64,000 nt of DNA from Bradyrhizobium elkanii USDA 76 (GTDB taxonomy: Bacteria > Pseudomonadota > Alphaproteobacteria > Rhizobiales > Xanthobacteraceae): positions 806,001 through 870,000 of the forward strand of contig NZ_CP066356.1 of assembly GCF_023278185.1 (NCBI RefSeq), in the 5' to 3' direction. The position numbers and the translations under genes were made by a program. The notes under the pieces are model-generated. The model searched no databases. It was not told the origin of the DNA and saw nothing but the letters and a program-made list of their open reading frames with translations. The first letter of the stretch is position 1, and the number at the start of each line of letters is the position of its first letter. This document shows positions 1 to 64,000 of this stretch, one piece after another.

Positions 1-1
1 G

Positions 2-1879
2 GGCAAGCCGTGGGTCGCCGCGATCAACGGCCTTGCGCTCGGCGGCGGCTTCGAGATCACGCTGGCCTGCCACTACCGCGTCGCGGCTGAGAACCCCAAG
101 ACCCGGCTCGGCCTGCCCGAGATCAAGGTCGGCCTGTTCCCCGGCGCCGGCGGCACCCAGCGCGTGCCGCGTCTCGTGCAGCCGGCGGACGCGATGCAAT
201 TGCTGCTCAAGGGTGAGGCGGTCAATCTCACCCGCGCCAAGGCGCTCAACTTGATTCACGCCGTGGTGCCCGCGGCCGATCTGATCAAGGCCGCCAAGGA
301 CTGGATCAAGGGCGGCGGCAAGGCGGTCGCGCCGTGGGACGAGAAGGGCTTCAAACTGCCCGGCGGCCCGGTCTTCTCCAAGATGGGCATGCAGATGTTC
401 CCGGCCGGCAACGCGATCTACCGCCGCGAGACCTACGACAACTATCCGGCCGCTCGCGCCATCATGAGCTGCGTCTATGAAGGCCTGCAGCTGCCGATCG
501 ACGCTGCGCTGCGGGTCGAGTCGCGCTACTTCACCAAGGTGCTGCGCTCGAAGGAAGCGGCGGCGATGATCCGCTCGCTGTTCCTGTCGATGCAGGAACT
601 GAACAAGGGCGCCCGCCGCCCGGCGGGCGTGCCGCCGACCAAGGTGAAGAAGCTCGCCGTGATCGGCGCCGGCTTCATGGGCGCCAGCGTCGGCTATGTC
701 TCGGCGCAGGCCGGCATCGACGTCGTGCTGGTCGATCGCGACCAGGAGAGCGCCGACAAGGGCAAGGGCCACGCCAAGACCGTGGTCGACGGCCTGATCG
801 CCAAGGGGCGGATGAAGCAGGACGCGGCCGACGCCATCCTGGCGCGGATCTCGGCAACGGCCGACTACAACGTGATCGCAGACTGCGACCTCGTCATCGA
901 GGCCGTGTTCGAAGACCGCAAGGTCAAGGCTGACACCTATGCCAAGGCGCAGCCGCTGCTCAAGGAGGGCGCGATCTTCGCCTCCAACACCTCGACCTTG
1001 CCGATCAATTCGCTGGCCGAGGAGTTCAAGGACCAGGGCAAGTTCATCGGCATCCACTTCTTCTCGCCGGTCGAGAAGATGATGCTGGTCGAGATCATCC
1101 TCGGCAAGAACACCGGCGACGTCGCGCTGGCGACCGCACTCGACTATGTGCGCGCCATCGGCAAGACGCCCATCGTGGTGAACGACTCCCGTGGCTTCTT
1201 CGCCAACCGTTGCGTGATGCGCTACATCTCCGAGGGCAACGAGATGCTGCTCGAAGGCGTGCCGCCGGCGATGATCGAGAACACCGCCAAGATGGCCGGC
1301 ATGCCGGTCGGGCCGCTGTCGCTGCAGGACGAGGTTGCGCTTGATCTCGGCCTGAAGATCACCAAGGCGACCGAGGCCGATCTCGGCCCCAACGCGATCG
1401 ACCAGGCGCAGAAGAAGCTGATGGTCGAGATGGTCGAGAAGCAGGGCCGCTTCGGCCGCAAGAACGGCAAGGGCTTCTACGACTATCCCGAGAAGGGCAA
1501 GGGCCAGAAGAACCTGTGGCCGGGGCTCGCCAATCTGCAGCCGAAGCAGCTCGATCCCGACACGCTCAGCGTCGAGGAATTGAAGCAGCGCTTCCTGGTG
1601 GTGCAGGCGGTGGAGGCCGCGCGCACCGTCGAGGATCACGTCATCACCGACGTGCGCGAGGCCGATGTCGGCTCGATCCTCGGCTTCGGCTTCGCGCCGT
1701 TCACCGGCGGTGCGCTGTCCTACATCGACTTCATGGGCACCAAGAACTTCGTAGCGCTCTGCCACAGCTTCGAGAAGAAGTACGGCTCGCGCTTCACGCC
1801 GCCGAAGCTGCTCGAGGAGATGGCCGCCAAGGGCGAAACCTTCTACGGCCGCTTCCCGCCGAAGAAACAGGCGGCGTAA
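2..1879 (+). CDS. fadJ: 3-hydroxyacyl-CoA dehydrogenase / enoyl-CoA hydratase, FadJ/FadB type (5' partial)
   Basis: Multifunctional beta-oxidation alpha subunit that hydrates enoyl-CoA and oxidises 3-hydroxyacyl-CoA with NAD. The reading frame is already open at base 2, so the start lies outside the window; about 625 residues of a family usually near 730 are visible. The crotonase half shows the GLALGGGFE oxyanion-hole segment and the PEIKVGLFPGAGGTQR segment. A Rossmann motif GAGFMG follows near visible residue 220, then the dehydrogenase IHFFSPV (catalytic His) and SRGFFANR segments, and a C-terminal HCDH repeat. The partner thiolase gene would be expected upstream, outside the window. FadB versus FadJ cannot be separated from this fragment. 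Confidence 0.93.
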   Translation, partial: GKPWVAAINGLALGGGFEITLACHYRVAAENPKTRLGLPEIKVGLFPGAGGTQRVPRLVQPADAMQLLLKGEAVNLTRAKALNLIHAVVPAADLIKAAKDWIKGGGKAVAPWDEKGFKLPGGPVFSKMGMQMFPAGNAIYRRETYDNYPAARAIMSCVYEGLQLPIDAALRVESRYFTKVLRSKEAAAMIRSLFLSMQELNKGARRPAGVPPTKVKKLAVIGAGFMGASVGYVSAQAGIDVVLVDRDQESADKGKGHAKTVVDGLIAKGRMKQDAADAILARISATADYNVIADCDLVIEAVFEDRKVKADTYAKAQPLLKEGAIFASNTSTLPINSLAEEFKDQGKFIGIHFFSPVEKMMLVEIILGKNTGDVALATALDYVRAIGKTPIVVNDSRGFFANRCVMRYISEGNEMLLEGVPPAMIENTAKMAGMPVGPLSLQDEVALDLGLKITKATEADLGPNAIDQAQKKLMVEMVEKQGRFGRKNGKGFYDYPEKGKGQKNLWPGLANLQPKQLDPDTLSVEELKQRFLVVQAVEAARTVEDHVITDVREADVGSILGFGFAPFTGGALSYIDFMGTKNFVALCHSFEKKYGSRFTPPKLLEEMAAKGETFYGRFPPKKQAA

Positions 1880-1899
1880 ACTTCCGGGGCAAACTCGCG

Positions 1900-1940
1900 C
1901 AGGATCAAGCCGGTCATCGATCCGACTTGATCCTGTTGTG
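1900..1940 (+). terminator. possible terminator after fadJ
   Basis: CAGGATCAAG and CTTGATCCTG form a perfect 10-bp inverted repeat with a 16-base loop, starting 20 bases after the fadJ stop codon and followed by TTGTG. The U-tract is weak, so this may be only a transcript-end hairpin. Confidence 0.35.
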
Positions 1941-2055
1941 CGACGGTCATGCCGGTCAAAGTCCCGCCACGCTTGTTCCCCACTGGCACCACGCTGCTGG
2001 CATCACTCTTGCTGGTCGATCGCCGGGGCGACGATCAGCGTGAGGGTGTCGTGCG

Positions 2056-2256
2056 ATGAGTTCTGCGCTCAGGGAAAATGCCGCGGAGGTCGTGGCGAAG
2101 GATCCGTTGCCTTCGTTGCCGCCGTCGCGGTGGTGGAAGCCGCTGCGTTTGCGGGGCAAGGGCCCGTCATGGACCGGCCTCGCGCTACTCGTTCTGGCCG
2201 CGGATATTGTGCTCGCCGCGGCGGTCTGGCAGGCCGTCAATTTCTTCAGCCATTGA
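2056..2256 (+). CDS. small single-span membrane protein
   Basis: A 66-residue protein with a hydrophilic, proline-rich N-terminal half and one hydrophobic span (SWTGLALLVLAADIVLAAAV) near the C-terminus, which predicts an inner-membrane anchor. I do not recognise the family. A weak GAGGGTG lies about 10 bases before the ATG. Its last 70 bases overlap the 3' end of the convergent reading frame at 2185-2571, so at least one of the two may be wrongly delimited. Confidence 0.45.
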   Translation: MSSALRENAAEVVAKDPLPSLPPSRWWKPLRLRGKGPSWTGLALLVLAADIVLAAAVWQAVNFFSH

Positions 2257-2571
2257 GCCGTCGGTCCCCGGCGAGAGCAAGGCGCCGGCGAGATAGGCGA
2301 ACTGGTTGAAGGCGAGGCAGGCGACGACGATCGGAGCGCCGGTGGCAAAGGAAAAGCCGTCGGATTGGAGCACGATCGCCGCGAGCACCGCGACCAGCGG
2401 CGACTCCAGCATCAATGTCCAAACCCGAAAGTACAAACTGGTTGCCAGCCCAACCAGGGTGCTGGTCAATAAAAGGGTAAAGGCGATCGTCACATTTTTA
2501 GACCAGTTGGAGCGGAGGGCGCGCCGCAGGTCATAGTCGGTCAGTTGGATCGCTCGAACAAGGACGGCCAC
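2185..2571 (-). CDS. hypothetical multi-span membrane protein
   Basis: A 128-residue frame with three strongly hydrophobic stretches (NVTIAFTLLLTSTLVGLAT, LVAVLAAIVL and APIVVACLAFNQFAYLAGAL), so probably an integral inner-membrane protein. The start is an upstream ATG followed by a short basic segment. The last 25 residues are antisense to the small plus-strand gene at 2056-2256 and look non-native, suggesting that the original stop has been lost. The composition is less GC-rich than that of the neighbours. Function unknown. Confidence 0.45.
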   Translation of the reverse strand: MAVLVRAIQLTDYDLRRALRSNWSKNVTIAFTLLLTSTLVGLATSLYFRVWTLMLESPLVAVLAAIVLQSDGFSFATGAPIVVACLAFNQFAYLAGALLSPGTDGSMAEEIDGLPDRRGEHNIRGQNE

Positions 2572-2679
2572 GCCCTCAGCCGGAACTACACCGACTTAGT
2601 ATTAATCGGTATAATGCAGGTTAAATTGGGACGTTCCGCCGCCGGTGTCGAGAAAAGGGATCGGCGAATCCACAACAAA

Positions 2680-2712
2680 GAAGAGCCGGATCGGCCGACC
2701 CGGCTCTTTCGC
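2680..2712 (-). terminator. intrinsic terminator of the GST gene
   Basis: On the minus strand the GST stop codon is followed within about 25 bases by GAGCCGG paired with CCGGCTC over a 10-base loop, then TTCTTTGTTG. The position and T-rich tail fit a rho-independent terminator. Confidence 0.5.
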
Positions 2713-2729
2713 GGTCGTGGTGAGCGAGC

Positions 2730-3347
2730 TCAGGCCGCCTTGAGCAGGCCTTCCTTCTTCAGCGCCTCCTGCACCTTCGGGCGCGCCGCGACGCGGGCCT
2801 TGTAGGCGGTCACGTGCGGCAGGCCGGAGAGATCGAAGCCGAGCCGGTCCTGCGCCCACATGATCATGGTGAAGAGGTAGCCGTCGGCGACCGTGAACTG
2901 GTTGCCCATCAGATAGTCGCGTCCGGCGAGCTGGCTCTCGACATATTTGAACTTGCCCATGGCGCGGTCCTTGAAGAAGGCCTTGGCGTCGTCGGCGAGC
3001 ACGGGCGAGAACATCGGGCCGAGATTCTTGTGCAGCTCGGTCGTGGTGTAGTTCAGCCATTCGAGCAGCTTGTAGCGCTCGTTGGAGTCCCTCGCCGGCG
3101 CCAGCTTCTTGTCGGCGGCCTTGTCGGCGATCATCTGGATGATGATCGGCCCTTCGGTGACCATCTCGCCGGTATCCAGCGCCAGCGCCGGCACCTGGCC
3201 CTTAGGGTTCACCTGGAGGAAATCGTCGCCGTTTTCGAGCTTCTTGGCGCGCAGATCGACCTTGACCAGGTCGTACGGGAGCCCGGCCTCGAGCAGGGCG
3301 ATATGGGGGGAGAGGGAGCAGGCACCGGGGGTGTAATAAAGCTTCAT
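2730..3347 (-). CDS. gstA: glutathione S-transferase, beta-class GstA type
   Basis: Cytosolic glutathione transferase of 205 residues. The N-terminal thioredoxin-like domain begins MKLYYTPGACSLSPHIAL, with the Cys-10 typical of bacterial beta-class enzymes. The glutathione-binding segment NPKGQVPAL and the TEGPIIIQMIAD (E/S-P) motif follow, and the second half is the all-alpha C-terminal domain. The start was chosen at the ATG preceded by AAGGGAAGGAA; a longer frame upstream lacks family similarity. It is divergent from a MarR regulator 130 bases away, which suggests regulation by that protein. Confidence 0.9.
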   Translation of the reverse strand: MKLYYTPGACSLSPHIALLEAGLPYDLVKVDLRAKKLENGDDFLQVNPKGQVPALALDTGEMVTEGPIIIQMIADKAADKKLAPARDSNERYKLLEWLNYTTTELHKNLGPMFSPVLADDAKAFFKDRAMGKFKYVESQLAGRDYLMGNQFTVADGYLFTMIMWAQDRLGFDLSGLPHVTAYKARVAARPKVQEALKKEGLLKAA

Positions 3348-3401
3348 GGGGGTATTCCTTCCCTTGTTCTTGGCGTCCGGAGAGGGATTGCCTACATGCG
3401 C

Positions 3402-3429
3402 CTGCATGAAATAGTCAAGATTGATGCAG
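3402..3429. promoter_or_regulatory. inverted repeat in the gst/marR divergent promoter region
   Basis: CTGCAT-N16-ATGCAG lies in the 130-base region between the divergent gst and marR genes, with a further ATGCAT directly after it. A TTGACT on the minus strand inside the repeat could serve as the -35 of gst. MarR proteins bind short palindromes in such positions, so this is a candidate operator; no consensus match was tested. Confidence 0.35.
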
Positions 3430-3477
3430 ATGCATTCAGTGCGGTACAGTCGGTGCCGGACCCCTATGAGCTAGATC

Positions 3478-4002
3478 ATGAAACGCAAGCTATCGAGCGA
3501 AGCGACGGCCGCCTGGATCCGCCTGATGCGGGTGCCGAGCCGGGTGCTGGACTGCGTCGAGCAGGATTTGAAGAAGGCCGGTTTTCCGCCGCTCGCCTGG
3601 TATGACGCCTTGCTCGAGCTGTCCCGCGCGCCGTCGGGCGAACTGCGCCCGGTCGAGCTCGAGCGCCAGATGCTGATCCCGCAATATTCGACCTCGCGGC
3701 TGATCGACAAGCTGGTCGACGAGGGGCTCGCCGCCCGGCGCGAATGCAAGATCGACAAGCGCGGCCAGTTCGTCGAGATCACCGAGGCCGGACGCGAGCT
3801 GCAGAAGCGGATGTGGAATGCCTATTCGGCCGCGATCGACAAGCATGTCGGCTCCAAATTGTCCGACGCCGACGCGACCAGGCTGTGCGGTCTGCTCGAC
3901 CGGCTCGGCTGCGCCTGCGGCGACGCCAAAGGCGACGTCAAGAACGAGACCAAGGCTGATAGCAAGGCTGCGCCTGCGCGAGACGGCGTGCCTGCCCGAT
4001 GA
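3478..4002 (+). CDS. MarR-family transcriptional regulator
   Basis: A 174-residue winged-helix regulator. The MarR core spans roughly residues 20-140: the recognition segment IPQYSTSRLIDKLVDEGLAARR is followed by the wing CKIDKRGQFVEITEAGREL, which contains the D-R/G wing signature. The C-terminal tail is lysine- and alanine-rich with two Cys (CACGD) and looks unstructured. It is divergent from gstA and probably controls it and itself. The effector is unknown, though an electrophile or aromatic ligand would be usual for MarR-GST pairs. Confidence 0.85.
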   Translation: MKRKLSSEATAAWIRLMRVPSRVLDCVEQDLKKAGFPPLAWYDALLELSRAPSGELRPVELERQMLIPQYSTSRLIDKLVDEGLAARRECKIDKRGQFVEITEAGRELQKRMWNAYSAAIDKHVGSKLSDADATRLCGLLDRLGCACGDAKGDVKNETKADSKAAPARDGVPAR

Positions 4003-4095
4003 TATTGCTGATTCCATCATCCGCAGCCGTTGTGGCTCGCGGATGTCCCTGCCACCGCGCGCCTTCGATCGAAGCGCCCTTGAGTTGGATTATCT

Positions 4096-5466
4096 ATGGC
4101 GCGTGACCAGATCGATATGACGCCGCTGCAGTCGCGCGACGAGCTCGTGGCGTGGCTTGAAGCCGGCGTGAAGCCTGAGTCCGAATTCCGGATCGGCACC
4201 GAGCACGAGAAGACTCCGTTCACGCTCGAGGGCCATCAGCCCGTGCCCTATGAGGGCGCCAAGGGCATCGGCGCGCTGCTCGAGGGCATGAAGCTCTTGC
4301 TCGGCTGGGAGCCGATCATGGAGCGCGGCAACATCATCGGCCTCTATGACGTCACCGGCGGCGGCGCGATTTCGCTCGAGCCGGGCGGGCAGTTCGAACT
4401 GTCGGGCGCGCCGGTCGAAACCGTGCATCAGACGCAGTCGGAATTGATGGCGCATCTGGCGCAGGTGCGGGAGATCGCAACCCCGCTCGGCATCGGCTTC
4501 CTCGGCCTCGGCATGACGCCGTCCTGGTCGCGCGCGCAGATCCCCGTGATGCCCAAGGGGCGTTACAAGATCATGCGAAACTACATGCCTAAGGTCGGCA
4601 AATACGGCCTCGACATGATGTTCCGGACCTGCACGGTGCAGACCAATCTCGACTTCTCCTCCGAAGCCGACATGGTGAAGAAGCTGCGCGTGTCGCTGGC
4701 GTTGCAGCCGATCGCGACCGCCTTGTTCGCCAACTCGCCGTTCACCGAAGGCAAGCCCAACGGCTTCCTGTCGTTCCGTTCCGAGATCTGGCGCGACACC
4801 GACAATGCGCGCAGCGGCATGGTGCCGTTCGCGTTCGAGGACGGCATGGGATTCGAGCGCTATGTCGATTACGCGCTCGACGTTCCGATGTATTTCGTCA
4901 AGCGCGGCGAGGAATATATCGACGTCTCGGGCTCCTCGTTCCGGGATTTCTTCGCCGGCAAGAATGCCGCCCTCCCGGGCGAGCGTCCGACCTTGTCGGA
5001 CTGGGCCAATCACCTCTCGACGATCTTCCCCGAGGTGCGGCTGAAGCGCTACCTCGAAATGCGCGGCGCCGACGGCGTGCCGTGGGGCCGGCTGCCGGCG
5101 CTGCCGGCGTTCTGGGTCGGGCTGCTCTACGACAATGACAACCTCGATGCCGCCTGGGACATCGTCCGCCACTGGACCGCGCCGGAGCGGCAGGCGCTGC
5201 GTGACGACGTGCCGCGTTTCGGCTTCAAGTCGCGGATCAAGGACCGCTATTTGTTCGAGATCGCCAAGGAGTGCCTGATCCTGTCGCATGCCGGATTGCG
5301 GCGGCGCGGACGGATCGATCATCTCGGACGCGACGAGAGCCGTTTCCTCGAGCCGCTCGAGCGCATCATCGAGACCGGCCGCTCGCCGGCGGAGGAGATG
5401 CTGGAGAAGTTCAACGGCCCCTGGAAGGGCTCGGTGGAACCGGCCTATCAGGAGTACGCGTTCTAA
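4096..5466 (+). CDS. gshA: glutamate-cysteine ligase, alphaproteobacterial/plant type
   Basis: ATP-dependent first step of glutathione synthesis in the cytosol. The 456-residue length and the segments FRIGTEHEK, GGAISLEPGGQFELSG and RYKIMRNYMPKVG match the class shared by rhizobia and plants (GCS2 family) rather than the E. coli type. The acidic residues of EHEK and SLEPGGQFELSG form the metal/ATP site in this family. It stands alone between marR and a PAN-domain gene. The nearby GST gives a functional link through glutathione, but the two are not in one operon. Confidence 0.92.
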   Translation: MARDQIDMTPLQSRDELVAWLEAGVKPESEFRIGTEHEKTPFTLEGHQPVPYEGAKGIGALLEGMKLLLGWEPIMERGNIIGLYDVTGGGAISLEPGGQFELSGAPVETVHQTQSELMAHLAQVREIATPLGIGFLGLGMTPSWSRAQIPVMPKGRYKIMRNYMPKVGKYGLDMMFRTCTVQTNLDFSSEADMVKKLRVSLALQPIATALFANSPFTEGKPNGFLSFRSEIWRDTDNARSGMVPFAFEDGMGFERYVDYALDVPMYFVKRGEEYIDVSGSSFRDFFAGKNAALPGERPTLSDWANHLSTIFPEVRLKRYLEMRGADGVPWGRLPALPAFWVGLLYDNDNLDAAWDIVRHWTAPERQALRDDVPRFGFKSRIKDRYLFEIAKECLILSHAGLRRRGRIDHLGRDESRFLEPLERIIETGRSPAEEMLEKFNGPWKGSVEPAYQEYAF

Positions 5467-5609
5467 TCCCCGCTTGGTCCCAATCCGAGCCCGAAACGCG
5501 CGTGAACGGCGGTGGTGTCGCACCCGCCGTTCATCCGCCGTACAGGTTCATGGCGTTCAAATGACGCCCCGCTAAACGCGCGGGACTGCGCGAATTTGAA
5601 AGCAATCTC

Positions 5610-6167
5610 ATGGGGATAGGCCGCCACTTTAGGGCGTGTGTGGTGATGTTTGCGGTCCTTGCGGCCGCTGTCGTCGCGCGCCCGGCATTGGCGCAGACCA
5701 ATTTCGACCGTCCCGGCGGCGACTATCTGAACGCGCCGGTGACGACGGGCGATCCGGCCGATTGCGCGCTGACCTGCGAGCGCGACCGCCGCTGCCGCGC
5801 CTGGAGCTTCAACTATCCGACCGACGCCAACAACGGCGCGGTGTGCTGGCTGAAGAGCACCGTGCCGCCACGGGTGCAGAACGTCTGCTGCGTCTCCGGG
5901 GTGCGCGGCGCAGGCGTGGTCGAACCGCGCAACGGCGCCATCGAAACCTCGATCGACCGCCTCGGCGGCGACTACAAGAATTTCGAGTTGAAGGGCAGCG
6001 ACGGCGGCGACGAGGCCTGCCAGGCCGCCTGCACCGCTGACAACAAGTGCCGCGCCTGGACCTACGCCCGCCCCGGCTATGCCGGCCGTGACGCGCATTG
6101 CTTCCTGAAAAAAGAGATCAAGCCGCCGCGCCGCAAGGCGGGGTTCACGTCGGGCGTGGTGCGGTGA
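5610..6167 (+). CDS. secreted protein with two PAN/apple domains
   Basis: A 185-residue exported protein. Residues 1-28 form a signal peptide ending ARPALAQ. Two similar modules follow, each with the pattern (F/I)DRxGGDY, then C-x3-C and CRAW(S/T)(F/Y), which is the PAN_4/apple arrangement; the Cys pairs would form disulfides in the periplasm. Such domains usually bind protein or carbohydrate; the ligand here is unknown. The second module ends with a basic segment (KKEIKPPRRKAG). A repeat element (6171-6261) follows directly. Confidence 0.8.
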   Translation: MGIGRHFRACVVMFAVLAAAVVARPALAQTNFDRPGGDYLNAPVTTGDPADCALTCERDRRCRAWSFNYPTDANNGAVCWLKSTVPPRVQNVCCVSGVRGAGVVEPRNGAIETSIDRLGGDYKNFELKGSDGGDEACQAACTADNKCRAWTYARPGYAGRDAHCFLKKEIKPPRRKAGFTSGVVR

Positions 6168-6170
6168 CTC

Positions 6171-6261
6171 CGTAGCCCGGATGGAGTGAAGCGCAATCCG
6201 GGGCCGCGCTCACCGCGGATGGACCAGTCCCGGATTTCGCTGCGCTTCATCCGGGCTACGA
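6171..6261. repeat. REP-A dispersed palindromic repeat, full copy
   Basis: Two outward arms, TAGCCCGGATGGAGTGAAGC and its near-complement GCGCTTCATCCGGGCTA, are separated by a short spacer and can fold into a long hairpin. The same arm sequence recurs at 7204-7282, 11908-11944 and 58472-58696, always between genes. It may act as a transcript-end hairpin between the convergent flanking genes. Confidence 0.8.
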
Positions 6262-6273
6262 AGCGACGACAGG

Positions 6274-6839
6274 CTACTCCGCCGCCAGCACCGTGAGCTC
6301 CGGCCACAGCGCCTTCCACCGCTCAGCCTTCGTCGCATAGTTCGCCGGCGAAAAATTGGGGGTCCGGTTCGGCCGCACGATCATGCCGGCGACATCATCG
6401 AAGCCGTTCGGCGCATAGACGTCGTAGCCGCGCGTGGTGCGGCGGATGCCGATCTGCGTGTTTTCGGTGAGGAAGCGGTCGATGCCGTCGGTCGAACGCG
6501 ACAGCGCCGGGTAGGGCAGGCCGTGCTTTTCGGGATACCAGAGATGGACGCGGGCCTGGTTGCGTACCTCGATCGCGACACCCAGATGTCCAAGCCGTGC
6601 CTTGAGCTCGCGGATCACCGCGTCCTCGGCCTCCCATGAGGTATCCGGATCGAAATAGAAGATGTCGTGGTCGCTGATGCCGTAATCGAGCGGCCGGCGG
6701 TCAGCACGTTCCACACGGTCTGCACCAGGCAGCCGGCGACCAGCCATGCATCGGGCAGCGCAAAGCGGTACAGCTCGTCAGCGACGGCTTGATTGGCCGG
6801 GTTGCGCAGCGCGGCCGTGAGGAATTCGTCCTGCGTCAC
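6274..6839 (-). pseudogene. nucleotidyltransferase family protein (PF06042-like), frameshifted
   Basis: The protein is split between two frames. The N-terminal part (GTG at 6839; MTQDEFLTAALRNPANQAVA, then DAWLVAGCLVQTVWNVL) is intact to about 6705. The continuation GRPLDYGISDHDIFYFDPD lies in another frame and runs to the stop at 6274. Together they give the usual ~190-residue nucleotidyltransferase with the metal-binding DHDIFYFD motif. One base appears to be missing in the GC-rich run near 6700-6712. The start GTG overlaps the stop of the upstream MmcQ gene (GTGA). A real mutation and a sequencing error cannot be told apart here. Confidence 0.8.
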
Positions 6840-7183
6840 GACGAGGCGGTCGCGTCGGTGTCCCGGACCGCCTTCCTCGATGCCAGCGTGCGCCAGCGCC
6901 GGCGCAGCAAGGGCTCGACGGCGGCGCGCTTGGCCTTCGACAGGCGGATCAGGACCGTCGGGTAGTCGCGGTAGTGATCGGTGAAGTAGAACACCTTGGG
7001 CTGATGCTCGACTAGCATGTCGCGCTCATCCGGCGGTACGCCCGGCATCACCAGACTGTCGCCGTCCTCCTTGAGCCGCACCAGCATCTTGTTGCGCACC
7101 TTCAGCGCCGGCGTGCCGTAGGAAGAACCGTCCTCGACCTCCGGCCACGCCAGCGCGATGTGTCTGATGTCGTCGAAGGTCAC
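6836..7183 (-). CDS. MmcQ/YjbR family protein
   Basis: About 115 residues with the family layout: an N-terminal FDDIRHIALAWPEVEDGSSYG segment, the GTPALKVRNKMLVRL strand pair, then a C-terminal helix. YjbR-type proteins have a CyaY-like fold and unknown, possibly DNA-binding, function. The GTG start at 7183 was chosen because GAGAGG precedes it by 6 bases; the longer frame runs into repeat DNA. The stop overlaps the start of the frameshifted nucleotidyltransferase by 4 bases, so the two are translationally coupled. Confidence 0.78.
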   Translation of the reverse strand: MTFDDIRHIALAWPEVEDGSSYGTPALKVRNKMLVRLKEDGDSLVMPGVPPDERDMLVEHQPKVFYFTDHYRDYPTVLIRLSKAKRAAVEPLLRRRWRTLASRKAVRDTDATASS

Positions 7184-7203
7184 GACTGACCTCTCGCGGG
7201 GAA

Positions 7204-7282
7204 TGTAGCCCGGATGAGCGCAGCGATATCCGGGACGGCCTCGACACATGCCCCGGATGTCGCTGCGCTCATCCGGGCTACG
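7204..7282. repeat. REP-A dispersed palindromic repeat, full copy
   Basis: TAGCCCGGATGAGCGCAGCG at the left and CGCTGCGCTCATCCGGGCTA at the right are perfect reverse complements, giving a 20-bp stem. It lies upstream of the MmcQ gene and downstream of lepB on the same strand, where it may end the lepB transcript. Confidence 0.85.
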
Positions 7283-7292
7283 CGCTATGCGT

Positions 7293-8063
7293 CTACTGGA
7301 CCGAGGTGAAGAAGCGCGCGAGGCGGAAGCCTGAGAGCCAGGTCCAGACCGGCTGGCTGCGGATGCCGAGGTCCCAGGAGCCGACCACGGCGTCGGCGCG
7401 GCCGATCAGATTGTCGATCGGCAACAGGCCGACGCCGCCGTCGCGCACAGGCACGCGGCTGTCGGCGGAATTGTCCCGGTTGTCGCCGAGCACGAACAGT
7501 TTGCCGGGCGGCACCGTCACCTCTTGGGTGTTGTCGAGCCGGCCGTTGTCGCGGATCTTGAAGATCGCGTGGTTGACGCCGTTCGGCAGCGTCTCGATAT
7601 AGCGATACGCCTCCTCGCCGCCGCCGCGATCGTCTTCGGCGAAGCCGGTGCCGTCGGGCTTCAGCGTCGCCGCATGATCGTTGATGAAGAGCTGACCCTG
7701 CCGCATCTGGATGCGGTCGCCGGGCAGCCCGACCACGCGCTTGACCCAGGCCTGCGAGCGGTCGCCCGGCCAGCGGAACACCACGACGTCGCCGCGCTTC
7801 GGCGTCTCGCCGAACACGCGGCCGGTTTCCGGCAGCGTGATCTGGATCGGCAGCGAAGCCGCGCCGTAGCCATACGGATATTTCGAGGCGACCAGCGCGT
7901 CGCCGATCAGCAGCGTCGGCTCCATCGATCCCGACGGCACGTAGAACGGCTCGGCGATCGCGCCCTTGGCGAGGAACACGACGGCCACGATCGCGGCCAG
8001 TTGCACGGCCTGTCCGCGCCAGCTGGTCGGCTTGGCCGTCACGACTTCGTTTCCGCTGCTCAC
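7293..8063 (-). CDS. lepB: signal peptidase I
   Basis: Inner-membrane peptidase that removes Sec signal peptides. A 256-residue protein with one N-terminal span (about residues 19-36), then PSGSMEPTL containing the catalytic Ser-46, and the Lys-bearing box WVKRVVGLPGD. The C-terminal box GDNRDNSADSR is also present. The start is GTG at 8063, whose G is the last base of the tldD stop codon (TAGTG), so translation is coupled to tldD. The C-terminus (FFTSVQ) is short, as in paralogous LepB of rhizobia; whether it is the only signal peptidase of the strain cannot be judged. Confidence 0.92.
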   Translation of the reverse strand: MSSGNEVVTAKPTSWRGQAVQLAAIVAVVFLAKGAIAEPFYVPSGSMEPTLLIGDALVASKYPYGYGAASLPIQITLPETGRVFGETPKRGDVVVFRWPGDRSQAWVKRVVGLPGDRIQMRQGQLFINDHAATLKPDGTGFAEDDRGGGEEAYRYIETLPNGVNHAIFKIRDNGRLDNTQEVTVPPGKLFVLGDNRDNSADSRVPVRDGGVGLLPIDNLIGRADAVVGSWDLGIRSQPVWTWLSGFRLARFFTSVQ

Positions 8064-9493
8064 TAGCCCGTTCCTCCGACCGTAATCCGTTCCATCCTGA
8101 GCGTCGGCTGGCCGACGCCGACCGGCACGCCCTGGCCGTTCTTGCCGCAGGTGCCGATTCCCGTATCCAGCGCAAGATCGTTGCCGATCATGGTGATCCT
8201 GTGGAGATCGGTCGGTCCGTTGCCGATCAGCATCGCGCCCTTCACCGGCGCGCCGAGCTTGCCGTTCTCGATCTTGTAGGCCTCGGTGCACTGGAACACG
8301 TATTTGCCCGAAGTGATGTCGACCTGGCCGCCGCCGAAATTGGCGGCGTACATGCCGTTCTTCACCGAGGCGATGATCTCGGCCGGGTCGCGGTCGCCCG
8401 ACAGCATGTAGGTGTTGGTCATGCGCGGCATCGGCACATGGGCATAGCTCTGCCGACGGCCGTTGCCGGTCGGCTTCATGCCCATCAGCCGGGCGTTCTG
8501 GCGGTCCTGCATGTAGCCGACCAGAATGCCGTCCTCGATCAGCACGGTGCGGTTGGTCGGCGTGCCCTCGTCGTCGATCGAGAGCGAGCCGCGGCGCGAG
8601 GCCATGGTGCCGTCGTCGACCACGGTGACGCCCTTGGCCGCGACCTGCTGGCCCATCAGGCCGGCAAAGGCGGAGGTCTGCTTGCGGTTGAAATCGCCCT
8701 CGAGCCCATGGCCGACGGCCTCATGCAGCATCACGCCGGGCCAACCGGCGCCGAGCACCACGTCCATCTCGCCGGCGGGCGCCGGCACCGATTCGAGATT
8801 GACCAGCGCCTCGCGCAGCGCGCCGTCGGCGGCGTCGCGCCAGGCCTTGGTCTCGATGAAGCGCGCATAGCCCTCGCGGCCGCCATAGCCCTTGCTGCCG
8901 CTTTCCTGCCGGTCGCCCTGGCCGGCGACCACGGAGATGTTGACGCGCACCAGCGGGCGGATGTCGCGATAGCTCTCGCCGTCGGGCCGCAGGATCTCGA
9001 CCACCTGCCAGGTCGCGGTGAGGCTGGCGGAAACCTGCCGCACGCGCGGGTCCTTGTCCCTGACATAGGCGTCGATCTCGCCGAGCAGTTTTACTTTTGC
9101 CTCGAACGCGGGGCCATCCAGCGGGTTCTCGTCGCCATAGAGCTTGATGTTGGTGTGGGCCGGCGCCGCGGCGAAAGTGCCGGCATAGCCGCCGCGCACG
9201 GCCGCGACCGCATCGGCGGCGCGGATCAGCGCCGGGATCGAGACGTCGGAGGAATGTGCATAGCCGACCGCGTCGTCCTTGACCGCGCGCAGGCCGAAGC
9301 CCTGCGAGGTGTCATAGGTTGCCTGCTTCAGCCGGCCATTGTCAAACACCAGCGCCTCGGTCTGCCCGAACTCCAGGAACAGTTCGCCGTCGTCGGCGCC
9401 TTCAAGTCCGCGCGCCACCTCGCGGCGGACGGCATCGCGGTCCAGATTGGCGCGGTCGAGCAGGGAGGTGGTGGCGGGATTGGTCATGGTCAC
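8063..9493 (-). CDS. tldD: metalloprotease TldD
   Basis: A 476-residue member of the TldD/PmbA (U62) family. TldD with its partner TldE forms a cytosolic heterodimeric zinc protease that trims unfolded peptides and matures some ribosomally made natural products. The catalytic HEAVGHGLEGD (HExxxH) lies around residue 255. The N-terminal FDNGRLKQATYDTSQGFGLRAV segment and the glycine-rich C-terminal strands are complete. No tldE/pmbA is present in the window. It overlaps lepB by one base. In related genomes tldD lies beside ialB and cox; here an HxlR-DoxX-DsrE-TlpA block separates them. Confidence 0.93.
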   Translation of the reverse strand: MTMTNPATTSLLDRANLDRDAVRREVARGLEGADDGELFLEFGQTEALVFDNGRLKQATYDTSQGFGLRAVKDDAVGYAHSSDVSIPALIRAADAVAAVRGGYAGTFAAAPAHTNIKLYGDENPLDGPAFEAKVKLLGEIDAYVRDKDPRVRQVSASLTATWQVVEILRPDGESYRDIRPLVRVNISVVAGQGDRQESGSKGYGGREGYARFIETKAWRDAADGALREALVNLESVPAPAGEMDVVLGAGWPGVMLHEAVGHGLEGDFNRKQTSAFAGLMGQQVAAKGVTVVDDGTMASRRGSLSIDDEGTPTNRTVLIEDGILVGYMQDRQNARLMGMKPTGNGRRQSYAHVPMPRMTNTYMLSGDRDPAEIIASVKNGMYAANFGGGQVDITSGKYVFQCTEAYKIENGKLGAPVKGAMLIGNGPTDLHRITMIGNDLALDTGIGTCGKNGQGVPVGVGQPTLRMERITVGGTG

Positions 9494-9758
9494 TCCGACG
9501 CAATGCGATTGCTTGGCGATTCCTGGTCATCCTTGCCTGAAGCGCAACTGATTGCCAGTGGGGAACCCGCAGCAGGGATTTCGGGGGATTGAAGCAGAGA
9601 CGAGGGGAAAACTCATCTTACAACCCGGAAACCTGTACCGGTCCCGGTTCAGGCCCGGACGGCGATCATCGAAGATAGTGGTTGGGGTGGCAAACCGGGA
9701 GTGCCTGCGACCATGCGGTCGATCACAGTGCCCCGTCGGTGTCCTCACCTTGTCGTCA

Positions 9759-10214
9759 TCACCTTGAGCGCCGATCCGCCTTCCGCGGCCGGCCTTCGCG
9801 CTCGGCTATATCGCCCGATTGCGGCTTCGGCTGCGCGGTGCCCTGCGCCGAGGTCGGAAAGCCATGCTCCTGCGCCCAGCGGTACAGTTCGTCGAACACC
9901 GGCTTGAGCGCCTTGGCCGACGGCGTCATCTCGTACTCAACCCGTGGCGGCACCTCGGGATAGACCGTGCGCTTGACGAGGCCGTTGGCTTCGAGATCGC
10001 GCAGCTGCGTGGTCAGCATGTGCTGGGTCACGCCGGGGATCGACTGGCGCAGCTCGCCGAACCGCCGCTTGCGCTCGACCAATTGCCACAGGATGTCGCC
10101 CTTCCATTTCCCGGCCAGCACCGACAGCGCGCGATGAAATTGCGCCGACAGGTCGCCGTTGCACGGCTCGGACGCCGCCGGAGGCTCGGCAGGCTCAATG
10201 GTCAGTTTTTTCAT
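9759..10214 (-). CDS. HxlR-family transcriptional regulator
   Basis: A 151-residue winged-helix protein. The HxlR core includes LAGKWKGDILWQLVERKRRFGELRQSIPGVTQHMLT and the wing VPPRVEYEMTPSAKAL. It carries a single Cys at position 18 (SEPCNGD) just before the HTH, the place where redox- and electrophile-sensing HxlR proteins have their sensor Cys. The tail after about residue 125 is basic and probably disordered. It is divergent from a DoxX-DsrE-TlpA set, which it probably controls. Confidence 0.85.
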   Translation of the reverse strand: MKKLTIEPAEPPAASEPCNGDLSAQFHRALSVLAGKWKGDILWQLVERKRRFGELRQSIPGVTQHMLTTQLRDLEANGLVKRTVYPEVPPRVEYEMTPSAKALKPVFDELYRWAQEHGFPTSAQGTAQPKPQSGDIAEREGRPRKADRRSR

Positions 10215-10257
10215 ACTACCTCACAAAAAGCATCCTACTTGTTCTTTTCATCTTACT
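10212..10257 (-). promoter_or_regulatory. three direct repeats upstream of hxlR (candidate operator)
   Basis: On the minus strand AGTAAGATG (10249-10257), AGTAGGATG (10231-10239) and GGTAGTATG (10212-10220) are spaced 18 and 19 bases apart. The last one contains the hxlR start codon. Regular spacing near two helical turns suggests a regulator-binding array, most likely for HxlR itself. The region is AT-rich compared with its surroundings. Confidence 0.45.
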
Positions 10258-10348
10258 CCCGAATTTAGACCACCGAAAGCCGCGGGCCAGCCGCCGATCG
10301 GTCGGGTGGCCGCGCGGTCCGGCCTTACGAACAACTCGGGAGTCATCA

Positions 10349-10741
10349 ATGTCAGTTGCAGTTGCCGCGGCGCCGTCGCGCTGGAAGTCCGTCAGCCTCT
10401 GGGTCGTCAGGGGGCTGCTCGCTTTGGCCTTTGCCGCCGCTGGCGCCGCCAAGCTCTACGGCGTGCCAATGCTGGTCGAGGAATTCGAGCATATCGGGCT
10501 CGGCCAGTGGTTCCGCTATTTCACCGGATCGCTGGAGCTGCTCGGCGCCATCCTGATCCTGCTGCCCCCGGTCGCAGCGTTCGGCGGCGTGCTGCTCAGC
10601 TGCATCATGGTCGGTGCCACCATCAGCCATCTGTTCGTGATCGGCGGTTCGCCGGTGCCCGCCCTCGTGCTGCTGACATTGAGCGCGATCGTCGCCTACG
10701 CCAAGCGCAGCCAGTTCGCCCTGCTTTCGAGCGCGCCGTGA
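10349..10741 (+). CDS. DoxX family membrane protein
   Basis: A 130-residue inner-membrane protein with four predicted spans. It shows the DoxX features: the first helix ending in GAAKL, then ...MLVEEFEHIGLGQWFRYFTG and SLELLGAILIL. DoxX proteins are linked to thiosulfate/quinone oxidation and to redox-stress membrane complexes. It is first in a plus-strand set with the DsrE-like and TlpA-like genes (gaps of 10 and 35 bases) and divergent from hxlR. Confidence 0.85.
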   Translation: MSVAVAAAPSRWKSVSLWVVRGLLALAFAAAGAAKLYGVPMLVEEFEHIGLGQWFRYFTGSLELLGAILILLPPVAAFGGVLLSCIMVGATISHLFVIGGSPVPALVLLTLSAIVAYAKRSQFALLSSAP

Positions 10742-10751
10742 GGTGAGCGCG

Positions 10752-11270
10752 ATGCGCGTCTCTCGCTGCAAGCTGGCAGTCGTGACCGGTATGGTGCTGG
10801 CCTTCGCGGTGCCGTTCGCCGCGACAATGCTGCTCACCGGTTCGGTCGCGGCGGTCTCGAAACCCGAGCCCAAGAAACCTGAGTCCAGCAAGCCGGAGCC
10901 GCGCATGCACCGTCTGGTGCTGCCGATCAACAGCGACGACCCGACCACGATGCGGGCGCTGATCTCGACCGCGCTCAACCTCCCGAAATATTATCGGGAG
11001 CGCAACGAGCCGTTCGAGATCGAGGTCGTCGCCTACAATGCCGGCGTCCACATGCTGCGGGCCGATACCTCGCCGGTGAAGGACCTGCTCCGGGTGGTGC
11101 GGGGGCTCACGCCCGACATCCGCTTCGTGGTCTGCGAAGCCACCAAGCTCGGCATGGAGCGCGCCGAGGGACATCCGCTCGTCCTGCTCGACAATGTCGA
11201 CCTGGTGCCGAACGGGCCCGGGCGCATCATCGAATTGCAGGAAGCCGGCTGGTCCTACATCCGGTCCTGA
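10752..11270 (+). CDS. exported or membrane-anchored DsrE-like protein
   Basis: About 172 residues. An N-terminal hydrophobic helix (VTGMVLAFAVPFAATMLLTG) is followed by a Lys/Pro/Ser-rich linker and a DsrE/YchN-like alpha/beta domain (RLVLPINSDDPTTM, then FEIEVVAYNAGVHML, VVCEATKLGM and ELQEAGWSYIRS). DsrE relatives are usually cytosolic sulfur-relay proteins, so the leader is unusual and suggests the domain faces the periplasm. One Cys (FVVCEA) is in the domain. The ATG at 10752 was preferred over a GTG three codons upstream because GAGGTGA precedes it. Confidence 0.75.
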   Translation: MRVSRCKLAVVTGMVLAFAVPFAATMLLTGSVAAVSKPEPKKPESSKPEPRMHRLVLPINSDDPTTMRALISTALNLPKYYRERNEPFEIEVVAYNAGVHMLRADTSPVKDLLRVVRGLTPDIRFVVCEATKLGMERAEGHPLVLLDNVDLVPNGPGRIIELQEAGWSYIRS

Positions 11271-11305
11271 GCGATATGGCCATCAAGCCAAGCGGAGAAC
11301 TTGTC

Positions 11306-11902
11306 ATGACGTCAGCTCACGCACCGACGCGCCGCGCCGTCGTCGCCGGCATGATCGGCGTCGGCGCCTCGCTCACAATGCCCGCCGGAGTGCGCGCAGC
11401 GTCGGGACCGCCGCACTTCGGCTCCATCCGGCACCAGTTCACGCAGGTCGAAGGCGCCCGCCCGGTGCCGCCGGTCGCGATTCCGGCGCTTGCCGGCGGC
11501 GCGCTCGATCTCACCGCGCTTAAAGGCAAGCTGGTGCTGGTCAACTTCTGGGCCACCTGGTGCGCGGCGTGCCGGACCGAGTTGCCGATGCTTGATCGCC
11601 TTGCGGCCAGCGGCCGCAGCGATCTCGTGGTCGTCGCTGTTAGCACCGATCGCAATCGCGCGCTGGTCGCGCCCTACGTCAAGCAGCTCAAGCTGCGCCA
11701 CCTTGCGATCGGCTTCGATCCGGGCGGTCTCGTCTCGCGCGTCGACGCCGCCGAGGTCGACACGCCGTTCGCGCTCTACGGCATGCCGATCTCATTTTTG
11801 ATCGGCGTCACCGGCCAGGTCGAAGGTTACATGACGGGAGAGGCGGACTGGCTGTCCGCGGAGGCGGGCGGGTTGTTCGACTACTATGCGGGCGTCCGCT
11901 GA
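11306..11902 (+). CDS. TlpA/ResA-like periplasmic thioredoxin
   Basis: About 198 residues. An N-terminal signal with a twin-arginine-like TRRAVVAGMIGVGASLT segment precedes a thioredoxin fold with NFWATWCAACRTELP (active-site CAAC) and the cis-Pro loop GMPISFLIG. TlpA-type proteins reduce periplasmic disulfides or metal-site Cys; partners include cytochrome oxidase copper centres, and the cox operon lies just downstream. The start at 11306 has AGCGGAG upstream; an ATG at 11276 is in frame but poorly placed. Likely co-transcribed with the DoxX and DsrE genes. Confidence 0.83.
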   Translation: MTSAHAPTRRAVVAGMIGVGASLTMPAGVRAASGPPHFGSIRHQFTQVEGARPVPPVAIPALAGGALDLTALKGKLVLVNFWATWCAACRTELPMLDRLAASGRSDLVVVAVSTDRNRALVAPYVKQLKLRHLAIGFDPGGLVSRVDAAEVDTPFALYGMPISFLIGVTGQVEGYMTGEADWLSAEAGGLFDYYAGVR

Positions 11903-11907
11903 GATGG

Positions 11908-11944
11908 CGTAGCCCGGATGAAGCGAAGCGAAATTCGGGCTACG
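11908..11944. repeat. REP-A dispersed repeat, short hairpin copy
   Basis: GTAGCCCGGATGAAGCGAAG followed by ATTCGGGCTAC forms a compact hairpin of the same family as 6171-6261. It lies between the 3' ends of the convergent TlpA-like and ialB genes. Confidence 0.75.
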
Positions 11945-11975
11945 GCCTCTGTATTTGCGACGCCAGCCTTAACCC

Positions 11976-12524
11976 CTAGGGCAATTTGTCATACCCCTCC
12001 GACAGGCCATTCAGGCTGAGCGGAAAGCCGATCCCTTCTTCCGGGGTCTCGAAGATGATGAAGGTCGCGGTCTTGGCGTTCTTGAGCTGGCCGAGCAGCT
12101 TGTCGTCCATCACCACCTCGGCGACGCAGCCATTGGGCAGGCAGCGGACGAAACCGGCGCGGCCGACGTCCTGATTGTCGAGTTTCAGGCCGAGGCCGGA
12201 GGGCAGCAGCACGCCGAGCGGGGCGACCACGCGCATCAGGCGGCTCTTCTGGTCGGCGGTCTTCAGCACGATCACGGTCAGGCCGGCATTGGAGCGGTCT
12301 TCTGCTACCACGCTCTGGATCAGTGCGCATTGCTCGGCCTGGGCGCCGGGCGGGGTGTCGCAGCGGATCTGCCAGTCGCCGTGAACCGAGCGCACCGCGC
12401 CTTGCGCGTTCGCCGGCTGGGTCAGGCCAAGGGAAAGGAGAAGAGAAAGGCCAAGGCAAAGGGCCAGAATTGCGAGGCCGCCGAGCCGGCTGGCCATCGT
12501 CAAACGAATGTTCGAAGCGCCCAT
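11976..12524 (-). CDS. ialB: invasion-associated locus B family protein
   Basis: A 182-residue exported protein. Residues 1-41 form a signal peptide (LAILALCLGLSLLLSLGL, ending ANAQ). The mature part starts VHGDWQIRCDTPPG and carries four Cys (RCD, QCAL, VRCLP, NGC), the arrangement of IalB/InvB proteins first described in Bartonella. The role in non-pathogens is unclear. In Bradyrhizobium-type genomes this gene is a regular neighbour of tldD and the cox operon. Confidence 0.85.
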   Translation of the reverse strand: MGASNIRLTMASRLGGLAILALCLGLSLLLSLGLTQPANAQGAVRSVHGDWQIRCDTPPGAQAEQCALIQSVVAEDRSNAGLTVIVLKTADQKSRLMRVVAPLGVLLPSGLGLKLDNQDVGRAGFVRCLPNGCVAEVVMDDKLLGQLKNAKTATFIIFETPEEGIGFPLSLNGLSEGYDKLP

Positions 12525-13109
12525 CCGGGTCGATCCTTATAGATGTTCGGTCGGTCCGGCCGTCCGGCCGCCGGCAGCACGCGCGCCATGATGCGCTTCC
12601 CGGAAGCGAATCATGATCTCATCTTCTTGTTTGAGCATGATCTTTCGGAAGACCAGTCTCCACTTCTCCGGATCATGCTCAGGCGTCGACTGATACCGCA
12701 ATGACGGCGCCTTGAAGGCGATCTTGAAGCCATTCTCGCGCCGGATTGCGGCAGCCCGCAGCGAATCAGGTTTCTGTAGGGTACCCCGCCTGTGGGTACA
12801 TCCGGTAATCCCCCTGTCAAGCGGCATGGACAATTGGTCCAAGTGCTTTCGCTTGATTTTGCGGGAAAAATCGCAAGCGGCAGCTTCATCGCAGGCGCAT
12901 GGCTTTCGGCCCCACTACTGCATTGCGAGCGCCGGAGAATTATGGTTTGAGAGGCTGGATTTCGACGCGTTCTAGCGATCTGGCTCCCGTACCCACCTTG
13001 ACTCAGAGACGGGTATGTCCGGAAGGCCGTTTGTCAGGGCGGATCGTGCTGCATTTTCGGCCACATGCCGGGGGTGCTTTGGGGAATAATGCAAGGGAGC
13101 GCGAGCGGC
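12525..13109. other. 585-base non-coding region before coxB
   Basis: No convincing gene. It holds a REP-B palindrome (12633-12680) and an inverted repeat GTACCC-N7-GGGTAC at 12781-12799 that might be an operator. The last 300 bases probably contain the cox promoter, but I could not fix a -10/-35 pair. Confidence 0.6.
12633..12680. repeat. REP-B dispersed palindromic repeat
   Basis: GAGCATGATC at one end and GATCATGCTC at the other are perfect reverse complements, with the shared core TTCGGAAGACCAGTCTCCAC. The second copy is at 17486-17532 in inverted orientation. Confidence 0.8.
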
Positions 13110-13949
13110 ATGAAGATGTCGATTGGCCGGTTGGGCAGGCAATTGCTGGGGTTGGCGGTGGCGGGTGTGGCGTCTGTCGCCGCGGGATCGGCCTTCGCCG
13201 AAATGGGGCAGCCGGCGCCGTGGGAGCACACGCTGCAGGAAGGCGTGACTCCGGTGATGGAAAACATCATCTGGTTTCATAATTTCCTGCTGGTGCTGAT
13301 CACCCTGATCACGCTGTTCGTGCTCGCGCTGCTCATCATCGTGGTGGTGAAGTTCAACGCCAGGGCCAACCCGGTCCCCTCCAGGACCACCCACAACACC
13401 CTGATCGAGGTGGCCTGGACGCTGATCCCGGTGCTGATTCTGGTCGGCATCGCGGTGCCGTCGTTCCGCTTGCTGTTCCTGGAGCTCGACGTGCCGAAGC
13501 CGGACCTCACGGTGAAGGTCACCGGCAAGCAGTGGTACTGGTCCTACGCCTACCCGGATAACGGCAAGTTCGAGTTCGACTCGCTGCTCGACAAGGACAA
13601 GCAGCCGCGCCTGCTCGGCGTCGACAACGAGATGGTGGTCCCGGTCAACAAGGTGGTGCGGATCCAGACCACCGGCGCCGACGTGATCCACTCCTTCGCG
13701 GTGCCGGCCTTCGGCGTGAAGATCGATTCGATCCCCGGCCGCCTCAACGAGAGCTGGTTCAAGGCCACCAAGACCGGCGTGTTCTACGGCCAGTGCTCGG
13801 AACTGTGCGGCAAGGACCATGCCTTCATGCCGATCGCGGTGCGGGTCGTCAGCGACCAGGAATTCGCGACCTGGGTTGAAGGCGCGAAGAAGAAGTTTGC
13901 GACCAACCCGGCGAATTCCTACGCCTCGGCTGGTCAGGCGGCGCAGTAA
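13110..13949 (+). CDS. coxB: cytochrome c oxidase subunit II
   Basis: Cu_A-bearing subunit of the aa3-type oxidase, which accepts electrons from cytochrome c in the periplasm. A signal peptide (to SAFAE) is followed by two membrane spans (about residues 58-82 and 100-122 of the 279-residue form), then the cupredoxin domain. The aromatic electron-entry motif KQWYWSY and the Cu_A ligands HSFAVPAFG and GQCSELCGKDHAFM are complete. The ATG at 13110 gives a clean signal peptide; an in-frame ATG at 13089 is possible. First gene of the cox operon. Confidence 0.93.
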   Translation: MKMSIGRLGRQLLGLAVAGVASVAAGSAFAEMGQPAPWEHTLQEGVTPVMENIIWFHNFLLVLITLITLFVLALLIIVVVKFNARANPVPSRTTHNTLIEVAWTLIPVLILVGIAVPSFRLLFLELDVPKPDLTVKVTGKQWYWSYAYPDNGKFEFDSLLDKDKQPRLLGVDNEMVVPVNKVVRIQTTGADVIHSFAVPAFGVKIDSIPGRLNESWFKATKTGVFYGQCSELCGKDHAFMPIAVRVVSDQEFATWVEGAKKKFATNPANSYASAGQAAQ

Positions 13950-13979
13950 GCCTCACGGCTTACGGCGCGGATGGAATAA

Positions 13980-15647
<1,668 letters not shown>

Positions 15648-15658
15648 GTCCACGACAA

Positions 15659-15690
15659 CGCGGCGCACTTAAGGGTGCGCCGCGCCTTTT
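15659..15690 (+). terminator. terminator-like hairpin between ctaD and ctaB
   Basis: CGCGGCGCAC and GTGCGCCGCG form a perfect 10-bp stem around TTAAGG, followed by CCTTTT. It sits only 11 bases after ctaD and 20 bases before the ctaB start. It may attenuate transcription so that the structural subunits outnumber the assembly factors. Confidence 0.65.
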
Positions 15691-15710
15691 GAGAGAAGCG
15701 AGACCTGATC

Positions 15711-16649
15711 TTGTCGGTTGTCGATCACAACGCCATCGAGCTGCCCCGGATCTCCGAGGCCGAAGTGGGCGACTACATCGCGCTGTTGAAGCCGCGCGTG
15801 ATGTCGCTGGTGATCTTCACCGCGCTGGTCGGGCTGATGATTGCGCCGGTGCACGTGCATCCGGTGCTGGCATTCACCTCGATCCTGTGCATCGCGGTCG
15901 GCGCCGGCGCTTCCGGCGCGCTCAACATGGCCTATGAGGGCGACGTCGACGCACTGATGACGCGCACCGCCAACCGGCCGATCCCGCGCGGCCGCATCAC
16001 GCAGACCGAGGCGGCCGCGTTCGGCATCACGCTCGCCTTCTTCTCGGTGATGACGCTCGGCATTTTGGTCAACTGGGTGGCGGGCGCGCTGCTTGCCTTC
16101 ACCATCTTCTTCTATGCCGTGATCTACACGATGTGGCTGAAGCGCTGGACCGCGCAGAACATCGTGATCGGCGGCGCCGCCGGTGCCTTGCCGCCGGTGG
16201 TGGCGTGGGCCGCCGCGACCGGATCGCTGTCTGTCGAGCCGATCCTGCTGTTCCTGATCATCTTCTTCTGGACCCCGCCGCATTTCTGGGCGCTGGCGCT
16301 GTTCCGCAGCGACGATTATGCGCGCGCCGGCATCCCGATGCTGCCGGTCGTCGCCGGACCCGACGCGACCCGGCTGCAGATCCTGCTCTACACCATCGTG
16401 CTGGTCGCGATCGCGCTGGCGCCGTGGCCGCTCGGCTATTTCGACGCGATCTACGGCGTCACCTCGCTGGTGCTTGGCGCCGGCATGCTGGGGCTCGCCA
16501 TCGAGGTCTATCGCCGCCGCGAGGGCACGGCTGCCAACCGCGCCACGCGCCGGCTGTTCGCCTTCTCGATCCTCTATCTGTTCGCGCTGTTTGCCGTCCT
16601 GCTCGCCGAGGTCGTGGTCCGCGCCATTGCGCCTGTCTTCATCGGATAG
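15711..16649 (+). CDS. ctaB: protoheme IX farnesyltransferase (heme O synthase)
   Basis: Inner-membrane UbiA-family prenyltransferase that turns heme b into heme o, the precursor of heme a for this oxidase. A 312-residue protein with about eight or nine spans. The prenyl-diphosphate motif [22 protein letters not shown], and the second acidic loop ([19 protein letters not shown]) are present. The start is TTG at 15711, with GAGAGAAG upstream. Part of the cox operon, after the hairpin at 15659. Confidence 0.94.
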
Positions 16650-16685
16650 GGAGCCGGGGGCGAGATGGGGGCGCATGGGATATCA

Positions 16686-16850
16686 ATGGACGAGAAACGC
16701 GAACCAGAAGGAATCGTCCTCACCGAGGCGCAGCTCAGGAGCCGCCGCCAGCGCTCGATCGCTATCGCGCTCGCGCTCGGCATCCTGGTCGTACTGTTCT
16801 TCGCCGTCACCCTCGTCAAGGGGCCGGCCGTGCTGGTGCGGCCGCTGTGA
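16686..16850 (+). CDS. coxF: small cox-operon protein, CoxF type
   Basis: A 54-residue single-span protein: an N-terminal cytosolic segment ([18 protein letters not shown], then RQR), a hydrophobic helix and a short periplasmic tail. A protein of this size is a constant feature between ctaB and ctaG in rhizobial cox operons and is thought to assist assembly. An in-frame ATG at 16665 exists, but the conserved start is MDEK. Its TGA overlaps an in-frame GTG of the ctaG frame. Confidence 0.8.
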
Positions 16851-16855
16851 GTGAG

Positions 16856-17485
16856 ATGGCGAACCAGGGACCGCAGCAGGGTGAGGCCGCCAAGGTCACG
16901 CGCCGCACGCTGACGCGCGACGCCGTGGTTGCCTCGATCTGCGGCTTCGTCGTGGTGCTGATGGTCGGCGCGTCCTACGCGGCCGTGCCGTTCTACAACT
17001 GGTTCTGCCGCACCACCGGCTTCAACGGCACCACCCAGGTCGCGACCTCGGTGCCTTCGGATGCGCCGCTCGATCGCACCATCGCGGTCAGCTTCGATTC
17101 CAACGTCGCGCCGGGCCTGCCCTGGAAGTTCGAGCCGGAGCAGAACACGATCGACGTCAAGATCGGCCAGGTGGTCACGGTCTACTACACCGTCACCAAC
17201 CAGTCGGCGCGCACCACGACCGGCCAGGCGTCCTACAATGTCGCGCCGCTGACGGTCGGCGCCTATTTCCAGAAGATCAACTGCTTCTGCTTCACCGAAC
17301 AGACCATGGCGCCGGGCGAAAAGCGCGAGATGGCCGTGGTGTTCTATGTCGATCCGGCGCTGGCCAGGGACAGCGAGAACGATACGCTGAAGACGATCAC
17401 TTTGTCCTACACCTTCTTCCCCGTGCGCGACGCCACGCCGAAGCCCGTGGCGGCCGGCGAGGCGGAGCAGCGCAAGGGCGGCTAG
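16856..17485 (+). CDS. ctaG: cytochrome c oxidase assembly protein CtaG/Cox11
   Basis: Periplasmic copper chaperone, anchored by one N-terminal span ([20 protein letters not shown]), that delivers copper to Cu_B of CtaD. A 209-residue protein with the copper motif NCFCFTEQ and the Cox11 segments [13 protein letters not shown] and [11 protein letters not shown]. The ATG at 16856 is the likely start; GTG at 16847, overlapping the coxF stop, is in frame and would give three more residues. A REP-B element follows the stop codon directly. Confidence 0.94.
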
Positions 17486-17532
17486 AGCATGATCCGGAAA
17501 AGTGGAGACCGATTTTCCGAGAAGATCATGCT
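17486..17532. repeat. REP-B dispersed palindromic repeat
   Basis: AGCATGATC and GATCATGCT flank a core GAAAAGTGGAGACCGATTTT. The element begins at the base after the ctaG stop codon and lies inside the cox operon, upstream of coxC. The same family occurs inverted at 12633-12680, flanking the cox region on its other side. Confidence 0.82.
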
Positions 17533-17592
17533 GTAGAGATTGGAATTTGAGATTTAAGACGTGCCTTGCGGCACGCGAATGGAGAGACGGCA

Positions 17593-18489
17593 ATGGCTGA
17601 GGCGCAAGTCAAGCATCACGACTATCATCTCGTCGACCCGAGCCCGTGGCCGGTGGTCGGCTCGTTCTCGGCCTTCATCATGGCGTTCGGCGCGATCGGC
17701 TGGATGCACCACATGTTCTCCGCGGCCCCGATCGTGTTCGGCGTCGGCACCATCGGCGTGCTCTACACCATGGCGAGCTGGTGGGGCGACGTGATCAGGG
17801 AAGCCCAGTACAAGGGCGACCACACCCGCGTGGTGCAGATCAGCCACCGCTACGGCATGATCCTGTTCATCGCCTCCGAGGTGATGTTCTTCGTCGCCTG
17901 GTTCTGGGCCTTCTTCAACTCGGCGCTGTTCCCGGCTGACGCGGTGCACGCCACGCGCGATGCGGTGTTCGGCTGCGGCGCCGGCACGGCGATGGGCGCC
18001 TGCTCGGTGCCCGGCACCTGGCCGCCGAAGGGCATCGAGACCTTCGATCCCTGGCATCTGCCGCTGCTCAACACGCTGCTGCTCCTGACCTCGGGCACCA
18101 CCGTCACCTGGGCGCACCATGCGCTGCTCGAGAACGACCGTCAGGGCCTCAAGCAGGGCCTGATCCTCACCGTGATCCTCGGCGCCCTCTTCACCTGCGT
18201 GCAGGCCTATGAGTACGCCCATGCGACGTTCTCGTTCGGCGGCAACGTCTATGGCGCGACCTTCTTCATGGCGACCGGGTTCCACGGTTTCCACGTGCTG
18301 GTCGGCACCATCTTCCTGCTGGTCTGCCTGATCCGCGCCTATGCCGGCCACTTCACGCCGAAGCAGCACCTCGGCTTCGAGTTTGCCGCCTGGTACTGGC
18401 ACTTCGTCGACGTGGTCTGGCTGTTCCTGTTCATCTGCATCTACGTCTGGGGCCACGGCGCCGAGACGATGGCCCACGGCGCACACTAA
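17593..18489 (+). CDS. coxC: cytochrome c oxidase subunit III
   Basis: Seven-span core subunit of the aa3 oxidase, which stabilises subunit I and supports proton uptake. A 298-residue protein with [14 protein letters not shown] at the N-terminus, the lipid/proton-side Glu in [17 protein letters not shown], and the C-terminal [20 protein letters not shown]. The start at 17593 has GGAGAG 8 bases upstream; the longer frame overlaps the REP-B flank. A loop with two Cys ([19 protein letters not shown]) is typical of rhizobial CoxC. Confidence 0.95.
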
Positions 18490-18510
18490 TTGCCGGCCGA
18501 CGTGCTAAGA

Positions 18511-18543
18511 GGGGGCGGCCGAATGGCCGCCCCTTTGCTTTTG
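18511..18543 (+). terminator. intrinsic terminator after coxC
   Basis: GGGGCGGCC and GGCCGCCCC form a perfect 9-bp stem with a GAAT loop, followed by TTTGCTTTT. It lies 22 bases after the coxC stop. The DUF983 and SURF1 genes downstream would then need readthrough or their own promoter. Confidence 0.7.
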
Positions 18544-18553
18544 AAGAGAACAG

Positions 18554-18940
18554 ATGACCGATACCCCCCCGACTGTGACCGAGAGTGCACTGCGCGGCAT
18601 CGCCTGCCGCTGCCCGCGCTGCGGCAAGGGTAAGCTCTATTCCGGCTTCCTGACGCTGGCGCCGCGCTGCCAGGCCTGCGGCCTCGACTTCGCCTTCATC
18701 GATTCCGGCGACGGGCCGGCGATCTTCGTCATCATGCTGGCGGGCGCCATCGTGGTCGCGGCGGCGCTGATCGTCGAGGTGAAGTACCAGCCGCCGTTCT
18801 GGGTGCATGCTGCGCTGTGGCTGCCGTTGATCCTGGTCACCACGATCCTGCCGCTACGATCGATGAAGGCACTTCTGATCGCGCTGCAATTCCACCACAA
18901 GGCCGCCGAAGGCCAATTGATCGAGCGCGACCCGAAATGA
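18554..18940 (+). CDS. DUF983 family membrane protein
   Basis: A 128-residue protein with an N-terminal zinc ribbon (CRCPRCGKGKLY, then RCQACGLDF; four Cys) and two membrane spans in the second half. DUF983 genes regularly lie between coxC and the SURF1 gene in alphaproteobacteria and are presumed to help oxidase assembly; the biochemical role is not known. AGAGAACAG precedes the ATG. Its stop overlaps the SURF1 start as ATGA. Confidence 0.88.
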   Translation: MTDTPPTVTESALRGIACRCPRCGKGKLYSGFLTLAPRCQACGLDFAFIDSGDGPAIFVIMLAGAIVVAAALIVEVKYQPPFWVHAALWLPLILVTTILPLRSMKALLIALQFHHKAAEGQLIERDPK

Positions 18941-19707
18941 ATGATGTGACGACGCGCCGGCCGAGCGCGGCCGGCTTCGGCATTTTCACGTTGATCCTGA
19001 TCGCGGTGTTTATCGCCCTCGGCTTCTGGCAATTGCAGCGCCGGGTCGAGAAGCATGCGCTGATCGCGGCACTCGACGCGCGGCTGGCCGCCCCGACCGA
19101 GGCGCTACCGCCGCCGTCGGCATGGCCGACGCTGACCTCCGCCAAGGATGAGTTCCGCCGCGTCACGCTGACCGCGACCTATGCGAAGCAGCCCGACGCG
19201 ATGGTGTTCAGCTCCGGCTCCGCGGTGCGCGACGACATTGCGGGTCCCGGCACCTGGGCCTTGCTGCCGGCGAAGCTCGCGAGCGGCGAGACCGTCGTGA
19301 TCAACACCGGCTTTGTCCAGAACACGATGCAGGATCGCGCCTTCGAGGATCGCGTGGTCGGCCGCCTCGTCACCGGCGCGCCGGTTGAGCTGACGGGCTA
19401 TATCCGCTTTCCCGAGCCGCCGGGCCGGCTGACGCCGAAGGAAGATCCACCGAAGCGGCTGTGGTTCGTGCGCGATCATCGCGCAATGGCGCAAGCGCTC
19501 GGCTGGGGCCAGGTCGCGCCGTTCTACATCGATCTCGAGGCGCCGGTGCCCGACAGCGGCACGCCGAAGCCCGGACCGCTCAAGGTGCGGCTCAAGGACG
19601 ACCACATGCAATACGCCATCACCTGGTTCTCGCTGGCCGCCGCGGTCACGATCGCCTTCGGCCTGTGGTGGCGCGGCCATCGGCGGCGCGCCTCTGGTCG
19701 AACCTAG
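18937..19707 (+). CDS. SURF1 family cytochrome oxidase assembly protein
   Basis: A 256-residue inner-membrane protein with a span at each end (about residues 12-30 and 225-243) and a periplasmic domain between, the SURF1/Shy1 layout. SURF1 assists heme a insertion into subunit I. Family segments seen are GFWQLQRRVEK near the N-terminus, LVNTGFV-like VVINTGFVQN, and the C-terminal DDHMQYAITWFSLA. The start overlaps the DUF983 stop by 4 bases, so the two are coupled. Last gene of the cox cluster. Confidence 0.92.
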   Translation: MNDVTTRRPSAAGFGIFTLILIAVFIALGFWQLQRRVEKHALIAALDARLAAPTEALPPPSAWPTLTSAKDEFRRVTLTATYAKQPDAMVFSSGSAVRDDIAGPGTWALLPAKLASGETVVINTGFVQNTMQDRAFEDRVVGRLVTGAPVELTGYIRFPEPPGRLTPKEDPPKRLWFVRDHRAMAQALGWGQVAPFYIDLEAPVPDSGTPKPGPLKVRLKDDHMQYAITWFSLAAAVTIAFGLWWRGHRRRASGRT

Positions 19708-19768
19708 CCTCATCATGGTTTGATTGGCCCGCGAAGGGGACTTCGCGGCGAGCAAATCAGGGTGTGCC

Positions 19769-20320
19769 ATGGAGAAATACGGCGCCGGGCCAATCGTTGT
19801 CCTGGACTATGACCCCCACTGGCCGGCCATGTTCGAGACGGAGCGCGCGAGGATCGAGCATGCGCTCGGCTCGTTGGTCCTGGCCATCGAGCATGTCGGA
19901 AGCACCGCGGTTCCGGGCTTGCCGTCGAAGCCGATCATCGACCTGATGGTCGGTGTCCCCAGCCTCGCGGAGGCACGGGAACGCTGCATCAAGTCGATTG
20001 AGGCGCTCGGCTACACCTACATACCAGAATACGCGGCGTGGCTGCCTGGCGAGTTGTTCTTCCGCAAGGGCCCTCCGGGCCCGTGGACCCATCATCTGCA
20101 TGTGATGGAGCCATCCAATCCGCGCTGGGAAACGCTGCTGGTGTTTCGCGACTATCTTCGCGCGCACCCCGAGGCGGCCCGCGCCTACGCGGATATCAAG
20201 CAGGCCCTTGCTGCCTCCTCAAGAGAGGACATCGCGGCCTATCGCAACGGCAAAACTCGCTTCGTCGAGGAGACGACCGTGAAGGCCCGCGCGTGGCGCG
20301 CGGACCCGTCCGGTCGATAG
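19769..20320 (+). CDS. GrpB family (UPF0157) nucleotidyltransferase-like protein
   Basis: A 183-residue cytosolic protein of the GrpB family, which has a nucleotidyltransferase fold but no firmly assigned reaction. The family signature EHVGSTAVPGLPSKPIIDLM and the HHLHVMEPSNPRWETLLVFRDYLR segment are clear. The ATG at 19769 was chosen with GGGTG upstream; an in-frame start at 19724 would add 15 unconserved residues. It stands alone and converges with emrB. Confidence 0.85.
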   Translation: MEKYGAGPIVVLDYDPHWPAMFETERARIEHALGSLVLAIEHVGSTAVPGLPSKPIIDLMVGVPSLAEARERCIKSIEALGYTYIPEYAAWLPGELFFRKGPPGPWTHHLHVMEPSNPRWETLLVFRDYLRAHPEAARAYADIKQALAASSREDIAAYRNGKTRFVEETTVKARAWRADPSGR

Positions 20321-20374
20321 CGCGGCTTCGCCACGCCTGCATTCCGCCGTAGCTCATGCATGTCCGCGCCGGGA

Positions 20375-21973
20375 TCAATGACCCATGGGGGCGGGGCCGC
20401 CGAGCTTGACCTTGCGCAAGGTCAGCGCCAGCGGGATCGCCGACAGCGCGATCAGCATCAGCACCCAGAACGCGTCCATGTAGGACAGGAACGAAGCCTG
20501 GGTTTGCACCTGCTGGCCGATCCACTGGATCGCCTGTTGATGTGCCTGCGCCAGCGAACTGCCCTGGGCGACGAAGAAGTCGGTGATCTGGTGCAGCGTG
20601 TCCTGGTATTGCGGGCTGGAGGGCGTCACTTGCTCGACCAGCCGGCTCTGGTGGAATTGCTGGCGATGCGTCAGCACGTTGGACACGATCGAGACGCCGA
20701 TCGAGCCGCCGGTGTTGCGCGCCGCGTTGATCAGCGCGGAGGCCTGGTCGGTCTTGTCGGGCGGAATGCCGTCATAGGACGCCGCCATGATCGGCACGAA
20801 GATCAGCGGCAGGCCGACGCCGATCAGCATGCGCGAGCGCGCCATGAACCAGAACCCGAGATCGGCATAGACGTTGGTCATGCTGTACATCGAGGCGGCG
20901 ATCACCAGCGCGCCGGCAACGATCAGGTATTTCGGCTGCACCCGGGCGGCGAGCCGGCCGACCGCGAACATCATCATCATGGTGACGACGCCGCCGGGCG
21001 AGAGCACGAGGCCGGCCCAGGTCGCGGTGTAGCCGAAATCCTGCTGCACCAGCTGCGGCAAGAATTGCGTGGTCGCGAGCAGGATGGCGCCGGTCGCCAG
21101 CATCACCAGGAAGCAGGCGCCGAACTGCCGGGTTGCGACCATGCGCAGGTCGATCATCGGATTGCGCCGGGTCATCTCCCACGGGATCATCAGCACGAAC
21201 GCCGTAGCGCAGATCACTGCAAAGGTGATGATGAAGGGCGATGCGAACCAGTCGTCCTCGAGGCCGCGGTCGAGCACCACCTCGAGCGCGCCGAGGAAGG
21301 TCGCGACCAGCGCGAAGCCGATGAAGTCGAACCTGTTGCCCTGGGGCTGCGCACCCCTGGCTTTCGCGGTCGCGGGCTCCTGCAGCACGGCCGCGATCAG
21401 CGCGATCGCGAACACGCCGACCGGTGCGTTGATCAGGAAGCACCAGTGCCAGGAGAGGTTGTCGGACAGCCAGCCGCCGAGCGTCGGCCCGACCACCGGC
21501 GCCACCACGACGGCAATGCCGAACACCGCGAACGCCTGCCCGCGCTTGGCCGGCGGGAAGGCGTCGGCGAGAATAGATTGCGCAACCGGCACCATGCCGC
21601 CGCCGCCGAGACCCTGCAGGATACGGAACAGCAGCAGCGCGTTCAGATTGGGGGCGAAGCCGCACAGGATCGAGCTGACGGTGAAGATGCCGAGGCAGAT
21701 CAGGAAGAAGGTCTTGCGCCCGAGCGTGCGGGCGAGAAAGCCGGAGGCGGTCAGGATGATGGCGTTGGACACCAGATAGGTGGTGACCACCCAGGAGGAT
21801 TCATCCTCGCTCACGCCCATGCCGCCGGCGATATAGGGCAGTGCCACATTGGCAATGGTGGTGTCGAGCACCTCCATGAAGCTCGCGAGCGCAACCACGA
21901 TGGCGATCAGCCAGGGATTGACGGTGACGCTCGGAGCCGGGATGCCTTTGGCATCGATCGCGGCGGCACTCAT
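20375..21973 (-). CDS. emrB: DHA2-family MFS multidrug exporter (EmrB type)
   Basis: A 532-residue inner-membrane drug:proton antiporter with 14 predicted spans. The first helix ends LDTTIANVALPYIA (motif D1), followed by SSWVVTTYLV and the motif C-like GPTLGGWLSD in span 5. It pairs with the upstream adaptor emrA, whose TGA overlaps the ATG as TGATG, so the pair is coupled. In family terms the two form a pump that, with an outer-membrane channel, expels hydrophobic compounds; the substrate here is unknown. Probably repressed by the divergent TetR. Confidence 0.92.
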   Translation of the reverse strand: MSAAAIDAKGIPAPSVTVNPWLIAIVVALASFMEVLDTTIANVALPYIAGGMGVSEDESSWVVTTYLVSNAIILTASGFLARTLGRKTFFLICLGIFTVSSILCGFAPNLNALLLFRILQGLGGGGMVPVAQSILADAFPPAKRGQAFAVFGIAVVVAPVVGPTLGGWLSDNLSWHWCFLINAPVGVFAIALIAAVLQEPATAKARGAQPQGNRFDFIGFALVATFLGALEVVLDRGLEDDWFASPFIITFAVICATAFVLMIPWEMTRRNPMIDLRMVATRQFGACFLVMLATGAILLATTQFLPQLVQQDFGYTATWAGLVLSPGGVVTMMMMFAVGRLAARVQPKYLIVAGALVIAASMYSMTNVYADLGFWFMARSRMLIGVGLPLIFVPIMAASYDGIPPDKTDQASALINAARNTGGSIGVSIVSNVLTHRQQFHQSRLVEQVTPSSPQYQDTLHQITDFFVAQGSSLAQAHQQAIQWIGQQVQTQASFLSYMDAFWVLMLIALSAIPLALTLRKVKLGGPAPMGH

Positions 21974-23247
21974 CACAGCCTCCCGAAGCTCGACTTCTCA
22001 AGGCGCTCGACGAGGGACGGCGTGGCATCGATCCGCACCGTCGGGACGACGGACATGCCAGGGCCGAGCGCGACGTCGGCCGGCGGGTTGTCCATCACGA
22101 TCTTCACCGGCACGCGCTGCACGATCTTGACGTAGTTGCCGGTGGCGTTCTGCGCCGGCAGCAGCGAGAACGCGGTGCCGGAGCCCGGCTGCACGCTCTC
22201 GACATGGCCCTGGATGGTGCGTCCGGGATAAGCGTCGATCTTCATCGTCACCTTCTCGCCCGGCCGCATCTTGTTGAGCTGGATCTCCTTGAAGTTCGCG
22301 GTGACCCAGGTCTGGTCGGGCACGAACATCGTGAGATTGGTGCCGGCCTGCGCGAACTGGCCGACCGCGGCCGACAGGTTGACGACGCGGCCCGGCTGCG
22401 CGGCGGTGACCGTCGTATAGGACAGATTGAGCTTGGCCTGGTCGCGCTGCGCCTCGGCCTGGGCGAGGTTGGCGACCGCGCTCTTGCGCTGCGCCTTCAG
22501 CGACTCGACCTGGCGCTGTGCGAGGTTGAGCGTCGCCTGCGCGCTCAGCAGCGCAGCCTGCTGCTGATGCAGCTGCGAGGTGAACTGCTCGGAATTCTGC
22601 ACCGTGCCGTAGCCGGATTGCTCCAGATGCTGGTAGCGCGTCGCCTGCTGCTGGGCGAACACCAGCGCCGCCTGCGCCTGGTCGACCTGGGCCTGGTTGG
22701 CCGATATTTGCGCCTGCTGCACGTCGAGCTGCGCATCGACATTCTCGATGCTGGCGCGGGCGGCTGCGACCTGCGCCTCGGCCTGCGCCAGCGCGACGCG
22801 ATAGTCGCGGTCGTCGAGCTGGGCGATCACGTCTCCGGCCGCGACATGCTGGTTGTCGGTGACCGGGACGGCGGTGATGTAGCCGGAGATCTTCGGCGCG
22901 AGCGCGGACTGCCGCGCGGCGATGAAGGCGTCGTCGGTGGATTCGAAATGCCCGCTGTAGTCCATGTAGAGATAGCCGCCGCCGATTGCCGCCGTGAGCA
23001 GCACGGCGCCGATCGCGGAGATGACCGGACGGCGGCGCAGGAAGCCGCGCTTCGGCGCCGTGCCGGTGACCTCGGGCGGGACGGCTGCCGGCGGGGCGGG
23101 CTGCTTGCCCGCGGGGTGCTCCTGCGCCGGAGCCCGTGTCGTGATCTCCGGCCGCTCCGATGTGACATGGGGCTCATGCGAGGCCGGCGCCGAAGGGGCG
23201 CCCTCGATGCCCGGTTGGTCGCGCTCCAAAACAGTGTCTTCGAACAT
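21973..23247 (-). CDS. emrA: HlyD/EmrA-type membrane fusion protein
   Basis: A 424-residue periplasmic adaptor anchored by one span (about residues 75-95, after a Pro/Glu-rich cytosolic segment and RGFLRRRPV). The lipoyl half-motifs (DAFIAARQSALAPKISGYIT and ...TVTAAQPGRVVNLSAAVGQF) flank a long Gln/Ala-rich coiled-coil hairpin (about residues 150-260). It bridges EmrB to an outer-membrane channel. The ATG at 23247 gives the normal N-terminus; the longer frame crosses the operator. Confidence 0.92.
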   Translation of the reverse strand: MFEDTVLERDQPGIEGAPSAPASHEPHVTSERPEITTRAPAQEHPAGKQPAPPAAVPPEVTGTAPKRGFLRRRPVISAIGAVLLTAAIGGGYLYMDYSGHFESTDDAFIAARQSALAPKISGYITAVPVTDNQHVAAGDVIAQLDDRDYRVALAQAEAQVAAARASIENVDAQLDVQQAQISANQAQVDQAQAALVFAQQQATRYQHLEQSGYGTVQNSEQFTSQLHQQQAALLSAQATLNLAQRQVESLKAQRKSAVANLAQAEAQRDQAKLNLSYTTVTAAQPGRVVNLSAAVGQFAQAGTNLTMFVPDQTWVTANFKEIQLNKMRPGEKVTMKIDAYPGRTIQGHVESVQPGSGTAFSLLPAQNATGNYVKIVQRVPVKIVMDNPPADVALGPGMSVVPTVRIDATPSLVERLEKSSFGRL

Positions 23248-23296
23248 GATGGCTGCTCCTGGCTGACGAGCGAGGTCCGCAGGGCCTTCGCAAAAG

Positions 23297-23312
23297 GGAA
23301 CGGTACCGTTCC
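23297..23312. promoter_or_regulatory. TetR-type operator, site 1 (emrA side)
   Basis: GGAACGGTACCGTTCC is a perfect 16-bp palindrome, 50 bases upstream of emrA. It matches site 2 at 13 of 16 positions. The position between emrAB and the divergent tetR suggests the TetR operator. Confidence 0.7.
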
Positions 23313-23359
23313 ATTCTACGCGACAAATAGTCCCGCTGCGGCGCAGCGTCAATAAGAAC

Positions 23360-23375
23360 GGAACTGTATCGTTCT
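23360..23375. promoter_or_regulatory. TetR-type operator, site 2 (tetR side)
   Basis: GGAACTGTATCGTTCT keeps both half-sites of site 1 (GGAAC and CGTTC) and lies 78 bases before the tetR start, beside an AT-rich stretch that probably carries its promoter. Two sites 63 bases apart, close to six helical turns, would allow cooperative control of both directions. Confidence 0.62.
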
Positions 23376-23452
23376 ATTTACAACTAGATGTGATAGGGCT
23401 ATATTGGTCGATATTGCCGGCCTGACCGGCCCATCGAACCTGGGTCGATGCG

Positions 23453-24169
23453 ATGACCACCAGTACCCTGAAGAAGCCGCGGGCAGCCAAAGCCAGGCCG
23501 GTCGAGGTGCGCGCCGGGCGGCCGCCGAAGGAGCTTGCCGGCGAGGTCGATGCGCGCATTCTCGATGCCGCGCGCAAGCTGTTCCTGCAGCGCGGGTTCG
23601 AGGGCGCGAGCATCGACGAGATCGCGGAAGTCGCGCGCTCCGGCAAGCGCACCATCTACGCGCGCTTCCGCGACAAGCGGGCGCTGTTCACCGAAGTGGT
23701 GACGCGGGACATCCTCTCACGCATCGCCGAGTTCAAGGCCGATCCGCCGGTCGGCGCGACCATCGAGGAGCGCCTCACCAGCGTTGCCTCGACCTTGCTG
23801 CATTGGGGCTTCGATGCCGACCGGATCGGCCTGATGCGGCTCGCCATCGCCGAGGCGCACCGCTTCCCGGATCTCGCCGCCAACGTCAACCGCAGGGCGC
23901 GCGCGCTCAGCACCGAGCTCGGCATTCACCTGCTGCGCGACCTGACGCAATCCGACGAGCTCGGCAAGCTGCCGGCCTTCGCGCCCGAGCAGCTGCCGAC
24001 CACGGCGCGGATGTTTCTCGACATCATCGCCGTGCCGATGCTGCTGCGGGCCTTGTTCGAGGTGGATCTGAAGGCGCTTGATCCCGAGATCGACGCCCAT
24101 GTCGCGCGCGGCGTCGCGTTTTTCGTCGCTGCATGCCGGACCGGCTGGGTGGAGAATCCCAAGCCATAA
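23453..24169 (+). CDS. TetR/AcrR-family repressor
   Basis: A 238-residue regulator. A basic N-terminal extension is followed by the TetR HTH (ILDAARKLFLQRGFEGASID, then IAEVARSGKRTIYARFRDK; about residues 35-80) and a C-terminal ligand domain of TetR_C type. It is divergent from emrAB and most likely represses the pump until a substrate binds. Confidence 0.88.
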   Translation: MTTSTLKKPRAAKARPVEVRAGRPPKELAGEVDARILDAARKLFLQRGFEGASIDEIAEVARSGKRTIYARFRDKRALFTEVVTRDILSRIAEFKADPPVGATIEERLTSVASTLLHWGFDADRIGLMRLAIAEAHRFPDLAANVNRRARALSTELGIHLLRDLTQSDELGKLPAFAPEQLPTTARMFLDIIAVPMLLRALFEVDLKALDPEIDAHVARGVAFFVAACRTGWVENPKP

Positions 24170-24175
24170 GCGCGC

Positions 24176-24892
24176 TCAATCCGGCGCGCGCTCCACGGTG
24201 TGACGCAGCCAGACCATGCCGCCTTCCAGCGTCTCGCAATGGGTGAGCCGGAGCGACTGGCCGGCGCCGGGGCGGTCGCCGTCCGGGCCGTGATAGTCGA
24301 CGATGCTTTGCGATCCCGCGACGCCGTCGACCGCCGGAAAGATCAATGTGCTGAACTCGTCGATCAGCCCGTGCTTGAGAAAGGCGCCGTTGATCCCGCC
24401 GCCGCCTTCGAGCAGCAGCGTCCTGGCGCCGAACAGCGACGCGAGCTGCGCCATCGCGCCCGGCAGATCGTCGCCCTTCGCGCCGGCAAACAGATAGGAC
24501 GCACCGTCCTCGCGCAGTTCGGCGAGATGCGAGTCGGACACCTGTTTGCCCAGCACCGCGACGGCATGATCGCCGCCGACATTGTCCTTGCCGAAATGCA
24601 CGCGGCCCGACGGATCGATGCCGATCGCAAGCTTGCGGCCGTTACGGTTGCCGCGATGCGCCTCGCGCGGCAGCTTCGGTGGGTTGGCGATATGCCGCTC
24701 CGTTCCCTTGGCCATCTCGTTCATGGTGACGCGGCCGATGATCCATCCATCGGCATCGAAGCCGTCATGGATCCGTTCGTAGTGCGAGCGCAGCACGTCG
24801 GCCGGGATCCCGGCGGCGGCCTTGGTGAAGCGGCTGGGATGCAGCCGGCCGTCGATCGACGTGCCCATGTGGCAGATGATGTGGGGGCGCAT
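24176..24892 (-). CDS. RibD C-terminal-domain reductase family protein
   Basis: A 238-residue cytosolic protein with the dihydrofolate-reductase-like fold of the RibD reductase domain. The N-terminal strand MRPHIICHMGTSIDGRL, the GWIIGRVTMNEM segment and the NADPH-loop LLLEGGGGINGAFL are seen. There is no deaminase domain, so it is not the bifunctional riboflavin enzyme; a stand-alone NADPH-dependent reductase is likely, substrate unknown. It ends 6 bases from the convergent tetR gene. Confidence 0.8.
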   Translation of the reverse strand: MRPHIICHMGTSIDGRLHPSRFTKAAAGIPADVLRSHYERIHDGFDADGWIIGRVTMNEMAKGTERHIANPPKLPREAHRGNRNGRKLAIGIDPSGRVHFGKDNVGGDHAVAVLGKQVSDSHLAELREDGASYLFAGAKGDDLPGAMAQLASLFGARTLLLEGGGGINGAFLKHGLIDEFSTLIFPAVDGVAGSQSIVDYHGPDGDRPGAGQSLRLTHCETLEGGMVWLRHTVERAPD

Positions 24893-25013
24893 AGGCTGAA
24901 CTCTTCGATGGGGGATGACCGCGCCGCAGGGGCGGGTGGGGCAGCTTCAGATTTATAGGCGCGCAGCCAGGTTCTCAACGCCGATAAAGCCGCGGCGTTT
25001 CAACTTCGCTTGT

Positions 25014-26006
25014 CTAATCGAACCAGCCGTGCCGCTTGAACCAGAGCACCGGCAGGATGCCGCTGGCGATGATCGCGGCCCAGGCCAAGGGATACCCAAA
25101 CGTCCAGCTCAGCTCCGGCATCGCCTTGAAGTTCATCCCCCAGACCCCGACCAGGATGGTCGGGGGAACGCCGACCACCGACACGATGGTCAGGATCTTG
25201 AACAGGTCGTTCTGCTGGATGTTGATGAAGCCGAGCACGGCGTCCAGCAACAGCTGGATCTTGTCCGACAGCCGGGTCTCGTAGTCGCCGAGCGAGGCGA
25301 CGTCCTTGGTGACGGCCTCGAGCCGGCGCTTCGATGCCGAAGTGATCCATTCATTGCCGACGTCGTCGGCGAAGCTCGCGACCCGGCCGACGCCGAGCAG
25401 CACGTCGCGTGCCTTCGCCAGCCGATCGGCGAGTTCGCCGATGCTCTCCAGCGCCTCGCGCAGCCTGCGGCTGGAGCGCACCGGACGCTTGCTCCGCACC
25501 AGGCCGCCCTTGAAGACACCGCGCGACAGCCTGTCGGTCTTGGCGCCGAGATGCTCCAGCACGTCGGCGCCGCGATCGATCATGGCCTCGAGCAGCGCGG
25601 TGAAGACGCACATGCCGTTCTGCAGGCTCTTGTCGGTGCCGATCCGCTTCATGACGTCGTCGAACGTGGTCAGCTGCGCAAACCGCACGGTGACCAGCAC
25701 CCTGGGACCGATCACGAAGCCGATATTGGTGATCTCGGCTTCGTCGTTGTCGTCGAGCCGCACCGCCGGCGAGCTCAGATAGAGCCGGTCATGGTCGGTG
25801 ATCAGGCGGCTCGACGCCTCGATCTCGCTCAACGATCGCTCGGACGGGACGCGGATGTCGAGCACGCGCTCGACGAACTGCTTTTCGTCCTCGGTGGGAT
25901 CGAGCAGATCGATCCAGATGATCTCGGACGGCAATTCCGCGCCGATGCTTCGCCAATCGGAGGTCGCCGACCTGTACAGCTTCAGCAATGATCGGGCTCC
26001 ATGCAT
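25014..26006 (-). CDS. corA: CorA-family magnesium/divalent cation channel
   Basis: A 330-residue inner-membrane channel. The long N-terminal cytosolic domain with alpha-helical stalk is followed by two C-terminal spans; the selectivity motif GMN lies in GVWGMNFKAMPEL at the end of span 1. The start at 26006 (MHGARSLLKLYRS) has family-like length; an in-frame start 24 codons upstream adds unconserved residues. It may carry Mg2+ or another divalent cation. Encoded next to, but separate from, the lysR gene. Confidence 0.88.
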   Translation of the reverse strand: MHGARSLLKLYRSATSDWRSIGAELPSEIIWIDLLDPTEDEKQFVERVLDIRVPSERSLSEIEASSRLITDHDRLYLSSPAVRLDDNDEAEITNIGFVIGPRVLVTVRFAQLTTFDDVMKRIGTDKSLQNGMCVFTALLEAMIDRGADVLEHLGAKTDRLSRGVFKGGLVRSKRPVRSSRRLREALESIGELADRLAKARDVLLGVGRVASFADDVGNEWITSASKRRLEAVTKDVASLGDYETRLSDKIQLLLDAVLGFINIQQNDLFKILTIVSVVGVPPTILVGVWGMNFKAMPELSWTFGYPLAWAAIIASGILPVLWFKRHGWFD

Positions 26007-26078
26007 GGTGGGTCGTGCGTCCCACGACAATCGCGAGGACAGCAAAGCCGTTCCATGCATTTGGAAGCCTGCCGGCAC

Positions 26079-27008
26079 TCACTTCAGTCGAGACGTTCCG
26101 CCGAGCTTTCTCAGCCGGCGCAGGTCGCTTGCGGCCTCCGAGAGCAACCAATCGCGAAACGTCACGATCTTCGGCAGGTTTGCGGTCGCCTTCGGGCAGA
26201 GGATCCAGTAGGTCTTCGACAACGGCAGCGACTGCGGAAACGGGCGCGCCAGATGGCCGTTGATGAGGTCCCATGCCGCCAGCGTGGTGCGCGCCAGCGC
26301 AATGCCTTGCCCATTGATGGCGGCATCAATCACCATGCTGGCGCGATTGAGGACCGGGCCATGGGTGGCGGCAGCATCGTCAAGTCCCGCTTCCTGAAGC
26401 CAGTTCTTCCAGTCGGCGCGACTGTCCATATGGATCAGAGGAAATTTCAGGATGTCAGCGGGGTTGCTCAGGCGTCGCTTGCCGGACAATAGCTTTGGGC
26501 TGCACACGGCAAATAGCCGCTCCGGGCTCAGCCGCACCGCGTCAAGCCCCGGCCAGTTGCCGTCGCCATGGCGCACCGCGAGATCCACTTCCTCGCGCGC
26601 GAAGTCAACGTGATGCAACGTGGCGGAGACGCGCAGGTCGATGCCGCTATGCGCCTCGGCAAAATGGCCAAGTCGGTGCACCAGCCATTTCGCGGCAAAA
26701 TCCGGCGAGGTCGAAACCGTGAGCACACCGGTATTCTGCCGCTGCAACAGCCGCTCGGTGCCGATCGCGATGCGATCGAGCGCGTCGCGCACGACCGCCA
26801 GATAATCGCGTCCGGCTTCTGTGATGATCAGTCGCTGACGTTCGCGGTTGAAGAGCTTTATTGCGAGCTCCGCCTCCAACGCCTTGACCTGGTGGCTCAC
26901 CGCGCCCTGCGTAACGCAAAGCTCTTCAGCGGCGCGCGTAAAACTCTCGTGCCGCGCGGCGGCCTCGAAGGATTTCAGGGCGTTCAGTTGCGGCAGGCGT
27001 GGGCGCAT
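26079..27008 (-). CDS. LysR-family regulator, GcvA type
   Basis: A 309-residue regulator. The N-terminal HTH reads RLPQLNALKSFEAAARHESF then TRAAEELCVTQGAVSHQVKALE, the GcvA subgroup signature. The effector domain starts about residue 90 with VLTVSTSPDFAAKWLV. The gene is divergent from a DUF1127-GST pair with a 119-base AT-rich spacer, so these are the likely targets. GcvA-like rhizobial paralogues regulate many pathways; the ligand is not known. Confidence 0.87.
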   Translation of the reverse strand: MRPRLPQLNALKSFEAAARHESFTRAAEELCVTQGAVSHQVKALEAELAIKLFNRERQRLIITEAGRDYLAVVRDALDRIAIGTERLLQRQNTGVLTVSTSPDFAAKWLVHRLGHFAEAHSGIDLRVSATLHHVDFAREEVDLAVRHGDGNWPGLDAVRLSPERLFAVCSPKLLSGKRRLSNPADILKFPLIHMDSRADWKNWLQEAGLDDAAATHGPVLNRASMVIDAAINGQGIALARTTLAAWDLINGHLARPFPQSLPLSKTYWILCPKATANLPKIVTFRDWLLSEAASDLRRLRKLGGTSRLK

Positions 27009-27127
27009 CGCAATACTTCATGAGAAAAATTAGGGCAGGCACGAGAAACGATGCTTTGCGGGAAACCGCCCTGCGCCATTATTGAACAGCTCCAGTGCAG
27101 CATTTTCAAGCAATTTGGAGCCCCCTC

Positions 27128-27376
27128 ATGTCCGTCCTATTAACCGATACATGGTCGATCCCGCCGGTGCCCGCCGCCGACCCGGCCGCTCCACATCATC
27201 AATCCAGCTCAGGAACGTCGCCAGGCGCTCCGCGCCCCGGATGGTGGAGCTTGCTTGACCGGCCGTTTCAGCGCATGGCGCTACGCGCGATTGCCGACGA
27301 CCCGCACCTGCTTCGCGATCTCGGCCTGACGCGCGAAGAGGCGCTGCGCGAGGCCTCCAAGCCGTTCTGGCGCTGA
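27128..27376 (+). CDS. DUF1127 domain small protein
   Basis: An 82-residue protein. The first half is Pro/Ser-rich and unstructured; the C-terminal DUF1127 (YjiS-like) part reads FQRMALRAIADDPHLLRDLG then LTREEALREASKPFWR. Short DUF1127 proteins bind RNA or help regulate C1 and phosphate metabolism in some alphaproteobacteria; here the role is unknown. It lies 24 bases before a GST gene and divergent from lysR, a common rhizobial arrangement. Confidence 0.8.
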   Translation: MSVLLTDTWSIPPVPAADPAAPHHQSSSGTSPGAPRPGWWSLLDRPFQRMALRAIADDPHLLRDLGLTREEALREASKPFWR

Positions 27377-27400
27377 GACCAAATCAGAAAGGAGAAACGG

Positions 27401-28090
27401 ATGTCCGATCCGATCGTCTACGGTTTCCTACGCAGCACTTTTGTCAACATCGTCCGCTTGATCCTCACGCACAAGGACGTAGCTTACCAATTCCACGACC
27501 TTGAACGGGTCATGGGAAAGCCCGATCACCTGGCGCTGCACCCGTTCAACCGTGTCCCAATTCTGAAACACGGCGATCTCACCGTCTACGAGACGAGTGC
27601 GATTGCCGCCTATGTCGACGAAGCCTTCGGCGGCGTGTCGCTGACGCCGAAAGACATCAAGGCGCGGGCGCGCATGAACCAGTGGATCAGCGCCGTCAAC
27701 AACTATTACTACCCCTACATGATTTATCACGTGACGCATGAGCGGCTGGTTTTCCCGGAGCTCGGCATCGCCTCCGACGAGAAGGTCGTGGCACATGCGC
27801 TGCCCAAGGTCGAGACCGGGCTTGCGGTGGCCGAGCGCCAGCTTGCGCACGGCAAGGATTTCTTGCTCGGGGACGAGCTCTCGATTGCGGATTTCTATCT
27901 GCTGCCGAGCACGTTCGCCTTCAGCCTCACCGCCGAAGGGCAATCGATGTATCCGAAATTCCCGGCATTCTGCCGCTGGCGGGAACGCATGGACAATCTG
28001 TCCGCAACGCAAAAAGTTCGCGCCGCCGTGCAGCGGGTGCCGATCGAACACGCGCGCGAGTGGGCTACTTCGCACCGGCCGAAATATTGA
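27401..28090 (+). CDS. glutathione S-transferase family protein
   Basis: A 229-residue cytosolic GST. The thioredoxin-like domain shows YGFLRSTFVNIVRLIL with Ser in the catalytic position, NRVPIL (cis-Pro) and YETSAIAAYVDE (E-S glutathione-binding pair). The alpha domain has LSIADFYLLPS with the conserved N-cap/hydrophobic staple. A strong AAAGGAG precedes the ATG. Co-transcribed with the DUF1127 gene and probably under the divergent LysR. Confidence 0.87.
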   Translation: MSDPIVYGFLRSTFVNIVRLILTHKDVAYQFHDLERVMGKPDHLALHPFNRVPILKHGDLTVYETSAIAAYVDEAFGGVSLTPKDIKARARMNQWISAVNNYYYPYMIYHVTHERLVFPELGIASDEKVVAHALPKVETGLAVAERQLAHGKDFLLGDELSIADFYLLPSTFAFSLTAEGQSMYPKFPAFCRWRERMDNLSATQKVRAAVQRVPIEHAREWATSHRPKY

Positions 28091-28199
28091 CCGTCACGGT
28101 TCGCGTGCAGAGCGCCCGGTTCCGGGCCAGAAACCCGTTTGTTTCCGAACAAAGGCGATGACGGAGCGTTAGTGCAGAGCAAGAGGAAGGGACAACACC

Positions 28200-28490
28200 A
28201 TGAAGAATTCTATATCGGTTGCGTTCATCTCCGCGGTCGCAATGACCTTCGCATTCGCCGGAAGCGATGCAAAAGCACAGTCTACGCCTGTCCAACAGGC
28301 CCAGCCGCCTCAGCAGTCGGAGCAATCCCGCGAGCAGGATCGCAGTCGCGCCGAGGACGTCAAGATCGGGCGTGACTGGAAGGCTCAAGGCGGCGAGAAG
28401 GACCACGCCGGCCAGCCAACACCTGACGACAGCCGTCAGACTGTCGGTCGAGACTGGCGAGCCCATCCAGAGAACCGGGACCGCCAGTAG
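28200..28490 (+). CDS. small exported protein with repeated GRDW motif
   Basis: A 96-residue protein. The signal peptide covers residues 1-26 (to AKAQ); the mature part is Gln/Arg/Asp-rich and mostly hydrophilic. A short motif occurs twice (IGRDWKAQ and VGRDWRAH), suggesting a small internal duplication. AGAGGAAGGG lies before the ATG. Not a family I recognise; it is the only plus-strand gene at the edge of the metal island and ends where the convergent outer-membrane gene ends. Confidence 0.7.
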   Translation: MKNSISVAFISAVAMTFAFAGSDAKAQSTPVQQAQPPQQSEQSREQDRSRAEDVKIGRDWKAQGGEKDHAGQPTPDDSRQTVGRDWRAHPENRDRQ

Positions 28491-29303
28491 CTATCGAGGC
28501 GCAATTGGCGACGCTTGGTGCGTGGCGTGACCTTCGAAGAAGGAAAGCGGAAAGCCGAAGGTCAATCCCGCACGTATCTCGTTTACCGGATGGCCTCCTG
28601 TGAGCGCGTGCCGGACCGCGATGTCGAAGCTGAGGTCGTCGCGCACACGATAGATCAGCCCGACCAACCCCGAGAAAGTCTCCTCTTTGCCAAACTCGTT
28701 CTCGTAGAAGATTTCGGCGACAGGGCGCACCGTCCAGCTCGTCGGTCCTTCGACGATAGCACCCACGAACACGTCGCCATGATGGTCGCGGGTGATAGCG
28801 GTCTCGGCATTCAGGTGAATGGTGCCCCAATCCCAGCGCCGCGAGACGATGCCGGCCAGGCTGACGCCAGCGCCCGAATTGCCCGTGCTGTCAGGAAGAA
28901 GGACGCCAAATTCGGTCGCAATGCTCGGGCCGGTCTTGTCCTGCAGGCTACCGGGTACGACCACGTGCTTGAGAAACGCTCCGGCTGCAGTCAGGCTGGT
29001 CGGCCCGGGCGGAGAGAGCGACGTTTGTCCCTGGCCTTCGAAGACGGCTTCCCAACTCTCGCTCAGACCGTAGTTGAGAACCCAGGCCGGCGCGATCAGG
29101 CTTGTTCCGCTCTCATCACGTAAACGTCCGGCCGGCTGGAGCTCGACCTCCATTTCCCCCTTCTTGGCAACGGCGGCATCGGTGCCATCGAAGGGGCGAT
29201 AGGCCGAGGCGGGGGCAGACCAGGCGATCAGTCCAAGAGCGATCATGAAGCGAGGCGCAAGGCATCTCGAACAGCTGCAAAAGCTCCGGCTGCGTTTCCA
29301 CAT
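28491..29303 (-). CDS. putative outer-membrane beta-barrel protein
   Basis: A 270-residue exported protein. The signal peptide has an Arg/Ser/Cys-rich n-region and MIALGLIAWSAPASA. The mature part alternates short amphipathic strands (for example VLNYGLSESWEAVFEGQGQ, TIHLNAETAITRD, FDIAVRHAL) with a terminal aromatic-rich strand (LTFGFPLSFF), fitting a transporter/phenol-MetA-degradation-like barrel. The start at 29303 has GGGGAG 7 bases upstream. It is the last gene of a minus-strand cluster, 25 bases after the phosphatase-propeller gene. Specific function unknown. Confidence 0.7.
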   Translation of the reverse strand: MWKRSRSFCSCSRCLAPRFMIALGLIAWSAPASAYRPFDGTDAAVAKKGEMEVELQPAGRLRDESGTSLIAPAWVLNYGLSESWEAVFEGQGQTSLSPPGPTSLTAAGAFLKHVVVPGSLQDKTGPSIATEFGVLLPDSTGNSGAGVSLAGIVSRRWDWGTIHLNAETAITRDHHGDVFVGAIVEGPTSWTVRPVAEIFYENEFGKEETFSGLVGLIYRVRDDLSFDIAVRHALTGGHPVNEIRAGLTFGFPLSFFEGHATHQASPIAPR

Positions 29304-29328
29304 GCGCCGTCTCCCCACAAAGTCGATC

Positions 29329-30753
29329 TCAAGGCATTGGCTTGAACACCCAGATTGCCGCCGGTCCGGCAGGCCCCGCGCGAACCGCAACAAACAGACG
29401 GTCCATCTCCGGCACAAAGAGCGATGTTCGTGCGCCCGTCGCCGTCGGCAGCCGCGCGGTCAGTCGATAGGCCGCTCCATCAATCTCAAATACATCGACG
29501 TATCCACCGCCGCAGCTCACATAAATGCGTCCGCGCTTTGCATCTACAAAGAGGTCGTCGGCATCGCCGCAAGTGCCGATGGCTGCAATCGCCTTGCCGT
29601 CGGTCGAAAAGGCCGCAAGCTCGGCTGGGCTGCGATACACCAGGAGAACGCGACTTCGTTCGTGATCGATGGCCATCGCGAAATTACCGCCCTTGTCCAA
29701 CGGCCAGCTGGTGAGTTGTTTCCCGGAAGCAACGTCCACCACCGCGACGGCTCGCGCGTCAGGCAGATTGACAAAGATGCGCCCACTATCGGGCTGAAGC
29801 TGGAAGCTTTCCGGATGTGCCTTAAGGAGTATGCTCCGGACCTTCGTCCGGGTGGATGGGTCGACGACTGCCAGGCCACCATCGCCATAGCCGACGATGA
29901 CGCGCTTGGCCGCCGCATCGACCCGGATATTGTCGGCGTCGCTGCCGAGTTCGATTCGCCCGGTCGCCTTGTACTGATTGGCTTCGTACAGTTGTACCGA
30001 TCCGTCGCGGGCGTTGGCGACGTAGAGGCTGTCGGTCGACGGCTCATAGCCGACGCCTTGGGGTTCGTTCAATCCGGTAATGGTTCGAAGCAGACTGCGC
30101 GCAGCCAGATCGACGACGCCGACGCTGTCATTGCCGAGCTCGGCCACGAACAGTCGCTGCCGCTTCAGGTCGACCGCCAGGTGATCAATCCGACCGCGGA
30201 CATCGCCGAGCAGGATCTTCGTTTCGAGCTGAAGGGGCGTTTTGTCTCCTGCCGGTTCAGTTGCCGCTGCCAGCGTCGGAATGAGGGCGTCGATGCGCCG
30301 GGCTATCTGATCCCGGGCCGACTCATAATCATCGATACCCAAGGGAATGCCGGACCAGTAGGTCACGTCGGCCCGTCCGTGCCGCTCGGGGATCTGATCG
30401 AACGCGACCCCCTGGTCTGCCGCGGCCATGTCGTCGATGGTCAGCTGTTGCGGTGTGTTGGCTGCCTCCAGACCATCGAGTGCAAGGCCATCCTGGACCC
30501 TGACCGGAACCGACCGATAAAGGTCGATGCCGCGTGAGACCGCCCTGAATCGCAATCCGCGCTCCTGGGCAGCCTTGTTGAAATAGGCCGCCGCCATCTG
30601 GCTGTTCACCACGCCGTGCAGGCAAACAAAGACAACGATCTTGCCATCGTCCGCCGGCGCCGGCCGAGCCGATGTCAGCGCGATCGCAAGCAATATGGCG
30701 GCAATGCGCAGCGTCGCCTCGGCACTCCTGAGCAGCGTTCGCATCGTCAGCAT
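29329..30753 (-). CDS. exported LMW-phosphatase/arsenate-reductase-like domain fused to a YVTN-type beta-propeller
   Basis: A 474-residue exported protein. A signal peptide (to about residue 36, PAPADDG) is followed by a domain resembling low-molecular-weight phosphatases and ArsC arsenate reductases: FVCLHGVVNSQMAAAYFNKA, then FRAVSRGID. The P-loop Cys (about residue 44) is kept, but the Arg of CX5R is Asn (about residue 50), so catalysis is doubtful. From about residue 170 a seven-blade-type propeller begins (RIDHLAVDLKRQRLFVAELG, GVGYEPSTDSLYVANA and similar). The start is ATG 30753; ATG 30744 is also possible. Likely periplasmic binding or sensing role within the oxyanion cluster; function inferred only. 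Confidence 0.75.
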   Translation of the reverse strand: MLTMRTLLRSAEATLRIAAILLAIALTSARPAPADDGKIVVFVCLHGVVNSQMAAAYFNKAAQERGLRFRAVSRGIDLYRSVPVRVQDGLALDGLEAANTPQQLTIDDMAAADQGVAFDQIPERHGRADVTYWSGIPLGIDDYESARDQIARRIDALIPTLAAATEPAGDKTPLQLETKILLGDVRGRIDHLAVDLKRQRLFVAELGNDSVGVVDLAARSLLRTITGLNEPQGVGYEPSTDSLYVANARDGSVQLYEANQYKATGRIELGSDADNIRVDAAAKRVIVGYGDGGLAVVDPSTRTKVRSILLKAHPESFQLQPDSGRIFVNLPDARAVAVVDVASGKQLTSWPLDKGGNFAMAIDHERSRVLLVYRSPAELAAFSTDGKAIAAIGTCGDADDLFVDAKRGRIYVSCGGGYVDVFEIDGAAYRLTARLPTATGARTSLFVPEMDRLFVAVRAGPAGPAAIWVFKPMP

Positions 30754-30801
30754 CTCACTTCAGCCCGGCTAGCACCCACGCCGGTTGCAAGAGCGCCCCT
30801 G

Positions 30802-30981
30802 TCATTTCTTGCAGGCTTTCTTGCACATCTGATACTCAGACTTGCAGGTTGGCCCGGCATAGTTCTTCATGCACGCCTTTTGCTGATCGGCGCAGACCTG
30901 GCAGCTGGTCTGGCCGATCGCAGCGTCCATGCCCACAAGAACTCCGACGACAACCATGGACATGACCGTGAGGCTTCGCAT
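30802..30981 (-). CDS. Cys-rich small exported protein
   Basis: A 59-residue protein. A signal peptide (MRSLTVMSMVVVGVLVGMDA, to about residue 25) leaves a mature peptide of some 35 residues with six Cys in the pattern C-x2-C-x6-C-x8-C-x6-C-x3-C and many Lys. Either disulfides or metal binding in the periplasm is possible. GGAGGG stands 7 bases before the ATG. It lies between the DUF1259 gene (23 bases) and the phosphatase-propeller gene (48 bases) in one direction, so it is probably co-transcribed. Not a family I recognise. Confidence 0.72.
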   Translation of the reverse strand: MRSLTVMSMVVVGVLVGMDAAIGQTSCQVCADQQKACMKNYAGPTCKSEYQMCKKACKK

Positions 30982-31004
30982 CGTTGATCCCTCCAAGACC
31001 AAAG

Positions 31005-31949
31005 TCAGCTTTTTGTCGTGGCCGTCTTGTCCAGCGCGGCACGCAGGCCCTTGGCGAGCTTGACGGCGTCGTCATTGGCCCAGAAATGCATGAAGAACAG
31101 GCGCGGCTGTTCATCCAGCATGTGGCTGTGCAGCGCGGTGACGTCGATGCCGTGCGTCCGCAGCGCCATGATGACGGGGTTGACCTCGTCATTGGTCAGC
31201 ACGAAATCGCCGGTGATCGCCGCCTTGCCGCCGCCGGTCGGTTGGAAGTTGATGCCGATGGCGACGCCCAACGGACCGACCGGGCTCAATGCCATGCCCT
31301 CTTCAGTGATCGGATCGCGGCGGGGCACGTTGAACTGATAGACGCCGCCATTGGCCTGGCCCTTGACGCCGATGATCTGGTCGAGCTGCGCGGTATCGAG
31401 ATCGATGGCCGGCGGCGGCGCGGCCGGCGCCGCGGCCGTGAGCGGTGTCTTGCTTTCCGCGAGCCCATCCCGGATCGCGGCGGCGATCTTGACCGGGTCG
31501 CCGTGGCCGGCGACGTGCATGTAGAAGGTGGCCGGGCTCGCGCCAAGCAAATGGTTGTGCACGGCCGTGATCTGCATACCGTTGCTGATCATCTTCAGCA
31601 TCACAGGGTTGATCTCGGATTCGAGCAGCACCAGGTCGCCCATCGCCATGACGCCGTCGTGCATTGGCTTGAAGGCGACCCAGCCGCCGAGCGCCAGCGC
31701 CGGCTTGATGGTGACGCCGTCGAGCGTCACCGCAAGGTCGCTCCGCGGAAAGCCGTAGCGATGCACGTCGCCGGTAACGGCGGGTTTTCTGCCCAGCGTG
31801 TCGTCGACCTTCTGCCAGTCGATCGCCTGCGCATGCGCCGACGAGACGAACGGCTCGGCAAACACCTGCCAGTCGATCTTTTGCGCGCTCCCGCCTGTGG
31901 CGAAGAGACAGGCACCGATGCCGATCAGCGCCGAAATCGTGTGTCGCAT
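31005..31949 (-). CDS. exported tandem DUF1259 (LppY/LpqO-like) protein
   Basis: A 314-residue exported protein. After a signal peptide (ending GGSAQ) two related DUF1259 units follow, each starting with a D...L/I..G-(K/R) segment and holding GDV/FNVPR and a His-containing signature (AVHNHLLGASPATFYMHVAG in the first, ALHSHMLDEQPRLFFMHFW in the second), separated by an Ala/Pro linker near residue 175. Family function is not established; the paired His residues suggest metal binding. GGGAGC precedes the ATG. Part of the minus-strand cluster with chrA. Confidence 0.82.
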   Translation of the reverse strand: MRHTISALIGIGACLFATGGSAQKIDWQVFAEPFVSSAHAQAIDWQKVDDTLGRKPAVTGDVHRYGFPRSDLAVTLDGVTIKPALALGGWVAFKPMHDGVMAMGDLVLLESEINPVMLKMISNGMQITAVHNHLLGASPATFYMHVAGHGDPVKIAAAIRDGLAESKTPLTAAAPAAPPPAIDLDTAQLDQIIGVKGQANGGVYQFNVPRRDPITEEGMALSPVGPLGVAIGINFQPTGGGKAAITGDFVLTNDEVNPVIMALRTHGIDVTALHSHMLDEQPRLFFMHFWANDDAVKLAKGLRAALDKTATTKS

Positions 31950-31993
31950 TGGATTGCTCCCTTGAACCTCTTTCGATGCTTCGGATCGTAGCT

Positions 31994-32326
31994 CTATTGC
32001 TTCGAGAGCCCGACGATGGTCCGGAATCCGGCGATGCTCTGCACCGCGATTTCGACGGGATCGCCGAAGCGGACGGCATTGAAGATCAGGCCGTCCTGAA
32101 CCTTGAACGATTCGATCCGGTCCGGAGACAGCCGTATCAACAGCGCGTCGTTGCGTTCATCGACGCGATCGACGACGCCGCGCAGCGTCTCGCTCGCCTG
32201 CGGATGGACCATCGCCGCCTGCAATGTGACGGCCGCGTCCTGCTGCTCGTCGAGGGCGGCCGGTACTGCCAGGGTTGCGCCCGGCCCCAGCACGGCCATG
32301 CACAGGGCCACAATAGCTCTCATCAT
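31994..32326 (-). CDS. small exported beta-rich protein
   Basis: A 110-residue protein with a signal peptide (to about LAVPAAL). The C-terminal 65 residues (LRGVVDRVDERNDALLIRLS, then IESFKVQDGLIFNAVRFGD) are predicted to be beta strands and resemble small OB-like periplasmic proteins such as CusF in outline; no Met/Trp copper site is evident. GGAG lies 8 bases before the ATG at 32326; a GTG three codons upstream is in frame. Probably co-transcribed with the PepSY and DUF1259 genes. Confidence 0.68.
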   Translation of the reverse strand: MMRAIVALCMAVLGPGATLAVPAALDEQQDAAVTLQAAMVHPQASETLRGVVDRVDERNDALLIRLSPDRIESFKVQDGLIFNAVRFGDPVEIAVQSIAGFRTIVGLSKQ

Positions 32327-32371
32327 GATTGTCACTCCATCGATTGGTCGACGACTTTCGCGCGCGCAAGC

Positions 32372-32605
32372 TCAGTCACGCTCCTTGACCTGGCCGCTGC
32401 TGTCGATCACGAGCCGCACCGGCTTGCCGTTCTTCATCGCCTTCGCCGTCGTGCCCTCGGCCGTCGACTTGACCTCGCTGATCTCGGCGTAGCCGGCGGC
32501 GCGAAGTTTCGCGACCAGCTCGTCCTGCGTCAGGGCATGGGCCGGCACGGCCGCACCTGCGATCGTCAGTGCGAGAATCAAGTGGGAGAGTCTTCGTTTA
32601 TGCAT
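32372..32605 (-). CDS. exported PepSY-domain protein
   Basis: A 77-residue protein: a signal peptide (to AHA, residue 24) and a single PepSY unit (LTQDELVAKLRAAGYAEISE, then AKAMKNGKPVRLVIDSSGQV). PepSY domains inhibit or bind partner proteins in the periplasm or act with metal-linked sensors. GGAGAAC precedes the ATG. It follows chrA in the same direction with 60 bases between. Confidence 0.8.
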   Translation of the reverse strand: MHKRRLSHLILALTIAGAAVPAHALTQDELVAKLRAAGYAEISEVKSTAEGTTAKAMKNGKPVRLVIDSSGQVKERD

Positions 32606-32665
32606 GGTTGTTCTCCTGGTTGTGTTGTGTGCTGCCCCAGGTTCTTGCGATGCGTGCCGTTCCGC

Positions 32666-34057
32666 TCAGATGACGCCGGCGAGGCGCAGCAGCACGCCCG
32701 TGATGCAGGACGCGGCAAGGACACCGAGCATCCCCGCATTGAAGCGGAAGATCGCGATCGCGGCGGCGATGGACAGCGCCAGTGCCGGCCAGTCGACGCT
32801 GCCGGGTACCGGCGCGTCGAACGACAGGCCAAACCCGTGCACCGCGAAGGTTTGCCGGAACAGCGTATGCAGCGCGAACCAGATCGATAGGTTGAGGATC
32901 ACGCCGACCACGGCGGCGGTGATCGCCGAGAGCGCGCCCGCCAACGCCTTGTTGCCGCGCAGCGCCTCGATGTAGGGCGCTCCGACGAAGATCCACAGGA
33001 AGCACGGCGTGAACGTCACCCAGGTCGCGAGCAACCCGCCGAGCGTGGCGGCAAGCATCGGCGACAGCCCGCTTGCCTCGCGGAACGCGGCCATGAAGCC
33101 CACGAACTGCACCACCATGATCAGCGGGCCGGGCGTGGTCTCGGCCATGCCGAGCCCGTCCAGCATCTCGCGCGGGCTGACCCAGTGATAGTAGTCCGCG
33201 GCCTGTTGCGCGACATAGGCGAGCACGGCGTAGGCGCCGCCGAACGTCACCATCGCCATCTTGCTGAAGAAGATCGCGATCTGCGTGAACACGTCGCCGG
33301 GCCCGAGCGCAACGAGCAGGGCGAACACCGGCACCAGCCAGAGCGCGAGCCAGATCGCGCCGACCCGCAAGGTGCGCGATGCGTTGGGACGGACATGATC
33401 CGGCACCGCTTCACCGAGCATGCCGTCGATCACGGCGGAATTCTTGCCGCCATGCTCGATCGCCGCAAATTCGCTCCGGCCGAGGCGTGCGCCGATCAGA
33501 CCTGTGACCGCGGCGGCTCCGATGATCACCGGAAACGGCACGGCGAAGAAGAAGATGGCGACGAAGGCGATCGCCGCGAGCGCGATCATCACCCGGTTGC
33601 GCAGCGCGCGCTTGCCGACCCGCACCACGGCCTGGATCACGATGGCCAGCACCGCGGCCTTCAGGCCGAAGAACAGCGCCTCGACAAACCCGACATTGCC
33701 ATATGTCGCATAGATATAGCTGAGGCCCATGATGGCGAAGATGCCGGGCAGGATGAACAGCCCGCCCGCCACGATGCCGCCGAGCGTGCGGTGCAGTAGC
33801 CAGCCGATATAGGTCGCCAGCTGCTGCGCCTCCGGCCCCGGCAGCAGCATGCAGTAGTTGAGGGCGTGCAGGAAACGCCCCTCCGAGATCCAGTTCTTCT
33901 CCTCGACCAGGATGCGATGCATCACCGCGATCTGGCCGGCCGGTCCGCCAAAGCTCAGGATGGCGACGCGCATCCAGACCAGCAGCGCCTCGTTGAAGGA
34001 GATGCCGTGCGCGGGCTCATGCCCGCGCGCCTTCGCTGTCGTTGCGACGTCGGTCAT
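32666..34057 (-). CDS. chrA: chromate transporter ChrA
   Basis: A 463-residue inner-membrane protein of the CHR family, which exports chromate by proton-linked antiport. Two homologous CHR halves are present: LSFGGPAGQIAVMH and LLPGPEAQQLATYIG in the first, VTFGGAYAVLAYVAQQ and TTPGPLIMVVQFVGFMAAF in the second. About ten to twelve spans. The ATG overlaps the TGA of the upstream chrB-like gene (ATGA), so the two are coupled. Central to the resistance reading of this island. Confidence 0.94.
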   Translation of the reverse strand: MTDVATTAKARGHEPAHGISFNEALLVWMRVAILSFGGPAGQIAVMHRILVEEKNWISEGRFLHALNYCMLLPGPEAQQLATYIGWLLHRTLGGIVAGGLFILPGIFAIMGLSYIYATYGNVGFVEALFFGLKAAVLAIVIQAVVRVGKRALRNRVMIALAAIAFVAIFFFAVPFPVIIGAAAVTGLIGARLGRSEFAAIEHGGKNSAVIDGMLGEAVPDHVRPNASRTLRVGAIWLALWLVPVFALLVALGPGDVFTQIAIFFSKMAMVTFGGAYAVLAYVAQQAADYYHWVSPREMLDGLGMAETTPGPLIMVVQFVGFMAAFREASGLSPMLAATLGGLLATWVTFTPCFLWIFVGAPYIEALRGNKALAGALSAITAAVVGVILNLSIWFALHTLFRQTFAVHGFGLSFDAPVPGSVDWPALALSIAAAIAIFRFNAGMLGVLAASCITGVLLRLAGVI

Positions 34058-34872
34058 GGCTTCACCTTGCTGGTCGGCCAGTTGTGCGTCTCCTTGGTCG
34101 CGTCGCGGCACCATCGGTAGAACGCGTCGTAGAGCAGCAGCCCGGCGCTCAACTGCTCGAGGTCGTCGTCGAACATGCGCGACAGCCCGAGCGAGGCGGC
34201 GAGCAGCCCGGGCGCCTCCGGCGAAAGCTCGAGCCGCGCGGTATCGGCCGCTCGCACCATCGTCGCGAGCCGCTCCAGCGCCGGCGTCGCGAGGCCGAAT
34301 TCCTTGACCATCACGTCGAAGGTGCAGAGTTCGCCGCGATGGCTCCAGAACACGTTCTCGATGTCGAACGGCGTGGCGTCGAACCGTTCGGCGACCCCCT
34401 CGACCTCTGCCGATGTGACGAACAGGAACACCGCCGCGGGATCGACGAAGCGGCGGATCAGCCATGGACAGGCGATGCGATCGATCTTCGGCCGCGATCG
34501 CGTCACCCAGACGGTGCGGCCCCGTCCGTCGCGTTTCGGAATCTTGTCGGCGGGAACGGTCGGTAGCTCCGCTTCCCGCCAGCCGAGGTGGCCGCCCTCG
34601 AGAATCTCGGCCGTGATGTTGCTGCAGCGGAGCCAGGCGGCGGTGCCTTCGGCAAGCTTCTGCCCCTTCTGGCAGACCACGACCACGGACTGGCCGGTGA
34701 GGCGGGAAGCCCAGTCCTGGACGTCGAGATGGGAGTAGCGGACCGCGCCCGGAATCAGGCGCGGATCGGCGGCGAAATCTTCATCGAGGCGAACGTCGAC
34801 GAGCGTCGGCGCCTTGGCCGTGCCGATGAGACGGGACAATTTTTCGGATGAGATCGATGTGTATGACGACAT
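34054..34872 (-). CDS. rhodanese domain fused to ChrB-type chromate resistance domain
   Basis: A 272-residue cytosolic fusion. Residues 1-110 form a rhodanese (LVDVRLDEDFA, VVVVCQKGQKLAEGTAAWLR with the persulfide Cys near residue 66, and GGHLGW). The remainder matches the C-terminal domain of ChrB (VWVTRSRPKIDRIACPWLIR, then RFVDPAAVFLFV). ChrB proteins regulate or support chromate export. The start at 34872 gives the MSSYTSISSEKL N-terminus with AAGGGCG upstream. Coupled to chrA by a 4-base overlap and first gene after the promoter at 34947. Confidence 0.88.
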   Translation of the reverse strand: MSSYTSISSEKLSRLIGTAKAPTLVDVRLDEDFAADPRLIPGAVRYSHLDVQDWASRLTGQSVVVVCQKGQKLAEGTAAWLRCSNITAEILEGGHLGWREAELPTVPADKIPKRDGRGRTVWVTRSRPKIDRIACPWLIRRFVDPAAVFLFVTSAEVEGVAERFDATPFDIENVFWSHRGELCTFDVMVKEFGLATPALERLATMVRAADTARLELSPEAPGLLAASLGLSRMFDDDLEQLSAGLLLYDAFYRWCRDATKETHNWPTSKVKP

Positions 34873-35256
34873 GGTGCGCCCTTGGTGACAGGACGCGATT
34901 CTTGGGCGTGTCGCCTCGCGGGGAGATCGCACATCCCCGGAGCCGTATCAAAAGCCCTGATCCCCGGGCTGTCAACCGGGCTTTGCCAAATCCCGCAGCA
35001 ATCGCCGATCGACAGTCACGAAAACTTCATCGCGCAGCTTGGAACGAACGTCCGCTGCAGGAGCGGCAGGCTGCCCCTTCAATCGCCAACCGAAGCCGGC
35101 TCGAGCCGATGGGTCACATCTCCATCTCCGGCGAGTTGCGAATAGGAACATACAATTCGCTGCCGAGTTGCGCGGTGGCAGGGACCAGCTCAGGTAGATG
35201 CCGACACCGCGAACATGTCGCACTCCCGCCTGCACTCATTGGAGCAATGCCGATTG
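34873..35256. other. 384-base intergenic region upstream of the chr cluster
   Basis: No convincing gene. It contains the minus-strand promoter at 34947-34975 and, towards 35256, the upstream region of the plus-strand exported gene. Confidence 0.55.
34947..34975 (-). promoter_or_regulatory. sigma70-like promoter of the chr cluster
   Basis: On the minus strand TTGACA (34975-34970), a 17-base spacer and TTTGAT (34952-34947; four of six to TATAAT) lie about 75 bases before the rhodanese-ChrB start. The -35 is a perfect consensus, rare in this GC-rich window. Confidence 0.5.
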
Positions 35257-35613
35257 ATGGACAGTCATTATTGGCATGCGACGCCTGTTGCTCTTGTCGC
35301 TATGCTGCTCATCACAACAACCGGCGGCGCTCTCGCCCACGATCATCAGCACCCCGATTTGAACGGTTGGTACGAGGGCTTGCATAGCAGCAAGGGCCCC
35401 TGCTGCGATGGCACGGATGCGCAGCACATCGACGACGTCGACTGGGAAACCAGGAACGGCCACTATCGGGTGCGCATCGATGGCGAGTGGGTTGATGTTC
35501 CGAACGAGGCCGTCGTGCCCGGGCCAAACCTGTCCGGCCGGCCCATCGTGTGGCCCTACTACATAGACGGTCATCCGAAGGCGCGTTGCTTCATGCCTGG
35601 AAGCATGGGCTGA
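35257..35613 (+). CDS. exported hypothetical protein with CC motif
   Basis: A 118-residue protein. A signal peptide (ATPVALVAMLLITTTGGALA) is followed by an HDHQHPDLNGWYEGL His-rich start, SSKGPCCDGTDAQHIDDVDW and a C-terminal YYIDGHPKARCFMPGSMG. The fold is unknown; similar short exported proteins with GPCCDG occur widely in Bradyrhizobium. An in-frame ATG at 35215 exists but lacks signal-like sequence. It sits between the chr and rcn units, and its His/Cys content would suit a metal link, which is inference only. Confidence 0.75.
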   Translation: MDSHYWHATPVALVAMLLITTTGGALAHDHQHPDLNGWYEGLHSSKGPCCDGTDAQHIDDVDWETRNGHYRVRIDGEWVDVPNEAVVPGPNLSGRPIVWPYYIDGHPKARCFMPGSMG

Positions 35614-35674
35614 CACCCGCCGCTGACATCCCGCCCGCCATCTCTGATGCGCGCCCGGCTGGACGACGGCGCGC

Positions 35675-35709
35675 TTGACTAATATAGGGTACCCCCCTAT
35701 ATTACAATC
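35675..35709 (+). promoter_or_regulatory. rcnR promoter with embedded operator; leaderless start
   Basis: TTGACT (35675-35680), a spacer of exactly 17 bases and TATATT (35698-35703) form a near-consensus promoter. A perfect 10-bp inverted repeat (TAATATAGGG-TACCC-CCCTATATTA, 35680-35704) fills the spacer and -10, with the G/C tract flanked by AT inverted repeats that CsoR/RcnR-type repressors recognise. Transcription would start about at 35710, the A of the ATG, so the mRNA is predicted to be leaderless. Confidence 0.75.
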
Positions 35710-35988
35710 ATGTCGCATACCATCAAGCACAAGTCCAAGCTCGTCGGCCGGGTTCGCCGCATCAAGGGCCAGCTGGAGGCCGTCGAGCGCGCGCTGGAGT
35801 CCGAGATTGGTTGTGCCGACGTGTTGATGCTGGTGGCCTCGGTTCGCGGCGCCATCAACGGGCTCACCGCGGAATTGCTCGAGGATCACATCCGCCACCA
35901 CGTCGTGGATCCTGCCCGGGAAAAGGATCCCGAGAAGGCGCAGGGCGCCGCGGACCTGATCGACGTCGTTCGTACCTACTTGAAGTGA
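35710..35988 (+). CDS. rcnR: metal-sensing repressor, CsoR/RcnR family
   Basis: A 92-residue all-alpha repressor of the DUF156 family. The N-terminal helix has MSHTIKHKSKLVGRVRRIKG; the N-terminal His-3 matches the RcnR (Ni/Co) pattern. Metal ligands are seen as Cys in ESEIGCADVLM and His in DHIRHHVVD. Without metal it should block the promoter in front of it. It is followed 5 bases later by the exporter gene, so repressor and pump form one metal-inducible unit. FrmR-type sensing is less likely because of the neighbour. Confidence 0.88.
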   Translation: MSHTIKHKSKLVGRVRRIKGQLEAVERALESEIGCADVLMLVASVRGAINGLTAELLEDHIRHHVVDPAREKDPEKAQGAADLIDVVRTYLK

Positions 35989-35993
35989 ATGCC

Positions 35994-37064
35994 ATGACCG
36001 ATCTGTCTCAGCTGCTCCAGCAGGGCAGCGCGCATGCATGGCTGTTCGTACCCAGCGCGATCCTGCTCGGTGCGTTGCACGGGCTCGAGCCCGGCCACTC
36101 CAAGACGATGATGGCGGCCTTCATCATCGCGATCCGCGGCACCGTGGTGCAGGCGGTGCTGCTCGGCCTGTCGGCGACGATCTCGCACACCGCCATCGTC
36201 TGGCTGGTCGCGCTCGCCGGGCTTCACTTCGGCCAGCAATGGTCCGGAGAACGCAGCGAAGCCTGGCTGCAACTGGTGTCGGCGGTGATCATCATCGCGA
36301 TCGCGGCCTGGATGGCCTGGCGCACCTGGCGCGAGCAGACTGCCGAACACGATCACGATCATCACCATCATCACGACGAAACGCGCCGGCTGGTCCTGGC
36401 CGGACAATCGCTTTCGCTCGAGGTCTTCGAGGACGGCGTGCCGCCGCGCTGGCGGTTGCGCAGCGAGGCCGGTGTGCTGCCCGCGGCCGGCGACGTTGCC
36501 GTCGTGACGATCCGTCCCGACGGCAGCGAGCAACGCTTTCGTTTCGCCGGCCACGGCGGCTATCTGGAAAGCATCGACGAAATTCCGGAGCCGCATGCGT
36601 TCAAGGCGCGCGTCTCGGTGCGGGCGGACATGGCGGAAGTCCTGTTCGAGGAGCATGATCATGCGCATATGGATCTCGGCGACGAGGACGACGCGCATGC
36701 GCGCGCGCACGCCGCCGACATCCGCAAGCGCTTTGCCGGACGCACCGTCACGACGTGGCAGATCATCCTGTTCGGCCTGACCGGCGGGCTGATTCCGTGT
36801 CCGGCGGCGATCACTGTGCTGCTGCTCTGCCTCCAGCTCAAGCAGTTCAGCCTCGGCTTCGTGCTGGTGCTTTGCTTCGGCATCGGGCTTGCGATCACCA
36901 TGGTCTCCGCCGGTGTTGCGGCCGCGCTGAGCCTGCGTCATGTCGAGCGCCATTGGGCCGGCTTCAGCCGCTTTGCCCATCGTGCTCCCTACGTGTCGGC
37001 CGCGCTGATCGTGCTCGTCGGCCTCTACACGGGCTGGCTCGGGTTGCATGGGATCACGGCGTGA
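35994..37064 (+). CDS. rcnA: nickel/cobalt efflux protein, RcnA family, with a large loop insert
   Basis: A 356-residue inner-membrane exporter of the NicO/RcnA superfamily, with LGALHGLEPGHSKTMMAAF in the first span region and SATISHTAIVWLVALAG in the next. The cytosolic loop begins with HDHDHHHHHDE (about residue 118), continues with a beta-rich stretch of some 90 residues (LVLAGQSLSLEVFEDGVPPR, then QRFRFAGHGGYLE) and ends with a second His/Asp-rich segment (EEHDHAHMDLGDEDDAHARA) before the GGLIPCPAAITVLLL span. Plain RcnA has a much shorter His loop. Co-transcribed with rcnR. Confidence 0.88.
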   Translation: MTDLSQLLQQGSAHAWLFVPSAILLGALHGLEPGHSKTMMAAFIIAIRGTVVQAVLLGLSATISHTAIVWLVALAGLHFGQQWSGERSEAWLQLVSAVIIIAIAAWMAWRTWREQTAEHDHDHHHHHDETRRLVLAGQSLSLEVFEDGVPPRWRLRSEAGVLPAAGDVAVVTIRPDGSEQRFRFAGHGGYLESIDEIPEPHAFKARVSVRADMAEVLFEEHDHAHMDLGDEDDAHARAHAADIRKRFAGRTVTTWQIILFGLTGGLIPCPAAITVLLLCLQLKQFSLGFVLVLCFGIGLAITMVSAGVAAALSLRHVERHWAGFSRFAHRAPYVSAALIVLVGLYTGWLGLHGITA

Positions 37065-37194
37065 TCCGCTTCACCCCACTTCCATCTTGAAACCTGCGTG
37101 CGGTGGTCTAGATTTGCCTCAAGGGGACAAGGCAGACTCCCCGTGAGACCTCGGTCCAAGCTCTGCGCGACATTCACCGTCGTGGAGCTTTCAC

Positions 37195-37795
37195 ATGGAC
37201 ACCGAACCACACACACTTCTTCGTTCCGAAAATCGTCGTTGCAAAATCGCTATCCTGTCGCGTGGCGACGCCACGTCGCGCCGGGAGGCGACGGCGCAAA
37301 ACAGCCGTTTCGTCCGCGTCTTCGAAGCGCTCGCTGCCACCGGCATCGAAGCCGTTCCCGTCGTCTATGACGAGACATTCGTCGATACGGTCCGCGACCA
37401 ATTGCTGACGATGGACGGCGTTCTCGTCTGGGTCGATCCGATCCATCAGGGCAAGACGCGCGCGGCCCTCGATCCGCTGCTGCGCGACGTCGCGGCGAAG
37501 GGACCGTGGGTCAGCGCACATCCCGACGTCATCCTCAAGATGGGCGTCAAGGACGTGCTGTACCGGACGCGTCATCTGGGCTGGGGCGCCGACACCCATC
37601 GATACGCCACGGCAAGGCCCGGATTCCCCGGAAGCCCAGCCCGGACCGCGCATCATGCACGGCCCCGATGCCCCGCAATTCCAGGCATTGCGAAGGTTGA
37701 TGGAGGACGAATGGATCCCGCAAATGATGGCCGCGCTGGCGATCGATGAAGCGTCAGAGGGCAGCCGTATCGATGGAGGATCAAAAACCATCTAG
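37195..37795 (+). pseudogene. Cj0069-family protein remnant with internal deletion
   Basis: The first ~135 codons (CKIAILSRGDATSRREATAQ, LVWVDPIHQGKTRAAL, PDVILKMGVKDVLYRTRHLG) match the N-terminal half of a family usually about 330-350 residues long. After LGWGADTHRY the frame becomes unrelated. A second frame from 37655 to the TAG at 37793 reads MHGPDAPQFQALRRLMEDEW and so on, like the C-terminus of the same family. About 150 codons are missing and the frame is shifted. The 5' end has AGCTTTC rather than a clear Shine-Dalgarno. It is not likely to give a working product. Confidence 0.7.
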
Positions 37796-37979
37796 TCTTT
37801 GATCAAGAGGGGGTTCCGGCGTAGCCCGCCACCAGCACTCTAGCTGCCTACCGAATTTTCAACAACCACGACCGGCAGTGGACTTACACCAGAAGCCGAC
37901 CGCAGGGCCACGCAAGAAGCCTGCGAAGGCGTACCGGATTGTAAGATGACACGCCGCAGCGACCAGACTTCAAGCATGC

Positions 37980-38123
37980 TCGGACCAACGATCTACGTAT
38001 GTTTCCCGGACGTAGTCGCCCGGATAGCCAGCCCGGCAAAAACCGGGCAGAAGGGAGGCACATTTCATCCCCGAGACATACTGACGTTCACCCGGCGGCC
38101 TTCGTTGGCTGCCGGGTTTTTTG
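37980..38123 (+). ncRNA. candidate small RNA ending in an intrinsic terminator
   Basis: The stretch has successive stem-forming segments (GCCCGGCAAAAACCGGGC near 38030-38048) and ends in the strong terminator at 38090-38123. No promoter for a protein gene and no coding frame explain the terminator, since the flanking genes do not end there. The 5' end is a guess. I cannot assign it to a named RNA family. Confidence 0.35.
38090..38123 (+). terminator. intrinsic terminator
   Basis: ACCCGGCGGCC and GGCTGCCGGGT form a strong stem around a TTCGTT loop, followed directly by TTTTT. Orientation is plus. No annotated plus-strand gene ends immediately upstream. Confidence 0.75.
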
Positions 38124-38201
38124 CTCTCAATGGAGATCAGCCGGGCCATTCACAGCCAAGGCTACCTACTTGGATGGCGTTACCGCGATGGCATGAGGCC
38201 G

Positions 38202-38507
38202 TCAGTTTCGCCGGTGCTCGGACGAGCCATGATACGGATCACCGAAGAGAGCGCAGCGAGGACAATACCGATCAGCAGCTTTGCCGAGTTGGCGCTCGAA
38301 CTCCTTTCGGAGCGCTTCTCCCTCCCAAGTCGTGCCGTCGCACTTGATAAGCTTTCTGGCGCGCGCAAAGGCGTGGTTTTCAGCGGCGTCATCACCGACG
38401 CGCACGAGTACATCAAGGTGGAAAGGACATACTGCTACGGCGCGCGTCGTTTCCAGCGCGTAGTGCACGGCTGAACGCAAATCATTTGTTTGGCTGCTTA
38501 TGGGCAT
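38202..38507 (-). CDS. hypothetical protein with Cys/His pairs
   Basis: A 101-residue protein (MPISSQTNDLRSAVHYALET, then RAVAVCPFHLDVLVRVGDDA and ADRYCPRCALFGD). CPFH and CPRC could form one zinc site; no signal peptide. The start is clear: GAGGAGG lies 6 bases before the ATG. The frame is open further upstream, but that part crosses unrelated sequence. Family not recognised beyond its resemblance to other short Bradyrhizobium hypotheticals; the Asp/Ala-rich middle suggests a compact alpha-beta fold. Confidence 0.75.
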   Translation of the reverse strand: MPISSQTNDLRSAVHYALETTRAVAVCPFHLDVLVRVGDDAAENHAFARARKLIKCDGTTWEGEALRKEFERQLGKAADRYCPRCALFGDPYHGSSEHRRN

Positions 38508-38697
38508 GCGAGCCTCCTCGGAAGAATCGGGGCTCGGAGTGTTAGGGCTTGAGCCCCATTCAATAGTCAGGCTATTTCGGATGCAACTTAACTCTAGCCC
38601 GATCGGCAGGATCACCATTTGATGTAGCACAAAAGAACAAGCGAAGCCGGAGTGAAGGGAAGAAGTACTGAGAGCACGAAGTAAGCCGTAACCCATC

Positions 38698-38805
38698 GCG
38701 CAGGGAAAGCCGGGTTGTTTCCGGTTACACCTGTGGTCCTACCCCCGTGCTTTCTATCCTTTGCACGGGCCCATGGGTGCGATCGGCACCCGGCTTTCCC
38801 TGCGC
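38698..38805. repeat. REP-D long stem-loop repeat
   Basis: GCGCAGGGAAAGCCGGGT at the left and ACCCGGCTTTCCCTGCGC at the right are perfect 18-bp reverse complements enclosing 72 bases. The loop contains a further palindrome, GGGCCCATGGGTGC. Sequences of this type recur between genes in Bradyrhizobium; only one copy is in this window. Confidence 0.75.
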
Positions 38806-38900
38806 CCTCTGTCCAAGAGAGGGCGAAACGAAGAGCAAAGCTCGGACAAAACATGTCGCGAGAATGCGGATGTGTGACTCACGGACCGCGCCACACACTC

Positions 38901-39025
38901 AACGTCGTCCTGGCGAAAGCCAGGACCCATTACCCTAAATGCCGATCATTGTGCGATGCTGATACGACGAGTCCCGCTCACAACGTCCGCTGCGGCGTAT
39001 GGGTCCGGCTTTCGCCGGGACGACG
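38901..39025. repeat. REP-E stem-loop repeat
   Basis: GTCGTCCTGGCGAAAGCCAG with GGACCCATTA at the left and TATGGGTCCGGCTTTCGCCG with GGACGAC at the right are imperfect reverse complements over about 28 bases. Known type of intergenic palindrome in rhizobia. Confidence 0.7.
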
Positions 39026-39204
39026 GCGGTGGTCATTCGCACGCAGCGCCATTCACCACTCCCCGCGACGCCGAAGCGCGTGCTTCGGGCTACCCATTGC
39101 CAGTCCGATCTTCTATGGTGAACCGTTCGGGTCGCACGAGGCGAACTCGATAATTCCACGATATCAAAGGCTTAAGGCTCGGATCGAAGCCTTTGGAGGG
39201 CGGT

Positions 39205-40620
39205 TTGACGCGGTATATTTCGACCAGGGGTGAAGCCCCGGTGCTTGGCTTCTGCGATGTGATGCTGACCGGGCTTGCCCGTGACGGCGGGCTTTACGTG
39301 CCCGAGACCTGGCCGCAGCTGTCGCCCGAGACCATCGCCACCTTCTTCGGCCGTCCCTATTGGGAGGTCGCGGTCGAGATCATCCGGCCGTTTGTCGCCG
39401 GCGAGATTTCCGATGCCGAACTCGGCCGCATGGCCAACGAGGCCTATGCCACCTTCCGCCATCCCGCGGTGGTGCCGCTCGATCAGGCCGGGCCGAACCA
39501 GTTCCTGCTCGAGCTGTTCCACGGGCCGACCCTGGCGTTCAAGGACGTCGCGATGCAGCTGATCTCGCGGCTGATGGATCACGTGCTGGCCAAGCGCGCG
39601 CAGCGCACCACCATCGTCGTCGCGACCTCGGGCGATACCGGCGGCGCCGCGGTCGAGGCTTTTGCCAATCTCGACAATGTCGACCTCGTGGTGCTGTTCC
39701 CGAACGGGCGCATCTCCGAGGTGCAGCGCCGCATGATGACCACGACCGGCGCCGCCAACGTCCACGCGCTGGCGATCGAAGGCACGTTCGACGATTGCCA
39801 GGCGCTGGTGAAGGCGATGTTCAACAACCATCGCTTCCGCGACACGGTGGCGCTGTCGGGCGTCAACTCGATCAACTGGGCGCGCATCGTCGCGCAGGTG
39901 GTCTACTATTTCACCTCGGCGGTCGCGCTCGGCTCGCCGCAGCGCACCGTCGACTTCACGGTGCCGACCGGCAATTTCGGCGACATCTTCGCGGGCTACG
40001 TCGCCAAGCGGATGGGGCTGCCGATCCGGAACCTGCGCATCGCCGCCAACGTCAACGACATCCTGGCGCGCACGCTGAAGACCGGCATTTACGAGGTGCG
40101 CGAGGTGCACGCCACGACGTCGCCGTCGATGGACATCCAGGTGTCGTCGAACTTCGAGCGGCTGCTGTTCGAGGCGAGCGGCCGCGACGCCGATCAGGTC
40201 CGCCGCCTGATGGCCTCGCTGAAGCAGTCCGGCCGCTTCGTGCTGCCGGATGCGACGCTGGCCGCCGTGCGCCGTGATTTCGACGCCGGCCGCGCCGACG
40301 AGACCGAGACGGCGGCGGCGATCCGCGCCGCGTGGCGCGAGGCCGGCGATCTGGTCGATCCCCACACCGCGGTGGCGCTCGCGGTCGCCGACCGCGACAC
40401 CTCCGATTCCAGGATTCCCAACATCGTGCTGTCGACCGCGCACGCGGCCAAATTCCCCGACGCGGTGGAAGCCGCCTGCGGGGTGCGTCCGCAGCTGCCG
40501 GTCTGGCTCGGAGGCCTGATGAGCAAATCCGAACACATCACGGTCATGAAGAATGATTCTGCCGAGGTCGAGCGCTTCGTGCTGTCGGTCAGCCGTGCTG
40601 CCAAGCAGGGAGTTGCCTGA
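39205..40620 (+). CDS. thrC: threonine synthase
   Basis: PLP enzyme converting O-phosphohomoserine to threonine in the cytosol. A 471-residue protein. The N-terminus reads LTRYISTRGEAPVLGFCDV; the PLP Lys lies in TLAFKDVAMQL near residue 113, and the phosphate cup in ATSGDTGGAAV. The start is TTG at 39205 with GGAGGG 4-5 bases upstream; another TTG at 39193 is in frame. The stop overlaps the next start as TGATG, coupling it to the M16 peptidase, a conserved rhizobial order. Confidence 0.94.
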   Translation: MTRYISTRGEAPVLGFCDVMLTGLARDGGLYVPETWPQLSPETIATFFGRPYWEVAVEIIRPFVAGEISDAELGRMANEAYATFRHPAVVPLDQAGPNQFLLELFHGPTLAFKDVAMQLISRLMDHVLAKRAQRTTIVVATSGDTGGAAVEAFANLDNVDLVVLFPNGRISEVQRRMMTTTGAANVHALAIEGTFDDCQALVKAMFNNHRFRDTVALSGVNSINWARIVAQVVYYFTSAVALGSPQRTVDFTVPTGNFGDIFAGYVAKRMGLPIRNLRIAANVNDILARTLKTGIYEVREVHATTSPSMDIQVSSNFERLLFEASGRDADQVRRLMASLKQSGRFVLPDATLAAVRRDFDAGRADETETAAAIRAAWREAGDLVDPHTAVALAVADRDTSDSRIPNIVLSTAHAAKFPDAVEAACGVRPQLPVWLGGLMSKSEHITVMKNDSAEVERFVLSVSRAAKQGVA

Positions 40621-41909
40621 TGGGCGTTGAAATCACCAAGCTGCCGAGCGGCCTGACGATCGTCACCGACACCATGCCGCATCTGGAAACCGCGGCGCTC
40701 GGGGTCTGGGCCGGCGTCGGCGGGCGCGACGAGAAGCCGAACGAGCACGGCATCTCGCATCTGCTCGAACACATGGCGTTCAAGGGCACGGCGCGGCGCT
40801 CCTCGCGCGAGATCGTCGAGGAGATCGAGGCGGTCGGCGGCGACCTCAATGCCGGGACCTCGACCGAGACCACGGCCTATTATGCGCGGGTGATGAAGGC
40901 GGACGTGCCGCTGGCGCTCGACGTGCTCTCGGACATCCTCGCCAACCCCTCCTTCGTGCCGGACGAGCTGGAGCGCGAGAAGAGCGTCATCGTGCAGGAG
41001 ATCGGCGCGGCGCAGGATACGCCCGACGACGTCGTGTTCGAGCATCTCAACGAGCTCTGCTATCCGGAGCAGCCGATGGGCCGCTCGCTGCTCGGCACCG
41101 CCAAGACGCTGAAGGCCTTCGATCGCGACATGCTGCGCGGCTATCTCTCGACGCATTACCGCGCCCCCGACATGGTGGTCGCGGCCGCCGGCGCGGTCGA
41201 TCACGCGCGCATCGTCGAGGACGTCGTGCAGAAATTCGCAAGCTTCGAGGCCACGCCGCCGCCGAAGCCGCAGGCCGCGATGTTCGGCAAGGGCGGCTCG
41301 CGGGTGGTGCATCGCGACCTCGAGCAGGCGCATCTGACGCTGGCGCTCGAAGGCGTGCCGCAGACCGACCCGTCGCTGTTCTCGCTGCAGGTCTTCACCA
41401 ACACGCTCGGCGGCGGGATGTCGTCGCGGCTGTTCCAGGAGGTGCGCGAAAAGCGCGGGCTGTGCTACTCGATCTACACCTTCCACGCACCCTACACCGA
41501 CACCGGCTTCTTCGGCCTCTATACCGGGACCGATCCGGCGGATGCGCCGGAAATGATGGAAGTCATCGTCGACGTCATCAGCGACGCGGTCGAAACCCTG
41601 ACCGAGGCCGAGGTCGCCCGCGCCAAGGCGCAGATGAAGGCCGGCCTGTTGATGGCGCTGGAAAGCTGTTCATCCCGGGCCGAACAATTGGCACGCCATG
41701 TGCTAGCCTATGGCCGGCCGCAGACGGTGGAAGAGCTGGTGGCGCGGATCGACGCGGTCAGCGTCGAATCGAGCCGCAACGCCGCCCGTGCCCTGCTGGC
41801 GCGCAGCCGGCCCGCCGTTGTCGCGCTCGGCAGCGGCAGGGGTCTGGACACGGCGGTGGCTTTTGCGGAAGGATTGACGAAGTCGAAGGCAAAGACGCTG
41901 CTGCACTAA
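40620..41909 (+). CDS. M16-family metallopeptidase (mitochondrial processing peptidase-like)
   Basis: A 429-residue zinc protease. The inverted zinc motif HLLEHMAFKGT (HxxEH) lies near residue 46, with the distal Glu in the EREKSVIVQEIGAAQD segment. C-terminal half: YSIYTFHAPYTDTGFFGLY, ALESCSSRAEQLARH. Similar to the beta subunit of mitochondrial processing peptidase; the bacterial substrate is not known. Translationally coupled to thrC. Confidence 0.92.
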   Translation: MGVEITKLPSGLTIVTDTMPHLETAALGVWAGVGGRDEKPNEHGISHLLEHMAFKGTARRSSREIVEEIEAVGGDLNAGTSTETTAYYARVMKADVPLALDVLSDILANPSFVPDELEREKSVIVQEIGAAQDTPDDVVFEHLNELCYPEQPMGRSLLGTAKTLKAFDRDMLRGYLSTHYRAPDMVVAAAGAVDHARIVEDVVQKFASFEATPPPKPQAAMFGKGGSRVVHRDLEQAHLTLALEGVPQTDPSLFSLQVFTNTLGGGMSSRLFQEVREKRGLCYSIYTFHAPYTDTGFFGLYTGTDPADAPEMMEVIVDVISDAVETLTEAEVARAKAQMKAGLLMALESCSSRAEQLARHVLAYGRPQTVEELVARIDAVSVESSRNAARALLARSRPAVVALGSGRGLDTAVAFAEGLTKSKAKTLLH

Positions 41910-41969
41910 GGGGGCCGCGAGGCTCGGGGGCAGGGTGTCACGCCCGAATGGGCGGGGGAGTGTTGGGCC

Positions 41970-42557
41970 ATGGCCCTGTTTCGTTTGCCGTCCAATGGAC
42001 CCGCTGCACTGATGCCGCGCGGTCACGGGCTGTTGCTGCGCGCGCCGCAGATGTCGGATTTCCCGCAATGGGCGCAATTGCGCGAATTCAGCCGCGCCTA
42101 TCTCACGCCATGGGAGCCGATCTGGCCCTCCGACGACCTGACCCGCGCGGGCTTCCGCCGGAGGTTGCGCCGCTACACCGAGGATATCGCCGCCGACCGG
42201 TCCTATCCGTTCATCATCTTCCGCGAATCGGACGGGGTGATGATCGGCGGCATCACGCTCGCCAATGTCCGCCGCGGCATCGTGCAGGCCGGCACGATCG
42301 GCTATTGGGTCGGGCTGCCGCACGCCCATCGCGGCTACATGACGACGGCGCTGCGGGTCTTGCTGCCCTCGCTGTTCGGCGAGCTCAATCTGCACCGCAT
42401 CGAGGCCGCCTGCATTCCCTCCAATGCCTCGTCGATCCGCGTGCTGGAGAAGTGCGGCTTCACCCGCGAGGGCCTGGCGCGGCGCTATCTCTGCATCAAC
42501 GGGATCTGGCAGGACCACCTGCTGTTCGGCCTGCTGCACGAGGATTTCCGCGGCTGA
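41970..42557 (+). CDS. GNAT acetyltransferase, RimJ-like
   Basis: A 195-residue cytosolic N-acetyltransferase with the RimJ/RimL-type layout: LLLRAPQMSDFPQWAQLREFS at the start, GGITLANVRRG, the acetyl-CoA loop LPHAHRGYMTTALRVLL and NASSIRVLEKCGFTREG near the C-terminus. RimJ acetylates ribosomal protein S5, but paralogues act on other protein N-termini. It follows the M16 gene by 60 bases and may belong to the same operon. Confidence 0.87.
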   Translation: MALFRLPSNGPAALMPRGHGLLLRAPQMSDFPQWAQLREFSRAYLTPWEPIWPSDDLTRAGFRRRLRRYTEDIAADRSYPFIIFRESDGVMIGGITLANVRRGIVQAGTIGYWVGLPHAHRGYMTTALRVLLPSLFGELNLHRIEAACIPSNASSIRVLEKCGFTREGLARRYLCINGIWQDHLLFGLLHEDFRG

Positions 42558-42671
42558 ATCATAAGCCTATTGGCTGATGGCGATACCGATTCCATGCCTT
42601 GGGTTCGCCGCCATTGCCTTGCTATAACGCCCGCGAAACGGGGAACCGGGCTTGGAGATTTGAGGAAATTG

Positions 42672-43322
42672 ATGGGTGACAGGGTGATCAGGTTCGCGCT
42701 CGCGGCGGCGGTATCGATCGGTCTCGGTGCCACCCTGCTGCCGTCGGCAGCTTCCGCGCAGTCGCTGAGCGACCGCTTCAAGAGCCTGTTCGGCGGCGGC
42801 TCGTCCGACCAGGACAAGCCTGCCGCGCCCGCAGCGCCGCAGCAGCTCAACGATGCCGACGCCGAGCTGACCTGCCCGCCGGTGCAGATCCGCTCCGGGG
42901 CCTCGACCTATTCCGTGGCCGCGAACGGCAAGGAAGCGGTCGGCAACGACGTCAAGTTCCTGGCCTCGATCACGCGCACGGCGCGGCAATGCAATCTGAA
43001 TAGCGGCCAGATCACGGCCAAGATCGGTATTCAGGGGCGGATCATTGTCGGTCCCCAGGGCGCGCCGCCGAGTATCCAGGTGCCGCTTCGCGTCGCCGTG
43101 GTGCAGGGCGGCGTCGGCGAGAAGACGATCATGACAAAGGCCTACACCACCACGGTGCAGATGGACGAGAGCGGCAGCGTGCCGTTCAGCCTGGTTGCCG
43201 AGGACGTCGTCTATCCAGCGCCGTCGCCGGCCGACAACGACAATTACATCTTCTATATCGGCTTCGACCCGCAGGCCCTGAAGCCGGAGCCCAAGGCCCG
43301 CGCGCCGCACAAGAAGAAGTAA
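42672..43322 (+). CDS. exported hypothetical protein
   Basis: A 216-residue protein. The signal peptide (FALAAAVSIGLGATLLPSAA, to ASAQ) is followed by SLSDRFKSLFGGGSSDQDKP, a Pro/Ala linker and a compact domain with two Cys (LTCPPVQIRSGASTYSVAAN and ARQCNLNSG). The tail is basic (KARAPHKKK). Conserved in Bradyrhizobium by my memory of such sequences, function unknown. The ATG at 42672 has GAGGAAATTG upstream; an in-frame ATG at 42570 is less likely. Confidence 0.75.
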   Translation: MGDRVIRFALAAAVSIGLGATLLPSAASAQSLSDRFKSLFGGGSSDQDKPAAPAAPQQLNDADAELTCPPVQIRSGASTYSVAANGKEAVGNDVKFLASITRTARQCNLNSGQITAKIGIQGRIIVGPQGAPPSIQVPLRVAVVQGGVGEKTIMTKAYTTTVQMDESGSVPFSLVAEDVVYPAPSPADNDNYIFYIGFDPQALKPEPKARAPHKKK

Positions 43323-43325
43323 CAG

Positions 43326-43376
43326 CGCGTTTTCGAGCGAAGCGGATACCGGTTCGCGTGAAGAAAACGCGTCAAA
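43326..43376. repeat. REP-C dispersed palindromic repeat
   Basis: The core AGCGAAGCGGATACCGGTTC with TTTTCGAGC on one side and GTGAAGAAAACGCG on the other. A second copy in inverted orientation is at 62531-62580, sharing almost every base of the core. Confidence 0.85.
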
Positions 43377-43396
43377 CGGACGAATCTGGACAAACG

Positions 43397-43431
43397 AAAA
43401 GGCCGGCGCGATGAGCTCGCGCCGGCCTTTT
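43397..43431. terminator. bidirectional intrinsic terminator
   Basis: GGCCGGCGCGA and TCGCGCCGGCC form a perfect 11-bp stem with a TGAGC loop, flanked by AAAA and TTTT. It lies between the 3' ends of the convergent exported-protein gene and the ATP synthase operon and can serve both. Confidence 0.85.
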
Positions 43432-43452
43432 GTCGAAGGGGTTGAGATCGCG

Positions 43453-43938
43453 TCAGTTCAGCTTGGAGCGGACTTCGGCGATGCCCTTGCCGACGAGGTC
43501 GTCGGCAACCGAGCCCTTGACCGATTGCGACAGGATGGTCGAGGCGGCGGTCACGGCGGCGTTGGCCGCGGCGGCGCGGACATCGGCCACGGCCTGGGCC
43601 TCGGCCTGGGCGATCTTGCTCTCGGCGGTCTTGGTCCGCCGGGCGACAAAATCTTCCATCTTGATCTTGGCTTCGGCCGCGATCCGCTCGGCTTCGGCCT
43701 TGGCGCTGGAGATGATCTCCTCGGCCTCGCGCTCCGCGCTGGCGCGGCGCGCCTTGTACTCGCCGAGCAGCTTATTGGCCTCGTCCTTCAGGCGGCGGGC
43801 GTCTTCCAGCTCGGCCTTGATGCGCTCGGCACGGTGGTCGAGCGCCGTCAGCAGGGTGCGATGGACGCCGAGATAGCCGAACACGACCAGCAGAATGACG
43901 AAGGCGATCGCAACCCAGGTTTCCGGTTCGTAAAACAT
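43453..43938 (-). CDS. atpF: ATP synthase Fo subunit b
   Basis: A 161-residue peripheral-stalk subunit: one N-terminal span ([19 protein letters not shown]) and a long, highly charged Ala/Glu/Lys coiled coil that contacts F1. It forms a heterodimer with the b' subunit encoded 3 bases upstream. Last gene of the Fo operon, followed by the terminator at 43397-43431. Confidence 0.93.
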
Positions 43939-43941
43939 CGT

Positions 43942-44508
43942 CTATCCCTTCAGCGACGCGTCGACGGCGCTGTTGACCGCATTGGCGTCCGGCGTGACGC
44001 CGGCGAGTTGCTGGACGATGGCGCCGGCCGCATCCGCCGCGATGCCGCGGACATTGCTCATGGCGTTGGTCCGGGTCGTTGCGATCTGCTTCTCGGCGTC
44101 GGCGAGCTTTGCCGCCAGCTTCTCTTCCAGCGCCTTGCGCTCGGCTTCCGAGGCCGCGTTCAGCTTCTCGCGGGTCTCGTTGCCGATCGCCTGCGCGTTG
44201 GCGCGCGCATTCGCCAGCTCGGTCTCGTAGGCCTTCAGCGCCGCGTCGGACTCGTCCTTCAGCTTCTGCGCTTCGGCCAGATCGCCCTCGATCTTGTTCT
44301 GACGTGCGTCGATCGTCCCGCCGACCCGCGGCAGGGCGAAACGCGACACGATCAGGTAGAGCGCGACAAAGGCAATCGCCAGCGACACCAGCTGCGAGGC
44401 GAAATTGGACGAATCGAACGGCGGAAAGGCTCCGCCGTGATGTCCGCCGTCGGTCTCGGTGTGGGCGCCGGCTTTCTGGCCTTTTGCCTCGCCATGACTC
44501 TCAGCCAT
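43942..44508 (-). CDS. atpG: ATP synthase Fo subunit b'
   Basis: A 188-residue second stalk subunit, typical of photosynthetic and related alphaproteobacteria. A His/Gly-rich N-terminal extension ([19 protein letters not shown]) precedes the span [20 protein letters not shown] and the coiled coil. The naming atpG/atpF2/atpX varies between genomes. Separated from atpE by 113 bases that hold a hairpin. Confidence 0.92.
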
Positions 44509-44531
44509 GGTGTTCTCCTGTTGCTGTCATG

Positions 44532-44565
44532 CGCGCCGCCCTTGGGATGACCTTTGGGCGGCGCG
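44532..44565 (-). terminator. hairpin between atpE and atpG
   Basis: CGCGCCGCCC and GGGCGGCGCG form a perfect 10-bp stem with a 14-base loop; there is no strong T-run. In other bacteria such hairpins after atpE protect or process mRNA to raise c-subunit output; here it could do the same or attenuate. Confidence 0.5.
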
Positions 44566-44621
44566 AAGAGGTTACCGCTGGTGCGGAACCGGGTTGCCGC
44601 AGAGCGGAACCGGGGTGCCGC

Positions 44622-44852
44622 TCAGAGCGGAACGAACAGCAGGAGCAGCGCGATCAGCAGCGAGAAGATGCCGAGCGCTTCGGTCACGGCGAAGCCGAAG
44701 ATCAGGTTGCCGAACTGGCCCTGAGCGGCCGACGGGTTACGCACCGCAGCGGCGAGGTAGTTGCCGAAGATGATGCCCACGCCGACGCCCGCGCCGCCCA
44801 TGCCGATGCACGCGATGCCCGCGCCGATAAGTTTTGCTGCTGCCGGTTCCAT
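44622..44852 (-). CDS. atpE: ATP synthase Fo subunit c
   Basis: A 76-residue two-span proteolipid that forms the rotating ring. The first helix has the Gly-rich packing motif [18 protein letters not shown]; the polar loop is RNPSAAQGQ; the proton-binding Glu is in [13 protein letters not shown]. The gene is followed by a short imperfect direct repeat (GCGGAACCGGG units, about 44579-44632 on the plus strand). Confidence 0.95.
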
Positions 44853-44907
44853 ATGTAGCTCCTTGAGAAAGATAGACAGATTGGTGGGTGGAGATTCCCC
44901 GGACCGC

Positions 44908-45657
44908 TTAGTGTCCCGGATGAATGGCGTCGTTGAGGTAGATGCAGGTCAGGATCGCGAACACGTAGGCCTGCAGGAACGCGACCAGCAGTTCGAGGGC
45001 GTACAGCGCAATCGTGAGCGCCAGCGGCAGCACGCCGCCGACCCAGCCGAGCGCGCCCAGCGAGAAGCCGAGCATCGCGACGAAGCCCGCGAACACCTTC
45101 AGCGCGATGTGGCCGGCCAGCATGTTGGCGAACAGACGAACGCTGTGCGAGACCGGCCGCAGGAAGAACGACAGGATCTCGATGAACATGACCAGCGGCA
45201 GGATGTAGATCGGAACGCCGTGGGGGACGAAGATGCTGAAGAATTTCAGGCCGTTCTTGTAGACGCCATAGATCAGGACGGTGAAGAACACCAGAAGGGC
45301 GAGCGCCGCGGTGACGATCAGATGGCTCGCGATCGTGAAGGTGTAGGGGATGACGCCGACCAGGTTCGACACGCAGAGGAACATGAAGAGCGAGAAGATC
45401 AGCGGGAAGAACTTCATGCCTTCCGCGCCGGCCGTGCTGCGAATCGTGGTGGCGACGAACTCGTAGGAGATTTCGGCGACCGACTGCAGCCGTCCCGGAA
45501 CCAGTTCCCGGCCGCTCGCCAGCATCAGCAGCGCAATCAGCAGCACCGCGATGAGCATGAAGAGCGAGGAATTGGTGAAGGCGATCGTGTGATTGCCGAT
45601 GTGGCCGAGCGTGAAGAGGGGCTCGATATTGAACTGGTGGATCGGGTCGATTTTCAT
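44908..45657 (-). CDS. atpB: ATP synthase Fo subunit a
   Basis: A 249-residue, five- or six-span subunit that forms the proton half-channels. The essential Arg is in [17 protein letters not shown]; the last helices read [20 protein letters not shown]. The N-terminus [15 protein letters not shown] is the usual alphaproteobacterial one. 72 bases after atpI. Confidence 0.95.
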
Positions 45658-45729
45658 CCGCGCGGCTCTTGGTCCACCGGCTATCGTGCCGGTAATCGAA
45701 TTTCAAATGTCGTGACTTCCCGCCAGCGC

Positions 45730-46101
45730 TCAGCGCTTGCCCGAGGCCACGCCCGCGGACCTCACCACGTTGACCACCCCGGCGACGAAGCCGAGCAGCG
45801 TTAACACGATGAAGCCGAATGGCGACGTCGACAGCAAACGGTCGACCCCCCAGCCAATCGCCGCTCCGACGGCAACGCCCGCGATCAGCTCCGAGGAAAG
45901 ACGAAAACCGAGCGCCATCGCCGAAGCTCTGGCCGCACTGTCCCCGCTTTCATTTCCGGATTGATCAGTCTTGCTCCTGCGGCTGTCGCGAATTTCTGAC
46001 AACCGATGATCGAGACTTCCGAGCCTTGCGGAAAGCGCAGCTTCGTCAGGAGGCGATTGATCGCGACTTCCATTTGCGCCGTCGTTGGTGTTCTCAGCCA
46101 T
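45730..46101 (-). CDS. atpI: ATP synthase protein I
   Basis: A 123-residue assembly factor. The N-terminal half is polar and probably disordered; the C-terminal half has two spans (ELIAGVAVGAAIGWGVDRLL and FGFIVLTLLGFVAGVVNVV). AtpI helps c-ring assembly and possibly Mg2+ uptake. First gene of the Fo operon; the F1 genes are not in the window, as is normal in alphaproteobacteria. Confidence 0.9.
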   Translation of the reverse strand: MAENTNDGANGSRDQSPPDEAALSARLGSLDHRLSEIRDSRRSKTDQSGNESGDSAARASAMALGFRLSSELIAGVAVGAAIGWGVDRLLSTSPFGFIVLTLLGFVAGVVNVVRSAGVASGKR

Positions 46102-46375
46102 GCTGCAAACACTAACCGATGCCGCGGATGATGGAAATTGCGCCCGTCCCCGTCAAAAGCCGCGCGGACCATACTTACCGCGTCTAATCAAGTCAAGATT
46201 GCGTCGTGACCAGTTATTGCTTTGATTCTGCTGGTTTTATTGGAAGATATTCAAGGTCAGAGTGACGCAGTGATCGCAGTGCAACAGCTTGCGTGGCATT
46301 GAGCGATATTGCGTGGCTTTTCCCGCTCTGCTGGGATCGCCGAAAGTCCCGTCCTCTCACCCAGTCAGATTCCGC

Positions 46376-46999
46376 ATGCCGCGCCAGATCGACTACTACT
46401 TCTCGCTGCAATCGCCCTGGGCCTATATCGGCCACAAGCCTTTCGTTCGACTCGTAAGCACTTACGATCTCAAGGTAAATTACCGACCTGTGCTGCTGGT
46501 CGATCTGTTTTCGGAGACCGGCGGGCTGCCGCTCGCCAAGCGCCATCCGGTGCGGCAGCGCTATCGGATGATCGAGTTGCAGCGCTGGCGCGACAAGCGC
46601 GGGCTGAATTTTCATCTGCAGCCGGCCAACTGGCCGTTCAACGGGCGCCTCGCCGATGGTGTAGTAATCGCGATGCTCGAGGCCGGCCTCGACCCCGAGC
46701 CGTTCCTGCAACGGGCCTATCCTGCGGTCTGGGAGCAGCAGCTTAATCTTGCCGATCCTGCGACACTGGTGAAGCTCGCCGACGATGCCGGTTTGCCCGG
46801 CCGGCAGCTGGTCGAGCGCTCCGGCACTGAAGCGATCAGCGCGGCCTATGAGCAGAATCGCCAGAATGCACTGGACGCCGACGTGTTCGGCTCGCCCGGA
46901 TACGTGCTCGATGGCGAGGTGTTCTGGGGCCAGGACCGGATTGAATTGCTTGAAGACGCGTTGAAGTCAGGCCGCAAGCCCTATAGCTCTGTGGTCTAG
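46376..46999 (+). CDS. DsbA-like / 2-hydroxychromene-2-carboxylate isomerase family protein
   Basis: A 207-residue cytosolic thioredoxin-fold protein of the HCCA isomerase/kappa-GST-like group. It opens with IDYYFSLQSPWAYIGHKPF, with Ser in place of a redox CxxC, and ends with DVFGSPGYVLDGEVFWGQDR, the cis-Pro and substrate segment. HCCA isomerases use glutathione in naphthalene degradation; no degradation genes are nearby, so another glutathione-linked reaction is likely. It is divergent from atpI. Confidence 0.83.
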   Translation: MPRQIDYYFSLQSPWAYIGHKPFVRLVSTYDLKVNYRPVLLVDLFSETGGLPLAKRHPVRQRYRMIELQRWRDKRGLNFHLQPANWPFNGRLADGVVIAMLEAGLDPEPFLQRAYPAVWEQQLNLADPATLVKLADDAGLPGRQLVERSGTEAISAAYEQNRQNALDADVFGSPGYVLDGEVFWGQDRIELLEDALKSGRKPYSSVV

Positions 47000-47029
47000 G
47001 GCAGGAATCAGGTCGAGGCGGAGCAAGCC

Positions 47030-47542
47030 ATGCCCATCGCGATGTCGCCGTCGAAATTGTCCATCGCAATTGCTGCCATCCTGATCGCAAGCGGCGGCGC
47101 GGCGATCGCGCAAACCGCACCGGACACCGAGAATGGCCGCTACGCCTTGTCTCCGGCCGGCGACGGTTTCCTGCGGCTCGACACGCGCACCGGCGCGGTG
47201 TCGACCTGCACCAATTCCAGCGCCGGCTGGGCCTGTTACATGGTGCCGGACGAGCGGGCGGCGCTGGATGCAGAGATCGGGCGTCTGCAAGCCGACAATG
47301 ACAAGCTCAAGGGCGAGCTCGCCGCGCGCGCACCGTCGGCCAAGACCGACGAGGCGTTGCCGAAATCGGATTCGTTGAAGAAGCCAGAGCCGAAGAGCGC
47401 CGAGGGCGAGCGCAAGATCGAGATCCCGCTGCCGAGCGACCGCGACATGGATCGCATGATGTCGTTCGTGGAGCGAGCCTGGCGGCGGCTGATCGAGATG
47501 GCCAACCGCGTGCAGCGCGACATCAATGGCGGCAAGATTTGA
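47030..47542 (+). CDS. exported protein with coiled coil
   Basis: A 170-residue protein. The signal peptide (LSIAIAAILIASGGAAIAQ) is followed by a small domain with two Cys (GRYALSPAGDGFLRLDTRTG, then VSTCTNSSAGWACYMVP), a short coiled coil (ERAALDAEIGRLQADNDKLK) and a charged linker with C-terminal helix. Family not named; similar proteins occur widely in Bradyrhizobium. 30 bases after the isomerase gene. Confidence 0.78.
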   Translation: MPIAMSPSKLSIAIAAILIASGGAAIAQTAPDTENGRYALSPAGDGFLRLDTRTGAVSTCTNSSAGWACYMVPDERAALDAEIGRLQADNDKLKGELAARAPSAKTDEALPKSDSLKKPEPKSAEGERKIEIPLPSDRDMDRMMSFVERAWRRLIEMANRVQRDINGGKI

Positions 47543-47557
47543 GGTGACGCTGCTCCA

Positions 47558-47606
47558 ATGTCGTCCCGGCTCCCGTGCGCAATTGCGCACTAGGCCGGGA
47601 CGACAT
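47558..47606. repeat. long perfect hairpin element
   Basis: ATGTCGTCCCGGC and GCCGGGACGACAT are 13-bp perfect arms; the middle holds a second palindrome, GTGCGCAATTGCGCAC. It lies between the exported-protein gene and yjbQ, 15 bases before the latter, and resembles the CGTCCCGG palindromes common in rhizobia. Confidence 0.7.
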
Positions 47607-47620
47607 GGTGAAAGTTACAG

Positions 47621-48094
47621 ATGAATTCATCGAGGACCATCACGCACTCGGCGCCATCCTCCGTCGCGGCAACCAGCATCGTGTCGTCGCGCCTGGCGGT
47701 CGAAACGTCGGGCGCCGGCTTTACCGACATCACGCGCGAGGTCGCCAAATTCCTGCGCGAGGTGCGCGCCGGCGAGGGTGCGGTCACGCTGTTCATCCGC
47801 CACACCTCGGCCTCGCTGACGATCCAGGAGAATGCCGATCCGACCGTGCTGGTCGACCTGAAGACGGCGCTCGACCGTGCGGCGCCCGAAGACGGCGGCT
47901 GGCGTCATGACACCGAAGGCCCTGACGACATGCCGGCGCACATCAAGACCATGCTGACGGCGACCTCGCTGCAAGTCCCCGTGCTCGACGGCGAGATGGC
48001 GCTCGGCACCTGGCAGGGCATCTATCTGATCGAGCATCGCGCCCGTCCGCACCGGCGCGAGATCGTGCTGCAATTCGTCGGCGCCACGCGCTGA
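47621..48094 (+). CDS. yjbQ: YjbQ family protein (UPF0047)
   Basis: A 157-residue cytosolic protein. The family signatures are LFIRHTSASLTIQENADPTV, DDMPAHIKTML and LGTWQGIYLIEHR; the two His clusters form the putative metal site. YjbQ relatives show weak thiamine-phosphate synthase activity; the physiological role is unsettled. The first ~15 residues are Ser/Thr-rich and not conserved, so the true start may be further in. Confidence 0.88.
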   Translation: MNSSRTITHSAPSSVAATSIVSSRLAVETSGAGFTDITREVAKFLREVRAGEGAVTLFIRHTSASLTIQENADPTVLVDLKTALDRAAPEDGGWRHDTEGPDDMPAHIKTMLTATSLQVPVLDGEMALGTWQGIYLIEHRARPHRREIVLQFVGATR

Positions 48095-48129
48095 TGCGCT
48101 GGACCTGTCTTTTAAGACGTGGCCTCCAA

Positions 48130-48169
48130 ATGACATCGGCCGCGGATCGCTCCGCGGCCGATGCATTTT
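48130..48169. terminator. bidirectional intrinsic terminator
   Basis: CATCGGCCGCGGA and TCCGCGGCCGATG form a perfect 13-bp stem with a TCGC loop, followed by CATTTTG and preceded by CAAATGA. It lies between the convergent yjbQ and transporter genes. Confidence 0.8.
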
Positions 48170-48187
48170 GATCGCGATGTCGACGGG

Positions 48188-49852
48188 TCAGGTCTTGCTG
48201 ATGTCGACGTCCTTGGTCTCCGGCAGGAAGATCAGGCCGACCACCGCCGTGATGGCGGCGAAGATGATCGGATACCAGAGGCCGGCATAGATATCGCCGG
48301 TCGAGGCCACGATCGCGAACGCGGTCGCAGGCAACAACCCGCCGAACCAGCCGTTGCCGATGTGATAGGGCAGCGACATCGAGGTGTAGCGGATCTTGGT
48401 CGGGAACAGCTCGACCAGCATCGCGGCGATCGGGCCGTACACCATGGTGACGAAGATCACCAAAATGAACAGCAAGCCGATCACGGCCGCGACCTGCGGG
48501 CGGAAGATGTCGAACGGATGCGACATCTTCACGATGCCCGCATCGCCCGCCTTCGGATAGCCGGCGGCGGCCACCGCGGTGGTGATTGCCGCATTGCCGT
48601 CCTTGGCGTTGGCGTAGGGGACGTCCTTGCCGTTGACGACGACCTTCACGCCGGATCCGGCCGCGCCATAGGTCGTCGAGTACTTGACCGACGATTGGGC
48701 GAGGAAGGCGCGGGCAGTGTCGCAGGGCGCGGTGAACACGCGGGTGCCGACCGGGTTGAACAGGTCGCCGCAGCCTGCGGGATCGGCAACCACCTCGACC
48801 TTGGTCGATTCGATCGCCCTCTCCAGCGCCGGGTTGGCGTTGGAGGAGATCATCTTGAAGATCGGAATGAAGGTCAGCGCCGCGATCGCGCAGCCCGCCA
48901 GGATGATCGGCTTGCGTCCGATCCGGTCGGACAGCGCACCGAACACGATGAAGAAGCCAGTGCCGAACAGCAACGACCAGGCGATCAGAAGGTTCGCGGT
49001 GTAGCCGTCGACCTTGAGGATCGATTGCAGGAAGAACAGCGCATAGAACTGGCCAGTGTACCACACCACGCCCTGACCCATGGTGCCGCCGAGCAGTGCC
49101 AGAAGCACGATCTTGGCGTTCCCCCAGTTGGCGAAGGCTTCCGTCAGCGGCGCCTTCGAGCTCTTGCCTTCGTCCTTCATGCGCTGGAACACCGGCGATT
49201 CATTCAGCCGCAGCCGGATCCAGACCGAGATGCCGAGCAGCAGCACCGACACCAGGAACGGAATGCGCCAGCCCCAGTCCGCGAAATCCTTCTCGCCGGT
49301 GATCGAGCGGGTGAACAGGATCACCAGCAGCGACAGGAACAGGCCGAGCGTTGCGGTGGTCTGGATGAACGAGGTGTAATAGCCGCGCCTGCCGTTTGGC
49401 GCGTGCTCGGCGACATAGGTCGCAGCACCGCCATACTCGCCGCCGAGCGCGAGGCCCTGCAGCAGGCGCAGCGAGATCAGGATGATCGGCGCGGCGAGGC
49501 CGATGGTCTTGGCGTTGGGCAACAGGCCGACGATGAAGGTCGACAGACCCATGATCAGGATGGTGACGAGGAAGGTGTATTTGCGGCCGACGATGTCGCC
49601 GACCCGGCCGAACACGATCGCGCCGAACGGGCGCACCAGGAAGCCCGCGGCGAAGGCCAGCAACGCGAAGATGTCGCGGGTCGCCGGCGGATAGTCGGAG
49701 AAGAACTGCGCGCCGATGATCCCGGCCAGCGAACCGTAGAGATAGAAGTCGTACCACTCGAACACGGTGCCGAGCGACGAAGCGAGGATGACGAACCGCT
49801 CATCCTTCGTCATGCCGGCGGGCCGCGCCGAAGTTGCCGTCATTGTGGACAT
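48188..49852 (-). CDS. MFS transporter, metabolite:H+ symporter (MHS/KgtP-ShiA) type, with periplasmic insert
   Basis: A 554-residue, 12-span inner-membrane importer. The MHS signatures are SLGTVFEWYDFYLYGSLA in span 1, FGRVGDIVGRKYTFL after span 2 and GLALGGEYGGAATYVAEHAP in span 4. Between spans 8 and 9 (about residues 336-441) lies a soluble segment of some 100 residues with two Cys (PAGCGDLF, TAPCDTA) and GSGVKVVVNGKDVPY; most KgtP/ProP proteins lack it. The substrate is probably a carboxylate or similar metabolite and cannot be fixed. GGGGGAG precedes the ATG. Confidence 0.9.
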   Translation of the reverse strand: MSTMTATSARPAGMTKDERFVILASSLGTVFEWYDFYLYGSLAGIIGAQFFSDYPPATRDIFALLAFAAGFLVRPFGAIVFGRVGDIVGRKYTFLVTILIMGLSTFIVGLLPNAKTIGLAAPIILISLRLLQGLALGGEYGGAATYVAEHAPNGRRGYYTSFIQTTATLGLFLSLLVILFTRSITGEKDFADWGWRIPFLVSVLLLGISVWIRLRLNESPVFQRMKDEGKSSKAPLTEAFANWGNAKIVLLALLGGTMGQGVVWYTGQFYALFFLQSILKVDGYTANLLIAWSLLFGTGFFIVFGALSDRIGRKPIILAGCAIAALTFIPIFKMISSNANPALERAIESTKVEVVADPAGCGDLFNPVGTRVFTAPCDTARAFLAQSSVKYSTTYGAAGSGVKVVVNGKDVPYANAKDGNAAITTAVAAAGYPKAGDAGIVKMSHPFDIFRPQVAAVIGLLFILVIFVTMVYGPIAAMLVELFPTKIRYTSMSLPYHIGNGWFGGLLPATAFAIVASTGDIYAGLWYPIIFAAITAVVGLIFLPETKDVDISKT

Positions 49853-50163
49853 CTGGATTGCTCCCCCCGAATTATTGCTGCCATGCTCGTCCCGCCTGCC
49901 GGGTCAGGCTCGAATAAGCCTCAAGCTTGATTCAAGGTAACATCGCAGTGAAACCCGCCCCAATAAGACTTTTGGCTTTTGCAGGGTTGAACTTATCTTC
50001 AGGCAGAGAGCCAAAAGGAGCGCCCTCACATGCGTCTATTGCAGCGCACAAGCTCGGCGGATTAACTGCGTTGGCATCTGGTATTATCGAGCCCTTGCGT
50101 GATACTGCCGCGCGGGCGACAACCGAACGGCGCGGGCTTTGAAAGCCCGCTTGTGGGACTGAG
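49853..50163. other. 311-base divergent intergenic region
   Basis: Upstream DNA of both the MHS transporter and the LuxR-type regulator. The only coding-like item is the 11-codon ORF at 50030-50065. No clear promoter pair was fixed. Confidence 0.5.
50030..50065 (+). other. possible 11-codon leader ORF
   Basis: ATG to TAA encodes MRLLQRTSSAD. AAAAGGAG stands 9 bases before the ATG, the best Shine-Dalgarno in this intergenic region, and the regulator gene starts about 100 bases later. It could be a leader peptide or chance. Confidence 0.3.
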
Positions 50164-50838
50164 ATGACTACTGCTGCCAATACTCATCTTGTCATCGCCG
50201 ACGATCATCCGCTGTTCCGTGATGCATTGCGCCAGGCGGTTTCGAGCGTCGTGAGTTCGGCCACGATCAGCGAGGCCGGATCGTTCGAGGATCTGACCGC
50301 GTTGCTGGAACGGGACTCCGAGGTCGACCTGATCCTGCTCGACCTGAGCATGCCCGGGATCAGCGGCTTCTCCGGCCTGATCTATCTGCGGGCGCAATAC
50401 CCGGCGATCCCGGTGGTCATCGTCTCCGCCAGTGACGATGCCGGAACCATCCGCCGCTCGCTCGACTTCGGCGCCTCCGGTTTCATCCCCAAGCGCTTCG
50501 GCGTCGAGACCCTGCGCGATGCCATCATGAAGGTGATGGAAGGCGACGTCTGGGTTCCGCCGGACACCGATCTGTCGGCGGCCGGCGATCCCGACATGAC
50601 GCGGCTGCGCGACCGCCTGGTCACGCTGACCCCGCAGCAGGTGCGGGTGCTGATGATGCTGTCCGAGGGGCTGCTCAACAAGCAGATCGCCTATGAGCTC
50701 GGCGTCTCCGAAGCGACCATCAAGGCCCATGTCTCGGCGATCCTGCAGAAGCTCGGCGTCGAAAGCCGCACCCAGGCCGTGATCGCCGCCGCCAAGATCG
50801 CCGGCGGCCAGTGGCGCCAGGGCACGCCGCCGACGTAG
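50164..50838 (+). CDS. LuxR/NarL-type response regulator
   Basis: A 224-residue two-domain regulator. The receiver has the acidic pair in LVIADDHPLF, the phosphorylated Asp in LLDLSMPG (about residue 60) and the Lys in GFIPKRF. The LuxR HTH (LTPQQVRVLMMLSEGLLNKQ, then IAYELGVSEATIKAHVSAIL) fills the C-terminal third. No kinase is adjacent; the SLC5-kinase hybrid 1.5 kb downstream on the other strand is the obvious partner candidate. Similar genes in related bacteria are called agmR-like. Confidence 0.9.
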   Translation: MTTAANTHLVIADDHPLFRDALRQAVSSVVSSATISEAGSFEDLTALLERDSEVDLILLDLSMPGISGFSGLIYLRAQYPAIPVVIVSASDDAGTIRRSLDFGASGFIPKRFGVETLRDAIMKVMEGDVWVPPDTDLSAAGDPDMTRLRDRLVTLTPQQVRVLMMLSEGLLNKQIAYELGVSEATIKAHVSAILQKLGVESRTQAVIAAAKIAGGQWRQGTPPT

Positions 50839-51031
50839 TCCCGAGCAACTCCGGCCATGATTGCCGGGCTCAGGGCACGGCATTGCGAGCCGACGGGTGG
50901 CGCGAAAGCACGCCCGATGGCACGCTTCCGCGAAGCCATCCTGATCCCATTCAAACTGCGCATCGGTCGAAAACCGAGTATCCTGTCCGGCATCGGCCCG
51001 TGAGAGGCCGCGTGCTTTTGGGGAGAACGCC

Positions 51032-52210
51032 ATGACTTCAGTGACTCGCGTCGCCGGACTATCTCTGGCTGCGGCAATCCTTCTCGGTACCAGCTCTTTC
51101 AATTGCGCTCAGGCCAAGCCCCTGATGATCGTCGGCCTGGACGAGAAGCTGTTGTGGGACGACGACGGCAAGCCGGTGCTGTCAGCGCCCGGCAAGGATC
51201 AAGTGCTGATCGTCGATCTCGCCGATCCCGAGAACCCGAAGATTGCGGCTTCTCTCCCATTGAAGAACTCGGTCGTCGGCCCCCCGGTCAACGTCGCTAT
51301 CGATCCGACCGGAACCGTGGCGCTGGTCGCGGATTCGGTCGACGTGGTGAAGGAAGGCGACGCCCTGAAGCAGGTACCGGACAACAAGATCTATGTGATC
51401 GATCTCAAGGCGACCCCGCCCAAGCTGGCAGCGACCATTGCCGGCGGAAAGCAGCCATCAGGCCTGAGCTTCAGTCCCGATGGCAAGATGGCGTTGGTCG
51501 CCAACCGCGGGGACAGTTCGATCAGCGTACTTTCGGTCAACGGCACTGACGTCAAGATCACCGACACGATATCGATGCCTGACAGTGTCGCACATGTCGC
51601 GTTCGCGCCAGACGGCAAGCACGCGCTGGTCGCGCGTTTTCCCGGGCACAAGATATCGGTGCTCGATATCGCCGGCGACAAAGTCACCTACGCCAAGATA
51701 GACCTGCCGGCCGGCCAATGGCCTTACAACGTCGCAGTGACCCCGAACAGCAAGATCGCATTGACGTCGGACAATGGCAACTCAGGCGCGTCGGACGGCA
51801 GCGTCGACACGGCCAGCGTCATCGATCTCGAAGCGAAGCCGCCGCGCATCATCGATCGCGTGGTGGTCGGCGATGGACCGGAGGGGCTTGGCGTCAGCCC
51901 GAAGGGGGATCTCGCAGTCTCAGTGATCCTGCGCGGCTCGAACATGAAGAATGCGTTCTTCCATGAGAAGAACGGCAGCGTCTCGGTCCTGAAGATCGAC
52001 GGCAAGAAAGTGACCAAGACCGGAGATATCGAAGTCGGCGGACTGCCTGAGGCCGCGGTCTTCACGCCCGACGGAAAATACATCCTGGTCGGGAACTACC
52101 TCAGCCAGGATTTCTCGATCCTCAAGGTCGACGGAACTAACGTCACCGACACAGGCAAGCGCTTTCAGGTGCCAGGACACCCGGCGTCGGCCGGAATGGG
52201 ACCGAACTAA
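51032..52210 (+). CDS. exported YncE-like beta-propeller protein
   Basis: A 392-residue exported protein. A signal peptide (LSLAAAILLGTSSFNCAQA) is followed by repeated propeller blades with the pattern ...PSGLSFSPDGKMALVANRGD, VAFAPDGKHALVAR, NVAVTPNSKIALTSD and AAVFTPDGKYILVGN. Seven-blade periplasmic propellers of this kind often bind DNA, heme or PQQ-dependent partners; here the partner is unknown. It lies between the response regulator and the hybrid kinase and converges with the latter. Confidence 0.85.
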   Translation: MTSVTRVAGLSLAAAILLGTSSFNCAQAKPLMIVGLDEKLLWDDDGKPVLSAPGKDQVLIVDLADPENPKIAASLPLKNSVVGPPVNVAIDPTGTVALVADSVDVVKEGDALKQVPDNKIYVIDLKATPPKLAATIAGGKQPSGLSFSPDGKMALVANRGDSSISVLSVNGTDVKITDTISMPDSVAHVAFAPDGKHALVARFPGHKISVLDIAGDKVTYAKIDLPAGQWPYNVAVTPNSKIALTSDNGNSGASDGSVDTASVIDLEAKPPRIIDRVVVGDGPEGLGVSPKGDLAVSVILRGSNMKNAFFHEKNGSVSVLKIDGKKVTKTGDIEVGGLPEAAVFTPDGKYILVGNYLSQDFSILKVDGTNVTDTGKRFQVPGHPASAGMGPN

Positions 52211-52281
52211 ACCGACGCTTGGCGATCTTGCGCTGGAGCATGTGATTTTGGGTTGAGGCGCCCGGATTGCGCCGGCGCGCG

Positions 52282-55200
52282 CTACTCCGCCGCCACCATC
52301 TGCTGGGTGCGCCACTGTCCGAGCAGGGCGCGCAGCGAGGCGGGTTTCACCGGCTTGTTCAGCACCGCGATGTTCTCCTCGCGCGCGGCGGCGCGCACCG
52401 CGGGGCTGCGGTCGGCGGTGATCAGGATCGCCGGAATGCCGTCGCCGAAGCGGCGGCGGATCTCGCGGATCGCGGCGACGCCGTTGCCGCGGTCGAGATG
52501 GTAGTCGACCAGCACGCCGGTGACGCGGCCGCCGGCGGCCTCGATCGCGCTGATCGCGCCGTCGGCGTCGAGCACCGCGATCACCTCGGCATCCCACGCC
52601 GTCAGCAGCGTCTTCATGCCGTCGAGAATGGCCGGATCGTTCTCGATGCAGACGATCAGCGAGCCGCTCATCGGCGTCTTCGACAGCGGCGTGGCGGTGG
52701 TGACCGCCGCGGTATGGTTCACGGCGGTCGCGACCGGCACGGTGACCGAGAACGCCGAGCCGCCGCTGACATTGGCCGAGATCGCGATGCGGTGGTTGAG
52801 CACCCGTGCCAGCCGTTCGACGATCGACAGGCCGAGGCCGAGGCCGCGGGCGATCCGGGCGCCCTGCTCGAGGCGATGGAATTCCTTGAAGATCTCGCCG
52901 CGCTTCTGCACGGGGATGCCGACGCCGGTGTCGAAGATGCTGATCTGGAGCGTGGCGCCGCGGCGGCGGCAGCCGATCAGGACGCGGCCGCGCGGGGTAT
53001 ATTTGATCGCGTTGGAGATGAAGTTCTGCAGCAGCCGGCGCAGCAGCGAGCGGTCGGATTCGACCGGCAGCGAGCAGGCCACGAAGCGCAGGTCGAGGCC
53101 CTTGTCGCGGGCGATCGGCATGAACTCGATCTCCAGCGAGCGCATCAGGTCGGCCATCCGGAAGCTCGTGATCGCCGGCGTCATGGCGCCGGCGTCGAGC
53201 CTGGAAATATCGAGCAGCGCGCCCAGGATGTCCTCGATCGCCTCGAGCGAGTCGTCGATGTTCTCGACCAGGCGGGAATCCTCGCCGCCGTTCTGGCGCT
53301 CGACGAGGCTCGTGACATAGAGGCGCGCCGCGTTGAGCGGCTGCAGGATGTCGTGGCTGGCGGCCGCCAGGAATCGCGTCTTGGAGGCGTTGGCGTCTTC
53401 CGCGATGCCCTTGGCGAGCGCGAGCTCCGAGTTCAGCCGCGTCAGCTCCTCGGTGCGGTCGCGCACCCGCTTCTCCAGCGTCGCGTTGGCGCGCTCCAGC
53501 GCCTCCGCCGCCTCGAAGCTCGGCGTGACGTCGGAGAAGGTGATGACGAGCCCGCCGCCCGGCATCCGGTTGGCACGCACCTCGATCACCAGATGGCGGT
53601 CCGTGAAGCGTTCCAGATAGGGCTCGCCCTCGGTGGTGTAGGCGCGCAGACGGGCCTGCAGCAGACCATCGCCGTCGCCGGACGCAGGCGGACTGATCGC
53701 GCCCATGAATTCGAGGATCTCTGACAGCGGGATGCCGAGCTGCACCAGATGCTGCGGCAGCCCCAGCAATTCGGAGAACTGGCGGTTGGAACAGATCAGC
53801 TGCAGATCGGCATCGAACACCGCGATGCCCTGGCGCACGTGATTGAGCGCGGTCTGCAGGATCTCGCGGTTGAAGTGCAGGGCGGCGTGGGAGTCGTCGA
53901 GCAGTTTCAGTGCGGCCTTGGCCGACACCGTGCGCCGCTGCAGCAGCAGCGACATCACGAGGCGCGAGGATGCGGCCCCGATCGAGGAGGCGATCAACCG
54001 CTCGGCATGCTGCAGCAGCTCGAAATCGGCCGGAGCCGACGCCAGCAGCACGATGTTGCGGTCGACGGCGAAGGAGGCGAAGGCCTCGCGGGTCCGGTCG
54101 GGGCCGAGATATTGCGTCACCGTGCTCTGGATGTCCTCCACCGTCACCGTGGTGCGCCAGCGCCGGAAGCTGGGCGCGATCGGGGCCAGCGCGTTGGGCA
54201 CGAACACGTCGGCCTGCAACAGCTCGATCGAGGACGGCGCGCGCGCCAGCGAGAACAGCACATAGGTGAGGATGTTGAGCGCAAGGCTCCACAGCACGCC
54301 GTGCAGCAGCGGCGGCAGGTCGGCGCCGAACAGCGCCTGCGGCCGCAGCGCCTCGACCCCGAACGGCCCGTGCTGCAGCAGCATCAGGCCGGCGGTCGAG
54401 GTTTCCAGGAAACTCGGGATGAACAGCGTGTAGAGCCACGTCGCGAACCCGACCAGCATGCCCGCCATGGCGCCGCGTGCGGTGGCCCTGCGCCAGAACA
54501 GGCCGCCGAAGAACGCCGGCGCCAGCTGGGTGATCGCGGCAAACGACAACAGGCCGATCGCGACCAGCTGGGTGTTGCCGAGCGCGCGATAGTAGAAATA
54601 CGCCAGCACCATGATGGCGAAGATCGAGAAGCGGCGCGCCTTCAGCAGGAAATCGCCAAAGTCCTTCTGGCCGGCCCTGGCGTCGTCGCTGCGCGGCAAG
54701 ACCAGCGGCAGCACGATGTCGTTGGAGACCATGATCGACAGGGCGACGCATTCGACGATCACCATCGCGGTCGCCGCCGACAGCCCGCCGACGAACACGG
54801 CGAGGCTGAGCAATTGCGAATTGCCCTCGATCGGCAGCGCCAGCACGAACATGTCGGCATCGACCGCGCCGAACGGGAAGATGACGAGGCCGGCGATCGC
54901 GATCGGAATCACGAACAGGTTGATGGCGATGAGGTAGAGCGGGAACAGCCAGCGCGCCCGGGTGACTTCGGCGGGCGTCGAATTCTCGACCACGCTGACA
55001 TGGAACTGGCGCGGCAGCAGCATGACCGCGCAGAACGACAGCAGCGTCATGATCAGGAAATTGCCGATCGACGGCACATATTCGATCGCGCGCGCCGCCT
55101 CCGGCGTCTTCAGGGCGCGCTCGTAGAGCTCGACCGGGGAGAACATCCAGAAGGTGACGAAGGCGCCGGCGGCGATGAAGGCGACCAGCTTGACGATGGA

Positions 55201-55791
55201 CTCGGCCGCGATCGCCAGGATCAGGCCGTGCTGGTGCTCGGTCGCGTCGGTGTGGCGGGTGCCGAACAGCACTGCGAACACCGCCATCGCCAGCGTCACC
55301 ATCAGCGCGATGTCGCCGATCACGGGGATTTTCGAGAACGCCTGGTCCTCGCTCAGGATGGTCTCCAGCGACGCCGCCACCGCCTTCAGCTGCAGCGCGA
55401 TGTAGGGCACCGAGCCGATGATCGCGATCAGCGCCACGGTCGCCGCCACCGCCTGGCTCTTGCCGTAGCGCGCGGCGATGAAGTCGGCGATCGAGGTGAT
55501 GTTCTGCGACTTGGCGAGCGCGATCACCCGGCGCAGCAGCGGCGTGCACAATCCGACCATCACGATCGGGCCGACATAGATCGCCAGGAAGTCGATGCTG
55601 GTGCGGGTGGCGAAGCCGACCGAGCCGAAGAAGGTCCAGGAGGTGCAGTAGATCGCCAGCGACAGCGGATAGATCCACTGGCTGGCGCGGCCGCGCTCGC
55701 CCGGCGACGTGCGGTCGCCGCGGCTGGCGATGAAGAACAACAATCCGATGTAGGCGAACGCCGTGGCGATTACGCCCCAGTCGTGCAGCAT
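52282..55791 (-). CDS. SLC5-type sodium:solute symporter / PAS / histidine kinase / receiver hybrid
   Basis: An 1169-residue inner-membrane sensor. Residues 1-500 form a sodium:solute symporter-like domain of about 13 spans (AIYCTSWTFFGSVGFATR, QNITSIADFIAARYGKS). A PAS-like domain (ALNHVRQGIAVFDADLQLIC) and a coiled linker precede the kinase: H-box AASHDILQPLNAARL near residue 813, N-box LLQNFISNAIKYT, G-boxes FDTGVGIP and GLGLGLSIV. A C-terminal receiver carries the Asp in VLVDYHLDRGNG near residue 1098. Related CbrA/PrlS-type proteins couple transport to signalling. HemA lies upstream in the same direction, with a terminator between. Confidence 0.93.
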   Translation of the reverse strand: MLHDWGVIATAFAYIGLLFFIASRGDRTSPGERGRASQWIYPLSLAIYCTSWTFFGSVGFATRTSIDFLAIYVGPIVMVGLCTPLLRRVIALAKSQNITSIADFIAARYGKSQAVAATVALIAIIGSVPYIALQLKAVAASLETILSEDQAFSKIPVIGDIALMVTLAMAVFAVLFGTRHTDATEHQHGLILAIAAESIVKLVAFIAAGAFVTFWMFSPVELYERALKTPEAARAIEYVPSIGNFLIMTLLSFCAVMLLPRQFHVSVVENSTPAEVTRARWLFPLYLIAINLFVIPIAIAGLVIFPFGAVDADMFVLALPIEGNSQLLSLAVFVGGLSAATAMVIVECVALSIMVSNDIVLPLVLPRSDDARAGQKDFGDFLLKARRFSIFAIMVLAYFYYRALGNTQLVAIGLLSFAAITQLAPAFFGGLFWRRATARGAMAGMLVGFATWLYTLFIPSFLETSTAGLMLLQHGPFGVEALRPQALFGADLPPLLHGVLWSLALNILTYVLFSLARAPSSIELLQADVFVPNALAPIAPSFRRWRTTVTVEDIQSTVTQYLGPDRTREAFASFAVDRNIVLLASAPADFELLQHAERLIASSIGAASSRLVMSLLLQRRTVSAKAALKLLDDSHAALHFNREILQTALNHVRQGIAVFDADLQLICSNRQFSELLGLPQHLVQLGIPLSEILEFMGAISPPASGDGDGLLQARLRAYTTEGEPYLERFTDRHLVIEVRANRMPGGGLVITFSDVTPSFEAAEALERANATLEKRVRDRTEELTRLNSELALAKGIAEDANASKTRFLAAASHDILQPLNAARLYVTSLVERQNGGEDSRLVENIDDSLEAIEDILGALLDISRLDAGAMTPAITSFRMADLMRSLEIEFMPIARDKGLDLRFVACSLPVESDRSLLRRLLQNFISNAIKYTPRGRVLIGCRRRGATLQISIFDTGVGIPVQKRGEIFKEFHRLEQGARIARGLGLGLSIVERLARVLNHRIAISANVSGGSAFSVTVPVATAVNHTAAVTTATPLSKTPMSGSLIVCIENDPAILDGMKTLLTAWDAEVIAVLDADGAISAIEAAGGRVTGVLVDYHLDRGNGVAAIREIRRRFGDGIPAILITADRSPAVRAAAREENIAVLNKPVKPASLRALLGQWRTQQMVAAE

Positions 55792-55835
55792 CGCTGCTTA
55801 TCTCCGTCCAGGCCGGGGAAGGGGCCGGATGCCGG

Positions 55836-55841
55836 ATTATA
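55836..55841 (-). promoter_or_regulatory. possible -10 element of the hybrid-kinase gene
   Basis: TATAAT on the minus strand, 45 bases before the ATG and just after the hemA terminator. No convincing -35 at the proper distance. Confidence 0.3.
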
Positions 55842-55844
55842 TAA

Positions 55845-55880
55845 CGCAAAGGGCCGGCCGCGCGATGCACGGCCGGCCCA
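55845..55880 (-). terminator. intrinsic terminator of hemA
   Basis: On the minus strand GGGCCGGCCG and CGGCCGGCCC form a perfect 10-bp stem with a 9-base loop, followed by TTTGCGTT, 26 bases after the hemA stop codon. Confidence 0.75.
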
Positions 55881-55905
55881 AATTCGGGGTCGGAAGCGGA
55901 TAGGG

Positions 55906-57135
55906 TTACTCGGCGGCCAGCGACTTCTGGCGCAGGGGCAGGCCGAGCCGGTCCCAGACCTGGAGCAGCGCCTCGGCCAGCGCGTCGATCAGGCCGTCGT
56001 CGTGGTAGGGCGAGGGCGTGATGCGCAGCCGCTCGGTGCCCTTGGCGACCGTCGGATAGTTGATCGGCTGGATGTAGATGCCGTGGTCCTCGAGCAGCAG
56101 GTCGGAGGCCCGCTTGCACTTCTCGGGATCGCCGACGAACAGCGGCACGATATGGGTGTCGCTCGACATGACAGGCAGGCCGGCGGCGGTCAGGATCGCC
56201 TTGGTGCGGGCGGCACGGTCCTGGTGGCGCTCGCGCTCCCAGTTCGAGGTCTTCAGGTGCCGGATCGCAGCCGTCGCGGCCGAGCAGATCGCCGGCGGCA
56301 GCGCGGTGGTGAAGATGAAGCCCGGCGCATAGGAGCGCACCGCGTCGATGACCTCGGCGCGGCCTGCAATGTAGCCGCCGAGGCAGCCGAAGGCTTTTGC
56401 CAGCGTGCCCTCGACGATATCGATCCGGTGCATCACGCCGTCGCGCTCGGCGATGCCGCCGCCGCGCGGGCCGTACATGCCGACCGCATGCACCTCGTCG
56501 AGATAGGTCATGGCGCCGTATTGCTCGGCGAGATCGCAGATCCTGCCGAGCGGCGCGACGTCGCCGTCCATCGAATAAAGGCTCTCGCAGACGATCAGCT
56601 TCGGCCGGTCGGGACCGGCGGCGATCAGGAGCTCCTCGAGATGTGCGACGTCGTTGTGGCGGAAGATCTGGCGCTCGCAGCCGGCCTGGCGCACGCCCTC
56701 GATCATCGAATTGTGGTTCAGCGCGTCCGAAAGGATCAGGCAGTTCGGGATCAGCTTGGCGAGCGTCGAGATGCCGGTCTGGTTCGAGACATAGCCCGAG
56801 GTGAACAGCAGCGAGGCTTCCTTGCCGTGGAGGTCGGCGAGCTCCGCCTCGAGCTGCACCAGCGGGTGATGGGTGCCCGCGATGTTGCGGGTGCCGCCGG
56901 CGCCGGTGCCGACCCGGGTCGCGGTCTCGACCATGGCGCCGACCACCTTGGGGTGCTGGCCCATGCCGAGATAGTCGTTGGAGCACCAGATCACGACGTT
57001 GCGGCTGCCTCTCGGCGAATGCCAGGTCGCGTGCGGGAAGCGGCCTGCGATCCGCTCGAGGTCGGCGAACACCCGGTAGCGCCGCTCGTCGTGCAGGCGG
57101 TTGAGGGCGGTATTGAAGAACTGGCTGTAATCCAT
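55906..57135 (-). CDS. hemA: 5-aminolevulinate synthase
   Basis: PLP enzyme condensing succinyl-CoA and glycine to 5-aminolevulinate, the first step of alphaproteobacterial heme synthesis, in the cytosol. A 409-residue protein, the usual length for Bradyrhizobium HemA. The N-terminus is [15 protein letters not shown]; the glycine-rich [15 protein letters not shown], the [11 protein letters not shown]sp and the PLP Lys in [13 protein letters not shown] (near residue 245) are present. The ATG at 57135 was chosen over a TTG four codons upstream. An FNR/FixK-like box stands about 138 bases before the start. Confidence 0.96.
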
Positions 57136-57272
57136 CGGCAAACCCAAAAAGCGGAACCTGACCGGAATGACTGCTTCTTCTTAGAGCTTTTCCAGCTCTA
57201 ATGTCCATGCATTGACCCACATCTGGGCATGCGTCGCAGTTGGGCAAATTGCCCTAGCCGGGGCCGTTCGGC

Positions 57273-57286
57273 TTGATTTCGGTCAA
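57273..57286. promoter_or_regulatory. FixK/FNR-like box upstream of hemA
   Basis: TTGATTTCGGTCAA matches the TTGAT-N4-ATCAA consensus at nine of ten positions. It lies 138 bases before the hemA start. In B. japonicum hemA is known to be raised under low oxygen through FixLJ-FixK2, so the site is plausible. Binding by FixK was not tested here. Confidence 0.6.
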
Positions 57287-57319
57287 ATCGCCGGGCGATA
57301 CCTTGCCGCCCGGCCGCCT

Positions 57320-58384
57320 TCAGGTGGTCTTGAAGCGCAGCATGCCGTCGGCATGCATCTCGGCCGTCAGGCGGCCCTCGACCAGCATGTAGTTGACATG
57401 GGCGACCAACTCGCCGGCCGCAAAACCCATCTGGTGCTCGTCCAGCACGTGCTTGTGGAACACCACGGGCACCAGCTCCTTGGAGGTCTGCGGCACCTCG
57501 CGGCAGGCCTCGGCGATCAGCCGGCAGCGCTCCTCATGGTGATCGGCGAGCTGCTTGATCCGGGTCTTCAGCCCGTAGAACGGCACGCCGTGGCCGGGCA
57601 GCACCATCACGTCGTAGGGCAGGGTGGTGGTCAGGCTCGCCAGCGACGCCAGATATTCGCCGAGCGAGTTCTGCTCGGGCTCGACCGCCCAGACGCTGAC
57701 ATTGGGCGAGATCTTGCTCAGCACCTGGTCGGCGGACAGGAACAGCTTGTCGGCCGCGCAATACAGCATCACCTGGTCGAGCGCGTGGCCGCCGCCGGTG
57801 ATCACCTTGAAGCGCCGCGTGCCGATCACGACCTCGTCGCCATGGGTGAGGCGGTGATAGGACGGCGGCAGCACCGAGACGCGCTTCAGGTAATCCTGGC
57901 CGCGGCCGAGCAGCTTCTCGGTCAGGTCCTCGTCCATGCCGTGGCGGCGGAAGAACAGCCGCTGCGCGTTGCGCCGCTCCTCGGTGCCGCGGTTCTGGTG
58001 ATAGACCGACTGCAGATATTCCACCTGCGACATGAACAGCGGGCAGCCGAAACGCTCGGTGATCCAGCCGGCGAGACCGACATGGTCGGGGTGCGAATGC
58101 GTCACGATCAGGCGGGTGACCTTGACGTGCTTCAGCGGCCCCTCGAACAGCGTGGTCCAGGCCGCGATCGATTCCTCATTGCCGAAGCCGGCATCCACCA
58201 TGGTCCAGCCGTCGCCGTCGGCGAGCAGATAGATGTTCACATGGTTGAGGCGGAACGGCAGCTTCAGTCGCGCCCACAGCACGCCGGGAGCCACCTCCAC
58301 GACCTGGTCGTGGCCGGGATGGTTCTCCCAAGGGTATCGCAGTGCCTCCGCCGAGGAGTGCACGGGGTCGGTCTTCGTATGCAT
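57320..58384 (-). CDS. metallo-beta-lactamase-fold hydrolase
   Basis: A 354-residue cytosolic enzyme. The metal motif THSHPDHVG lies near residue 95, with further ligands in GGGHALDQVMLY and LPGHGVPF. The C-terminal ~80 residues are helical with a winged-helix-like DUF as in glyoxalase-II-like/LACTB2 relatives. The reaction is probably thioester or lactone hydrolysis; the substrate is unknown. It stands upstream of hemA with 184 bases between and is probably separate in regulation. Confidence 0.87.
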   Translation of the reverse strand: MHTKTDPVHSSAEALRYPWENHPGHDQVVEVAPGVLWARLKLPFRLNHVNIYLLADGDGWTMVDAGFGNEESIAAWTTLFEGPLKHVKVTRLIVTHSHPDHVGLAGWITERFGCPLFMSQVEYLQSVYHQNRGTEERRNAQRLFFRRHGMDEDLTEKLLGRGQDYLKRVSVLPPSYHRLTHGDEVVIGTRRFKVITGGGHALDQVMLYCAADKLFLSADQVLSKISPNVSVWAVEPEQNSLGEYLASLASLTTTLPYDVMVLPGHGVPFYGLKTRIKQLADHHEERCRLIAEACREVPQTSKELVPVVFHKHVLDEHQMGFAAGELVAHVNYMLVEGRLTAEMHADGMLRFKTT

Positions 58385-58705
58385 GCTACCGGCTTAGCGG
58401 CACACGGGCCGCCGCGCCAGCCGAAAAATCAGATAGTCGTCCGGAGAATGGGACGGGAGATCGCCGGAATTCCGTAGCCCGGATGAAGCGAAGCGCAATA
58501 CGGGACAGGTCACTTTGTCAAACCTCCCCTTGAAAAGGGGAGGTCGCTTTGCTCGCAGAGCAAAGCGGGTGGGGATCTGCTCTCTCCACATAGAGCGTCG
58601 CCTGCGGCTGACCCCCATCCCGACCTTCCCCCTTCAGGGGGAAGGGGAAGACAAACGGTGGTCCCGGATTTCGCTGCGCCCCATCCGGGCTACGGAATAT
58701 CGTTG
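58385..58705. other. 321-base intergenic region made of nested repeats
   Basis: No gene seen. Nearly the whole region is repeat DNA, described under 58472-58696. Confidence 0.6.
58472..58696. repeat. composite repeat: REP-A arms enclosing a second palindromic repeat
   Basis: The outer arms (TAGCCCGGATGAAGCGAAGC at 58475 and CCATCCGGGCTA at 58681) are those of REP-A. The interior (58517-58650) is a different element with its own hairpins: CCTCCCCTTGAAAAGGGGAGG, and TTCCCCC with GGGGGAAGG near 58625. This looks like insertion of one repeat into another. Confidence 0.75.
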
Positions 58706-60850
58706 CTACGCCGCGCGGATGTTCGACAGGAAGCCGTCGATCTCCGAGCGCAGCACGTCGGCCTCGCGGCGCAGTGCGTCGGAGGCGCTCAGCACCTCGC
58801 CGGCGGCAGTGCCGGCTTCGGCCGAGGCGGTGGAGACGCCGACGATGTTGCTCGACACCTCGCTGGTGCCGCCCGCCGCATGCTGGATGTTGCGGGCGAT
58901 CTCGCGGGTCGCCGCGCCCTGCTGCTCGACCGCGGCGGCGATCGCGGTGGTGACGTCGTTGATCTCGCCGATCGTGCTCGAGATGTTGCGGATGGCGGAG
59001 ACCGCCGTGGTCGTCACCTCCTGCATGCTGACGATCTGCTGGCGGATTTCCTCGGTCGCCTTTGCGGTCTGGCTCGCGAGGTTCTTCACCTCGGAGGCGA
59101 CCACGGCAAAGCCGCGGCCGGCCTCGCCGGCGCGCGCCGCCTCGATGGTGGCGTTGAGCGCGAGCAGATTGGTTTGCGAGGCGATGGTCTGGATCAGGTC
59201 GACCACGACGCTGATGCGTGCGGCATTGTCGGCGAGCCCCTGCATCGTGCTGTCGGTGGCGCTGGCTTCCTCCACCGCCTTGCGGGCGATCTCCGCCGAG
59301 GTGACGACCTGGCGGCCGATCTCCTGGATCGAGGACGACAGCTCCTCGGTGCCGGCCGACACCGTCTGCACGTTGACCGAGGTTTCCTCGGCGGCCGACG
59401 CGACGGCGTTGACCAGGGCGCTCGACTGGTCGGCGGTCGCCGACATGCTCTGCGCGGTCGACTGCATCGAGTTCGCCGCGGTCTGCAGGCTGCCGAGCGC
59501 GCTGCGGACGTTGGATTCGAACGTGACGATCTGCGCTTCCATGCGCGAGGCGCGCTCCGCCTTGGCGCTGCGGTCCTTGTTCTGGTTTTCCGTGAGCTCG
59601 CGGCTCTCGACCATGCTCTCGCGGAACACCTGCAGCGCGTCGGCCATGACGGCGATCTCGTCGCGCTGGCGGCTCTGCGGGATCTCGGTGTCGAGGTCGC
59701 CGTCGGACAGCAGCTGCATCGAGCGCTGCAGGCCGCGGATGCGGCGCAGGATGTTGCGTCCGACATAGAGCCAGACGAACAGGAACGAGCCGACCAGCGT
59801 CAGCGCGCCGAGGCCGATCATCACCATGGTGGCGAGCGAGATCTGCTGCCGCGCCTGGAAGGTCGAACTGTCGGTCTCCTTCTGCACCGCGTCGACCAGC
59901 TGCTGGACGCTGATGCCGAGCCCGACATTGAGCTTGCGCGTCTCTTCCAGGATGGTCTGGCCGTAGTCGATCGCGTCGAGCTCCTTCTGGCGGATCTTGA
60001 ACACGCCGGTCTTGCCTTCGCCGAGCACGAGCAGCCTCGAGGCGGTGTCGCGCACCGCAACGATCGCGGGATTGTTCGGCAGGTCCTCGAGGTTGGACTT
60101 GACGCGTTCGCGCCCGGCCTTGAACTCGGCCTCGATCGCATCGAGGGTTTCGCTGGAATTGGCCGACAGCGCCGCGGTCATGTCGGCGGCCATCAGATTG
60201 CCGGCGGCGAGCACGTTGCTGATCTGGCCGACGGTGCGGGCCGCTTCGGTGGCGTCGTCCGCGGACACCTCGGCCGCGGCGAGGATGGCGTTGAGCCGGG
60301 TCTGCGCGTCGAGCATCGCCGGACTTGCGGCGGAGACGAACGCCGCCTGCGCCTTGCGCAGCGCGTTGTACTGCTTGTCGCGCAGCGCGCCGACCTCGAG
60401 CCGCTCGCGCGCCGCCGAGATCAGGCTCTTGGTCGCCTCGTCGGTGTTCTTGACGTTCTCCTGCAGCGCGCTGACCACGGACTTGTCGGCGCCGAGCTCG
60501 ATGATCTCGCCGAGCTTCGCATTGGTGAGCCGCGCGACGTCCTGCACCTTCTTGGTGCGATCGTTCAGCGCGTCCTCGCTCTGCACGGCGAGCAGGCCGG
60601 GGCCTTGCGCCGCGAGCGAGGCGCTTTGCGCGGCAAGTTGCAGGCTCGCGGCAAGCCGCGGAATGTCGCGGCCAGAAAGATCGGTCATGGTGCCGCCGAG
60701 CTGATGCAGCACGACGCCGGCGCCTGCGCTGATCACCAGTGCCATGCCTGCGATGACAGCGAACGCTGCGAACAGGCTGCCCCTGACGCCCATCTGCGGC
60801 AGATGGATACGCTTGAGATTTGGTTTGCCGAGCTTGAACCGAAACGCCAT
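58706..60850 (-). CDS. methyl-accepting chemotaxis protein
   Basis: A 714-residue inner-membrane chemoreceptor. Span 1 (about residues 30-52) and span 2 (about 335-358) frame a large, helical periplasmic sensor domain. A HAMP domain follows ([20 protein letters not shown], then [16 protein letters not shown]). The signalling hairpin tip is [20 protein letters not shown] with ASEVKNLA, near residue 577. There is no C-terminal CheR-binding pentapeptide. The start at 60850 has a G-rich run upstream. The ligand is unknown. Confidence 0.93.
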
Positions 60851-61050
60851 TGCCCCCGTGCCCCCTGGCCCCACTACGCTTGGCCACTATCCTGGCCACT
60901 ACTCTTGGATGTTTCCCCGGCGCGGGAGTATCGGTGCGGCCGGTTAACAAAATCGGGAAAATTGCGACCATCTGCGGGATTTTTCAGGGCGGCCACGCCG
61001 CAGCGCCGTCCTGGTTCGCTGTGCGGAATCGATGCACGTGATCGGACGCA

Positions 61051-61076
61051 AAAAGGCCGGCGTGCGCCGGCCTTTT
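61051..61076. terminator. intrinsic terminator downstream of the porin gene
   Basis: AAAAGGCCGGC and GCCGGCCTTTT are perfect 11-bp arms around GTGC, so it is symmetric and could work in either direction. It lies 26 bases after the porin stop codon on the minus strand. Confidence 0.82.
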
Positions 61077-61101
61077 CCACTATCGGTTGTGGGCAGTATT
61101 C

Positions 61102-61848
61102 TCAGTAGCGGCCGTAGGCGGGGCCGCCGAGGTTGCCGAGGTTGAAGCGGTAGTTGAGGCCCGCCTTCACCGTGTGCTCGTCGTTGTGGAAGCTGCCGAC
61201 CGGCACCAGCGCGCCCGGCGCGGTGAAGCGGCTGTCGCCGAAGTCGTAGTACTGGTACTCGACCTTGGCCGACCAGTTCGGCGCGAACATGTATTCGGCG
61301 CCGCCGCCGATGGTCCAGCCGTTGCTGTGGTTGTCGCTGAGCGCGAAGCCGACCGGCGCGCCGCCGAGCGTCACCGTTTCGTTGTTGTCGGAATAGGCGT
61401 AACCGCCCTTCACATAGATCAGGCCCGGGCCCCAGGTGTAGCCGACGCGGCCGGTGATCGAGCCGATGCCGCGCTGGTTGTTGTTGTAGACGTAGCCGCC
61501 CGGGAAGATCGCGTTGAGCTGGTGGCCGCCGACCCAGGAATACTGGCCTTCGACGCCGATCACCCACATCGGCGACAGCTGCCAATCGTAGCCGCCCTGC
61601 ACGCCGCCCATGAAGCGGGCGTCGGAGTCAGAGAGCGCGAGACCGTTGAAACTGTTGTTCTGGGAGAACACGCCGCCGAGATGGCCACCGAGATAGAAGC
61701 CGGTCCAGTTGTAGAGCGGAGCGGCGTAAACAGGCGCGGGCGCCTTCTGATAGTAGCCGCGGGAGCCGAGGTCGGCAGCCTCGGCGGTCGCGCCAAAGGC
61801 GGCGACGGCCGCCGCGACGGCGGCGGTTGCGAGCAGGAACTTCTTCAT
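61102..61848 (-). CDS. outer-membrane porin-like protein, Omp25/RopB family
   Basis: A 248-residue protein with a clear signal peptide (MKKFLLATAAVAAAVAAFGA, to AEAA). The mature part begins DLGSRGYYQKAPAP and has the family signatures APLYNWTGFYLGGHLGG, FMGGVQGGYDWQL and GVEGQYSW, ending in an eight-strand beta-barrel with a C-terminal aromatic. Such proteins are abundant surface proteins of rhizobia. The terminator at 61051 follows. Confidence 0.9.
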   Translation of the reverse strand: MKKFLLATAAVAAAVAAFGATAEAADLGSRGYYQKAPAPVYAAPLYNWTGFYLGGHLGGVFSQNNSFNGLALSDSDARFMGGVQGGYDWQLSPMWVIGVEGQYSWVGGHQLNAIFPGGYVYNNNQRGIGSITGRVGYTWGPGLIYVKGGYAYSDNNETVTLGGAPVGFALSDNHSNGWTIGGGAEYMFAPNWSAKVEYQYYDFGDSRFTAPGALVPVGSFHNDEHTVKAGLNYRFNLGNLGGPAYGRY

Positions 61849-62074
61849 GGGGGCAGTCTCCGGACAAGTCATGAGGCGCAGCGTGAATGGCGCCATCCAC
61901 GGCGATGGGTTAGACCGCATTTGAATAAAATGCAGTCACCGGAAGGCTGTTCGGAGCGTTAAGTCGCAGCCTTTGCGGCGAAACGTTTTGTTGTGCCTAA
62001 CGAACGCTTAAGGCTGAATGAAGCAAGGCTTAACGGTGCGCGCGACGCGCGTTTCCTGTTAACCAAGCCGCCTG

Positions 62075-62395
62075 CTACGCTAGTCGCTTGCGCACGTCGT
62101 CGCGCATCTGCTCGCGGAATGCCTGGCGGCGCGCGGCGCGATCTTTGACCGGAACGTCGTGGCGATCGAACACGTCGAACTTCTCCAGGATCGGATAGCG
62201 CTCGCTCGCCATCGCCAGCACACGCAGCAGGGCGGCAACCTTCGGGGTCGGGCCGGTGACTTCCCATCGGCGCAGCTTCTCGGCGCCGTCGGCGGCCGAT
62301 AACCCGCACAGCTTCGCCATGTCAGCCGCCGTCAGCTCGCGGCCCAGCGCCTCGCCGAGATGTTCGCGCAATTTCTTCAGTTCTGGGCCGGTCAC
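62075..62395 (-). CDS. small helix-turn-helix protein
   Basis: About 106 residues. The N-terminal half reads GPELKKLREHLGEALGRELT then AADMAKLCGLSAADGAEKLR, an XRE-like HTH; the C-terminal half is basic and helical. The GTG at 62395 (GGAG 11 bases upstream) was taken; a TTG at 62419 is in frame. It is probably a DNA-binding regulator of unknown target. Function not recognised. Confidence 0.65.
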   Translation of the reverse strand: MTGPELKKLREHLGEALGRELTAADMAKLCGLSAADGAEKLRRWEVTGPTPKVAALLRVLAMASERYPILEKFDVFDRHDVPVKDRAARRQAFREQMRDDVRKRLA

Positions 62396-62530
62396 GCTGG
62401 GTCCGCTCCGCGATGGCAAAATGTGAAGTGAGTCACATGACGTGCTCGAGGTGCGGGCTATACACCGCGCATGCGACTTCTAGAGCTTTTTTCGTTCCGA
62501 TTGAATCGGAACGCGGCTCTGGATTCTTGT

Positions 62531-62580
62531 TTTGACGCGTTTTCATCACGCGAACCGGTACCCGCTTCGCTCGAAAACGC
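62531..62580. repeat. REP-C dispersed palindromic repeat, inverted copy
   Basis: Reverse complement of the element at 43326-43376 with only a few changes (core GAACCGGTACCCGCTTCGCT). A palindromic stretch TTCCGATTGAATCGGAA lies just upstream at 62495-62511. The element ends about 8 bases before the GGAGGA of the 41-residue ORF. Confidence 0.85.
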
Positions 62581-62597
62581 TTCTGGAGGACACCATC

Positions 62598-62723
62598 ATG
62601 CACGGCATCATCGAAAGCCTCAGCCCCGAACACGATCAGATCGATTGGAAATGGGTCGGCAGTGTGTTCGCGTTCTACGTCGTGCTGACGATCGGCGGGA
62701 TGGGCGCGCTGCTGGCGCATTGA
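62598..62723 (+). CDS. 41-residue membrane protein
   Basis: MHGIIESLSPEHDQIDWKWV is followed by one span (FAFYVVLTIGGMGALLAH). GGAGGA stands 7 bases before the ATG, and the composition looks coding rather than random. Too short for a family call; possibly a regulator of a membrane complex or a stress-related peptide. Confidence 0.6.
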   Translation: MHGIIESLSPEHDQIDWKWVGSVFAFYVVLTIGGMGALLAH

Positions 62724-62778
62724 TCCAGCGCATGCGGGCGCCCCGCGTGCCTGCGATTGCCATTGTTTGCGAAGATCC

Positions 62779-62853
62779 TGGTGCTGCCAGACAGGATTGA
62801 ACTGTCGACCTCTCCATTACCAATGGAGTGCTCTACCACTGAGCTACGGCAGC
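62779..62853 (-). tRNA. tRNA-Thr (anticodon GGT)
   Basis: The minus strand folds as a complete cloverleaf: acceptor GCTGCCG with TGGCAGC, D-arm AGCTCAGTGGTAGAGC, anticodon arm CTCCA-TTGGTAA-TGGAG, T-arm GACAG-TTCAATC-CTGTC. CCA is encoded. The anticodon GGT reads ACC/ACU threonine codons. Confidence 0.95.
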
Positions 62854-63167
62854 ATGCCCGGGAAAAATTGAATCGGCCCCAAGGGCCCGTCCAAGCGGGC
62901 GGTTCTTGCCACAGGCCTCCCTTTGGCGCAAGCGAAACAGCGCCCCGGTCGCCCTTGAAATCGGCAGAAATCGACGGCCTCGCCGATGATTTTGGCCAAT
63001 TCGGCCGATTTTGGCCGGATTGGGTTCCCGATCGCGCCGAAACCATCCCGATCCGCGCTTGCCGCCGAATCATATCGCCGCAACTGGCCGACCGGGCAGG
63101 GTGCGCGGACATCCGCCATTGGCTATGCTCGGCTCGCGCCGGGCGATGGCGGTTCGAGAGTTTTGCA
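62854..63167. other. 314-base region upstream of the basic small protein
   Basis: No gene seen. A short direct repeat (GATTTTGGCC at 62987-62996 and 63010-63019) lies near the middle. Open frames here read through the tRNA. Confidence 0.5.
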
Positions 63168-63362
63168 ATGACAGGCGATCAGGACAGAGGCGGCGGGCAG
63201 GCCGGAGCCCGCGTGAAGGATTCACGACAGGATCGTCTCAAGCTGGCGTTGCGCGAAAACCTGAAGCGGCGGAAATCGCAGGCGCGCGGTCGCGAGGATG
63301 TGGCTTCCGAACCAGCCGATGGCTCGGTAGATGACGCCGGCGGAAACGAGCCGCGCCGTTAA
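63168..63362 (+). CDS. short basic conserved protein
   Basis: A 64-residue protein with a strongly basic middle (VKDSRQDRLKLALRENLKRR, then KSQARG). The segment DSRQxRLKLALRENLKRRK is widely kept in rhizobia, often next to a cell-wall gene such as murA. No domain can be named; nucleic-acid or ribosome binding is conceivable from the charge. Confidence 0.72.
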   Translation: MTGDQDRGGGQAGARVKDSRQDRLKLALRENLKRRKSQARGREDVASEPADGSVDDAGGNEPRR

Positions 63363-63402
63363 CCCGGTTCGTGCGCATTGTTAAAGGAAGCGGGTCGCCG
63401 AG

Positions 63403-64000
63403 ATGGCTGTAGATGAGACGACGATCGATCGGCTGAGCGCAACCGCCTATGCCTTCCCGCGCCATGAGCAGACCTTTCCGACCCTGACCGCGCACGAGAT
63501 CGAGCGGATGCGCCGCTTCGGCGAGCGGTGCTCATACCAGGACGGCGAGGCGCTGTTCGAGACCGGCAAGCCAGGTCCCGGCATGTTCGTGGTGCTGTCG
63601 GGCAGCGTGTCGATCACCCAGCGCGACGGCCTCGGCCATGTCGCGCCGATCATCGACCAGGGACCGGGGCAGTTTCTCGCCGAGATCGGCCAGCTCTCCG
63701 GCCGCCCGGCGCTGGTCGACGGCCATGCCGACGGGGTGGTCGAGGCGCTGCTGCTGCCGCCCGACCGGCTGCGCGCGCTTTTGGTTGCCGAGGCCGATCT
63801 CGGCGAGCGCATCATGCGCGCGCTGATCCTGCGCCGGGTCAGCCTGATCCAGGGCGGCGCCGGCGGGCCGGTGCTGATCGGCCCCGCCTCGGTCGGCAAC
63901 ATGGCGTCGCTGCAGAATTTTCTGGCGCGCAACGGCCAGCCGCACCACTTCCTCGACCCCGAGACCGACAAGGATGCCGCCGACCTCGTCGCGCGCTATT
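63403..64000 (+). CDS. cyclic-nucleotide-binding-domain protein, probably N-terminal part of a CNB-thioredoxin-reductase fusion (3' partial)
   Basis: The frame is open from the ATG at 63403 to the end of the window (199 codons). Residues 20-140 look like a cyclic-nucleotide-binding/Crp-like domain (FPTLTAHEIERMRRFGERCS, GPGMFVVLSGSVSITQRDG, FLAEIGQLSGRPALVDGHAD). The part after about residue 155 (VLIGPASVGNMASLQNFLAR, then NGQPHHFLDPETD) matches the linker of fused FAD-dependent thioredoxin-disulfide reductases. The reductase domain would lie outside the window. Confidence 0.82.
   Translation, partial: MAVDETTIDRLSATAYAFPRHEQTFPTLTAHEIERMRRFGERCSYQDGEALFETGKPGPGMFVVLSGSVSITQRDGLGHVAPIIDQGPGQFLAEIGQLSGRPALVDGHADGVVEALLLPPDRLRALLVAEADLGERIMRALILRRVSLIQGGAGGPVLIGPASVGNMASLQNFLARNGQPHHFLDPETDKDAADLVARY

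Follow-up and report, generated by a model that had tools for sequence, protein, structure and literature searches.

The window analysed here, a stretch of 64,000 nucleotides of Bradyrhizobium elkanii DNA, carries on its minus strand a gene (29329..30753) whose product raises the question of what a phosphatase-like domain might do in a protein predicted to be exported once the catalytic arginine of its P-loop has given way to asparagine. The answer that we favour, with about an even chance of being right, is a non-catalytic periplasmic oxyanion-binding module, chromate being the most likely oxyanion, mounted on a ChrK-like accessory protein of a chromate-resistance operon. The open reading frame, Pfam, the predicted models and their fold matches describe the 474-residue product as an LMW-like domain fused to a ChrK-like beta-propeller. 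Residues 1–35, approximately, (30649..30753) form a predicted signal peptide, judged by eye; residues 37–163 (30265..30645) correspond to an LMW-PTP/ArsC-fold domain on the evidence of Pfam, the predicted model and fold matches; and residues 175–474 (29332..30231) make up a YncE/YVTN-type, ChrK-like propeller according to profile, sequence and fold matches, all of them on the minus strand.

The LMW domain was modelled and searched against the PDB separately from the whole chain, because the matches of the whole-length model filled up with propellers. By sequence profile and predicted fold it fits PF01451 (LMW-PTP/ArsC superfamily), and the fold of the modelled domain is that of arsenate reductases in the PDB fold search. 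Both halves of the architecture proposed in the preliminary description, an LMW-phosphatase/ArsC-like domain joined to a YVTN-type propeller, are thus borne out by profile and model matches. The P-loop, C44-LHGVV-N50-S (30601..30624, minus strand; sequence reading and alignment), places Asn at the position of the catalytic Arg, and the catalytic PF01451 signature CX5R(S/T) is replaced by CX5NS. Catalytic LMW-PTPs and thioredoxin/mycothiol-type arsenate reductases (PF01451) have the fold and the P-loop Cys and Ser in common with the fusion protein, which differs from them in its Asn for Arg, its single domain Cys (the further redox Cys of thioredoxin-coupled ArsC is absent), its predicted export, its propeller and the lack of the DP general acid. 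Judging from its N-terminus, the fusion protein would be exported to the periplasm. The signal peptide had been regarded as an oddity of this protein; a signal-like N-terminus was indeed recognized, but, judged by eye, it is common across the LMW-like group and is no peculiarity.

The Asn at the Arg position is real and not a sequencing slip. The search for the same fusion gave 36 fusion proteins among the 120 matches listed, all 36 with Asn six residues after the Cys (C+6), and the same residue is found in 120/120 shorter relatives (130–219 aa; best 120 of 483), in agreement with the change of CX5R to CX5N (CLHGVVNS) first read in this one protein. The best-named protein matches of the fusion protein come from Bradyrhizobium, as do all 8 named genome records with a match. 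Two phylum-wide sets, of 299 and 398 genomes, showed the Asn-type in the window's own genome and in no other; the larger set also yielded Arg-type genes and a single distant gene of the Lys type (L074/L102). The 248 genomes searched at family level added Lys-type genes from three genomes that belong to a different genus (L036, L037, L038 and L043), Arg-type genes from three genomes (L039–L041) and, from one genome, a match without the LMW P-loop (L042). Since the phylum, family and named-genome searches gave no others, the Asn-type proteins come here only from Bradyrhizobium and metagenome sources.

A profile search widened to more distant members gave 3955 proteins and hinted at where the Asn may have come from. 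Among the best 120, one (P0133) was already known and has Asn, and the other 119 all carry Lys at C+6 (119/119). These Lys-type LMW-like proteins are the nearest wider group, 39–58% identical in small samples. They have Lys, not Asn, in the P-loop and Asp, not Gly, after the conserved Trp, with no propeller in the proteins read; many show a signal-like N-terminus and often a CusF-like C-terminal domain (PF11604, precomputed; P0260 itself scores 24 bits against a cut-off of 27). A plasmid search with P0260 as query gave no matches. Two residues past the Trp, Asp is present in 116/119 Lys-type domains and Gly in 153/156 Asn-type domains among the matches listed; therefore two charged residues at possible active-site positions, Lys and Asp, changed together. 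In a tree of 47 domains the 17 Asn-type rows form one clade (100/100) within the Lys-type rows, while the Arg-type rows, taken as outgroup, stand apart (81/85). Support drops to 87/81 and 85/84 on the branches just outside the Asn clade, and long branches make the placement of L074, L034 and L106 uncertain. Because the Asn clade is nested in the Lys-type group with Arg-type rows as outgroup, Arg probably gave way first to Lys, and Lys later to Asn. The direct loss of Arg proposed earlier is accordingly right as to the missing Arg and incomplete as to the path, with the Asp to Gly change alongside. Many of these proteins are called protein-tyrosine-phosphatase or arsenate reductase at their source, names that are probably misleading for the LMW-like group.

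The same residues bear on whether the domain is still an enzyme, namely a phosphatase, or a reductase of chromate or arsenate, that would act in the periplasm through the Cys44 thiol with another helper (e.g. Arg74, His46 or Asp119). Cys44, His46 and Arg74 are unchanged in 68/68 aligned domains and Asp119 is kept in 68/69, the fold is that of an arsenate reductase and the operon deals with a reducible oxyanion, all of which speak for this reading. We nevertheless consider it improbable, as none of the Asn- and Lys-type relatives examined keeps the Arg and the predicted export would take the protein away from cytosolic thioredoxin. Moreover, no DP general-acid motif lies within 12 residues of the conserved Trp in any Asn-type domain (0/156, text match) and a single Cys, with no second one for an ArsC-type relay, is present in 154/156, both among the matches listed. 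Catalysis of the LMW-PTP/ArsC type is therefore unlikely, given the paired charge loss, the absence of DP and the single Cys.

A domain that does not catalyse need not bind anything, and it could be a structural or protein-docking remnant, once oxyanion-binding or -processing and now only stabilizing or targeting the ChrK-like propeller. The propellers P0037–P0120 (290–381 aa) are too short to hold an LMW domain, which is thus not indispensable to the propeller; in L100 (8613–9800) the LMW core is deleted in frame with the N-terminus and the propeller kept; and both charged candidate active-site residues have been replaced. This reading is ranked second on account of the many propellers without the domain and the core lost in L100, and we hold it to be unlikely. 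Against it, the P-loop is almost invariant, with the exact motif C[QL]HGVVNS in 34/36 listed fusions and 115/120 listed shorter relatives. The LMW domain is under purifying selection, its dN/dS of 0.14 being about as low as that of the propeller (0.13), and residues 1–36 are fast evolving with a dN/dS of 0.88 (nine genomic fusion genes, 36 pairs). In addition, Asn-type proteins without a propeller exist, so the domain is not merely a propeller attachment.

The oxyanion that a binding module might recognize is suggested by the neighbouring genes, a context that the preliminary description had not noticed. The minus strand reads, in order, chrB, chrA, a CusF-like gene, a DUF1259 gene, a small Cys-rich gene, the fusion gene and a downstream gene. 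ChrB (34054..34932) comprises a rhodanese and a ChrB_C domain (Pfam; PF09828, 161 bits) and is the sole ChrB_C match in its genome. ChrA, the chromate efflux transporter (32666..34057), matches PF02417 with 231.6 bits and TIGR00937 above the cut-off; its start was chosen to overlap the end of chrB. The CusF-like small protein (31994..32335) shares 51% identity over 68 aa with the C-terminal domain of P0260; it has no significant Pfam match, and its name rests on PF11604 in relatives. Thus LMW and CusF-like parts lie in one chain in P0260 and in two genes in the window, the LMW part being placed on the propeller. The DUF1259 protein (LppY/LpqO, ChrL-like; 31005..31949) scores 297.7 bits in Pfam. 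The following frame (30802..30981; translation and tblastn) encodes a small exported-looking peptide of 59 aa with six Cys, which has tblastn matches in 10/30 related loci, 7 of them over 57–59 aa. Too short to figure in the list of open reading frames, this peptide may bind Cr(III) or metal as part of the operon. The downstream protein (28491..29303), exported and outer-membrane-like by eye and without a Pfam match, is conserved beside the fusion; its start is uncertain (29303 or 29246), and in L083 its neighbour is a separate propeller. The gaps between these genes measure 23–48 bp, except that chrA and the CusF-like gene lie 330 bp apart, a point against the favoured reading. With chrB and chrA closely spaced on the same strand and PF09828, PF02417 and TIGR00937 all above cut-off, the fusion gene lies in an apparent chromate-resistance operon.

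This linkage recurs across the genus. Matches were found in 21 of 265 Bradyrhizobium genomes, of which G399 (Arg-type) was dropped, leaving 20. In 17 of these 20 (the window and 16/19 others), chrA or chrB lies within approximately 10 kb of the Lys- or Asn-type gene. The control consisted of ordinary Arg-type LMW loci of Bradyrhizobium (20 loci among 26 weak matches listed, all 20 reading CTGNYYRS) and showed chrA or chrB at 0/20, a difference with a Fisher p of 2.6e-8 that overstates the case, because the loci share ancestry, the control is seemingly one family and three control stretches (L114, L119 and L120) are shortened by contig ends. Each of the 20 genomes has 1–4 ChrB_C and 4–10 transporter-domain matches. 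No chrA or chrB was seen in the fetched stretches of L085, L088 and L089, although L088 keeps the Cys-rich gene. Among the 17 positives, the sole chrA/chrB match of L092 and L098 is a ChrB_C 39–42% identical to that of the window, and in L100 and L101 the LMW domain itself is cut. Eight loci (L086, L087, L090, L091, L093, L096, L097 and L100) have a chrA frame that directly adjoins or overlaps that of the fusion; this chrA belongs to another subfamily, 28–29% identical to the window's over 122–169 aa.

Outside Bradyrhizobium, the connection reappears in other arrangements. L102, which stems from another alphaproteobacterial family, has three genes in succession: a Lys-type LMW gene whose product has a signal-like N-terminus, a Fe/Mn SOD-like gene (judged by eye) and a propeller with 49% identity to that of the window. 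A two-component pair followed by chrA is found on the other side. In L106 (1–951), from another genus of the family to which Bradyrhizobium belongs, ChrB_C and a Lys-type LMW domain are fused in one chain, each scoring above the Pfam cut-off. The LMW family has in this way three chr-linked fusion partners: the propeller, ChrB_C (L106) and the CusF-like domain of many Lys-type proteins. The short contigs L103–L105, which carry Lys-type genes, showed no chr gene. On plasmids, propellers 45–55% identical to the window's occur in Sphingobium (split into two annotated genes, with chrB-chrA-SOD) and in Methylobacterium nodulans (with a chrA-like frame, DUF1259 and SOD); other plasmid relatives, e.g. 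of Microvirga and Paraburkholderia, showed neither chrA nor chrB in the part that was read.

The propeller itself is of the YVTN/YncE type and is encoded close to chrA, chrB and DUF1259 in one cluster; in this sense it is ChrK-like. ChrK of Arthrobacter FB24 (Arth_4252) is likewise a YVTN/YncE propeller beside chrA, chrB and DUF1259, and a YncE family gene stands beside a DUF1259 gene in the chr cluster of pMOL28. Unlike the fusion protein, these propellers have no LMW domain, and they are more distant (24–28% identical) and no closer than other YncE proteins. FB24 ChrK matches the window propeller with 27.5% identity (E 6e-12, plasmid collection) within the same wide YncE family, and YncE proteins of Priestia plasmids (18 records) match it about as well, reaching E 1e-10; the kinship with ChrK therefore rests on location and fold. 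E. coli YncE also lacks the LMW domain, and we know of no chr context for it. Cys395 and Cys414 of the propeller are conserved in 48/48 aligned sequences covering them. They were considered as a ChrK signature and rejected, since the similar Cys pair of FB24 ChrK occupies other alignment columns.

Chromate is not the only metal species to which such a cluster could respond, and the module might have to do with Ni, Co or Cu cations or with envelope stress in general, the chr link reflecting a shared metal-resistance island. An RcnR-type repressor and a NicO-type nickel/cobalt transporter (35710–37064, plus strand) are divergent from chrB, a pair that adjoins chrB in L086 and L087 too; the CusF-like partner domain points the same way, and in FB24 chrL also responded to H2O2, 12.5-fold, according to PMC2751784. 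Nickel genes are nevertheless found in only 2/19 other Bradyrhizobium stretches (L086 and L087), compared with 16/19 for chrA/chrB, and the ChrB_C-LMW fusion of L106 likewise speaks against this reading. In PMC2751784, FB24 chrK and chrL are induced by chromate and not by lead or arsenate, and constructs missing regions with chrJ, chrK or chrL have lower chromate resistance; the function of accessory chrK and chrL in Arthrobacter is left open there. A cation or stress role is, on this balance, the least probable of the readings considered, and a slim one.

The favoured reading, an oxyanion-binding module in the periplasm, agrees in part with the binding or sensing role proposed in the preliminary description: it is the best reading left and the operon supplies chromate as candidate ligand, while oxyanion binding, chromate as the ligand and contact with other chr proteins are what we infer. 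In this mechanism the P-loop would keep its backbone cradle together with Cys44 and His46, with Asn for Arg and the general acid missing, and would hold a tetrahedral oxyanion, most likely chromate, without hydrolysis or reduction. The propeller could offer the module to another protein, perhaps ChrA or the outer-membrane-like, CusF-like or Cys-rich product of the cluster. ChrA pumps chromate out of the cytoplasm, and the module might help to capture or report the chromate so exported, or Cr formed from it. The affinity of a P-loop without Arg for anions may be poor.

A wider proposal, put forward tentatively and with chances clearly short of even, is that an as yet unnamed group of exported LMW-PTP/ArsC-fold domains, with its P-loop series from Arg through Lys to Asn, belongs regularly to the chromate-resistance operons of alphaproteobacteria, where it would serve as a receptor for chromate in the periplasm and has been recombined with a ChrK-like propeller, ChrB_C or a CusF-like domain. 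If true, a phosphatase fold has been converted into a sensor or scavenger of oxyanions outside the cytoplasm, and the Arg-Lys-Asn series would show a catalytic P-loop becoming a binding site. We know of no mechanism by which exported proteins encoded in chr clusters act, and a fold that binds oxyanions in its relatives and is fused to several chr proteins would provide a testable molecule for them. The combination of known parts, an LMW-like domain and a ChrK-like propeller in a chr cluster, is real, and no earlier description of it was found. A literature search, mostly short of subscription journals, gave no report of a chr operon with an LMW-type domain; PMC11647585 and PMC9329874 were rejected as such reports, as in their accessible parts the terms co-occur by chance and the genes are ars genes.

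Two further observations concern individual loci. L084 (6063–7956; genome G478) holds a distant propeller, a ChrB_C gene and a Lys-type LMW gene (CLHGSAKS) without a signal-like N-terminus, which make up a second chr-linked set in this genome beside the full chrB-chrA-chrL-LMW set. Near the LMW-like genes of L088 (11168–11833) and L085 (11883–12608) there are look-alike exported-looking proteins. The chr operon of Cupriavidus STM 6070 contains, according to PMC7060636, a concanavalin-like exported protein, to which these two perhaps correspond, the resemblance being by eye.
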